Of a stretch of DNA of 39,183 bases, positions 1 to 39,183 are shown one piece after another. This stretch comes from an uncultured Bacillota bacterium (GTDB lineage: Bacteria > Bacillota_I > Bacilli_A > RF39 > UBA660): NCBI GenBank assembly GCA_947364595.1, contig CANATJ010000006.1:1-39183 (forward strand), in the 5' to 3' direction. Numbering within the stretch: position 1 is the first letter of the stretch; each line of letters opens with the position of its first letter. The notes under the pieces were generated by a model. That model did not search any database. It was given only the letters and a program-made list of their open reading frames with translations, and was not told where the DNA came from. A program made the position numbers and the translations under genes.

Positions 1-44
1 CTCCTTTCGGAAATTAATATACATATCTTATTTTATATTGGCAA
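1..44 (-). promoter_or_regulatory. Promoter and RBS of a minus-strand gene beyond the left edge
   Basis: Read on the minus strand, TTGCCA (39-44) and TATATT (16-21) are separated by 17 bases, a good housekeeping promoter spacing. AAAGGAG follows at 1-7, so a gene should start just outside the window. The region lies downstream of the tig terminator, so this is a separate transcription unit. Confidence 0.6.
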
Positions 45-153
45 ATCTCTATTTTTATATTTTTTTACTTTCTTCGTTTATTAATTTTCCTTTTTTAGCA
101 TAATAAATTTTACTAAATTTATTGCATTATCTTTATCAAAAAATAAATTTTAA

Positions 154-181
154 CAAAAAAAGAATCTTATTTAGATTCTTT
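154..181 (-). terminator. Terminator of tig
   Basis: On the minus strand the hairpin AGAATC/GATTCT (174-179 with 161-166) is followed by a run of seven T (154-160). The tig stop codon at 167-169 sits in the hairpin loop. Confidence 0.8.
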
Positions 182-1426
182 TAAAATTTCCATAGCTTTA
201 CGCATTTTTAAATCATATTTAACAATTTCTAATCCACCAAATACTTTTAAAAATTCATCTTTTTCCATTTGATATTTAGAAGCTAAATTTTCAGCTTCTT
301 TTGAAGCTTCATCATCAGAAATTTCTAATTTTTCAGCATTAGCAATTTCCTCAAGCATTAATCTATAAGTAATTCTCTTTTCAGCTTCTGGTTTCATTTG
401 CTCTTTTAAAGCTGTTTCATCAGAATTAGTTAATTGATAAAATTGAGCCAATTCAATACCTTGCATTTTTAAATGTTCAGCATATTGATTAACCATACGA
501 TCTAGCTCTTCATTAATCATAACTTCTGGAATTTCTACTTTAACATTTTTAGCGGCAGCTTCTAATAAATCATCCATGTATTTATTTTCTACATCCATTT
601 CCTTATGAGCTTTTATATTTTCAGAAACTTGTTTTTCTAATTTTTCCTTACTATCAATACCTTCCATACCTAAATCAGCAAAGAAATCAGCATCTATTTC
701 AGGAATCTTAGTTTCCTTAACTTCATGAACTTTAACTTTAAATGTTGCTTCTTTATCCTTTAAATCTTCAGCATGATAATCTTTAGGGAAAGTAACAACA
801 ACATCCTTCTCCTCACCAGCTTTTAAACCAATTAATTGATCTTCAAAACCAGGGATAAAAGTTCCACTACCAATGTGTAAAGAATAATTTTCACCTTTAC
901 CACCGTCAAATGCTTTACCATCTACAAAACCTTCAAAATCAATAACAGCTGTATCGCCATTAGCAATTTCTCCCTCTTTTACAACATTTTCAGCAAATCT
1001 TTGACGCATATGATCAATTGCTTCTTTAACCTCTTCATCAGTTACTTTAACTTTATCCTTTTTAACACCTAAGTTTTTATATTCTCCTAATTTAACTTCA
1101 GGTCTTAAAGTTAAAATAAATTTAAATGAAATACCTTTTTCATCAACAGAAAGTAATTCAATATCTGGTCTAGCAACTAATTTTAAAGCATCTTCCTTAT
1201 TTTCATCAAGCATTTTAGTATATGCTCCATCAATAGCAATATCAGCTGCATCCATAAATAAAGATTCCTTACCATATTTCTTTAAAAATACATCTTTAGG
1301 TGCTTTACCAGGTCTAAAACCATCAATTTTTGCTTTCTTATTAGCTTTAACAAAAGCCTTATCTAAAGCGCCTTCCCATTCTTTTCCTTCAACTTTAACT
1401 TCAATCTCTTTCACATTTTTTGCCAT
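167..1426 (-). CDS. tig: Trigger factor, ribosome-associated chaperone and peptidyl-prolyl isomerase
   Basis: This cytosolic chaperone docks at the ribosomal exit tunnel and folds nascent chains. The ribosome-binding signature GFRPGKAP lies at residues 36-43, and an FKBP-type domain (GDTAVIDFEGFVDG, then GSGTFIPGFEDQLIG) lies at about 155-240. A helical SurA-like C-terminal region follows. At 419 residues it is slightly short for the family, mainly because about ten residues are missing before the ribosome-binding tail. The ATG at 1426 is preceded by GGAGG at the right distance, so this start is likely real. The next gene upstream is mraY, 35 bases away on the same strand, so both may share a transcript. 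Family assignment is firm. Confidence 0.97.
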   Translation of the reverse strand: MAKNVKEIEVKVEGKEWEGALDKAFVKANKKAKIDGFRPGKAPKDVFLKKYGKESLFMDAADIAIDGAYTKMLDENKEDALKLVARPDIELLSVDEKGISFKFILTLRPEVKLGEYKNLGVKKDKVKVTDEEVKEAIDHMRQRFAENVVKEGEIANGDTAVIDFEGFVDGKAFDGGKGENYSLHIGSGTFIPGFEDQLIGLKAGEEKDVVVTFPKDYHAEDLKDKEATFKVKVHEVKETKIPEIDADFFADLGMEGIDSKEKLEKQVSENIKAHKEMDVENKYMDDLLEAAAKNVKVEIPEVMINEELDRMVNQYAEHLKMQGIELAQFYQLTNSDETALKEQMKPEAEKRITYRLMLEEIANAEKLEISDDEASKEAENLASKYQMEKDEFLKVFGGLEIVKYDLKMRKAMEILKESK

Positions 1427-1461
1427 TTTATTTCCTCCAATTTCAAAATTCTATAAAGGGT

Positions 1462-2454
1462 TTAAATCCATACCCCAAAACCAATTGCGGCCATACTAAG
1501 TAATAATCCAACAGACCAAAACAATCTCACAACATCAACTTCTGACCACCCTAATTTTTCAAAATGATGATGAAGTGGAGCCATCAAGAAAACCTTAGTA
1601 TGAAATTTCTTAATTGCAATCCATTGAATAATAACAGATAATGTTTCTAAAACAAACACTCCTGCCACAATAACTAAAGTTATTTCATGATTCGTAATAA
1701 TTGCCACACTAGCAAGTGCTGCCCCAAGAGCAAGCGAACCAGTATCGCCCATAAATATTTTAGCTGGATGAGAATTATACACCAAATAACCAACCAAACA
1801 TCCTACTAAAACGAAACAGAAAATTGCTACTTCCTCATTACCTGAAGTCCATTTAGCTGCCCAAGTAATAAGTCCAAAAGCAAAGAACGCAATTGCTGAA
1901 AGTCCTCCAGCTAAGCCATCAAGACCATCAGTTATATTAACCGCATTACTACTAGCTACTAAAACAAATAGTAAAAACATTCCATATAGCCAGCCCAAAT
2001 TTATTTTAATTCCAAGTGTGTGAATATCCACAATAGGATCATTACCACTACTCATAAAAATATAGAAAAATACAAGTGCTATTACAATTTGTAAAGCTAG
2101 CTTCCAAAAAATTGATAATCCATCATTGTTATGTTTTTTAACAATTAAATAATCATCAATATAACCTAATATAGCATAAGCAATAAATACAAACAACACA
2201 ATAAATAGATTAGTTGAAAACTCTATTTTACCAGTAAGTACTAAAGCCACCATAATAATCAAAGTTGGAATAATAAAAATTATCCCCCCCATAGTTGGTG
2301 TTCCGTTTTTCTTAAGATGTCTTTCACCTAAATCTCCACAAACTTGTTGTCCTATATGTTTTTTCTTTAACCATTTGATTGCAAAATAACCAAACACAAC
2401 AGAAAAAGAAAAACCTAGCATAATTGCCATAACAGCTTTGGCTAAAACTAACAT
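1462..2454 (-). CDS. mraY: Phospho-N-acetylmuramoyl-pentapeptide transferase (lipid I synthase)
   Basis: This polytopic membrane enzyme transfers phospho-MurNAc-pentapeptide from UDP to undecaprenyl phosphate, making lipid I for peptidoglycan. The family signatures are present: IDDYL in a cytoplasmic loop, NITDGLDGLAGG, FMGDTGSLALG and the terminal APLHHHFE loop. About ten hydrophobic segments and 330 residues match the family. GGAGATGAGAAT precedes the ATG at 2454. It is not flanked here by the mur/fts genes with which it usually clusters; its neighbours are tig and a small HAD phosphatase. The function call is secure; the isolated location is the only oddity. Confidence 0.97.
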   Translation of the reverse strand: MLVLAKAVMAIMLGFSFSVVFGYFAIKWLKKKHIGQQVCGDLGERHLKKNGTPTMGGIIFIIPTLIIMVALVLTGKIEFSTNLFIVLFVFIAYAILGYIDDYLIVKKHNNDGLSIFWKLALQIVIALVFFYIFMSSGNDPIVDIHTLGIKINLGWLYGMFLLFVLVASSNAVNITDGLDGLAGGLSAIAFFAFGLITWAAKWTSGNEEVAIFCFVLVGCLVGYLVYNSHPAKIFMGDTGSLALGAALASVAIITNHEITLVIVAGVFVLETLSVIIQWIAIKKFHTKVFLMAPLHHHFEKLGWSEVDVVRLFWSVGLLLSMAAIGFGVWI

Positions 2455-2535
2455 ATTCTCATCTCCAAGTCACCTTACAATTATACCATTTTTTAAAGCA
2501 CATTGTACATAGTTTTAACAAAATATTAAACAAAA

Positions 2536-3033
2536 TCAATCAAACATTGAAAGCAAAGTATCAAGTCTATCAATTACAGGATAACCCTTTCCATCCATAT
2601 CTAAATCGAAACGAATTGCTATGCCACCTTCAGCCTTCCATTCATTTAAATTTTCCACAAAATCATCAACCAAAATAGCATCTTTGGTTTCAATCATTTT
2701 AGTTTTAGAAATATCCTTAGGTACTGGAATAATCGTTAAATCTGGGAAAAATTTTCTAATATAATGAACCTTATGAATAATCTCATTAATCGAATTAACA
2801 TGTGTTAAAATAGCCACATTAAACTTACCACTATCAATCAGTTTTCTAATACAATCCATACCGTCATTTAAAATATGACATACACTTAATACATATTCCC
2901 AATCTAGATTTTCGTAAAATTTTCTACATCCATCAAAATCAGTTTTTTCAATACCTTCTTTAGCAAGTAACTCATATGAAACATCAATAGTATCACAAAC
3001 GACACCATCAAAATCAATATATAAATTCTTCAT
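2536..3033 (-). CDS. HAD-superfamily 5' nucleotidase, NT5C type
   Basis: This is a 165-residue soluble HAD hydrolase resembling 5'(3')-deoxyribonucleotidases of the NT5C family. Motif I is DFDGV (D7 nucleophile, D9 acid/base). A short cap follows, then motif II with ILTHVNS, a conserved Lys region around KDISKTK, and motif IV as ILVDD near residue 122. AGGTGATTTT precedes the ATG at 3033. The substrate is inferred from family resemblance only and could be another phosphomonoester. It lies between mraY and the rplT terminator, which separates it from the infC operon upstream. Confidence 0.75.
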   Translation of the reverse strand: MKNLYIDFDGVVCDTIDVSYELLAKEGIEKTDFDGCRKFYENLDWEYVLSVCHILNDGMDCIRKLIDSGKFNVAILTHVNSINEIIHKVHYIRKFFPDLTIIPVPKDISKTKMIETKDAILVDDFVENLNEWKAEGGIAIRFDLDMDGKGYPVIDRLDTLLSMFD

Positions 3034-3053
3034 AAAATCACCTATTTCATTTT

Positions 3054-3083
3054 AAAAAAATAAGAACCGCAAAATTCTTATTT
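3054..3083 (-). terminator. Terminator of the infC-rpmI-rplT operon
   Basis: On the minus strand AAATAAGAA (3083-3075) pairs with TTCTTATTT (3066-3058), followed by further T residues. The rplT stop codon (3078-3080) is in the 5' arm. Confidence 0.8.
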
Positions 3084-3620
3084 TAAAGCATCTAACAATT
3101 CAGCTTTTTTCATTTTAGAATATCCATCTACGCCTTTTTCTTTAGCTAATTTTTTAAGATCAGCTACAGTTAATTTTGAAAGATCTTCGTTTGATTTTTC
3201 TTCCTTAACTACCTTTTTAGCGGCAGGTTTTTCTTCAGCCTTCTTTTCTGCTTTAACAGTCTTGCCTTCAAGTCCAGCTTTAGCAACATTTACAAGTTCA
3301 GTAAACATTTTTGGATCATCAATAGCAATCTCAGAAAGCATTTTACGATTAATTTCTACCCCTGCCTTAGATAAACCATTAATAAATTTAGAATAACTAA
3401 TTTCATTTAAACGGCAAGCAGCATTAATTCTTGTAATCCATAATTTTCTAAAATCTCTTTTTCTATTTTTTCTATCTCTATATGCGTAAGCACCTGAATG
3501 CATTACTTGTTCTTTAGCAGTTTTATATAATCTATGTTTACTACCAAAATAACCTTTAGCTTGTTTTAAAGCTTTTTTACGACGTGCACGATGAATAGTT
3601 CCACCTTTAACTCTTGTCAT
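3078..3620 (-). CDS. rplT: Ribosomal protein L20 with a C-terminal Rho_N-like extension
   Basis: Residues 1 to about 118 are a complete L20, a 50S assembly protein (MTRVKGG start, [22 protein letters not shown]). The protein continues to 180 residues, about 60 more than usual. A Lys/Glu/Ala-rich linker (about 119-144) is followed by a module at about 146-180, with [15 protein letters not shown] and [14 protein letters not shown], that resembles the N-terminal domain of transcription terminator Rho (Rho_N, SAP-like). The GGAGG-led ATG at 3620 is right. It is last in the infC-rpmI-rplT operon. In Bacillus, L20 represses this operon through the leader RNA; whether the extension adds nucleic-acid contacts is inference. 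Confidence 0.93.
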
Positions 3621-3637
3621 ATTATTTCCTCCTTCAA

Positions 3638-3841
3638 TTATTTGCTAATAAGAGTTTTAAGTCTCTTATAATCAGTTGAATTCATTTCTGAATCTTGATG
3701 TCTTCTTCTTCTAGAAGCATTACTTTTATGGGTTAATTTATGATTTTTGTTAGCAGGTTGGAATTTAATAGAACCACCTTTTCTAACTTTTACAACTTTT
3801 GATAACCCTTTGTGAGTTTTTGCTTTTACCTTGTTAGCCAT
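3638..3841 (-). CDS. rpmI: Ribosomal protein L35
   Basis: This is a 67-residue 50S protein. The family pattern is clear: [12 protein letters not shown] at the start, a Lys/Arg-rich middle, [11 protein letters not shown], and a C-terminal YKRLKTLI helix. An upstream in-frame start would add 11 residues, but AGGAGG at 3848-3853 is placed for the ATG at 3841, and L35 proteins begin at this methionine. It lies between infC (10 bases upstream) and rplT (17 bases downstream), the standard order of this operon. Confidence 0.95.
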
Positions 3842-3851
3842 AAAATTCCTC

Positions 3852-4379
3852 CTATTTTTCCTTAATTGGCGCAAGTATCATTGCCATAATACGTCCATCA
3901 ATTTTAGGGTGTTTTTCAATAACAGCAATATCCTTAGTTGCTGCAGCAAAACGCATTAATACATCCTTACCTAAGTAACTATGAGATATTTCTCTTCCCT
4001 TAAATCTAATACTAACCTTAACTTTATGTCCTTTTTTCAAATATTTACTAGCATTATTTAACTTAGTATTAAAATCATGAACATCAATCGTTACAGAAAG
4101 CTTATATTCTTTCATTTCCAAATTAGCTTCCCTTTGTCTTTTCATATTTTCTTTTTGCTTTTTCTTAGACTCATACTTATAACGATTATAATCCATTATC
4201 TTACAAACTGGTGGTTTTCCACCTGGATTCATAAGTACTAAATCAAATCCTGCATAAGACGCCAAAGTTAATGCATCCTTAATATTTTTAACACCTAATT
4301 GTTCTCCACTAGGCCCAATAACCATTACTTCTTTAGCACGTATTTGCTCATTGATATATAAATCTTTTTCTCTTGCGAT
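3852..4379 (-). CDS. infC: Translation initiation factor IF-3, apparently starting at AUC
   Basis: IF-3 binds the 30S subunit, monitors the start codon and keeps subunits apart. Both domains are present: the N-terminal domain with NEQIRAKEVMVIGPSGEQLG, a Lys-rich linker, and the C-terminal domain with KVSIRFKGREISH. The nearest in-frame ATG (4421) lies inside the upstream attenuator and would place terminator sequence in the protein. GGAGG at 4388-4392 is eight bases before an ATC at 4377-4379. Starting there gives 175 residues beginning I/M-AREKDLYINEQIR, the usual IF-3 length. IF-3 genes in other bacteria start with AUU or similar codons, which lets IF-3 repress its own translation; the same is inferred here. 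Confidence 0.93.
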   Translation of the reverse strand: MAREKDLYINEQIRAKEVMVIGPSGEQLGVKNIKDALTLASYAGFDLVLMNPGGKPPVCKIMDYNRYKYESKKKQKENMKRQREANLEMKEYKLSVTIDVHDFNTKLNNASKYLKKGHKVKVSIRFKGREISHSYLGKDVLMRFAAATKDIAVIEKHPKIDGRIMAMILAPIKEK

Positions 4380-4520
4380 ACTAGACACCTCCAAAAAAAA
4401 GTGAATACAAAACGTATCCACTTCATGTATCAGTTTATAACTTTAATGACATTTTACCCATCGCCTTACTTAGCAATCGGGTGAGAAGTGGACACTTCTT
4501 CTTTCCTTTTTTCAATTACA
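4380..4520 (-). promoter_or_regulatory. L20-type leader with attenuator before infC-rpmI-rplT
   Basis: This is the 5' leader between the promoter and infC. An early strand GTGTCCACTTC (4495-4485) can pair with GAAGTGGATAC (4424-4414), forming an antiterminator. The same GTGGATAC is the 5' arm of a terminator next to infC, so the structures are mutually exclusive. Between them is a stem-loop with ACCC/GGGT outer pairs and ATTGC/GCGAT inner pairs. This layout matches the L20 leader described in Bacillus, where bound L20 favours termination. The sequence shows the alternative pairings; L20 binding is by analogy. Confidence 0.8.
4393..4421 (-). terminator. Attenuator hairpin before infC
   Basis: On the minus strand GTGGATAC (4421-4414), loop GTTTT, GTATTCAC (4408-4401), then eight T (4400-4393). 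It ends one base before the infC Shine-Dalgarno site. Its 5' arm also takes part in the antiterminator. Confidence 0.85.
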
Positions 4521-4526
4521 ACAATG

Positions 4527-4555
4527 ATTATACATATAAATCATATGTATGTCAA
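4527..4555 (-). promoter_or_regulatory. Strong promoter of infC-rpmI-rplT
   Basis: TTGACA (4555-4550) and TATAAT (4532-4527) are both perfect consensus with a 17-base spacer on the minus strand. Predicted transcription start is near 4520. The remaining stretch back to the rbfA terminator (about 4556-4686) shows no gene or clear signal. Confidence 0.9.
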
Positions 4556-4686
4556 GTTATTTTATTACTTTTTTTATTTTGCATGGTTTCATAATACTTC
4601 TATTTCCCTATTATTAATTTATCTAAAAAATAAACAATACTTTAAATAATAGGTTTTATTTACATTCTCTTATCAACCACATTACC

Positions 4687-4711
4687 AAAAAGAAACATAA
4701 AATTATGCTTC
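4687..4711 (-). terminator. Terminator of the nusA-infB-rbfA operon
   Basis: On the minus strand GAAGCAT (4711-4705) pairs with ATGTTTC (4698-4692), one G-T pair, followed by five T. The rbfA stop codon is inside the hairpin. Confidence 0.65.
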
Positions 4712-5047
4712 TTTATCTTTTAAATCTTCTAAAATATTTTCTATTTTCATTCCATATTCAATAGATTCATCATAAACAAAAGTAAGCTCTGGAATTTGTC
4801 TAATATCCACTCTTTCTCTAAGTTCATGACGAATAAACCCACTAGCTTCTTTTAATGCTTTCAAAGTTTCCTCTTTTTTACTACTATCTAAAACAGTAAA
4901 ATATACTTTAGCAACACTCAAATCATTAGCAACTTTAGCATCAGTAATAGTTACAAACTTAATATGTTGATTCTTAACTTCAGTTTGTAAAATATAACTA
5001 ATTTCTTTAACTAAATTACTAGCTATTCTTTCGTTTTTAATACTCAT
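4703..5047 (-). CDS. rbfA: Ribosome-binding factor A
   Basis: RbfA binds pre-30S particles and helps mature the 16S rRNA 5' end. This 114-residue protein has the family start (RIASNLVKEISYILQ), the KH-like core with VTITDAKVANDLSVAKVYFTV and a conserved LRERVDIRQIPELTF segment. Its ATG overlaps the infB stop in an ATGA arrangement (5044-5047), implying translational coupling. It is the last gene of the rimP-nusA-rnpM-infB-rbfA operon and is followed directly by a terminator. Confidence 0.96.
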   Translation of the reverse strand: MSIKNERIASNLVKEISYILQTEVKNQHIKFVTITDAKVANDLSVAKVYFTVLDSSKKEETLKALKEASGFIRHELRERVDIRQIPELTFVYDESIEYGMKIENILEDLKDKEA

Positions 5048-7131
5048 CTTGGAATTTCTACCATTTCATAAGCTTCAATTACATCGCCAACTTTTATATC
5101 GCTAAAGTTTTCAATAGTAATGCCGCATTCAAATCCTTTTTTAACTTCCTTAACACTATCTTTTTCTCTTTGTAAAGAACCAATTTTACCATCATAAACA
5201 ACGACACCATCACGAAGTATACGTGCATTACAATCTCTTTTAACCATACCACTAGTTATAAAAGAACCAGCAATATTTCCAACCTTAGAAAATTTAAATA
5301 TTTGTCTAATTTCAGCAGTTCCTAAAATCTTTTCCTCATACTCTGGATCAAGCATACCCTTCATAGCTGCTTCCATTTCTTCAACAGCTTTGTAAATAAT
5401 GTCATAGCATCTAATCTCAACGCCTTCTTCTTTAGCTTTATCCTTAATTGTATTATTAGGTCTTACATTAAAACCAATAACAATCGCTGAAGAAGCTTTG
5501 GCTAAAACAATATCACTTTCCGTAATAGCTCCAACACTACTACGAATAACATTAATCTTAACACCCTCAACGTCTATTTTTTGTAAAGAATTCTTAACAG
5601 CTTCGCTACTACCATTTACATCAGCCTTAACAATAACATTAATCTCTTTTAATCCTTCACCAATTTTAGCAAATAAATCATCTAAAGAAACAGCTGATTT
5701 AGCCTTTGTTTCTCTAATGCGAGCTTGATCCTTACGTGTAGCTGCAATAGTCTTTGCCTCTTTTTCAGACTCAAAAGCCATAAACTTATCACCAGCGCTA
5801 GGAACCTCACTTAAACCAGTAATTTCAACTGGTTGTGAAGGCAAAGCTTCCGTAATTTCTTCACCCTTATCATTTTTTAAAGTTCTAATCTTTCCATAAG
5901 CCGTTCCAACAACAATAGGATCTCCTAATCGTAAAGTACCATTTTGAATAAGAACAGTAACAATAGGTCCAACATGTTTATTAAGTCTAGACTCAACAGC
6001 AGTACCCATTGCATATCTATTTGGATTAGCCTTATAATCATTCATCTCAGCAATAAGTAAAATATTTTCAAGCAAATCAGAAATACCTTCACCAGTTGCC
6101 GCAGAAATTTTAGCAAATAAAGTATCTCCACCCCACTCATCAGGCATTAAACCATAATCAGCAAGTTCAGTCATAACTTTATCAGCATTCGCTCCAGGTT
6201 TATCCATCTTATTAATTGCTACAATAATTGGAACACCAGCAGCTTTAGCATGATCAATAGCTTCCTTAGTTTGTGGCATAACTCCATCATCAGCTGCCAC
6301 AATAATAATTACGATATCTGTAATACTAGCCCCACGTGCACGCATCTCTGTAAATGCTGCATGCCCCGGAGTATCAATAAAAGTAATTAACTTATCATCA
6401 TGTTTAACTTGATAAGCAGAGATTGCTTGAGTAATTCCCCCAGCTTCAGTTGATACAACATCAGTTTTCCTAATTGCATCAAGCAAAGTTGTTTTACCAT
6501 GGTCAACATGACCCATAATAGTTACAACAGCCGGTCTTGAAACCAAATCTTTCTCATCATCAATAACTTCAAATTCTTCAAAATTAGCCACATTAGCTGT
6601 TTCTTCTCTTTTAAGTTCTTTTCCATATTCAAGAGCTAAAATTTCAGCATTTTCAAAAGAAACAACACTGTTAATGTTAACCATCAATCCCAAAGAAAAT
6701 AACTTCTTAATAATTTCACTACTCATAACCCCCATAGCTGAAGATAAATCTGCAATAGACATGTTTTCTTTATATAAAACAACATTATCATTTTGCATAG
6801 GAGCATTACTTTGTAATTTCTCCTTGTTTTTATACATATCTTTTTTCTTCTTAGCTAAATCTTTTTTACGATCAGTAGGTTTACTAGTTTTATTAACCTT
6901 TTTAGAAGGCTTAACCTTTTCAGCTTTACTTTCCAAAGCCTCTTCTAAAGCAGTTTCCTCTTCTAAAGCAGTATCTTCCTCATCATCTAAACTATTATCT
7001 AAAATAACAATAGCATCTTCATCTAATAAATCCTCTTCACTAAAAGCCTCTATTCCTGCCTCTTTACACTTGTCAAGAATATACTTTACAGTTCTATTAA
7101 CATCTTCGGCGTATTCTAACACACTCATCAT
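5044..7131 (-). CDS. infB: Translation initiation factor IF-2
   Basis: IF-2 is the GTPase that brings initiator tRNA to the 30S subunit. The 695 residues contain a short IF2_N helical module ([16 protein letters not shown]), a Glu- and Lys-rich low-complexity stretch at about 45-110, a second IF2_N module, then the G domain with [24 protein letters not shown] and NKMDKP. Domains II to IV follow, ending [21 protein letters not shown] precedes tandem ATG codons at 7131 and 7128; either could be used. The N-terminal region is compact compared with IF-2 forms of 800 or more residues. Confidence 0.97.
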
Positions 7132-7148
7132 GTATATGCACCTCTTTT

Positions 7149-7409
7149 CTATATATTTAGTAATTCATCTAATTTTTCAAAAACTTCATCCTCTACAGTA
7201 ACTTCTAAATGTTTATCAAGAATCTTGGATTTCTTAGCCTTTAAAAAGACCTCTTTATCCTTTTTTAAATAAGCTCCTCTTCCATTTACCTTACCCGTAG
7301 TATCAACAACTACTCCATCATCAGTTCTAACAACTCTTACAAGCTCTTTTTTTGGTAATTTTTCACGTGTTACCACACACATACGCATTGGAATTTTTCT
7401 AACCTTCAT
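7149..7409 (-). CDS. rnpM: YlxR-family RNase P modulator RnpM
   Basis: This is an 86-residue protein of the YlxR/DUF448 family, recently described in Bacillus as an RNA-binding modulator of RNase P. It has the diagnostic start (KVRKIPMRMCVVTRE), PKKELVRVVR and GRGAYLKKDKE. The ATG at 7409 is three bases from the nusA stop. It keeps the usual position between nusA and infB. The L7Ae-like gene ylxQ, which often follows it, is absent here: only 17 bases separate it from infB. Confidence 0.93.
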   Translation of the reverse strand: MKVRKIPMRMCVVTREKLPKKELVRVVRTDDGVVVDTTGKVNGRGAYLKKDKEVFLKAKKSKILDKHLEVTVEDEVFEKLDELLNI

Positions 7410-7412
7410 ATT

Positions 7413-8567
7413 TTATTCCTCAACAATACTTATTCCATTTTCCTTAGCTTGACTAGTAGTTTGAACATCAATCTTATAATGAGTAAGTCTAGCAGCCAAA
7501 CGAACATTAAGTCCCTTTTTACCAATAGCTAAAGATAAATTATCTTGATCAACAACAACTAAAGCTTCCTTTTTCTTTTCATCAGTTACAAATACATGTA
7601 AATTTTTAGCTGGACTTAAAGCATTCTCAATAAATCTAGCATCATCATTTTCATAAGGAATAACATCAATTTTCTCACCATTAAGTTCATCAATAATACG
7701 GTTAATTCTACTTCCGTGTTCACCAATACAAGCTCCTACTGGATCAACATTATAATTTTCCGAATAAACCGCAATCTTAGTTCTATTACCAGCATCTCTA
7801 GCAACACTATAAACTAAAATAACCCCCTCATTAATTTCTGGAATTTCAAGTTCAAATAATCTTTTTACAAAACCATAATGTTTTCTTGAAAGTAAAATTA
7901 AAGGTCCTTTAGAATTATTCTCAACCTTAGTAATATAAACCTTTATACTAGAACCCATCTTAATAGTTTCTCCAGGAATAATTTCAGACTTAGGTAAAAT
8001 ACCTTGAGTTCTTCCTAAATCAATATAATAGTTACGAACATCTTCCATCGCAACTAAACCAACAACCATCTCATCTTGCTTGTCAGCAAACTCATTATTA
8101 ATAATTTCTCTTTCAGCTTCTCTTATCTTTTGAACAATAACTTGCTTAGCTGTCGAAGCTGCTACACGTCCGAAATCCTTAGGAGTTACTTCTTTTTCAA
8201 TAGTTTCTCCAATTTTAATACCTGGAACTTGTTTTAAAGCATCCTCTAAAGTAATATGAATTCTATCATCAAAATAATAATCCTTTTCAACTTCTTCCTC
8301 ATTACCATCTTCATCAGTAATAATTTCAGTTTCAATTACTCCATCTTCTTTTTCATATTCCTCATTAAAAACAACAGTCTTATAAGAATAAATCTTAATT
8401 TCACCAGTTTCTCGATTAATATCAACTCTGACATTTGATAATGAATGATAATTTTTCTTATAAGCACTAGTAAGCGCTAATTCCATTGCATCAAAAATAA
8501 CATCTTTATCAATACCTTTTTCTTTAGCTAAATTTTCTACAGCTAACTTGAACTTTTTACTATCCAT
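7413..8567 (-). CDS. nusA: Transcription termination/antitermination factor NusA
   Basis: NusA binds RNA polymerase and nascent RNA and affects pausing, termination and antitermination. The 384 residues comprise the N-terminal polymerase-binding domain (about 1-130), an S1 domain with GETIKMGSSIKVYITKV, and two KH domains with the GxxG loops GEHGSRI and GKKGLNV. The length is that of the Gram-positive form without C-terminal acidic repeats. Its ATG overlaps the end of rimP by eight bases, so the two are probably translationally coupled. Confidence 0.97.
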   Translation of the reverse strand: MDSKKFKLAVENLAKEKGIDKDVIFDAMELALTSAYKKNYHSLSNVRVDINRETGEIKIYSYKTVVFNEEYEKEDGVIETEIITDEDGNEEEVEKDYYFDDRIHITLEDALKQVPGIKIGETIEKEVTPKDFGRVAASTAKQVIVQKIREAEREIINNEFADKQDEMVVGLVAMEDVRNYYIDLGRTQGILPKSEIIPGETIKMGSSIKVYITKVENNSKGPLILLSRKHYGFVKRLFELEIPEINEGVILVYSVARDAGNRTKIAVYSENYNVDPVGACIGEHGSRINRIIDELNGEKIDVIPYENDDARFIENALSPAKNLHVFVTDEKKKEALVVVDQDNLSLAIGKKGLNVRLAARLTHYKIDVQTTSQAKENGISIVEE

Positions 8568-8817
8568 CTATATCACTTCCTTTTTCCTTAGAACAAACAT
8601 CCAAAACATAGCTTTCACTAATTGGATCAGCATCATCCAAAATAGGATTAACAATCTTATTAACTGCTAAACAATCATTAATATTAATATAACCTTTTTT
8701 ATCAATAATTAATCTAAGACAATTAACCCCATCTTCTTTGCCATAAAATACCTCATCTAAAACATATCCAGCTTCAGTAATTGGCCTATTTAAAAGCTTA
8801 TAAATTTTTTCTTCCAC
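8560..8817 (-). CDS. rimP: RimP-like ribosome maturation factor, shortened
   Basis: RimP helps 30S assembly. These 85 residues match its N-terminal alpha/beta domain: an initial helix with LLNRPITEAGYVLDEVFY, the LRLIIDKKGYININDCLAVNKIV segment in conserved form, and a YVLDV strand where other RimP proteins have YxLEVSSPG. The protein then stops after a charged tail, so the C-terminal SH3-like domain (about 65-70 residues) is missing. The start is GTG at 8817 with GGAGG six bases before it. The reading frame runs into nusA with an eight-base overlap, so no lost half is visible downstream. It may be a genuinely reduced form rather than a recent break. Confidence 0.8.
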   Translation of the reverse strand: MEEKIYKLLNRPITEAGYVLDEVFYGKEDGVNCLRLIIDKKGYININDCLAVNKIVNPILDDADPISESYVLDVCSKEKGSDIDG

Positions 8818-8840
8818 GAAACACCTCCAAAACTATATTA

Positions 8841-8862
8841 AAGAGTGGGATATCCCACTCTT
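8841..8862 (-). promoter_or_regulatory. Perfect 11-bp hairpin in the rimP-nusA leader
   Basis: AAGAGTGGGAT is followed at once by its exact complement, a 22-base palindrome lying between the predicted start of transcription and the rimP Shine-Dalgarno site. No good T run follows on the minus strand, so it looks more like a leader RNA structure than a terminator. It could weakly end readthrough from the LCP gene upstream. Confidence 0.5.
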
Positions 8863-8886
8863 GTTTCTTTTCATGAAGTCAATCAC

Positions 8887-8915
8887 ATTATAACAAATTA
8901 TATGCAGTTTGACTA
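8887..8915 (-). promoter_or_regulatory. Promoter of rimP-nusA-rnpM-infB-rbfA
   Basis: On the minus strand TAGTCA (8915-8910), 17 bases, TATAAT (8892-8887). The -10 is perfect and the -35 matches four of six. The transcript would start near 8880, giving a leader of about 63 bases that contains the palindrome at 8841-8862. Confidence 0.6.
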
Positions 8916-8929
8916 GTGTTTTGATTAAA

Positions 8930-10333
8930 TTAATTTATTTCGTCATATTTTTGACCATTAATAATCCCGCTTATATATTTATGAGCCATACTAACCGTCT
9001 TCTCATCCGGAATCATAACATACAAATTTCTTCCAGGCATCGAATAACATTGACCTTTAGATCCATTTCCATCCACACTTATCGAATTAATATTCCAAGT
9101 AGGCATACCATTTAATTGAAACTTAATAAACTGTTTCATATCATTATGACTCATGTTAGTTTGAAAAATATTAGATAAACTTGTCATTAACTGATTATAA
9201 TTTTTTAAAAGAACCTCACTATTAGTAATTTTATTTAATATAGCAGCAATAACCTCTTCTTGATGTTTTCCTCTATCACGATCACCACCAGGTAAAACAT
9301 GTCTTATTCTTGAAAACATCAAAGCTTCTTTACCATTTAAATGATTAATACCCTTTTTAAATCTATATCCATATTCACTAAAATCAAAAGGCGAATATAC
9401 ATCTACCCCACCAATAGAATCAACAACCTTTATAAGGGTAGTAAAATTAACTCTAAAATAATAATCAATATCTATATCAAGAAAATCTTCAATAGTTAAA
9501 GCCGACATAGAAATACCATATATTCCAGCATGAGTAAGTTTATCCTTAGCATTTATACCATGCAATTTAACATAATAATCCCTAGGAATATGCGTCAGCA
9601 AAATCTCTTTTGTTTTAGGATTAACTGTCATAATAATATTAACATCACTTCTAGAATTAGTACTAATATCACCAGAAACATCAATACCACTTATCAAAAT
9701 ATTAAAACTATTTTTAGTAATATTAGTCTTACCACCAGAAACTAAACTTTCCGTTTTTAAAGTTATCTTTTTAATAATTCTTACCCTTTTAGAAAAGTCC
9801 TTATTTTCATCACAAATCAAATCATAATAAGCGGAATTTAAAAATACTCCATCTACTTTATCCATACCATCAGTTATATCCACAACATTATTTAAAGTAA
9901 CTTTTTCAAAATTAATTTCCTCTTCTAACTTTGAAACCGCATCTTTATTCTCCATAAAAACACCAATGTTTTTACCATTTAAATCATTAATATGTTTAAA
10001 ATCACTACTTTTTGAAACAATCAAATAATATGTCTTAGTTTCCTCTTTTAAATCATTTATATTGCCAAAAAAACTATTAGTTGTATGTAAATAAAAAATT
10101 AAAGACGCACTACCTATAATAAAAATTATCTCAAATATAGATAAAAAAACCTTAGAAACTCCCTTTTTTATAAATTTAAATCCTAAACTTACTAATACAA
10201 AAAGGAAAACAATAGCTCCAATCAATATAAATAAATATTTATCAGGTAATATTCCTAATATCCAAATTTCAGTGCCCAAGGCCAAAAAAGAAATTAAAAA
10301 TAAAACATATATTAATCTATACAAAATTTTCAT
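8930..10333 (-). CDS. LytR-CpsA-Psr (LCP) family glycopolymer ligase
   Basis: LCP proteins move undecaprenyl-linked polymers (capsule, teichoic acid) onto peptidoglycan at the outer membrane face. Here 467 residues begin with three or so hydrophobic helices (about 5-110). An extracellular region of about 90 residues follows, with a periplasmic-binding-protein-like look (LNGKNIGVFMENKDAVSKLE), and then the LCP domain with NSFNILISGIDV, SRSDVNIIMTVNP, THIPRDYYV and GKEALMFSRIRH. GAGGTGAGATA precedes the ATG at 10333; an upstream in-frame start lacks such a site. It is transcribed away from the capsule operon, which fits a role in attaching that polymer. Confidence 0.92.
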   Translation of the reverse strand: MKILYRLIYVLFLISFLALGTEIWILGILPDKYLFILIGAIVFLFVLVSLGFKFIKKGVSKVFLSIFEIIFIIGSASLIFYLHTTNSFFGNINDLKEETKTYYLIVSKSSDFKHINDLNGKNIGVFMENKDAVSKLEEEINFEKVTLNNVVDITDGMDKVDGVFLNSAYYDLICDENKDFSKRVRIIKKITLKTESLVSGGKTNITKNSFNILISGIDVSGDISTNSRSDVNIIMTVNPKTKEILLTHIPRDYYVKLHGINAKDKLTHAGIYGISMSALTIEDFLDIDIDYYFRVNFTTLIKVVDSIGGVDVYSPFDFSEYGYRFKKGINHLNGKEALMFSRIRHVLPGGDRDRGKHQEEVIAAILNKITNSEVLLKNYNQLMTSLSNIFQTNMSHNDMKQFIKFQLNGMPTWNINSISVDGNGSKGQCYSMPGRNLYVMIPDEKTVSMAHKYISGIINGQKYDEIN

Positions 10334-10355
10334 TATCTCACCTCTAGTCGCCAAT

Positions 10356-10384
10356 ATTCTACTAAAAAACAAGAACAAAGTCAA
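10356..10384 (-). promoter_or_regulatory. Promoter of the LCP gene
   Basis: On the minus strand TTGACT (10384-10379), 17 bases, TAGAAT (10361-10356), about 22 bases before the LCP start codon. Confidence 0.7.
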
Positions 10385-10397
10385 AAAAAGAACTTAT

Positions 10398-10502
10398 TTA
10401 AAATAAATTTTTCTCTAAAAAAGCATCATAATCTTTACCAAGCTTTAAACATCTCAAAACAAAAAACACAATTAATAAATATCCAAATATTAATATTTTC
10501 AT
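10398..10502 (-). CDS. Possible 34-residue membrane peptide
   Basis: This is a short frame starting ATG at 10502 with AGGTGA four bases upstream. It encodes one hydrophobic helix (ILIFGYLLIVFFVL) followed by a charged tail, RCLKLGKDYDAFLEKNLF. A longer in-frame version (to 10598) is possible, but its start lacks an evident ribosome site. It lies just upstream of the LCP gene on the same strand. It is not a recognised family, and coding status is uncertain. Confidence 0.4.
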   Translation of the reverse strand: MKILIFGYLLIVFFVLRCLKLGKDYDAFLEKNLF

Positions 10503-10604
10503 ATACTCACCTATTATAATAATAGCAAATTCCCCATACAAAATCCATAAACTTAACAAATAATGGAAAAAAATCCTTTCAAAAAAACATTTCCCCATTT
10601 AAAT

Positions 10605-10633
10605 TTGACAAAAAATACGTTTTTTGCTAGTAT
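10605..10633 (+). promoter_or_regulatory. Promoter of the capsule operon
   Basis: A perfect TTGACA (10605-10610) is followed after 17 bases by TAGTAT (10628-10633). An alternative TATAAC lies three bases further on with a 20-base spacer, which is less favourable. It is the only clear promoter seen before the ten-gene plus-strand run. Confidence 0.65.
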
Positions 10634-10636
10634 AAC

Positions 10637-10685
10637 TCACCGTAAACGAAAGGGACTTCTTATATAAAGAAGCAATCAGGGGTGA
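10637..10685 (+). promoter_or_regulatory. Leader hairpin that can hide the Shine-Dalgarno site of the capsule operon
   Basis: TCACC (10637-10641) can pair with GGTGA (10681-10685), the Shine-Dalgarno region of the first gene. Inside is a second hairpin, CTTCTT (10656-10661) with AAGAAG (10667-10672), and unpaired GTAAACGAAAGGGA. The arrangement would allow control of translation by a ligand, protein or temperature. I could not match it to a known riboswitch class. Confidence 0.4.
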
Positions 10686-10689
10686 AAAC

Positions 10690-11913
10690 ATGAAAAAAAC
10701 ATTTTTAATATGCTTAATTACATTACTATCACTAGGTAATATAGGTGCGCAAGCACTTACATCACAAACAACCATTAAAAGCACTAAAAAACTATCCAAA
10801 TATATAACCAACTATGACCAAAAATATATAGTCTATAAAACAAACGATAATAATACCGTTTATAGTTTAGATGCAGATAAACAATCATTAAAAAAGAAAA
10901 CAACAATTTCCTTTTATGGTAATGCTGACTCTGGACTATTATATATACTAGAAAACAGTTATCCAAATAAAAAAATAACTGGTAACTCAAAAATAGACCA
11001 ATATATAACTCAAAGTGCGATATGGTTATATTTAGACAAAACAAAACAAGGGACACCTGTAAATGAATTAAACCTAGAAAACAACAAAAAAGACACATAT
11101 GGATTAATAAAAAATTATATTAAGCCATTAGTAAAAGAAGCTTTAAATGCCAAAAACAATAATTATAAAACTACAATGCCAAGCATTAACGTAAATATAG
11201 ATAATACTGTTTTAACACTTTCTAAAAACAAAAAATACTATGAATCAGACTATATCACAGTTTCTTTAGCTACGGCTGATAAATATGAAGTCATTGCCAA
11301 AAACATAATAGTAATGGATGAAAATGGCAATGAAAAAACTACCTTTAATTTTAAAGAAAAATTTAAAATTAAAGTTCCAAAAAATAATAAAAATAAAAAA
11401 ATTAGTGTAACTGTAAAAGCAACAGGAATTCAAAATATGGCAAGAATGTATAAAACAAACGATAATAAGTTACAAAAGGTAATCGGTTTATTCCAAGAAA
11501 AACATTCGTTAAATCAAACAATTAACTTCACTATTCCATTAAAACAAACATGTAAATTTATAGACGGAATATACCATGACAAAGCTGGAAAAGAAACTGA
11601 TAAAGATACATATATGAAAGAATGTAATAATATTTGTAAAGTCATTGATAACACATACTATGACAAAAATGGCAAAAAGACAAACGAAAAAACATATACA
11701 AAAGAATGTAAAAATTCTTGTTCATTTGATGGTAATACATACTATGGATTAGATAATAGAAAAGTCGATGAATATACCTATAAACAAGAATGCGGACACG
11801 AAATAAATGTTCCAAGCACTAATTCTAATATCTCATCAACAACTATAATTTCTAGTATATTACTTATAATAAGTGGATCAATATTACTATATAAAAAACA
11901 AAAGATAAATTAA
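10690..11913 (+). CDS. Secreted, wall-anchored-looking surface protein with thioester-domain-like N-terminus
   Basis: The 407 residues start with a signal peptide (about 1-22). The segment around 57-112 resembles bacterial surface thioester domains: VYSLD at 57-61 aligns with their VYCLD, and TQSAIW at 107-112 matches the conserved Gln motif. The Cys that would form the thioester is Ser59 here. A beta-rich stretch (about 165-285) follows. Next come three tandem repeats with Cys pairs 288/312, 316/340 and 344/368, each repeat exactly 28 residues. The end is VPSTN (374-378), a hydrophobic helix and a KKQK tail, resembling a variant sortase signal. It precedes the capsule co-polymerase gene by 11 bases without a terminator, so it is first in that operon. 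Its binding target is unknown. Confidence 0.75.
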   Translation: MKKTFLICLITLLSLGNIGAQALTSQTTIKSTKKLSKYITNYDQKYIVYKTNDNNTVYSLDADKQSLKKKTTISFYGNADSGLLYILENSYPNKKITGNSKIDQYITQSAIWLYLDKTKQGTPVNELNLENNKKDTYGLIKNYIKPLVKEALNAKNNNYKTTMPSINVNIDNTVLTLSKNKKYYESDYITVSLATADKYEVIAKNIIVMDENGNEKTTFNFKEKFKIKVPKNNKNKKISVTVKATGIQNMARMYKTNDNKLQKVIGLFQEKHSLNQTINFTIPLKQTCKFIDGIYHDKAGKETDKDTYMKECNNICKVIDNTYYDKNGKKTNEKTYTKECKNSCSFDGNTYYGLDNRKVDEYTYKQECGHEINVPSTNSNISSTTIISSILLIISGSILLYKKQKIN

Positions 11914-11924
11914 GGGAGGATATC

Positions 11925-12596
11925 ATGGAAGAACTTAACGCAAAAGAAATCATAAATTTCTTTATATCAAAAATATATTTTATAGTTATTTTTATCATCA
12001 TCTTTGCAGCTGCTGGTTATTTCTACTTTGCCCATATTCAAACACCACGCTATCATAGTTCAACAACTATTATCTTAGTAAGTGAAAAAGAAGATACAAA
12101 TGCATCAAATCTAAACCTAAATAAACAATTAGTTTCAACTTATAGTGAAATTGTAAAAAATAGAAGCGTTTTAAATAAAGTTATCAACAAACTTGATTTA
12201 AACATAAGTGCGCAAAAATTAGCCAAAGACATCTCAGTTACCTCTATTAACGATACTGAAATCATTAAAATAGAAGTTAGTAATAAAAACAAAAAATTAG
12301 CTCGTGATATTGCCGAAGAAGTAGCTATAACATTCATATCAGAAGTTAACGACATATATAACCTACAAAACGTTACCATTTTATCACAACCACAAATAGA
12401 AAATACTCCTTATAATGTTTCAATCGTCAAACAAACAGCGCTATCAGGATTTACTGGATTATTCATAAGTACAATAATAGTATTTCTAATCTATTACTTT
12501 GACACTACCATAAAATCCACAGAAACAATCGAAAACAAAGCAAAATTAACAGTATTAGGAACTGTAGAAAAGGTGAAAATTAATGGAAACAAATAA
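11925..12596 (+). CDS. cpsC: Capsule polysaccharide co-polymerase, Wzz/CpsC type
   Basis: This membrane protein governs polymer length and activates its partner tyrosine kinase. The 223 residues have two transmembrane helices (about 16-34 and 165-188) flanking an extracellular coiled region, with both termini cytoplasmic, as in CpsC/CapA/YwqC. A conserved segment near the second helix reads LSQPQIENTPYNVS. GGGAGG precedes the ATG at 11925. Its 3' end overlaps the next gene, the kinase, by 14 bases, the usual arrangement for a split BY-kinase pair. Confidence 0.9.
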   Translation: MEELNAKEIINFFISKIYFIVIFIIIFAAAGYFYFAHIQTPRYHSSTTIILVSEKEDTNASNLNLNKQLVSTYSEIVKNRSVLNKVINKLDLNISAQKLAKDISVTSINDTEIIKIEVSNKNKKLARDIAEEVAITFISEVNDIYNLQNVTILSQPQIENTPYNVSIVKQTALSGFTGLFISTIIVFLIYYFDTTIKSTETIENKAKLTVLGTVEKVKINGNK

Positions 12597-13272
12597 AAAT
12601 GAAATAATTTTAAATGATAACCCCAAGTCATCTTTTAGTGAATCTATAAAATCAATTAGAGCAAATTTAAAATTTTCTGATTTAGATGGAAATAAAAAAG
12701 TAATTCTAATGACTAGTGCTAACCCTGGTGAAGGAAAAAGCTTCATAACAGCCAACCTAGCTGCCGCCTTTGCTAAAGATAACAAAAAAACATTAATCAT
12801 CGATGCTGATTTAAGAAAAGGACGCCAACACAGAATATTCCAAACAAGAAACAATACAAATCTTGGTTATTCAAACATGATCGTAAACGTAAATAAAGAA
12901 GGATTTGATATCACATCTTACATAAATAAAACAAGTATCCCTAATTTAGACTTTATAAATTTAGGAGCTACTCCACCTTCTCCAACTGAATTATTATCAG
13001 CTGATAATAATAAAATTTTGTTAAACATTTTAAAAGAAAAATATGATTATATTTTCTTAGACTGCCCACCAGTTTTAGGACTTAGTGATACATTAATATT
13101 AAGTAGATTATCTGATTATAATATTGTTGTTGCTACTAATAAAAAAACAAAATTAGAAAATTTAATTGACGTAAAAAAAGCTTTTGAAAAGGCAAAAACA
13201 AGTGTAACTGGGGTTATTTTAAACCAAGTAGAAAAAAAACATAATAATTATTATGGATATTATGGTGAATAA
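12583..13272 (+). CDS. cpsD: Tyrosine-protein kinase, BY-kinase, CpsD type
   Basis: This cytoplasmic autokinase works with CpsC to control polymer assembly. Walker A is SANPGEGKS (45-53), Walker A' is LIIDADLRKG (71-80) and Walker B lies around YIFLDCPP. The extreme C-terminus carries a tyrosine cluster, NNYYGYYGE (221-229), with four Tyr that are the expected autophosphorylation sites. At 229 residues it is the normal length of the Gram-positive form. AAAGGTG sits inside the end of cpsC and serves the ATG at 12583. Confidence 0.95.
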   Translation: METNKNEIILNDNPKSSFSESIKSIRANLKFSDLDGNKKVILMTSANPGEGKSFITANLAAAFAKDNKKTLIIDADLRKGRQHRIFQTRNNTNLGYSNMIVNVNKEGFDITSYINKTSIPNLDFINLGATPPSPTELLSADNNKILLNILKEKYDYIFLDCPPVLGLSDTLILSRLSDYNIVVATNKKTKLENLIDVKKAFEKAKTSVTGVILNQVEKKHNNYYGYYGE

Positions 13273-13274
13273 AT

Positions 13275-13991
13275 ATGAAAGATCTTCATACCCACATTCT
13301 ATTTGGAATTGACGATGGCGCTTCTAATTTAGAAGAATCTATCGAAATGTTAAAAAAATTGCAAGAAAATGGCGTTACCGATGTTATGTTAACTCCACAT
13401 TATATTGAAAAAAGCATATATAATTGTAACAACAAAGAAAAAGAAAAAATATTTAAAAAAATAAAAGAAGAATTAAAACAAAAAAATCTAAACATTAATA
13501 TTTATTTAGGTAATGAAGTTATGATAAATAACAATCTAATTACTCTTTTAAAAAATGAAATAACCACATTAAATGGCTCAAGATATTTATTAATAGAATT
13601 ACCAATGAATAATGAATTTAAAGACTTAGATTTGATCATAAAAGAATTAATTCAAAACAAAATAATTCCTATTATTGCCCACCCAGAAAGATATTATTAT
13701 GTAATAAAAGACTATAAATGGGTAAAAAATTATTTAGAAATGGGCGTATTATTCCAAGGAAATTATGAAAGCCTATTTGGAAAATATGGCTATCACTGCA
13801 AAAAAACACTAAAAAAATTATTAAAAATAAATGCTATTCATTTTTTAGGATCAGACATCCACAAAAAAAATGCAACATGTAATCTAAACAAACTAAATAA
13901 AAAATTAAAAAGAATAATAACAGACGAAAAAACAATAAAAAAATTAACAAACGATAATTTTACAAAAGTTATTAAAAACGAATTAATATAG
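13275..13991 (+). CDS. cpsB: PHP-family tyrosine-protein phosphatase, CpsB/YwqE type
   Basis: This manganese-dependent phosphatase removes phosphate from the CpsD tyrosine cluster. The 238 residues show the PHP metal ligands: DLHTHIL (H5, H7), GIDDGA, MLTPHYIE, LGNEVM, PIIAHPERYY and LGSDIH. It begins three bases after cpsD. Co-polymerase, kinase and phosphatase therefore form a complete regulatory cycle. Family assignment is secure; the target is inferred from context. Confidence 0.94.
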   Translation: MKDLHTHILFGIDDGASNLEESIEMLKKLQENGVTDVMLTPHYIEKSIYNCNNKEKEKIFKKIKEELKQKNLNINIYLGNEVMINNNLITLLKNEITTLNGSRYLLIELPMNNEFKDLDLIIKELIQNKIIPIIAHPERYYYVIKDYKWVKNYLEMGVLFQGNYESLFGKYGYHCKKTLKKLLKINAIHFLGSDIHKKNATCNLNKLNKKLKRIITDEKTIKKLTNDNFTKVIKNELI

Positions 13992-14011
13992 AAAGTTTTC
14001 AAGGTGTTAGT

Positions 14012-14635
14012 ATGTATAAGTATATTAAAAGAATTATTGACATTATTTTAGCCGCCATACTTTTAATTTTATTTATGATACCAATGATCATAATTACTTT
14101 GTGTATAAAACTAGATAGCAAAGGTCCAGTGTTATTTAAACAAAAAAGAACTGGTTATAAAGGTAAAGAATTTACCTTATATAAATTTAGAAGTATGTCC
14201 ATAAATAACGATGTATTAGACTTTAAAAATCAAAATAAAATTACCAAAGTTGGCTATTTTTTGAGAAAAACTTCTTTAGATGAATTACCTCAATTTATAA
14301 ACATTTTGAAAGGCGAAATGTCTTTTATCGGACCAAGACCTTGGATTACTGAGTATGCAAGGTTATTTACTGAAAAACAAAAAAGAAGATTAGATGCTAT
14401 TCCAGGCATCACTGGACTTGCTCAAGTAAACGGAAGAAATAATATAAGTATTATTGATAAAATTAATTATGATATAAAATATGTAGAAAATTTTTCATTT
14501 GTAATGGATCTAAAAGTAATTTTAAAAACCATCAAAACCGTATTTTCCAAACAAGGCGCTGACATCGATAAAAAAGGGATAAAAAATGAACTAGATATCT
14601 TAAAAGAAAATTACCTAAACATTCAAATCATATAA
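14012..14635 (+). CDS. Initiating sugar-phosphate transferase (bacterial sugar transferase family)
   Basis: This enzyme transfers a sugar-1-phosphate from a UDP-sugar to undecaprenyl phosphate, starting each repeat unit. The short 207-residue form holds one N-terminal membrane segment (about 8-30) and the catalytic domain with FKQKRTGYKG, FTLYKFRSM, RKTSLDELPQ, GEMSFIGPRP and PGITGLAQVNGR. It lacks the extra N-terminal membrane domain of WbaP/CpsE. The sugar (for example galactose or N-acetyl-amino sugar) cannot be read from the sequence. Confidence 0.92.
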   Translation: MYKYIKRIIDIILAAILLILFMIPMIIITLCIKLDSKGPVLFKQKRTGYKGKEFTLYKFRSMSINNDVLDFKNQNKITKVGYFLRKTSLDELPQFINILKGEMSFIGPRPWITEYARLFTEKQKRRLDAIPGITGLAQVNGRNNISIIDKINYDIKYVENFSFVMDLKVILKTIKTVFSKQGADIDKKGIKNELDILKENYLNIQII

Positions 14636-14646
14636 GGGGGCAAAAC

Positions 14647-15399
14647 ATGAAAGATCTTGTTAGTATTATCATACCAGTTTATAATGCTGAAAAATTTATC
14701 GAAGACACCATCAAAAGTGTAATTAATCAAACATATAAAAACTGGCAACTAATTATCATAGATGACCATTCTACAGATGGTAGCGTTAATATAATTAAAG
14801 AATTTACAAAAAACAATAATAAAATCAAATTAATAAAGCTTAAAAAAAATAACGGCGTAGCCATTGCTCGTAATAAAGGAATAAACTTAGCTAAAGGTAA
14901 ATACCTATGCTTTTTAGATGCCGACGATTTATGGCATCCCGAAAAATTGAACAAACAAATTTCTTTCATGAAAAAATATAACTGCCCTTTTAGTTTTACT
15001 GGTTATGAATTTGCCGATATTACAGGTAAACCTAATGGTAAAAAAGTTTATATTAAAAATAAGTTCACATATAAACAAGCATTAAAAAACACCACAATTT
15101 GGACAAGCACAGTCATGATAGATTTAACTCAACTATCATCAAAACAAATATTAATGCCAAATATAAAAAGTGAAGACACAGCCACTTGGTGGAACATATT
15201 AAAACAAATAGATTATGCTTATGGATTAAACGAAATTTTATCATATTATAGAAGAAGCAATAACACACTTTCTTCAAATAAAATAGAAGCTATAAAAAGA
15301 ATATGGAATTTATATCGTAATCATGAAAAATTAAGTATACCATATAGTTTATATAACTTTTGCCATTACGCATTTAATGCAGTAAAAAGAAGGATTTAG
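14647..15399 (+). CDS. Glycosyltransferase family 2
   Basis: This is a 250-residue GT-A fold transferase with VSIIIPVYNAEKF at the start, the nucleotide-binding DDHSTDGS motif, RNKGINLAKG and the metal-binding FLDADDLW. It adds one sugar to the lipid-linked repeat unit at the cytoplasmic membrane face; donor and acceptor are unknown. Related to the enzyme at 16603 but clearly distinct and shorter. Preceded by AAGGGGG. Confidence 0.9.
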   Translation: MKDLVSIIIPVYNAEKFIEDTIKSVINQTYKNWQLIIIDDHSTDGSVNIIKEFTKNNNKIKLIKLKKNNGVAIARNKGINLAKGKYLCFLDADDLWHPEKLNKQISFMKKYNCPFSFTGYEFADITGKPNGKKVYIKNKFTYKQALKNTTIWTSTVMIDLTQLSSKQILMPNIKSEDTATWWNILKQIDYAYGLNEILSYYRRSNNTLSSNKIEAIKRIWNLYRNHEKLSIPYSLYNFCHYAFNAVKRRI

Positions 15400-15404
15400 A
15401 TAAA

Positions 15405-16610
15405 ATGATAAAAAAAATAAAAGATAGTTTAAAATATATAAAAATAAAAGATATTGCTAAAATATTTATTTTTATTATTATTTTAATTCCTAGTTTAATA
15501 TATAAACTATACTTAAAAATAATAAACAAAAAATTATACTTAATATGTGAAGATCCAAACGAAGCCTGTGATAATGGTTATCACCTATTTAAATATATAA
15601 GAACTTATCATAAAAAAGACAACTTCTATTATGCCATAAACCCCAAAGCTAAAGACTATAAAAAAGTTAAAAAGTATGGCAATATAATTAAATTTGGTAG
15701 TTTAAAACATTGGATTTATTATTTGTCAGCCACCAAAAATATCAGCACTCATAAATACGGCAATCCAAATCCTCCCCTATTTTACGTTTTACATGTTTAT
15801 TTAAATTTATTTAACAATAGAATCTTCCTTCAGCACGGAATTACAAAAGATGATTCAAAATGGATGTATTACAAAAACACCAAATTTAATACCGTCGTAT
15901 GTGCTGCTAAAGATGAATATGAATACATCAAAAAAAACTTTGGTTATCCTAAAGGAAGCGTTAAATATTTAGGCTTCCCAAGATTTGATAACTTAAAGAA
16001 AAACAAAACGAATAATAAACAAATAGTAATAATGCCAACATGGAGAAATTGGCTTGGACGAGATACAAATAATAAACAAATAGACTTTAAAAACGAAATG
16101 TATTATCAAAAATACAATAGTTTATTAAATAACACAAAACTAAATAATTACTTAAATAAAAATAATATCATCCTATACTTTTTTCCACATAGAAATATGC
16201 AAAAATATAAAAATTATTTTAAACAAACAAAAAACATAAAAATAGTCACAAACCAAGATATAGATATTCAAGATTTAATCATAAAATCTGCCTTAATGAT
16301 CACTGATTATTCTAGTGTTGCTATGGATTTTGCCTATATGAAAAAACCTGTTTTATATTATCAATTTGATCAAAAGCAATATAGAAAAAATCAATTACAA
16401 CAAGGATACTTTTCCTATGAAAAAAACGGCTTTGGAAAAATATATAAAAACGAAAATAATTTAGTAAAAGAAATTATAAACATATGTGAAAACAATTACA
16501 AAGTAGAAGAAAAATATCTAAACAGAATAGAAAAATTCTTTGAATTAAATGATAATCAAAACTCTAAAAGAGTATATGAAATGATAATAAAAGGAGAAAA
16601 ACATGAATGA
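15405..16610 (+). CDS. CDP-glycerol glycerophosphotransferase-like enzyme (TagB/TagF family)
   Basis: This membrane-associated enzyme of the family adds glycerol phosphate (or a related polyol phosphate) from a CDP donor. The 401 residues have an N-terminal hydrophobic segment (about 17-40) and the family signatures FLQHGITKDDSKW, YLGFPRFDN, IVIMPTWRNWLGR, FFPHRNM and ITDYSSVAMDFAYMKKPVLYY. The hits around HG and DYSS correspond to catalytic and CDP-binding regions in TagF. In a capsule operon this suggests a phosphopolyol decoration or backbone. The exact substrate is inferred from family only. It overlaps the next gene by eight bases. Confidence 0.88.
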   Translation: MIKKIKDSLKYIKIKDIAKIFIFIIILIPSLIYKLYLKIINKKLYLICEDPNEACDNGYHLFKYIRTYHKKDNFYYAINPKAKDYKKVKKYGNIIKFGSLKHWIYYLSATKNISTHKYGNPNPPLFYVLHVYLNLFNNRIFLQHGITKDDSKWMYYKNTKFNTVVCAAKDEYEYIKKNFGYPKGSVKYLGFPRFDNLKKNKTNNKQIVIMPTWRNWLGRDTNNKQIDFKNEMYYQKYNSLLNNTKLNNYLNKNNIILYFFPHRNMQKYKNYFKQTKNIKIVTNQDIDIQDLIIKSALMITDYSSVAMDFAYMKKPVLYYQFDQKQYRKNQLQQGYFSYEKNGFGKIYKNENNLVKEIINICENNYKVEEKYLNRIEKFFELNDNQNSKRVYEMIIKGEKHE

Positions 16611-17637
16611 TTTAATAAGTGTTATTATACCAGTTTATAACGCTGAAAAATATATTGAAAGTTGTCTAAATGCCGTACTAGGACAAAGCTATGAAAATAT
16701 AGAAGTAATTGTTATCAATGATGGTTCAACCGATAATAGTTTAAAAATAATAAAAAAATTAAAAGACAAAAGACTAAAAATAATTGATAGAGAAAATCGT
16801 GGCGCCGCCTATTGCCGATACCAAGGGGCAAAAATTGCCAAAGGAAAATACATCATCTTTATAGACGCTGACGATTATATTAAGCCATCATACATCAAAA
16901 TACTTCATGAACAAATTTCAAAAAACAAAGTAGATATCGTAAGATGCCATTTTATAAAATATAAAAATGGAAAAACAATTAAAGAGAAAGCCGTTATAGA
17001 TGAAGACAAAATTTTTAAAAAAGCAAATTATGAACCATTCATATACGACTTGCTTTATAATTCAATCTATTTTAATAGTATGTGTAAACAAATAATCAAT
17101 GCCGATATTTTAAAAAACATATCTGTTAAAAACTATGATATTAACTATGGTGAAGATGTATTATATGAAATGCAAATAATCAACAATTCAAAATCTATTA
17201 TGATTATTAATGATTACTTATACTTTTATAGACAAAACGAAAACAGTATTACTTATACAAAAGATTTAAAAGTAATAAAACAAAAATTATTATCAATATG
17301 TAAATCACATCAAATACAACTTGAAAACATAAAAAATAGTAAAATAAAAAACAAAAATAAATACTACAATTTTGTCGCTAACAAATTTTTAAAAACCCTA
17401 TATCTTCAATACTGTAATCTAATTAAATATAGCAAAAATGAAGAAAAAACTATAAAAGAAATATATAACTTAGAAAGTACAAATGAATTATTAAATAACT
17501 TAAATAAAAAGATAATTGAAAAAAATCTATTTTATAAAATAGGTATGAAATTAATTTCTAAAAAAAATATTAAAACATTAAAATACTATACCAAATTTAT
17601 AGTATTACCACTTTTAAACCATCACAATAAAAAATAA
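16603..17637 (+). CDS. Glycosyltransferase family 2
   Basis: This is a 344-residue GT-A transferase: LISVIIPVYNAEKYIE, VINDGSTDNS, RENRGAAYCRYQGAKIAKG and FIDADDYIKPSY. The C-terminal third is Lys/Asn-rich and likely helical. AAAGGAG lies in the end of the preceding gene. It probably adds a further residue to the repeat unit; donor unknown. Confidence 0.9.
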   Translation: MNDLISVIIPVYNAEKYIESCLNAVLGQSYENIEVIVINDGSTDNSLKIIKKLKDKRLKIIDRENRGAAYCRYQGAKIAKGKYIIFIDADDYIKPSYIKILHEQISKNKVDIVRCHFIKYKNGKTIKEKAVIDEDKIFKKANYEPFIYDLLYNSIYFNSMCKQIINADILKNISVKNYDINYGEDVLYEMQIINNSKSIMIINDYLYFYRQNENSITYTKDLKVIKQKLLSICKSHQIQLENIKNSKIKNKNKYYNFVANKFLKTLYLQYCNLIKYSKNEEKTIKEIYNLESTNELLNNLNKKIIEKNLFYKIGMKLISKKNIKTLKYYTKFIVLPLLNHHNKK

Positions 17638-17650
17638 AGGAGGCATAACT

Positions 17651-18781
17651 ATGACCTGTAAAAATAACATTATATATTATCTAGCATTTTCTCTGTTAGT
17701 TATTTTACGTTTAACTACAGGTTCTGTTTTATTCCCCCTACCCCTATATTTTAATTATATATTATTAATAATCATAAGTAGTTTATTTGGTTTAAAAATA
17801 ATTTTAGATAACCATACATTTAAAGAATATTTATTTATTATAATACTAACAATTTTAACCATATATATATATATAGTTGCTAATACCTATTATATATTCC
17901 TTGGCTTTTTATCCATTATGGCTCTTAAAAACGTTAATATTAAAACTGTTATAAAAATTGATATAATTTTAAAATTAACCTTCTTATCAATTCACAGTAT
18001 TACTTATTTATTCACCTGGTTAATAGATTATAATATTATTTTAGATACAATAAAAATTTCCTCACTAAAAGGAATAAGCCATAGCTTATTTTTCCCAAAT
18101 CCCAACTTTGTTGGAGCATTAATAATTTGGTTAGTATTTGATTTTTTATGTTTAAAAAAAGAAGTAAAAACAAAAGACATTTTTATCGGATTAATAATCG
18201 TTATCATAAGCTATTTAATATGTAAATCCAGAACCCCTTTATATATTTATATATTATTTATAGTATTATCATTTATAAAAAATCAAAAAATATTAAACTT
18301 TTTAGCCAAATACTCTTACTTAATATTAGCTATAATTACACTATTTATAATTAGTATAAATAATGTTGACAATGAATTATTTATTAAATTAAATAGTTTA
18401 TTTAGTAATAGATTTATGTACTCAGTAGCAGCCTATAATAAATATGGATTAAGTATTTTACCAAATGCTCTAGCAAATAATTATTCAGATTTTTTAATTA
18501 TCGATAGTTTCTATGTTAGAAGCTTTATAAATTATGGAATCTTAACTTTAATAATTGTTGGTACAATAAATATATTTATCCCTAAAAAAAATTATAAATT
18601 AGAAAAAAGAATATTCATTCTAGCCTCTATTTATATGTTTTTTGAAGTAATTCCAATATATACTGGACTATCTTTAGCCTACATAATAATTGGAAATACA
18701 ATTATTAATAACAAATATAAAGAAAGCGATGAAGTTTATGAAAGAAATAACTGTCAAAAAGCAAAAAGAATTACTTGTTGA
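17651..18781 (+). CDS. Wzy-like oligosaccharide repeat-unit polymerase
   Basis: This is a highly hydrophobic 376-residue protein with about ten predicted membrane segments and one larger external loop around FSNRFMYSVAAYNKYGL, the usual layout of O-antigen/capsule polymerases. Sequence identity in this family is always weak, so the call rests on topology, SRTPLYIY/NR-type loop residues and position between glycosyltransferases and the flippase. AGGAGG precedes the ATG. The last 18 codons or so overlap the start of licD. Confidence 0.75.
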   Translation: MTCKNNIIYYLAFSLLVILRLTTGSVLFPLPLYFNYILLIIISSLFGLKIILDNHTFKEYLFIIILTILTIYIYIVANTYYIFLGFLSIMALKNVNIKTVIKIDIILKLTFLSIHSITYLFTWLIDYNIILDTIKISSLKGISHSLFFPNPNFVGALIIWLVFDFLCLKKEVKTKDIFIGLIIVIISYLICKSRTPLYIYILFIVLSFIKNQKILNFLAKYSYLILAIITLFIISINNVDNELFIKLNSLFSNRFMYSVAAYNKYGLSILPNALANNYSDFLIIDSFYVRSFINYGILTLIIVGTINIFIPKKNYKLEKRIFILASIYMFFEVIPIYTGLSLAYIIIGNTIINNKYKESDEVYERNNCQKAKRITC

Positions 18782-19538
18782 CCTATTAATTTACATCGAT
18801 AAAATTTGTAAAAAAAACAATATTAATTACTCATTAATTGGTGGCTCTTTAATAGGTAGTATCAGACATAAAGGAATTATTCCTTGGGATGATGATATCG
18901 ATATTATATTATTAGATGATGAATATGAAAAACTTATAAATATCTTAAAAAAAGAAAATGGAAGATATAAATTATTGGATCATAGATATAATAATTCATA
19001 CTATTATCCATTTGCCAAAATAATTGATACTAAAACGACAATCAAAGAAGATGGCTATAAAGAAATAGAAGGATATGGGGTTTACCTAGACATTTTTAAA
19101 TTTTTTAAAGTTTCAAACAATAAAACCTTAAGAAAAATCCAATATAAATTATTAATGTTTCAAAAAAATGTTTTAAGATTTTACTACTGTAATAAACATA
19201 ATAATAAAAACGCCTTTATTAAAAATTTAGCCGTTAAAATTTTAAACAAAATTGGCCATAAGCCTATATTATTTATTTATAACAAAATATGTGATATACA
19301 CAAAAATAGCAAAAATTCAAAATATATATCATCTAATTGGCCAACTTTTGGTGAAGAAAAATCAGTTCAAAAACTAAGCAATTTTCAACAATTTATAAAT
19401 GCTGATTTTGAAGGTCATAAAGTCATGATAACCAAAAACTATGATGAAATACTTAAAACAACCTTTGGTAATTACATGAAATTCCCACCTAAGAATCAGC
19501 AAGTATCTCTTCACCACTTTAAAGCATACTGGAAGTGA
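18729..19538 (+). CDS. LicD-family phosphotransferase
   Basis: LicD-type enzymes transfer phosphocholine or a similar phospho-substituent from a CDP donor to a surface glycan. The family signature is intact: LIGGSLIGSIRHKGIIPWDDDIDI, with the Asp cluster as probable metal ligands, and a C-terminal region ending in MKFPP. The longest frame starts at 18690, but family members start near MKEIT; the ATG codons at 18729 or 18738 are more likely, and 18729 is listed. This gives about 269 residues, overlapping the polymerase gene by 53 bases. No CDP-choline pathway gene is in the window, so the substituent is open. Confidence 0.88.
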   Translation: MKFMKEITVKKQKELLVDLLIYIDKICKKNNINYSLIGGSLIGSIRHKGIIPWDDDIDIILLDDEYEKLINILKKENGRYKLLDHRYNNSYYYPFAKIIDTKTTIKEDGYKEIEGYGVYLDIFKFFKVSNNKTLRKIQYKLLMFQKNVLRFYYCNKHNNKNAFIKNLAVKILNKIGHKPILFIYNKICDIHKNSKNSKYISSNWPTFGEEKSVQKLSNFQQFINADFEGHKVMITKNYDEILKTTFGNYMKFPPKNQQVSLHHFKAYWK

Positions 19539-19543
19539 TTACA

Positions 19544-21043
19544 ATGAGAAAGAAAAAATCTTTTTTTAACATGGTAGGTTCCCTAGGATCATATGCCATT
19601 TCTTTAATATTTACCTTTATTACCCAAAGATGCCTAATTCATATTTTAGGAATAGAATATTCTGGGGTAAATGGCTTATTTAACAACATCCTTGCTATCT
19701 TATCAATTGCTGAACTAGGTATTGGTAGTACTATAATTTTTAGACTATATAAACCAATTGCTGAAGACAATAAAGAAGAAATAAAATCATGGATGAAATT
19801 TTATAAAATATGTTATAGATTTGTAGCCTTATTTATTACAATAATTGGTTTAATAATAATACCACTTATTCCAATGTTAATAAACTCTCCCGCAATTAAA
19901 GAAAGTATTATCACATTATATTTAATCTCATTACTAGACGTAGTCATATCTTATTGTATGACTTATAAAAGATCATTACTTTATGCCAATCAAAAAAATT
20001 ATATAATAAACATTGTTCATATTGGTTATACAATACTTATGAATTTAACACAAATTATTTTAATTTATTTATTTAAATCATATATTTTATATCTCATCAT
20101 TAAAGTTATTTATAGATTAATAGAAAACATTATCATAAACTTATATGTAAATAAAAATTATCCTTATATAAATGAACCAGCTAAAGACATAAACAAAGAG
20201 GAAAAAAAAGATGTGTTTGAAAGAATCAAAGCTATTTTCCTTCAAAAAATATCCTTTGCCATCAACAAAGGAATTGATGGAATAATCATATCTTACTTTC
20301 TTGGTATTGCCACAGTTGGTTATTATACAAACTATAACTTAATCGTTATGACAATTAGTAATATTATATATCAAACAATCTCTAGCTTAACCGCTAGTGT
20401 TGGTAATTTACTTACTGAAAATAATATAAATAAAAATTATGATATTTATAAAAAAATCAATCTATTAAACTCATTTCTAACTGGTATGAGTATTATCATA
20501 TTTATATGCATTGCCACTCCATTTATAACTATATGGATTGGAAACAAATATCTATTTTCAAATTACATACTAATCGCCTTTGCTTTATATCTTTATACAG
20601 ACAGTATTAGAAGATCAATCACCTTATACAAAGAAGCAGCTGGTATTTGTAAAGAAGATAAGTATATGTATATTATTATGACTATTATCAACTTAACCGC
20701 ATCAATTATCTTATGTAAAATAACTGGCGTTATCGGAGTTATATTAGGAACATCAATCAGTTATCTATTCTTAATGATTTATAGCTATCCAAAATACATT
20801 TATAAACCTCTTTTTAAAAAAGGCCTTAAAAATTACTATAAAGATAACTTAACATATTTAGTATTTATTATAATTGCTTCAATTACTTCATTTACTATAT
20901 GTAATCAAATAACTTTAAATAATAGCTATTTACAACTAATATTTAACGGAATAGTATCTATTATTATCGGGTTAATTATATTCATAATATTTTTTAGGAA
21001 AAAAGAAGAATTTCAATACTATATCAAACTAATAAAAAGATAA
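19544..21043 (+). CDS. Wzx-type polysaccharide flippase (MOP superfamily)
   Basis: This integral membrane protein moves the finished lipid-linked repeat unit across the membrane. The 499 residues have about twelve to fourteen hydrophobic helices, with the family-like start FFNMVGSLGSYAISL and GVNGLFNNILAILSIAELGIGS near residue 40-60. GGAAGTG is placed for the ATG at 19544; the in-frame GTG at 19535 lies inside this site. It closes the operon and is followed by a terminator. Confidence 0.9.
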   Translation: MRKKKSFFNMVGSLGSYAISLIFTFITQRCLIHILGIEYSGVNGLFNNILAILSIAELGIGSTIIFRLYKPIAEDNKEEIKSWMKFYKICYRFVALFITIIGLIIIPLIPMLINSPAIKESIITLYLISLLDVVISYCMTYKRSLLYANQKNYIINIVHIGYTILMNLTQIILIYLFKSYILYLIIKVIYRLIENIIINLYVNKNYPYINEPAKDINKEEKKDVFERIKAIFLQKISFAINKGIDGIIISYFLGIATVGYYTNYNLIVMTISNIIYQTISSLTASVGNLLTENNINKNYDIYKKINLLNSFLTGMSIIIFICIATPFITIWIGNKYLFSNYILIAFALYLYTDSIRRSITLYKEAAGICKEDKYMYIIMTIINLTASIILCKITGVIGVILGTSISYLFLMIYSYPKYIYKPLFKKGLKNYYKDNLTYLVFIIIASITSFTICNQITLNNSYLQLIFNGIVSIIIGLIIFIIFFRKKEEFQYYIKLIKR

Positions 21044-21063
21044 TAAATTATTATCTTTTTTTT
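21034..21063 (+). terminator. Terminator of the capsule operon
   Basis: AAGATAATA (21037-21045) pairs with TATTATCTT (21049-21057) and is followed by more T. The wzx stop codon is in the 5' arm. Confidence 0.8.
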
Positions 21064-21090
21064 AACAATTAATCTAATCTTTGATATAAT
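21062..21090 (+). promoter_or_regulatory. Promoter of the CPBP protease gene
   Basis: TTAACA (21062-21067), 17 bases, perfect TATAAT (21085-21090). A GGTGATAAC ribosome site and the ATG follow at once, giving a very short leader. Confidence 0.8.
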
Positions 21091-21105
21091 GATATTGGTG
21101 ATAAC

Positions 21106-21804
21106 ATGATTTCAAAAAATGATAATCTTAAAAATTTTATAAAAGGATTAAGTGCTGTAACAATTTACTTTACTGTCAGTATATTCCAGTCACTACCATT
21201 TACCTTAATGCATATAAATACAAATAACTTACCAAATATAGTCAAAATATTATATACATTATCTATAGAAATACTAATTATATTTTCAATCTATTTAATA
21301 TTTAAAAAAGAAATACATGCAGCTATTAAGGACTTAAAGAAAAATCATCTAACATATTTTAAAAAATACTTTAAATACTATATAATAGGTCTAATAGTAA
21401 TGATGGCATGCAATATCTTAATTCAACAATTAGGAGGTGGCATATCAGAAAATGAATCAACAATACGTGATGAATTCAAAATATTTCCAATATATGTCTA
21501 CATTTCTGCCGTCTTACTAGCTCCTATCTTAGAAGAATTTGTTTTTAGACTAAGTTTTAAAGCTATATTTAAAAATAATTATATGTACATAATCGCTTCA
21601 GGATTAGTTTTTGGATTTTTACACCTATTAGGCATGAAAATAGATAACCTTTTTCCACTTTATTTACTTTCATATTGTAGTAGTGGTATTTCCTTTGCAT
21701 ATATGATGGCCAAATCAAACAACATATTTGTCTCAACAGGATTTCACTTCATGCATAATGGATTAATAATGGCATTACAAATTTTTTTACTAATCTTCAC
21801 ATAA
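21106..21804 (+). CDS. CPBP-family intramembrane metalloprotease
   Basis: This is a 232-residue membrane protein with about six to seven helices. The three CPBP (Rce1/CAAX-protease-like) motifs are present: EEFVFR (143-148, Glu143/Glu144 and Arg148), FGFLH (His173) and HFMHN (His214, Asn218). All predicted catalytic and zinc-binding residues are therefore intact. Bacterial members act in peptide maturation or self-immunity, but no bacteriocin gene is seen nearby. It has its own promoter and terminator, so it is not part of the capsule operon. Substrate unknown. Confidence 0.9.
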   Translation: MISKNDNLKNFIKGLSAVTIYFTVSIFQSLPFTLMHINTNNLPNIVKILYTLSIEILIIFSIYLIFKKEIHAAIKDLKKNHLTYFKKYFKYYIIGLIVMMACNILIQQLGGGISENESTIRDEFKIFPIYVYISAVLLAPILEEFVFRLSFKAIFKNNYMYIIASGLVFGFLHLLGMKIDNLFPLYLLSYCSSGISFAYMMAKSNNIFVSTGFHFMHNGLIMALQIFLLIFT

Positions 21805-21824
21805 AAAGACTTTTGTCTTTTTTT
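21803..21824 (+). terminator. Terminator of the CPBP protease gene
   Basis: AAAAGAC (21804-21810), loop TTTT, GTCTTTT (21815-21821), then T residues. The stop codon is at the foot of the hairpin. Confidence 0.75.
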
Positions 21825-21855
21825 AATATATGTTAAAATTAAAATAGGTGAAAAT

Positions 21856-22725
21856 ATGGCAAAAGTAACAAAAAGAAAATTTTCCTTTTTTAAATTTATT
21901 ATTTTTCTTTTCGTCTTCGTATGTATAATAATTGCATATGGATATTTTATTGAGCCAAAATTAATAACTGTTCATGAACATAAAATCACCAATCAAAATA
22001 TTACAGAAAACTTTAATGGATTAAAAATAGTTCACATAAGTGATTTATATTATGGTAAAACATTTGATGAAAAAAGTTTAAAAAAACTAGTAACTAGTAT
22101 TAACGAACAAAAACCAGATATAGTCGTTCTAACTGGAAATCTAATTGATCCAAATATAAAATTATCAAATGATATTTCCGAAAAAATAAGTAATTATTTA
22201 AAAAAAATAAATACAACTATTGATAAATACACTATCAGTGGTGACAACGATATCAAATTTGATGAATGGGAAAATATTATTAAAAATGGTGGCTTTAAAA
22301 ACCTAAATAATAATTATGATACTATTTATATGAATGGCTATAATTTCATGGTAATTGCTGGAGCTAATACCAAAAAAGATAAACTAAATATAAATGAAAA
22401 ACTAAATACAACCACTAATTATATAAATTCATTTGAAAAAGATGGACCAATATATAAAATATTAATATTGCATGAACCTGATGTTATAGATGAAATAACT
22501 GACAATAAATTTGATTTAATATTAGCTGGGCATTCATTAGGCGGACAAGTAAAAATCCCTAGTGTAGGCAGTATAATTAATAAAGAAGGATCAAAAAAAT
22601 ACCACGAAAGTCATTATAAAATTAATGATAGTCATTTATATGTATCAAATGGCTTAGGATCTGAATACCATTTTAGATTATTTAACACCCCTTCTTATAA
22701 TTTGTATAGAATTGTAAATAAATAG
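21856..22725 (+). CDS. Membrane-anchored metallophosphoesterase-like protein with degraded active site
   Basis: The 289 residues start with a membrane anchor (about 12-31) and then follow the layout of YkuE/YaeI-type phosphoesterases. The active-site motifs are altered. HISDLYYG has Tyr65 where the second ligand His of DLH is expected. TGNL (94-97) replaces TGDL. SGDND (128-132) replaces GNHD. GHSLGG (225-230) replaces GHTHGG. His206 (LHEPD), Asp63 and His226 remain. With so many ligands changed, normal two-metal chemistry is unlikely, so it may bind rather than hydrolyse its ligand. The frame is intact and the anchor is kept, arguing for a retained function. AGGTGAAAAT precedes the ATG. Confidence 0.82.
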   Translation: MAKVTKRKFSFFKFIIFLFVFVCIIIAYGYFIEPKLITVHEHKITNQNITENFNGLKIVHISDLYYGKTFDEKSLKKLVTSINEQKPDIVVLTGNLIDPNIKLSNDISEKISNYLKKINTTIDKYTISGDNDIKFDEWENIIKNGGFKNLNNNYDTIYMNGYNFMVIAGANTKKDKLNINEKLNTTTNYINSFEKDGPIYKILILHEPDVIDEITDNKFDLILAGHSLGGQVKIPSVGSIINKEGSKKYHESHYKINDSHLYVSNGLGSEYHFRLFNTPSYNLYRIVNK

Positions 22726-22752
22726 ACATAGCTCTTAGCTATGTCTATTTTC
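22722..22752. terminator. Bidirectional terminator between the phosphoesterase-like gene and argH
   Basis: ATAGACATAGCT pairs with AGCTATGTCTAT around a three-base loop, with T runs on both strands. The plus-strand stop codon is in one arm and the minus-strand argH stop in the loop region. Confidence 0.85.
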
Positions 22753-24117
22753 TAAATATTCCTTAATTTTTTCCACATGATTTTTAACTGTATCAGGCGC
22801 TGGACCACCAACTACAGTTCTATCACAAACTGCTTTTTTTAAATCAATTGCCTGATAAATATCTTCTTCAAATAAAGATGAAAAATCTTTATACTCTTCT
22901 ATTGATAATGTATCTAAGGTTTTATCATTATCAATACAATAACCAACAATAGTACCAGTTATTTTATATGCACTTCTAAAAGGAAGTCCTTTTTTAACCA
23001 AATAATCAGCACAATCAGTCGCATTTATAAAGCCCTTCTTAGCCGCATTTAACATATTCTCTTTTAAAAATGTCGTTGTATCTAACATTGGAATAAATGT
23101 AAATAAACACATCTTAACATTTTTAGTTGCATCAAAAATTGCTTCTTTATCTTCTTGCATATCTTTATCATAAGCAAGAGGTAAAGATTTCATCATTGTA
23201 AGTAATGCCATTAAATCACCATATACTCTACCACTTTTTCCTCTAATAAGCTCTGTAATGTCAGGATTTTTCTTTTGTGGCATAATAGAAGATCCTGTAG
23301 AAAATGCATCGTCAAGTTCAATAAACTTAAACTCATGACTACTCCACATAATAAATTCCTCACTAATTCGTGACATATGCATCATAATTGTGGCAAAAGC
23401 ACTAGTAAGTTCAATTGCATAATCACGATCAGAAACTCCATCTAAACTATTAAGACATGGTTCATAAAAACCTAATAATTTACTTGTTAAATATCGATCA
23501 GTATCATAAGTAGTTGCAGCTAATGCACAACTTCCAAGTGGATTAATATTCATTCTTCTAGTAGCATCCTCAAGCCTTGAAATATCTCTTTTAAACATTT
23601 CAACATAAGCCATAAAATAATGAGCTAAAGTAATAGGTTGAGCTCTTTGTAAATGTGTATATCCAGGCATAATAGTTTCATAGTTTTCTGTAGCCTTTCT
23701 TAATAAAATTTCAATTAACTGTTCAAGTAACTCAATAATTTCTTTAACCTCATCACGCATGTATAAACGTAAATCTACTGCCACCTGATCATTACGACTT
23801 CTCGCTGTATGAAGTCTTTTACCAGTATCACCTATTCTTTTTGTAAGTTCGCTTTCAATAAACATATGAATATCTTCAGCCTGCATATCAAATTCTAACT
23901 TACCATTTTTAATATCATTAAAAATGTTTCTTAACTCATCTATTATCTTTTCACTTTCCTCTTTTTCAATAATACCACATTTACCAAGCATCATTGCATG
24001 CGCAATACTACCAGTAATATCTTGTTTATACATAGCCTTATCAAAACTAATTGAAGAATTAAAATCATTAGTTCTACTATCTAATTCCTTTTTAAATCTA
24101 CCTTCCCAAAGTGCCAT
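22735..24117 (-). CDS. argH: Argininosuccinate lyase
   Basis: This enzyme cleaves argininosuccinate to arginine and fumarate, the last step of arginine synthesis. The 460 residues show the fumarase/aspartase-superfamily motifs: the start MALWEGRF, RLHTARSRNDQ, PGYTHLQRAQP and the catalytic-Ser loop GSSIMPQKKNPD. GGAGG precedes the ATG at 24117; a longer in-frame start at 24162 would run through that site and is rejected. No argG or other arginine gene is in the window. A hairpin (24139-24158) lies between this gene and the small gene upstream. Confidence 0.96.
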   Translation of the reverse strand: MALWEGRFKKELDSRTNDFNSSISFDKAMYKQDITGSIAHAMMLGKCGIIEKEESEKIIDELRNIFNDIKNGKLEFDMQAEDIHMFIESELTKRIGDTGKRLHTARSRNDQVAVDLRLYMRDEVKEIIELLEQLIEILLRKATENYETIMPGYTHLQRAQPITLAHYFMAYVEMFKRDISRLEDATRRMNINPLGSCALAATTYDTDRYLTSKLLGFYEPCLNSLDGVSDRDYAIELTSAFATIMMHMSRISEEFIMWSSHEFKFIELDDAFSTGSSIMPQKKNPDITELIRGKSGRVYGDLMALLTMMKSLPLAYDKDMQEDKEAIFDATKNVKMCLFTFIPMLDTTTFLKENMLNAAKKGFINATDCADYLVKKGLPFRSAYKITGTIVGYCIDNDKTLDTLSIEEYKDFSSLFEEDIYQAIDLKKAVCDRTVVGGPAPDTVKNHVEKIKEYLENRHS

Positions 24118-24138
24118 AAATTTTCCTCCTACTATAAA

Positions 24139-24158
24139 GCATAGCCTAACAGCTATGC
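24139..24158 (-). promoter_or_regulatory. Intercistronic hairpin before argH
   Basis: On the minus strand GCATAGC (24158-24152) pairs with GCTATGC (24145-24139) across six bases; the following sequence has only a weak T stretch. It contains the end of the small upstream gene. Its half-site CATAGC also occurs in the terminator behind argH. It may act as a partial terminator or RNA-stability element. Confidence 0.45.
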
Positions 24159-24394
24159 CCACTATATTTATTTACATATTCTTGTATAACCGCAGCAAAT
24201 TCATCTTGATCTTTAAGCGCAACTAATAATTCTTCGCCATTCTCATTAACGCGTTTGCGGATACAAAAGTTAGTTCTGTCTTCTACACTTGATAGAAAAA
24301 GATAAGTATTATTTCCTAAAATAATTTGATCAACATTAACATATTCTTTTCCATCATCTAGTGTAAATACATCTACATCTACTGTTTCATCCAT
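24146..24394 (-). CDS. Small DUF1292-like protein
   Basis: This is an acidic 82-residue soluble protein beginning MDETVDVDVFTLDDGKEY. The mix of an acidic beta-strand start, a hydrophobic YLFLSS strand and a charged C-terminal half resembles DUF1292/YrzB proteins of Firmicutes, which have no established function. AGGTGAAATC precedes the ATG. It is eight bases downstream of the membrane protein at 24403 and 28 bases upstream of argH, so the three may be co-transcribed. Family call is tentative. Confidence 0.65.
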   Translation of the reverse strand: MDETVDVDVFTLDDGKEYVNVDQIILGNNTYLFLSSVEDRTNFCIRKRVNENGEELLVALKDQDEFAAVIQEYVNKYSGHSC

Positions 24395-24402
24395 GATTTC
24401 AC

Positions 24403-25062
24403 CTATTTCCCTTTAGTATTCCTTTGTTCATTTGTTTGAAGTTCATTTGCTTCTATTCTATTTAAAACTATATCTTTCCATTTATCCTCATTAATAGTAC
24501 CATCTTCATTTAAAATACCATTAGCTTGACAGTAATCATAAAAACTACCATAACTAGGAAGATTATATTCATCCTCATGACCATTTACAAGTTTAGAGTA
24601 ATATTCAAACACATGATCCATAACACCATTTTTATCAAAAGAAATCTTACTATATTGACCATAAACATTAGCATCCAAATTTGCAGGATCATTAATTAAA
24701 TCTTGTGCCATAGAAAATTCATCATAATAGTAATTAGCACCATCATCAGTTCTATGAGTATTTTCTATAGTGCTTTGAGCTCCATAACTAGTTCCTGCAT
24801 CAAGTGTCATATGTTCACTAATAGCTCCCACACCTTGCATCGCAATAGCTGTTGTAAGTATACCAGATATAACACCCGCTACCACTTTTCTATTAGTTCT
24901 TCTTTTATCTGGTTTATAACGTGAAGTCATAGTTCCAATACTACGTCTTCTTGCTAATTCCATTCTCTCACGATCTATTCTGCCTTGTTCTAAAATATTA
25001 GCCACTTTTTTATGCATAGCACTTTCTGTTAATTTTATATTAGGCATTTCATCATTATTCAT
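24403..25062 (-). CDS. Single-pass membrane protein of unknown function
   Basis: The 219 residues have an N-terminal cytoplasmic part rich in Arg and Glu (about 1-58), one transmembrane helix at about 59-81 (KVVAGVISGILTTAIAMQG) and an acidic, Tyr/Asn-rich extracellular part. Residues such as SYGSFYDYCQANGIL suggest a small folded outer domain. GGAGGAACTATT precedes the ATG, and a good promoter lies upstream. I do not recognise the family. It heads a possible operon with the DUF1292-like gene and argH. Confidence 0.75.
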   Translation of the reverse strand: MNNDEMPNIKLTESAMHKKVANILEQGRIDRERMELARRRSIGTMTSRYKPDKRRTNRKVVAGVISGILTTAIAMQGVGAISEHMTLDAGTSYGAQSTIENTHRTDDGANYYYDEFSMAQDLINDPANLDANVYGQYSKISFDKNGVMDHVFEYYSKLVNGHEDEYNLPSYGSFYDYCQANGILNEDGTINEDKWKDIVLNRIEANELQTNEQRNTKGK

Positions 25063-25086
25063 AATAGTTCCTCCTATCCTATATAA

Positions 25087-25115
25087 AATATACGATATTT
25101 ATTGGTTAAAGTCAA
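25087..25115 (-). promoter_or_regulatory. Promoter of the 24403-25062 gene
   Basis: On the minus strand TTGACT (25115-25110), 17 bases, TATATT (25092-25087). Confidence 0.75.
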
Positions 25116-25150
25116 ATAAACATAACTTTTGTTTACACTTGTTTGCACAT

Positions 25151-25178
25151 AAAAATCATTGTTTAAAACAATGATTTT
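25151..25178 (-). terminator. Terminator of the 29-residue-repeat gene
   Basis: On the minus strand AAAATCATTGTTT pairs with AAACAATGATTTT, followed by TTATG. The gene's stop codon (25163-25165) is in the loop region. Confidence 0.65.
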
Positions 25179-25786
25179 ATTTTTAAGTTACGTTTTTTAG
25201 ATTTAACATCATAAGTAAGTGTCGTTTTAGCATTATTCACACCATCAATTTCCTCTTTTATTAATTCACGTTTAAAATCATTTAAAATTTTTCTTTGTTG
25301 AATTAAATCAAAATTAGAAAACATTTTTATTTGATCATCATTTGCTCCATATTCCAAAGCCTCACGTGTCATATGCATATCATAACTTGAAATATATATA
25401 GATGCATATGTATTTACTTGATCAATATCTAAACCGTTTAATAGTCCAGAAAAAATTTCATCTAACTGTAAATAATCAAAATCTAGCTTTAAATAATGTT
25501 TAACTATTTTCTTACTTAACCCATTTAGTAAAGCTTTTTCTGCTTGTTTCATTTGATAATAATCCAATTGTTCTAATGCATAAGCCTTAACTTTTTTTAT
25601 TGAAAGTCCCTCTTCTAAACCTTCACGCATCGCCATCATTTGACCATAATCAAATCTTGTATCAGCATACACACTTACTTGCTTAAAAGAAAGTCCATTT
25701 TCCAAACCTTTTATAATTTCAGACGTTTGTAATTCATCAAATTCTCTTAAAAATTTATTTGAAAAATCAAAATTATTTTTTGCCAT
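25163..25786 (-). CDS. Protein of five 29-residue helical repeats
   Basis: The 207-residue protein is built of units of exactly 29 residues at 16-44, 45-73, 74-102, 103-131 and a weaker one at 132-159. A consensus of the type FDYxQMxxIxxGLxNGLSxxxVKxYA repeats in each. Each unit looks like two short helices, suggesting a solenoid for protein binding. No signal peptide or membrane helix is seen, so it is cytoplasmic. The C-terminus is basic (KSKKRNLKIKS). GGGGAG precedes the ATG at 25786; the longer in-frame start lacks a site. Similar repeats occur in uncharacterised Firmicutes proteins as far as I recall. No function can be assigned. Confidence 0.75.
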   Translation of the reverse strand: MAKNNFDFSNKFLREFDELQTSEIIKGLENGLSFKQVSVYADTRFDYGQMMAMREGLEEGLSIKKVKAYALEQLDYYQMKQAEKALLNGLSKKIVKHYLKLDFDYLQLDEIFSGLLNGLDIDQVNTYASIYISSYDMHMTREALEYGANDDQIKMFSNFDLIQQRKILNDFKRELIKEEIDGVNNAKTTLTYDVKSKKRNLKIKSLF

Positions 25787-25812
25787 AAAATTTCTCCCCT
25801 TACAAGTATATG

Positions 25813-25841
25813 ATATTAACACTTAAAGTAAAAATTGTCAA
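25813..25841 (-). promoter_or_regulatory. Promoter of the 29-residue-repeat gene
   Basis: On the minus strand a perfect TTGACA (25841-25836), 17 bases, TAATAT (25818-25813). Confidence 0.75.
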
Positions 25842-25867
25842 ATTCATAATTTTTTTAAATAATATAT

Positions 25868-25897
25868 AAAAAAAGACTTGTTATTTCTAACAAATCT
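25868..25897 (-). terminator. Terminator of the BAX-inhibitor-1 family gene
   Basis: On the minus strand AGATTTGTTA (25897-25888), loop GAAA, TAACAAGTCT (25883-25874), then seven T. One G-T pair. Confidence 0.85.
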
Positions 25898-25899
25898 GA

Positions 25900-26541
25900 T
25901 TATCTTTCTTTTCCAAATAAATTTAATAAATCTATAAATAAATTTATAAAATCAAGATATAATTCAAATGCAAAAATTATAGCCATATTATCTGAAGTAA
26001 AACCTTCTTCATTTGCTTTTTTAAGCTTTTGCATATCATAAGCAATATAACCCATAAATATCAAAGCTGAAACAGCACACATAACCATATCTAATGTATT
26101 ATTCATAACAAACATATTTACTACTTGTAAAATTATTACAACAAGTAAACTCATAAATAAAAGTGTTCCAAATTTACTTAAATCAAGTTTTGTTGTCTTT
26201 CCAATAATTGCAAAAACCCCAAATATAATAGCCGTTACTAAAAATACAAATAAAATTGAATCTAATTTAAAAATTATAAATAAACTTGAAAAAGTAACAC
26301 CCGTTAAAATTGTATATACTGTATAAAGTATCTTAGCAGTAACACTACTCATCTTATGAATTCTTGCACTTAACACAATGGCAATAACAATCTGGGCGAT
26401 AAAAATAAATAAATATCCAGAACTACCAAATATTCTTACTAAAAGTTCAGGACTATTCATAAAAATTAATCCACTTCCAAAAGTTATTAGTAAACCAATA
26501 AATAGCCATCCAAATACATTTGAATAAAAATTATTTTTCAT
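25900..26541 (-). CDS. BAX inhibitor-1 / YccA-YbhL family membrane protein
   Basis: This is a 213-residue protein with seven hydrophobic helices. Family features include the ARIHKMS loop, TGVTFSSLF, and a C-terminal GYIAYDMQKLKK followed by FELYLDFINLFIDLLNLFG with Asp residues in the last helix. In Bacillus the related YetJ is a pH-sensitive calcium leak channel; that role is inferred from the family. AGGAGG precedes the ATG. Own promoter and terminator flank it. Confidence 0.92.
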   Translation of the reverse strand: MKNNFYSNVFGWLFIGLLITFGSGLIFMNSPELLVRIFGSSGYLFIFIAQIVIAIVLSARIHKMSSVTAKILYTVYTILTGVTFSSLFIIFKLDSILFVFLVTAIIFGVFAIIGKTTKLDLSKFGTLLFMSLLVVIILQVVNMFVMNNTLDMVMCAVSALIFMGYIAYDMQKLKKANEEGFTSDNMAIIFAFELYLDFINLFIDLLNLFGKER

Positions 26542-26569
26542 CGTCTATCCTCCTATCATCTACAATCCA

Positions 26570-26598
26570 ATTATACTAAATATATACCAAATTGTAAA
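26570..26598 (-). promoter_or_regulatory. Promoter of the BAX-inhibitor-1 family gene
   Basis: On the minus strand TTTACA (26598-26593), 17 bases, perfect TATAAT (26575-26570). Confidence 0.8.
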
Positions 26599-26600
26599 AT

Positions 26601-27254
26601 TTAAAGGTCAAGCAAACTATTTATGATTTTATATTTAGAAATCATATTATTATCCCTATCCATAAGTAAAACATTAAACCCTTTTAAAATAGCAATATCT
26701 AATAATTCTTCATTATCATCAACAAAAATAGCTTCACCTTCTAATATATTATATTCATTGATAGGATAATTAAAAAAACTTTTATCCTTTTTCTCTTCCC
26801 CATAAATAGATGATATATATACTTTTTCAAAATAATCAAAAATACCTTCATTTTTCATAATTCTAATAGCACAAGGCCAATTATCCGATAACATTAGTAA
26901 CTTATACTTTTTAGATAATCTTTTTAATTCAGATTTAACATCATCATAAAACTTATATTTGCTATCATTATAAGTTATATCAAAACTAATTTTACTAAGA
27001 TCATCCTTACTTATTTTATAACCAATTTTTTTAAATATATTATCATAAAAATCATAAAACATTTTATATTCTTCTTCTAAATTAATAACTTTTCTAGATA
27101 AAATATAATTATATTCTTCCATAGCCAACAAAATTTTTTCCTTATCTAAATTCATCGAATTAATCATATCTAAAAACAATGGTGTTATAAACCAATATCC
27201 TGTAACTGGATATGCCAAAACTTTACCAAAATCCAATATCAAATATTTTGCCAT
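26601..27254 (-). CDS. HAD-superfamily hydrolase (YihX / sEH-N-like)
   Basis: The 217 residues carry HAD motifs: motif I LDFGKVL with nucleophile Asp8 and Gly10 in place of the second Asp, motif II LMLSDNW, a Lys in YGEEKKDKSFF and motif IV IFVDDN. Replacement of the second Asp is seen in the soluble-epoxide-hydrolase-N/YihX branch. A helical cap occupies about residues 15-95. Substrate unknown; a sugar or other phosphate is possible. AGGAGG precedes the ATG, with a promoter at 27303. Confidence 0.8.
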   Translation of the reverse strand: MAKYLILDFGKVLAYPVTGYWFITPLFLDMINSMNLDKEKILLAMEEYNYILSRKVINLEEEYKMFYDFYDNIFKKIGYKISKDDLSKISFDITYNDSKYKFYDDVKSELKRLSKKYKLLMLSDNWPCAIRIMKNEGIFDYFEKVYISSIYGEEKKDKSFFNYPINEYNILEGEAIFVDDNEELLDIAILKGFNVLLMDRDNNMISKYKIINSLLDL

Positions 27255-27302
27255 ATATCCTCCTTTTGCAGCGATAACATATTTAGCTTTTGTTTATCTA
27301 CT

Positions 27303-27330
27303 ATTATAACCCTATAATAGAAAATATCAA
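27303..27330 (-). promoter_or_regulatory. Promoter of the HAD hydrolase gene
   Basis: On the minus strand TTGATA (27330-27325), 16 bases, perfect TATAAT (27308-27303). Confidence 0.7.
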
Positions 27331-27350
27331 ATTTCCTAAATTATATATTG

Positions 27351-28181
27351 CTACATCTTTTTACAATTAGTCATTAAATATTGATTGCTATTCAAACATT
27401 TTAAATCATTATTATTTAATATTTTTATTTGTGATATCGCTATTTTATTCAACCTTTCTAGTCTTATTGATTGACTTAAACCATCATTAATAAATACAGA
27501 ATTAAGACTTTCTAAATTAGCTAAACAAATCAACTCATTTATAGAAGCATAATCTCTAATATTACCAACTAAATTAGTATTTTTAATTTTCCATTCCCTA
27601 GCTGTGATACCAAATAAAGCCATGTTTAATACATCCGCTTCTTCAGCATAAACATATTCAATCTGTTCCCTCGTTAATTCTGCAGGTATTAAATTTTGTC
27701 TTATAGCATCAGTATGAATTTTATAATTAATTTTTGATAGTTCTCTTTTAGCATCCCACCCAAGTTGTTTTTGCTCCTCTTTTTTTAATCTCTCAAATTC
27801 CTTAATTAATAATAATTTAAACTTTGGACTAATCCACATTCCAAATTCAAAAGCAATATCTTTATGGGCATAAGTTCCACCATATCTCCCTGCCTTAGAA
27901 ATTATTCCAATAGCATTAGTTTTTTGAACCCATTGTTTAACACTTAATTTATAACTATTTAAACCTGCTTGACTTTTAATTATGGCAAATTCGCCATAAT
28001 TAAAATTAGAATTGTGTAATTCCTCCCAAATGCCTAAAAATTCAATAGTATTTCTATTCCTTAACCAATCTGTTACAAAGAAACTACCATCTTTAGATTT
28101 TATCATATCCGTTATTGATATATAATCCTCATCATCTACCTTTATATAATCAATTGTTTGATTATTTACCTTTAATTTCAT
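27351..28181 (-). CDS. KilA-N domain protein
   Basis: The 276 residues begin with a KilA-N DNA-binding-type domain typical of phage and mobile-element proteins: DYISITDMIKSKDG, VTDWLRNRNTIEFLGIWEEL, the KQWVQKTNAIGIISKAGRYGGTYAH core and AFEFGMWISPKFKLLLIKEF. The C-terminal half (about 145-276) is helical and unclassified. GGAGG precedes the ATG at 28181. No integrase, capsid or other phage gene is adjacent, so it is a lone cargo or remnant gene. Horizontal origin is likely from the family but not shown by composition. Confidence 0.88.
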   Translation of the reverse strand: MKLKVNNQTIDYIKVDDEDYISITDMIKSKDGSFFVTDWLRNRNTIEFLGIWEELHNSNFNYGEFAIIKSQAGLNSYKLSVKQWVQKTNAIGIISKAGRYGGTYAHKDIAFEFGMWISPKFKLLLIKEFERLKKEEQKQLGWDAKRELSKINYKIHTDAIRQNLIPAELTREQIEYVYAEEADVLNMALFGITAREWKIKNTNLVGNIRDYASINELICLANLESLNSVFINDGLSQSIRLERLNKIAISQIKILNNNDLKCLNSNQYLMTNCKKM

Positions 28182-28228
28182 ATTTGTTTTCCTCCTTACT
28201 AATAATTCAAAATAATATCGATCAATAA

Positions 28229-28240
28229 TTACCTACTCAT
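28229..28240 (-). other. Possible three-codon leader ORF before the KilA-N gene
   Basis: On the minus strand AAAGGAGG (28258-28251) is followed ten bases later by ATG AGT AGG TAA. The strong ribosome site with an immediate stop may be a minimal upstream ORF or the remains of a lost gene. Confidence 0.25.
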
Positions 28241-28262
28241 TAATACCAATCCTCCTTTAAAC

Positions 28263-28292
28263 AAAAAAAGATATACCTTATAAAGGTATATC
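28263..28292 (-). terminator. Terminator or attenuator between rlmD and the KilA-N gene
   Basis: On the minus strand GATATACCTT (28292-28283) pairs with AAGGTATATC (28279-28270), followed by seven T. It is about 140 bases beyond the rlmD stop, so it either ends a long rlmD 3' region or attenuates a transcript entering the KilA-N gene. No other feature is evident in the 28182-28430 gap. Confidence 0.8.
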
Positions 28293-28430
28293 CCGAATAG
28301 ATATATTTTTTCTTGCCTTAAAAATATAAATTATCGACCAAATTGTAAAGTATTAACACATGGCAAGTTAATTAATACATATTTATTTTATCAAAATAAT
28401 AATTTAATTTCAAATATTTTGTTATATATC

Positions 28431-29615
28431 TTACTTTCGCATCAATAATGCAACATTTTCAACATGATAAGTAAATGGGAACATATCAAATGGAGTTACA
28501 GAAACAATATTATAATTATCTTTTAATAATGATAAATCTCTAGCTAAAGTAACAGGATCACAAGAAACATATACTAATACCTCAGGATAAATTTTTAAAA
28601 TGTCTGAAATTGCCTTTTTAGATAACCCTGCTCTTGGGGGATCAACAACTACATAGTCTGCTTTCAAACCATGTATTTCTTTACTAACATCACCACATAT
28701 AAACTTCACATTATCTAGTTTATTTAGTACTTTATTTTTATTGGCACACCTAATAGCTTCTTTATTAATTTCTATACCTACTACATTCTTAAAATATTTA
28801 CCCAAAAACAAAGTAATAGTTCCTGTACCACAATATAAATCTAAAACTGTTTTATTCTTATCTTTAGGTAAATACTCTAAAACCTTATCATATAACTTTT
28901 CCATCACATTACAATTAACTTGGAAAAAAGAATCCTTAGATACTAAAAACTTTAAATCTTTAATTGATGCTAAAACAAATTCATCACCATAAACTAACTT
29001 ACCATCCATATATATAGACTTTGCATACTTTTTTAAATTATCTATATTCATCTTTCCATCAATAACAATCATTACCTGATCAAAATCTTTAATTACAATT
29101 TCCTTTACCAACGATAAATCCTCACTATTAAGGGCAGAAATAATTTCATTAATCCTATCACTAGCAAGTAAACATTTATCAATACCAATAAAATCATTTG
29201 AACCATTTTTATAATATCCAACACCATTTTTAACCTTTAAAGTAATTTTATTTCTATATCCGTAAATAATATCACTAGGAACAATTTTTAACTCGTCCAA
29301 AGAAACATGTGCAAATTTGTTTAAAATTTCCTTAACCTTTTCCTCTTTATATTGCAAAGTTTTTTCATACTTAAAACACTTAAGAGCACATCCACAATCA
29401 TTATAAGGACATTTAGAATTAATTCGATCATCAGATCTTTTAACAATTTCTAAAACCTTACCAATCATAAATTTCTTTTTTACTAAAACAACTTCAATAT
29501 ATGCCTCTTCATCTGGAAGTAATCCTGGAACAAAAATAACCTTTCCATTACTTCTTACTAAACCACGTCCATAATGATCTAACTTCTCACATTTTACTAA
29601 TAACTTTTCATTCAT
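28431..29615 (-). CDS. rlmD: 23S rRNA (uracil-C5)-methyltransferase, RlmD/RumA family
   Basis: This SAM-dependent enzyme makes 5-methyluridine in rRNA. The 394 residues have an N-terminal TRAM domain (CEKLDHYGRGLVRSNGKVIFVPG), an iron-sulfur Cys cluster in CPYNDCGCALKCFKYEKT, the SAM site LDLYCGTGTITLFL, VDPPRAGL and the catalytic Cys in YVSCDPVTLARDL. The last motif has Asp where SCNP is usual. GGAGTGGGATATA precedes the ATG at 29615, five codons inside the longest frame. The precise uridine target (for example 1939 or 747) cannot be decided here. Confidence 0.9.
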   Translation of the reverse strand: MNEKLLVKCEKLDHYGRGLVRSNGKVIFVPGLLPDEEAYIEVVLVKKKFMIGKVLEIVKRSDDRINSKCPYNDCGCALKCFKYEKTLQYKEEKVKEILNKFAHVSLDELKIVPSDIIYGYRNKITLKVKNGVGYYKNGSNDFIGIDKCLLASDRINEIISALNSEDLSLVKEIVIKDFDQVMIVIDGKMNIDNLKKYAKSIYMDGKLVYGDEFVLASIKDLKFLVSKDSFFQVNCNVMEKLYDKVLEYLPKDKNKTVLDLYCGTGTITLFLGKYFKNVVGIEINKEAIRCANKNKVLNKLDNVKFICGDVSKEIHGLKADYVVVDPPRAGLSKKAISDILKIYPEVLVYVSCDPVTLARDLSLLKDNYNIVSVTPFDMFPFTYHVENVALLMRK

Positions 29616-29640
29616 TATATCCCACTCCAAAAAAATTATA

Positions 29641-29670
29641 ACATATTCTTAAGCATTATCGGACATAATA
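29641..29670 (+). promoter_or_regulatory. Candidate forespore (SigG/SigF-type) promoter of the ger operon
   Basis: ACATA (29641-29645), 18 bases, CATAATA (29664-29670) fits the forespore-sigma pattern GHATR-N17/18-CATNNTA except the first base. The GAAGGG ribosome site and ATG (29693) follow at normal distance. The A+T-rich background makes chance matches common. Confidence 0.5.
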
Positions 29671-29692
29671 TAAAAAGAAAAGAAGGGATTTT

Positions 29693-31153
29693 ATGGAAAA
29701 AATAGAAAAAAACGCAAAACAAGTTATCGAAAAAATTAAAAATCTATATGGAAATAGTCCAGATATTAACACAAGATTAATAAACATAAAAGGAACCAAT
29801 ATTGGATGCATATTCTTAGAAAGTTCCTCTAGTGCCAGTACAATCAGTGACTTTATAATCAAAGGCATCGATTATGTGGCAAAAAAAACAATATTCGATA
29901 ACATCTTTGAAAAATTAGAAAATAAATTATTCAATAGTCAACTATTTACCATAAACGATTTTTCACAATTTTCTTACTATCTATCTAGCGGGTTTACAAT
30001 TATTGTCGTTGATGGTAATGATAAAGCCATAGTTATGGAAACAAGAGCTAATTTAGATAGAGGAGTAACCGAATCAACAAGCGAACCAATAATAAGAGGC
30101 GCTAAAGACAGCTTTACAGAAAGTCATTCCAAAAACTTAGGTCTCATCAGAAAAAGAATAAAAGATCCAAATCTATGGTTTGAAGAAATAAAACTAGGAA
30201 GAAGAACACAAACTAGAGTAAGTATTGCCTATATAAATGATATAGCAGAAATAAAAACAGTAAAAAAAATTAAAAAAGCTTTAAAAAAAATCGACATTGA
30301 TGGAATTTTAGAAAGTGGTAATTTAAGAGATTATTTAACAACCAAAAGTTCAGTTTTTCCTCAACTTCAAAGTACTGAAAGACCAGACGTAGCCTGTCAA
30401 AGCCTTTTAAAAGGAAAAATAATTGTTCTAGTGGAAAATACTCCATTTACCCTTATACTACCAACCGTATTTATTGATTTTTTGCACTCTTCTGAAGATG
30501 AATATCAAAAATCAGCAAGTATTACCTTCACTAGAATTTTAAGACTTATAGCTTTAATCATAACCATATTTACCCCAGCTGTGTATATTGCCATAACAAC
30601 CTTTGATCAAAATACCATACCTGACAAGCTTTTAATATCTCTAGCCGTCCAACGTGAAGGAGTTCCCTTTCCAACCTCATTTGAAATAATATTTTTAATG
30701 ATAATATTTGAAATTTTAAGAGAAGGAGATATGCGAATTCCAAGCACTATGAGTGCTTCTATGAGTATAGTAGGTGCCCTAGTATTAGGACAAGCATCAG
30801 TTGATGCTGGTATCGTATCACCAATTAGTGTCATTGTTGTAGCCATAACTTCCATATGTGGACTTATTTTCTCAGACATTGATTTTACTAGTGGAATTCG
30901 TTCCTGGAGATTTTTATTTATAATTGGTTCAACCCTACTTGGATTTATTGGAATATTAGCTGTCACTATAATTCTAATAGTTAAACTAGTTTCACTTGAA
31001 AACTTGGGAACAAGCTACCTATCACCATTTACTCCATTAAATATTAAAGCTCAAAAAGATGCTGTTATTAAAATGTCTTCTACTAATATATTTGATAGAC
31101 CAAGTTATATAAGCAAGAAAAACATAACAAAACAAAAAAGAAAGGACGATTAA
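29693..31153 (+). CDS. gerAA: Spore germinant receptor, A subunit (GerA family)
   Basis: This inner-spore-membrane protein is the GerA-type subunit of a nutrient receptor. The 486 residues have a long soluble N-terminal domain (about 1-280) with VIVVDGNDKAIVMETR, GVTESTSEPIIRGAKDSFTE and NLGLIRKRI, then about five membrane helices with the conserved PFPTSFEIIFLMIIFEILREG, IPSTMSASMSIVGALVLGQ and SPISVIVVAITSICG. ATG at 29693. It is first of a three-gene operon in the order A-C-B, as in gerK of Bacillus. The germinant is unknown. Confidence 0.96.
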   Translation: MEKIEKNAKQVIEKIKNLYGNSPDINTRLINIKGTNIGCIFLESSSSASTISDFIIKGIDYVAKKTIFDNIFEKLENKLFNSQLFTINDFSQFSYYLSSGFTIIVVDGNDKAIVMETRANLDRGVTESTSEPIIRGAKDSFTESHSKNLGLIRKRIKDPNLWFEEIKLGRRTQTRVSIAYINDIAEIKTVKKIKKALKKIDIDGILESGNLRDYLTTKSSVFPQLQSTERPDVACQSLLKGKIIVLVENTPFTLILPTVFIDFLHSSEDEYQKSASITFTRILRLIALIITIFTPAVYIAITTFDQNTIPDKLLISLAVQREGVPFPTSFEIIFLMIIFEILREGDMRIPSTMSASMSIVGALVLGQASVDAGIVSPISVIVVAITSICGLIFSDIDFTSGIRSWRFLFIIGSTLLGFIGILAVTIILIVKLVSLENLGTSYLSPFTPLNIKAQKDAVIKMSSTNIFDRPSYISKKNITKQKRKDD

Positions 31154-31154
31154 T

Positions 31155-32327
31155 GTGAAAAAAGCAATATTAATAACTCTTATATGTTTCTTTCTATGTG
31201 GATGTGGCAACTATTCTGAATTAAATAATCTTGCAATAGTAACAGGCGTTGCCCTAGATAAAAAAGATGATAAATACGAGGTAAGCGTTCTTATAGCAAA
31301 TTCCCCAAAAGTCGACACAAGTAATAAAGAAGGTGAAGCCCAAACTACAGTTTATAGTGCAACTGGTAAAACCATTCCCGAAGCTGCCCAAGCCGTAGAA
31401 CAAAAAAGTCCCACGAAATTATATTTTGCCCACATAAATGTCGTTATTATTTCTGAAGCAATAGGAAAAGAAGGATATCTAAAAACTGCTGATTGGCTAA
31501 TAAGAACTCCTCAAACTAGAAAAAGATTTTATCTTCTTCAAGCTAAAGATAACAAAGCTAAAGATATTATTAAAATAATATCTCCATTAGAATCATTTCC
31601 CTCTCAAAACATAAAAACCCTAATAAATACCAATAGAAATTCAAAATCTATTGCCACAGCCGTAACCTATAGTAATTTTATTGGAAGAGCTTTAGAAAAA
31701 GGTTTTGATCCAGTATTATCATCTATTACTATTCATGGTGACGTAAAAAAAGGTAGTAAACAAGATAATCTAGAAACAACCGAACCAAAAACATACCTTA
31801 AACTAGGTCCCCTAGCCCTTTACAAAAAAGGAAAATTAATTGGTTATACAAGTAGTATTGATAGTCAATCAATAAATATTTTACGAAATGAAACAAAAGA
31901 AATAAGCTATACCTTAAAATACAAAAACGACTACATAAATATAGGATCCGATCAAATAAAAACTAAAACCACTTTAAAAAATCCAAACACAGTAGATATT
32001 AATGTAAGTGGTATTGGCAATATATACAGTATAGGCTCTGACATAAAAATTTCCGATTATAAAGAAATTCAAAAAATCGAAAAAAAATGGAACAAACAAT
32101 TAAAAAAAGATTTAGAAAAAATTATCAAAAAATTACAAACAGAATATAAAACTGATGTCTTAGGCTTTGGTAATAAAATATATAAACAATATCCTAACAA
32201 ATGGAAAAAATTAGAAAAAGATTGGAATGATAAATATTTTAAAGATGTAAAAGTAAATATAAATGTTGATTTAAAAATTGCCACTACTGGTTCATTAACT
32301 GAAACATTAAAGGAGGCAAATAAATGA
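31155..32327 (+). CDS. gerAC: Spore germinant receptor, C subunit (Ger(x)C lipoprotein)
   Basis: This is a 390-residue lipoprotein with a signal peptide ending in the lipobox LCGC, then the family start NYSELNNLAIVTGVALDK and the characteristic segments PTKLYFAHINVVIISEAIGKEG and WLIRTPQTRKRF. The start is GTG at 31155, right after the gerAA stop; the overlapping ATG is out of frame. The C-terminal part ends in a beta domain preceded by a Lys-rich helix (EKKWNKQLKKDLEKIIKKL). It overlaps gerAB by four bases. Confidence 0.95.
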   Translation: MKKAILITLICFFLCGCGNYSELNNLAIVTGVALDKKDDKYEVSVLIANSPKVDTSNKEGEAQTTVYSATGKTIPEAAQAVEQKSPTKLYFAHINVVIISEAIGKEGYLKTADWLIRTPQTRKRFYLLQAKDNKAKDIIKIISPLESFPSQNIKTLINTNRNSKSIATAVTYSNFIGRALEKGFDPVLSSITIHGDVKKGSKQDNLETTEPKTYLKLGPLALYKKGKLIGYTSSIDSQSINILRNETKEISYTLKYKNDYINIGSDQIKTKTTLKNPNTVDINVSGIGNIYSIGSDIKISDYKEIQKIEKKWNKQLKKDLEKIIKKLQTEYKTDVLGFGNKIYKQYPNKWKKLEKDWNDKYFKDVKVNINVDLKIATTGSLTETLKEANK

Positions 32328-33430
32328 AAAAAATTGGACTTTTAGAATATAATAGCTTAATTTGGTTTATAATAAGAGCCAGTTTTGTAGAATTAACTTC
32401 CTATTTATTAATAAGCGAAGTAAAACAAGATGCATGGTTAGCCGTTTTAATAGGAATTTTCATTGGTATAATCCCCGTAAGTTTAATGCTGTATTTTAAA
32501 AACAAATATCCAAATGATAACATCATAAGTTTAAATAATAAATTAGGATTTATAGGAAAAATCATCAATATAATTCTTTTAATAAGTGTTTTCATATTTG
32601 GTCTTACATCCTTTTGGGTATTAATTCACTTTATAAACTCCATAGTTTTATTTAACACATCACTATGGATAATAATTATAGCTTTCATAATTCCAATATG
32701 GTATATCAGTAGTAAAGATATCCATGTTATAGGAAAAACCGGATTACTAATGTTTTATGCAATGATTGCCTTTATTTTTATAATTCTAATAGGTCTTGCA
32801 AATAACATAGAATTTGACAATTTAATGCCTGTATTTAATCATAAAACTAGTAAAATTTTATATGCGTCTTTGATCTTTGTATCATTTGATATATTGCCAC
32901 TTTTCTTATTATCAATAATTCCTAAAGACAAAGTTAAAAATTATTCAAATAAAGCATCTTTAATATCATATATTCTAGCTTCATTATCAGTTTTAAATAT
33001 TATATTTTTAATAATATCTTGTCTAGGAATAGATTTAGCATCCCTTTATGAATATCCTGGATATCACCTTCTAAAACGTGTAAGTCTATTAGATATTGTA
33101 GATAGATTAGAAAATGTTTTATCACTAGAATGGCTATTTTCAACAATCATTCAAGTAGTAATAACTATTCATTTTATTACCCAAGGTATCAAAGAAATGT
33201 TTAAATCAAAAGAAAAAACAAATAACTACATAACAATAATTATTTGTTTAAGCTTTGCCATTATTAGTAATTTTATATTTAAAACACATGGAACTGAAAC
33301 AGTGTTTTTCAAAAACATATTACTTTATATTTTAATAGGATCATTTTTTATACTGCCACTTATAAGTTTAATTTGCTCACATTTTATTAATCACAACAAA
33401 AGCCAGAGAAACAATAATTGCAATAACTAA
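32324..33430 (+). CDS. gerAB: Spore germinant receptor, B subunit (GerB-type permease)
   Basis: This is a 368-residue polytopic protein of the amino acid/polyamine transporter-like GerB family, with about ten helices. Typical are the ISEVKQDAWLAVLIGIFIG region near the start and a YPGYHLLKRVSLLDIVDRLE loop in the middle. It is thought to form the germinant-binding site. The ATGA overlap with gerAC implies coupling. Its last 54 bases overlap the convergent gene ending at 33377, and no terminator is evident. Confidence 0.95.
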   Translation: MKKIGLLEYNSLIWFIIRASFVELTSYLLISEVKQDAWLAVLIGIFIGIIPVSLMLYFKNKYPNDNIISLNNKLGFIGKIINIILLISVFIFGLTSFWVLIHFINSIVLFNTSLWIIIIAFIIPIWYISSKDIHVIGKTGLLMFYAMIAFIFIILIGLANNIEFDNLMPVFNHKTSKILYASLIFVSFDILPLFLLSIIPKDKVKNYSNKASLISYILASLSVLNIIFLIISCLGIDLASLYEYPGYHLLKRVSLLDIVDRLENVLSLEWLFSTIIQVVITIHFITQGIKEMFKSKEKTNNYITIIICLSFAIISNFIFKTHGTETVFFKNILLYILIGSFFILPLISLICSHFINHNKSQRNNNCNN

Positions 33431-34156
33431 AATTGTAATAACAATAGTCATAAATATATTTGCCTTCTTTGGATTTTCATCACCTGTAATAAAATCAGAT
33501 TTATTAAGTTTTAAACTAGATGTAAAGAACGAATTATCCATAGTTTGTTCTTTTTTGTTTTCCTCTTTCAAAAATTCTTTAACATCCTTTATTTCCCCTA
33601 CTTTTGTATCATCGGCTTTTAAATCACTAAGTAAATCTGCTGCCAAATCCTCATCGCTTACTTTATTAAGCATGCTTGTATTCGTAATTGTTTCAATTAA
33701 ATCTTTAAGTTCTTCTTTATCATCACAATAATCTTCTTTATCAACATTATCGCGTAAATTAAGACCTTTTAAAATATCATAACTTGTATTTCTAAGAACT
33801 CTCTCCTTGTCATCAGGTTCTTTTGTTTCTTTAGCTTTATTTAAAATATCACGAATATCGTAAGTTCTATCAGTTTGTTGCGTATATCTTTTACTTATAA
33901 CAGGAAGTTCCTCTTGAGGTTTATCTTCACGAGTTAATTTGCGATATTTTCTTTCAATTTGATATTTTTCTCGATTATTAAGCATTTCTTTAACTTTGGT
34001 GATATCAACTTCATTTTCGTTATCTATGGATGCAATACCCTCAATATTACTATATTTACCGTATGAATATATACTATTATATAAATCCCTATTTTTACTA
34101 CTTCTAGAAGCACTCTTACCCTGATTTTTATAATAGCGTTCCATTCTAGATGCCAT
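33377..34156 (-). CDS. Tail-anchored membrane protein of unknown function
   Basis: The 259-residue protein is charged and mostly soluble (about 1-232), with many Lys, Glu and Asp, a predicted helical/disordered character and RMERYYKNQ near the start. It ends in a single C-terminal membrane helix (IFMTIVITILVIAIIVSLAFVV) and only a few residues beyond, so its bulk faces the cytoplasm. GAGGTGG precedes the ATG at 34156; the GTG nine bases upstream is part of that site. The 3' end overlaps gerAB tail to tail by 54 bases. Family not recognised. Confidence 0.75.
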   Translation of the reverse strand: MASRMERYYKNQGKSASRSSKNRDLYNSIYSYGKYSNIEGIASIDNENEVDITKVKEMLNNREKYQIERKYRKLTREDKPQEELPVISKRYTQQTDRTYDIRDILNKAKETKEPDDKERVLRNTSYDILKGLNLRDNVDKEDYCDDKEELKDLIETITNTSMLNKVSDEDLAADLLSDLKADDTKVGEIKDVKEFLKEENKKEQTMDNSFFTSSLKLNKSDFITGDENPKKANIFMTIVITILVIAIIVSLAFVVINKM

Positions 34157-34260
34157 CAATACCACCTCTTATTATTAATAATAACATATTTTTAACCTTT
34201 TTAAAAGTTCCTGCTTGCATTTTATTAATTATTTATTTATAATTTTTATAGGAGGAAAAT

Positions 34261-34449
34261 ATGGAAAAAATAGAAGTTAATAAAGATTTATGTATTGGCT
34301 GTGGGGCTTGTATGGCTATTTGTCCTGAAACTTTTGAAATGGATTCAGATGGTTTAGCCAAAGCCGTAAATAATGAAATAAATGACGAAGTAAAAACTGC
34401 TGAGGAAAGTTGTCCAACAAACGCTATTAAAATAAACAAGGAAGATTAA
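34261..34449 (+). CDS. fer: Small ferredoxin
   Basis: This is a 62-residue electron carrier with CIGCGACMAICP (Cys11, Cys14, Cys17, Cys21) and SCPTNAI near the end (Cys at about 50). The pattern matches single-[4Fe-4S] ferredoxins of the Bacillus type, which use the first three Cys and the distal one; Cys21 is an extra Cys where Ala is common. It stands alone between genes on the other strand. AGGAGG precedes the ATG. A partner oxidoreductase is not in the window. Confidence 0.93.
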   Translation: MEKIEVNKDLCIGCGACMAICPETFEMDSDGLAKAVNNEINDEVKTAEESCPTNAIKINKED

Positions 34450-34467
34450 TCTCTTCCTTGTTTTTTT
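34434..34467. terminator. Bidirectional terminator between ferredoxin and rluB
   Basis: AAACAAGGAAGA (34434-34445) pairs with TCTTCCTTGTTT (34452-34463), with T runs on both strands. Both stop codons lie in the six-base loop region and overlap each other. Confidence 0.9.
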
Positions 34468-35174
34468 GTTAAAGCATACAAGGTTTTAACTTCCTTAATG
34501 CTCAAATGGCGATATTCTCCTGAAGTTAATCCCTTTAAATCTAAAAATGAAAATCTTTCTCTTTTAAGTTTTATGACATCGTATCCAATGGCCTTAAACA
34601 TTTTTTTTACTTGATGATTTCTTCCCTCATAAATAGTAAGTTCTACTAAAGAAGTATTTTTTTTCTTATCAATTTTTTTAATTTTAAATTTAGATTTAGC
34701 TGTTTTTTTACCGTCTATAACTATTCCTAAGCTCATCTTTTTAAGCAAAGCAGGATCAACAATTCCCTGTAATTTAGCTAAATAAACTTTCTCCACCTTA
34801 TTACTTGGATGAATAAGTAAATTAGTAAGCTGTCCATCATTCGTAAGCAAAAGCAATCCACTAGTATCATAGTCAAGTCTACCAACCGGATAAAGTCTAT
34901 TAGTAGATTCTACTAGATCCATAACCGTTTTTCTGTTTTTTTCATCATTAGTAGTTGTTACTACACCCCTAGGTTTATAAAGTAAAATATATTCCTTATT
35001 TTCTAATTTTAAAGCATGTCCTTCAACAGTAATAACATCACTACTACTAGCTTTACTTCCTAAATCAGTAACCTGCCTTCCATTTACTAAAACCTTACCA
35101 TCTATAATAAGCTGCTCTGCTTTTCTTCTTGAACAATACCCGCTATTTGCAATAATTTTTTGTAATCGTTCCAT
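34446..35174 (-). CDS. rluB: rRNA pseudouridine synthase, RluB/RsuA family
   Basis: This is a 242-residue enzyme with an N-terminal S4 RNA-binding domain (MERLQKIIANSGYCSRRKAEQLI) and a catalytic domain with PVGRLDYDTSGLLLLTNDG (Asp in RLD is the nucleophile), YLAKLQG and YEGRNHQVKKMFKAIGY. The family modifies 23S or 16S rRNA; RluB-type is most common in this setting. AGGTGATTTAT precedes the ATG at 35174. A promoter lies just upstream, overlapping the end of spmB. Confidence 0.92.
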   Translation of the reverse strand: MERLQKIIANSGYCSRRKAEQLIIDGKVLVNGRQVTDLGSKASSSDVITVEGHALKLENKEYILLYKPRGVVTTTNDEKNRKTVMDLVESTNRLYPVGRLDYDTSGLLLLTNDGQLTNLLIHPSNKVEKVYLAKLQGIVDPALLKKMSLGIVIDGKKTAKSKFKIKKIDKKKNTSLVELTIYEGRNHQVKKMFKAIGYDVIKLKRERFSFLDLKGLTSGEYRHLSIKEVKTLYALTKKQGRD

Positions 35175-35191
35175 ATAAATCACCTACATCA

Positions 35192-35219
35192 ATTATACCA
35201 AAGATAATCAAAAAAACAA
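35192..35219 (-). promoter_or_regulatory. Promoter of rluB
   Basis: On the minus strand TTGTTT (35219-35214), 16 bases, perfect TATAAT (35197-35192). The -35 is inside the spmB 3' end. Confidence 0.6.
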
Positions 35220-35735
35220 AGGAACTACAATTAAAGCAATTATAACCATCACTAAATCTGCAAGTAACCCAACCCATAAAGCATATTTAATTTTTTTAAT
35301 ACCGATAGTTCCAAAATACAAAGTAATAATATATATAGTCGTATCACTAGAGCCTTGTATTACTGAAGTAAGATTACTTAAAAAACTATCTGGTCCATAT
35401 GTATTATACATTTCATTTAATAAAGCCAGTCCAAAACTACCAGAAAGTGGACGCATCACCGCTACTGGTAATATTTCAAGTGGTACTTTGATTAAAATAA
35501 AAAGTGGTTTTAAAAACATAAAAATATAATCAATAATCCCACTATTTGTAAAAATATTAATACCTAATATCATGGCCAATAATGAAGGAAACATTGAAAC
35601 AACCATCGGAAGTCCTTCCTTAGCGCCTTCAACGAAACTATCATAAACATTAATTTTCTTACATATACCATATATTATGACAACTAAAACCAAAAATGGA
35701 ATAAATAAACTTGAAATAAATTTAATCAATCTCAT
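35208..35735 (-). CDS. spmB: Spore maturation protein B
   Basis: This is a 175-residue membrane protein of the nucleoside-transporter/gate-like SpmB family, needed in Bacillus for normal core dehydration. Family features are YDSFVEGAKEGLPMVVSMFPSLLAMILGINIF, PVAVMRPLSGSFGLALL and VIQGSSDTTIYIITLYFGTIGI. It overlaps spmA by four bases (ATGA type). Last gene of dacB-spmA-spmB. Confidence 0.95.
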   Translation of the reverse strand: MRLIKFISSLFIPFLVLVVIIYGICKKINVYDSFVEGAKEGLPMVVSMFPSLLAMILGINIFTNSGIIDYIFMFLKPLFILIKVPLEILPVAVMRPLSGSFGLALLNEMYNTYGPDSFLSNLTSVIQGSSDTTIYIITLYFGTIGIKKIKYALWVGLLADLVMVIIALIVVPLFF

Positions 35736-36310
35736 CTACTCCTTCCAGCGAATATTCTATCAATAATTAAACCTACAATAAGTGATAAACTACTTACAAC
35801 CAAACATGGTAAAACAATACTAGTAGGGTCTGTACTATCATGCATCATTCTAAGTGAAATAATAGTTGTTGGTACAAGTGTTATACTACACGTATTAATA
35901 ACCAAAAAAGTTATCATACTACGGCTTGCCACTTCTTTATTCTTATTTAAACTTTGTAATTCTTCCATAGCTTTAAGTCCAAATGGCGTAGCCGCATTAC
36001 CAAGGCCAAATGTGTTTGCTATAATATTTGAAGAAATTAACCCTAGTGATTCATGTCCCTTAGGTATTTCTGGAAACAATTTATGTAAAATAGGAAAAAT
36101 AAAATTAGAAGCTTTATTTAAAAGCCCTGACTGCTTTGCAATATTCATAATTCCAAGCCACAAAGAAATGATAGGAAAAATTTGCACAACTAAATCTAAA
36201 GTTACCTTACCACTTGAAAGTATTTGAGAATTTAAAACATCAGCCTTGCCCTTAATTATTAAAAAAACTGAAGCTACAATTATCAAAAACGACCATAGTT
36301 TATTAATCAT
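35732..36310 (-). CDS. spmA: Spore maturation protein A
   Basis: This membrane partner of SpmB has 192 residues when started at the ATG at 36310 (MINKLWSFLI), the family start; a longer frame to 36337 lies in dacB sequence. It has IFPIISLWLGIMNIAKQSGLL, SLGLISSNIIANTFGLGNAATPFGLKAM and a TTIISLRMMHDSTDP loop. It overlaps dacB by eight bases. The order dacB-spmA-spmB equals that of Bacillus subtilis, where it is a mother-cell operon. Confidence 0.94.
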   Translation of the reverse strand: MINKLWSFLIIVASVFLIIKGKADVLNSQILSSGKVTLDLVVQIFPIISLWLGIMNIAKQSGLLNKASNFIFPILHKLFPEIPKGHESLGLISSNIIANTFGLGNAATPFGLKAMEELQSLNKNKEVASRSMITFLVINTCSITLVPTTIISLRMMHDSTDPTSIVLPCLVVSSLSLIVGLIIDRIFAGRSR

Positions 36311-37382
36311 TTTTACCCAATCTAAAGATTTTTTCAAAAAAATTCTTTTTATTTTCTTTTTTATTTTTAATAAAAATAGCCTGCTGATGAATTTGTTTGT
36401 CTGCTAAATATACTTTAGCTTTTCCAACCTCATCTTTATCTTTAAAAAAGCGTTTTTTGTTAATTTCAAATTTAATTTTTAAAACATTTTCTTCACTTTC
36501 AAGCAAAGGATATATAAAATCCTCTTTTAAATAAAGAGTTTTATTTTTATAGTAACTTTCATTTAAAATAGAAATATCTCCTTTCTTTAGTAAAGTATAA
36601 GGTTTATATTGATTAAAGGCTTCCTCATAAAGTTCTTTATGATCTTTCCAATCATTACCATCATTTAAAGTAACAACCGTTAAATTAAGATTATTTGCAC
36701 TAGCACTAGTAATTAAAGTTCTTCTAGCAATTTTTGTAAATCCCGTTTTACCACCAGTTATATTTTTATATGTGAATAATAATTTATTCTTATTATGCCA
36801 TTTATAAACATTCATATTAGTCTTAACAACATGATCTTTAGTACTAGTAATCTTTTTAAATTTTTCATTTTTCATTGCATAACTCATAAGTAAAGCCATA
36901 TCATATGCATTAGAAAAATTCCCTTTTTCTTCATCAAGTCCACTAGGATTATTAAATTCAGTATTTTTCATACCTATTTCTTTTGCTTTATCATTCATTA
37001 ATTTTACAAATTTACTTACATCACCAGAAACTGCTGTTGCAATAGCTAGTGCGGCATCATTTCCACTTCTAAGCATAAGTCCATAAAGTAAATCCTCAAG
37101 TTTTATTTCTTCACCTTGTCTAATATATACTCCAGATCCATAAGCTTTTAAAATCTCATCACCAATTACTACCTTTTTATTAATATTAGCATTTTCTATT
37201 GCAACAATACATGTCATAACTTTTGAAATGGAAGCTACACTTTGTACTCTGTGAATATCTTTACCATAAATTATACGATGACTATCCATATCCATTAAAA
37301 TGGCTGATCTAGCACTTGTATCATAAGCAAACACCTTAAATGGTAATAGCAAAATTACAAACATTAGAAAAAATTTTTTCAC
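36303..37382 (-). CDS. dacB: D-alanyl-D-alanine carboxypeptidase (sporulation PBP, DacB-like)
   Basis: This is a 359-residue penicillin-binding protein that trims peptide stems in the spore cortex. It has a signal peptide (about 1-20), the catalytic SISK tetrad (SxxK), SGN (in LMLRSGNDAA) and KTG (in GGKTGFTK), so the active site is complete. A C-terminal beta domain follows about residue 270. The start is GTG at 37382 behind AGGTGAT; a GTG nine bases upstream is within the site. Its position before spmA-spmB supports DacB (PBP5*) over DacF. Confidence 0.93.
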   Translation of the reverse strand: MKKFFLMFVILLLPFKVFAYDTSARSAILMDMDSHRIIYGKDIHRVQSVASISKVMTCIVAIENANINKKVVIGDEILKAYGSGVYIRQGEEIKLEDLLYGLMLRSGNDAALAIATAVSGDVSKFVKLMNDKAKEIGMKNTEFNNPSGLDEEKGNFSNAYDMALLMSYAMKNEKFKKITSTKDHVVKTNMNVYKWHNKNKLLFTYKNITGGKTGFTKIARRTLITSASANNLNLTVVTLNDGNDWKDHKELYEEAFNQYKPYTLLKKGDISILNESYYKNKTLYLKEDFIYPLLESEENVLKIKFEINKKRFFKDKDEVGKAKVYLADKQIHQQAIFIKNKKENKKNFFEKIFRLGKND

Positions 37383-37398
37383 TTTAATCACCTAAAAA

Positions 37399-37427
37399 AG
37401 TATATACAAAAAACAAAACTAATATAC
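37399..37427 (-). promoter_or_regulatory. Candidate SigE/SigF-type promoter of dacB-spmA-spmB
   Basis: On the minus strand GTATATT (37427-37421), 14 bases, TATATACT (37406-37399). This fits the SigE pattern KMATATW-N14-CATACAHT with six of seven and six of eight matches. The predicted start lies almost at the ribosome site, giving a very short leader, which weakens the call. Confidence 0.35.
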
Positions 37428-37430
37428 CAA

Positions 37431-37458
37431 AGAAAAAATGAACATATTTGTTCATTTT
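37431..37458 (-). terminator. Terminator of the lipoprotein gene
   Basis: On the minus strand AAAATGAACA (37458-37449) pairs with TGTTCATTTT (37444-37435), then T residues. The gene's stop codon overlaps the 5' arm. Confidence 0.75.
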
Positions 37459-38143
37459 ACGAATTTCTATTATCATTAGTTACATTATCATTTGTACGAT
37501 TGTTATTTGTATTATCATTAACTGTATTATCAGTAACTTGATTATTTGTATTATCATTAGTTGTATTATTATTTGTGTTATCAGTAACTTGATTATCTGT
37601 AACTACATTATTAACACCATAAGATCCACTTATTTTATTTAAATCTTCATCACTTAAAGGATCAACTGACCATTCATCATTTGTTTTTGTAAGATGAAAA
37701 TAAATTGTATAAGTTTCAGTATCTGTAACTTTTTTTAGGTTTTCTAAACGATATCCTGCAAAAGTATTTTTATCATCAAACTTATCTTTATTATCATTTC
37801 TATAAGTATTTGCTTCATTTAAAGCATTTGCATAACTTCTAACTGTTATTTCAGTTTCTACAGTTGCAGTATCGCCATCTATTTTTTCATCTTTTATTTC
37901 ATACTTTAAGTCTTGATAATGTTTCTTCATAAATTCACGATAATCGCTTCTTTCATCTTCAGTTAAAGTTGCGTCTCCAGTTAAAACAGTATCTAAATCA
38001 TTCATAACATTATCGTCAGCTGTTTGATATCTGTTTAAAAATGCTTCTACTTTTTTTGTTGGTGTATTATCCATATTAGTGTTTGCACAACTACAACCAG
38101 TTAAGATAACTAAAGCCATTAAAGAACATAATACTTTTTTCAT
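37457..38143 (-). CDS. Lipoprotein with Asn/Asp/Thr-rich repeat tail
   Basis: The 228 residues start with a lipoprotein signal (lipobox LTGC, Cys at about 17). A domain of about 150 residues follows, with VEAFLNRYQTADDNVMNDL, a set of strands (DTATVETEITVRSY, YTIYFHLTKTNDEWSVD) and the look of an NTF2-like/DUF5105-type fold. The last 50 or so residues are low-complexity repeats of the NNTTNDNTNNQVTDN kind, encoded by short tandem DNA repeats. GGAGGG precedes the ATG. A candidate forespore promoter lies upstream. Function unknown. Confidence 0.78.
   Translation of the reverse strand: MKKVLCSLMALVILTGCSCANTNMDNTPTKKVEAFLNRYQTADDNVMNDLDTVLTGDATLTEDERSDYREFMKKHYQDLKYEIKDEKIDGDTATVETEITVRSYANALNEANTYRNDNKDKFDDKNTFAGYRLENLKKVTDTETYTIYFHLTKTNDEWSVDPLSDEDLNKISGSYGVNNVVTDNQVTDNTNNNTTNDNTNNQVTDNTVNDNTNNNRTNDNVTNDNRNS
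37462..37612 (-). repeat. Degenerate tandem repeat coding the lipoprotein tail
   Basis: The stretch is made of reiterated short units related to TTATCATTTGTATTATCATTAG on the plus strand, reading as Asn/Asp/Thr-rich peptide on the minus strand. Such repeats can gain or lose units by slippage. Confidence 0.6.
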
Positions 38144-38161
38144 AACTTCCCTCCTTATTAC

Positions 38162-38190
38162 TATTATGGGAAATTAATCCTGTTATATAC
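38162..38190 (-). promoter_or_regulatory. Candidate forespore (SigG/SigF-type) promoter of the lipoprotein gene
   Basis: On the minus strand GTATA (38190-38186), 17 bases, CATAATA (38168-38162). Both boxes match GHATR and CATNNTA. A SigA-type reading is poorer. The GGAGGG site and ATG follow at normal distance. Confidence 0.5.
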
Positions 38191-38193
38191 GTT

Positions 38194-38943
38194 TTATTTA
38201 TTTTTTAATTTTAAATTATTTTTATAAATTGGATTTAATAATAAATTTTCAGCTTTTAGCTGTTCCTTGTTATAAGTTAAATCACAATTATTTTTTAAAA
38301 AAGTTTTTAAACAAATGCTTTCTTTTAAATGGCCCATAGAATAATTACGAGGAATTCCACTCATAGTACTCCAAAAACTATTCACATATGTTTTAGCATA
38401 TTGCTGACTAAACGGCATATAACCAAATATAAGTAAGTCCTTAATTATTTCTACATTTTCAGAATCTTTTAAAACAAAATAACCAGGTGATGGAGTTTTA
38501 ATAATTAAATTTTTAATTATTAAAAATTCTTTTTCATCACACATATCCTTATCAAAAAATTGATTATAAGTAGGATCAATAAGATAAGGTTCTGTTTTAC
38601 CAGCAACTAAAAATTTAGCAGTAACTGTTCTATGACCAACAATATTATCACCAAGTGCTTTTTGTGTATCAATCGCCATAACGTCAACATTCAAATTTTT
38701 TAAATAATTAACAATCATAGCTTGAGCCTTATCACATTGGTTCAAAAAATTAAACTCCTCTATTGATTGATTTTTATTATCACAAATCATTTTTCTAACT
38801 TCAAAACAAACATAACTAAGAAAATAATTTAGTTCATTTTCACTTAAACTTTCTTTATTAATGCATTTACACTCTATATTTTCTATTATATCCAAATTAA
38901 TATTATCCATTATATATTTTTTTTCATTAAATATTTGTGCCAT
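38194..38943 (-). CDS. Transglutaminase-like cysteine-enzyme-fold protein
   Basis: The 249 residues have no signal peptide or membrane helix. The middle resembles a transglutaminase/papain-like core: a helix led by QCDKAQAMIVNYL with Cys70, then GHRTVTAKF with His104 in a strand, and YLIDPTYNQF with Asp123 in the next strand. This is the Cys-His-Asp order and spacing of that fold. Activity could be protease, amidase or cross-linking; nothing here decides it. AAAGGA precedes the ATG at 38943; an internal ATG at residue 12 is a less likely start. Family not identified. Confidence 0.65.
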   Translation of the reverse strand: MAQIFNEKKYIMDNINLDIIENIECKCINKESLSENELNYFLSYVCFEVRKMICDNKNQSIEEFNFLNQCDKAQAMIVNYLKNLNVDVMAIDTQKALGDNIVGHRTVTAKFLVAGKTEPYLIDPTYNQFFDKDMCDEKEFLIIKNLIIKTPSPGYFVLKDSENVEIIKDLLIFGYMPFSQQYAKTYVNSFWSTMSGIPRNYSMGHLKESICLKTFLKNNCDLTYNKEQLKAENLLLNPIYKNNLKLKNK

Positions 38944-39183
38944 TATATCAGTCCTTTAAAATACCATCTACTATTAGTATATACATCTTAAAATTTTTTT
39001 TAAACAATAAATTATTTTTTTTACATTTAATTGTCATAATAATATTTTATTTATAAGGCTAAAAAATTTATATATTTATTACAAATTTAACTTGCTTTCT
39101 TATTTTAATACTATTACTATTATATAATTTTTATAGGGAATATCAGTTGTTGAGTGTCTACCGATTCTCTTATAGAGAGGAGG
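38944..39183 (+). other. Right-edge intergenic region with RBS of an outward plus-strand gene
   Basis: No coding frame is supported in these 240 bases. The last bases, AGAGAGGAGG (39174-39183), look like a ribosome site on the plus strand, so a gene probably starts just outside. The preceding 60 bases, less A+T-rich than their surroundings, may be its leader; TTCTC/GAGAG can form a short hairpin next to the site. Confidence 0.4.

Follow-up and report, generated by a model that had tools for sequence, protein, structure and literature searches.

A predicted class II thioester-domain surface protein without the reactive cysteine heads a capsule operon in an uncultured Bacilli lineage

The 39,183-nucleotide stretch of DNA analysed here (the window) belongs to a genome, G000, that is 89% complete, and the organism was judged to be an uncultured, gut-associated lineage of Bacilli. 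The open reading frame at 10690..11913 (+ strand) encodes a 407-residue surface protein, which was assigned by Pfam, phmmer and an AlphaFold model to the class II thioester domain (TED) proteins and which lacks the reactive Cys. We consider it likely that this is a sortase-anchored class II TED protein that lost its Cys in the ancestor of a capsule-linked clade, and that it now acts as a non-covalent head displayed together with the capsule.

The fold of the head was analysed through both sequence and structure. The protein matched PF08341 (E 9e-7; 29.7 bits against a cut-off of 22), and a phmmer search of PDB sequences matched BaTIE, the TIE protein of Bacillus anthracis (6fwv), with E 2e-8. 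An AlphaFold2 model built with 46 homologues had a mean pLDDT of 85.6, and most of the head was above 90. Foldseek with this model returned 6fwv (E 1.8e-15) and 6fwy (E 1.4e-14). In VIA-align these two entries scored Z 19.3 over 241 residues and Z 17.6 over 255 residues, followed by other TEDs (Z 10-12) and unrelated Ig-like folds (Z below 9). The structural match spanned residues about 25-285 and included the seven-stranded beta-sandwich insert of class II. The predicted head is a class II TED, so the thioester-type domain suspected in the sequence-only reading was recovered and not an unrelated fold. The window protein shares with BaTIE (6FWV), EfmTIE86 (6FWY) and SaTIE (6FX6) the predicted fold and insert, the aligned Cys and Gln positions, the TQxxPhiW motif, secretion and a sortase-type tail. 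However, these three proteins have Cys where the clade of the window protein has Ser or Gly; moreover, the window protein carries small Cys repeats instead of CnaB isopeptide or ester stalks, and its gene heads a capsule operon.

In BaTIE, the thioester joins Cys71 to Gln266, and the bond-forming Gln, some 200 residues past the Cys, is part of a weak PhiQ-zeta-Phi-Phi motif (PMC6194298). Residues were counted along the phmmer alignment, which placed Ser59 of VYSLD (57-61; codon 10864..10866, + strand) on Cys71 and Gln262 of LQKVI (codon 11473..11475, + strand) on Gln266. The Cys of the [YFL]C-Phi-zeta motif is thus replaced by Ser, as had been proposed earlier, and by Ser, Gly and Gly in the three other clade members (G008, G034 and G025). 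The Gln of PhiQ-zeta-Phi-Phi is retained and is 96% conserved in the family. Taken as pairs at positions 59/262, the clade has Ser/Gln in the window, Ser/Thr in G008 and Gly/Gln in both G034 and G025. The window protein therefore misses only the Cys half of the thioester pair. Because Cys is absent at position 59, a Cys-Gln thioester is chemically impossible, which upholds the earlier view that no such bond can form. The same view had also placed the Gln motif of the thioester at TQSAIW (107-112). Its location as a TED motif was correct but its role was not, given that TQxxPhiW is a third, structural TED motif whose Gln and Trp are non-essential for the bond (PMC4450167, PMC6194298) and pack against the Cys backbone in known structures (PMC6194298). 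TQSAIW was accordingly rejected as the thioester Gln site in favour of Gln262. In G008 and G025, the Gln of this helix motif is changed to Glu.

The residue at the Cys site was compared among homologues. The window protein alone, used as query against the genome contigs in a first scan, gave no match. The Cys column was read in 98 distinct homologues, taken from the genus and from its neighbours, and contained 85 Cys, seven gaps, three Gly, two Ser and one Ala. Four of the six Cys-less homologues were the capsule-linked proteins (with Ser in the window protein and that of G008, and Gly in those of G034 and G025), and the other two came from a distant long-branched group (L049, L055); outside the capsule-linked clade, 85 of the 87 relatives having a residue at this site keep the Cys. 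From other genera of the class, 29 Pfam TED matches picked by score were examined, and every one of them also carried it. The correspondence between Cys and Ser or Gly among homologues was clear. Besides the window protein, its genome encodes two TED proteins that have the Cys; the first lies beside hisS, and the second has SpaA-type stalk domains and is next to a sortase gene. Maximum-likelihood analysis of 92 heads recovered the capsule-linked four as monophyletic (100/100) on a long stem, with Cys-bearing hisS-linked proteins as their sister group (98/97). Since the four form one clade, the Cys is best read as lost once, before the four species split; its tie to the capsule locus is therefore one coincidence and not a replicated association. 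The hisS-linked TEDs of the same genus are about 32-40% identical to the window protein overall, and several share its C-x23-C repeats and have a VPNT tail; however, they keep Cys59 and Gln262 and do not adjoin capsule genes. A distant TED-like group of the same genus (L049 8433-9500, L053 8083-8940, L055 7116-8177) was also observed, in which the VPPT or VPAT tail is kept and the sites, where readable, hold Ala or Gly at the Cys position and Thr, Ile or Leu at the Gln position. By these residues it appears to be an independently disarmed TED.

The window protein consists of a signal peptide (residues 1-24), the TED head with its beta-sandwich (25-285), three Cys repeats (286-370) and a sortase-type tail (373-407). 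The repeats (11551..11793, + strand) have the period of 28 residues and the paired Cys 24 residues apart that had been described before, the pairs being 288/312, 316/340 and 344/368. They were modelled as beta-beta-alpha units with modest confidence, and the repeat region folded alone reached a pLDDT of only 68. Matches of the repeats to phospholipase A2 entries in PDB (E 0.4-1.9) were rejected as chance hits driven by the cysteines. The same C-x23-C repeats occur in one to six copies in Cys-bearing relatives and at the end of an LytR-CpsA-Psr (LCP) protein in G012 (L065 8168-10237). They are also present in two large proteins from G012 and G034 (L063 7161-10748 and L064 9136-11775; 1195 and 879 aa), whose gene neighbourhoods in the two species are similar. 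Between the repeats and the tail, G034 and G025 have a KAKAEKE helix, and a fifth species, G035, has one too.

The tail (11806..11910, + strand) reads VPSTN, membrane helix, KKQK. Its resemblance to a sortase signal, noticed earlier, was borne out by the tail sequence and by the VPxT motif, which is near-invariant across 94 homologues. NCBIfam models of EF2685/EF0750-type and LPXTG anchor tails gave weak matches (17.2 and 13.1 bits), below the curated cut-offs, and the motif is VPST, not LPXTG. Four Sortase matches above cut-off were present in the window's genome, in agreement with the expectation of a sortase gene. With a signal peptide, a Pxx-type C-terminal motif, a membrane helix and a basic end all present, we infer that the TED protein is a sortase-anchored surface protein. 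Elsewhere in this genome (G000:C27), L270 2829-5943 encodes a canonical Cys-bearing TED protein whose stalk has five SpaA-type domains and whose tail reads VPNTG, and it overlaps the start of a sortase gene; these two are likely a cognate sorting pair.

The TED gene stands first in a capsule operon, as had been claimed, and the operon was classed as Wzx/Wzy-type cps. Upstream lies a divergent LCP gene (8930..10384, - strand), which is its neighbour in all four species. Downstream, all on the + strand, are cpsC, encoding a Wzz-type chain-length protein (11925..12596), cpsD, encoding a BY-kinase type ATPase with a Tyr-rich C-terminus (12583..13272), cpsB, encoding a CpsB/CapC PHP phosphatase (13275..13991), a gene for an initiating sugar transferase (Bac_transf; 14012..14635) and polymer-specific genes (14647..21043). 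The polymer-specific part contains two family 2 glycosyltransferases, a CDP-glycerol glycerophosphotransferase, LicD, a flippase and a membrane protein that is a possible polymerase. With the TTG start from which it was called, the LicD frame (18690-19538) shares 92 bases with the gene before it, and its true start is probably a later ATG. The start of cpsC follows the TED stop codon after 11 nt and has a good ribosome site ahead of it. Nothing resembling a terminator was found between the two genes, again as claimed. One promoter and the 11-nt junction are consistent with a single TED-cps transcript.

The order LCP, divergent from TED-cpsC-cpsD-cpsB, was found in four species of the genus (G000, G008, G034 and G025). 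In G035 the contig starts inside a KAKAEKE-rich stretch whose end, VPNTNAE plus a membrane helix, immediately precedes cpsC. The anticipated link to capsule genes was thus seen in four species and a contig-cut fifth. Beyond the LCP gene, rimP-nusA-infB was present in the window's genome and G034 but not in G008, and the polymer genes downstream differ between species while the TED gene stays. Because the order is kept while the outer neighbours and polymer genes vary, the TED gene belongs to an LCP-TED-cpsCDB module of one species group and not to a polymer type. Of 44 genomes from the genus, 14 contained a cpsB relative. The cps loci of G004, G023, G028 and G029 had no TED gene just before cpsC, although in G023 the contig ends there. 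A literature search of open-access papers found no TED proteins linked to capsule genes.

Given this location, we considered whether the TED protein acts in capsule or wall-polymer assembly, with the head or repeats binding nascent polymer or peptidoglycan and aiding LCP attachment or positioning. The fixed slot of the gene, flanked in four species by the LCP gene and cpsCDB, and the like repeat that ends the LCP protein of a relative, agree with such a role. However, the TED gene is constant where the polymer-specific glycosyltransferase genes vary from species to species, an argument against a polymer-specific role. The joint function in polymer binding or anchoring that the sequence-only reading had suggested was not supported. 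Furthermore, the four cps operons without a TED gene just before cpsC do not fit an assembly role, the nearest relatives with C-x23-C repeats adjoin hisS and not capsule genes, and family members look like proteins that are exported and sortase-anchored rather than like enzymes of assembly. The protein may take a direct part in polymer assembly, but the polymer mix and the TED-less cps operons in the genus weaken this reading, and we regard it as unlikely.

The region upstream of the TED gene was also analysed. A near-consensus promoter, TTGACA-17-TAGTAT with an extended TG (10604..10633, + strand), lies 56 nt ahead of the TED start codon. It is of a rare type that mostly precedes surface-protein genes. 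The promoter is followed by a conserved 5' leader (10634..10689, + strand) with CACCGTAAACG, a CUUCUU/AAGAAG hairpin and a G-rich ribosome site, GGGGUG, for which a function in mRNA stability or translation control may be inferred. All four species share conservation of the 90 bases preceding the start codon, and a sequence model of this stretch also matched, though more weakly, upstream of other genes for surface proteins in the genus, including hisS-linked TED genes. The strict pattern TTGACAA-N12-16-TGNTANTATA had four sites in the window's genome and none in a reversed control; exported or membrane proteins are encoded after at least three of these sites, and surface proteins followed the sites in G034 (3/3) and G022 (2/2). 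The promoter was read as a strong class for abundant surface proteins, which here would also drive the capsule genes.

The promoter-plus-leader type (ATTTGACAAA ... TGNTANTATA, a C-rich start, GTAAAC, a small hairpin and a GGGGGG ribosome site) was observed mainly before surface-protein genes across the genus, at window 10604-10689 and at G066:C4, G022:C45, G012:C33, G005:C19, G059:C154, G000:C42 and others. The leader matched no Rfam family and was dropped as a known RNA; the type is possibly a shared control element outside the Rfam families. When 13 leaders were folded, many had a small hairpin between the likely transcription start and the ribosome site, which is most simply interpreted as a 5' hairpin that stabilises the mRNA, with a regulated leader possible. 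A switch that sequesters the Shine-Dalgarno (SD) sequence is possible as well, since a 5' CCxCC often pairs with the G-rich ribosome site in these folds (z 0 to -4.5), but the likely transcription start lies at or past CCxCC and SD sites are G-rich anyway. Separately, an L20 ribosomal-protein leader (RF00558) was detected at window 4387-4509 (- strand), just above the gathering score.

TIEpLS20, a class II TED adhesin from plasmid pLS20 of B. subtilis, loses its function when its Cys is changed to Ser in the laboratory (C68S; PMC8092201), and Ser59 of the window protein is the same change in natural form. TIEpLS20 needs the Cys for function, whereas in the window's clade absence of the Cys is the conserved state. 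The effect of C68S means that a disarmed TED might instead be decaying, that is, a leftover whose gene is kept only for the promoter and leader of the capsule operon. Besides the reactive residue, further site positions have changed (Gln262 to Thr in G008; the Glu in TQxxPhiW of G008 and G025), and the conserved promoter and leader lie directly upstream of the gene. On the other hand, the frames are full-length and open in four species, with 48-55% identity to the window protein, and pairwise dN/dS within the clade was about 0.25-0.41, well below 1, although dS near or above 0.8 makes these values rough. The signal peptide, repeats and sorting signal are all kept. Moreover, 33 of the 40 TED columns conserved in at least 80% of relatives are unchanged in three or more of the four clade members, and the seven changed columns include 54, 59, 61, 108 and 113, in or beside the Cys and TQxxPhiW motifs; C59, Q108 and W113 fall in the two motifs around the thioester. 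These results point to an intact gene under purifying selection, and the pattern looks like a fold retained with its reactive site released, not a dying gene. Decay is therefore very unlikely.

Thr-Gln ester bonds occur in other adhesin domains. An intramolecular ester between Ser59 and Gln262, or a comparable cross-link that replaces the thioester, would suit the presence of both residues in the window's species and the family-wide conservation of Gln262, but we give it hardly any weight because the pair is not kept in the three other species and known ester domains are Ig-like with a dedicated acid-base pair (see also PMC12679949).

We thus favour a sortase-anchored TED with a non-covalent head. 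Given that the glue-forming Cys is gone, holding or recognition of the target by the head is probably non-covalent. The head would keep the TED binding cleft and bind its ligand non-covalently, the candidate ligand being a surface molecule of the host or of a neighbour cell, with an envelope glycan less likely. The Cys repeats would form a short disulfide-braced neck, lengthened in three species by the long KAKAEKE helix. Driven from a surface-protein-type promoter, the capsule operon would make this protein together with the capsule, placing the head at or beyond the polymer surface. A more specific proposal, which we advance as speculative and rather doubtful, is that the pseudo-TED is a dedicated and obligatorily co-made capsule partner, with a neck that lengthens with the polymer and a non-covalent head that recognises the glycan of its own or another cell.

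These proteins represent a natural clade in which the Cys was dropped and the fold kept under purifying selection, at the head of a capsule operon. With Ser59, the same change as TIEpLS20 C68S, the clade allows TED functions to be tested directly, apart from the covalent bond, and it raises the question of why a surface protein is tied to capsule expression.
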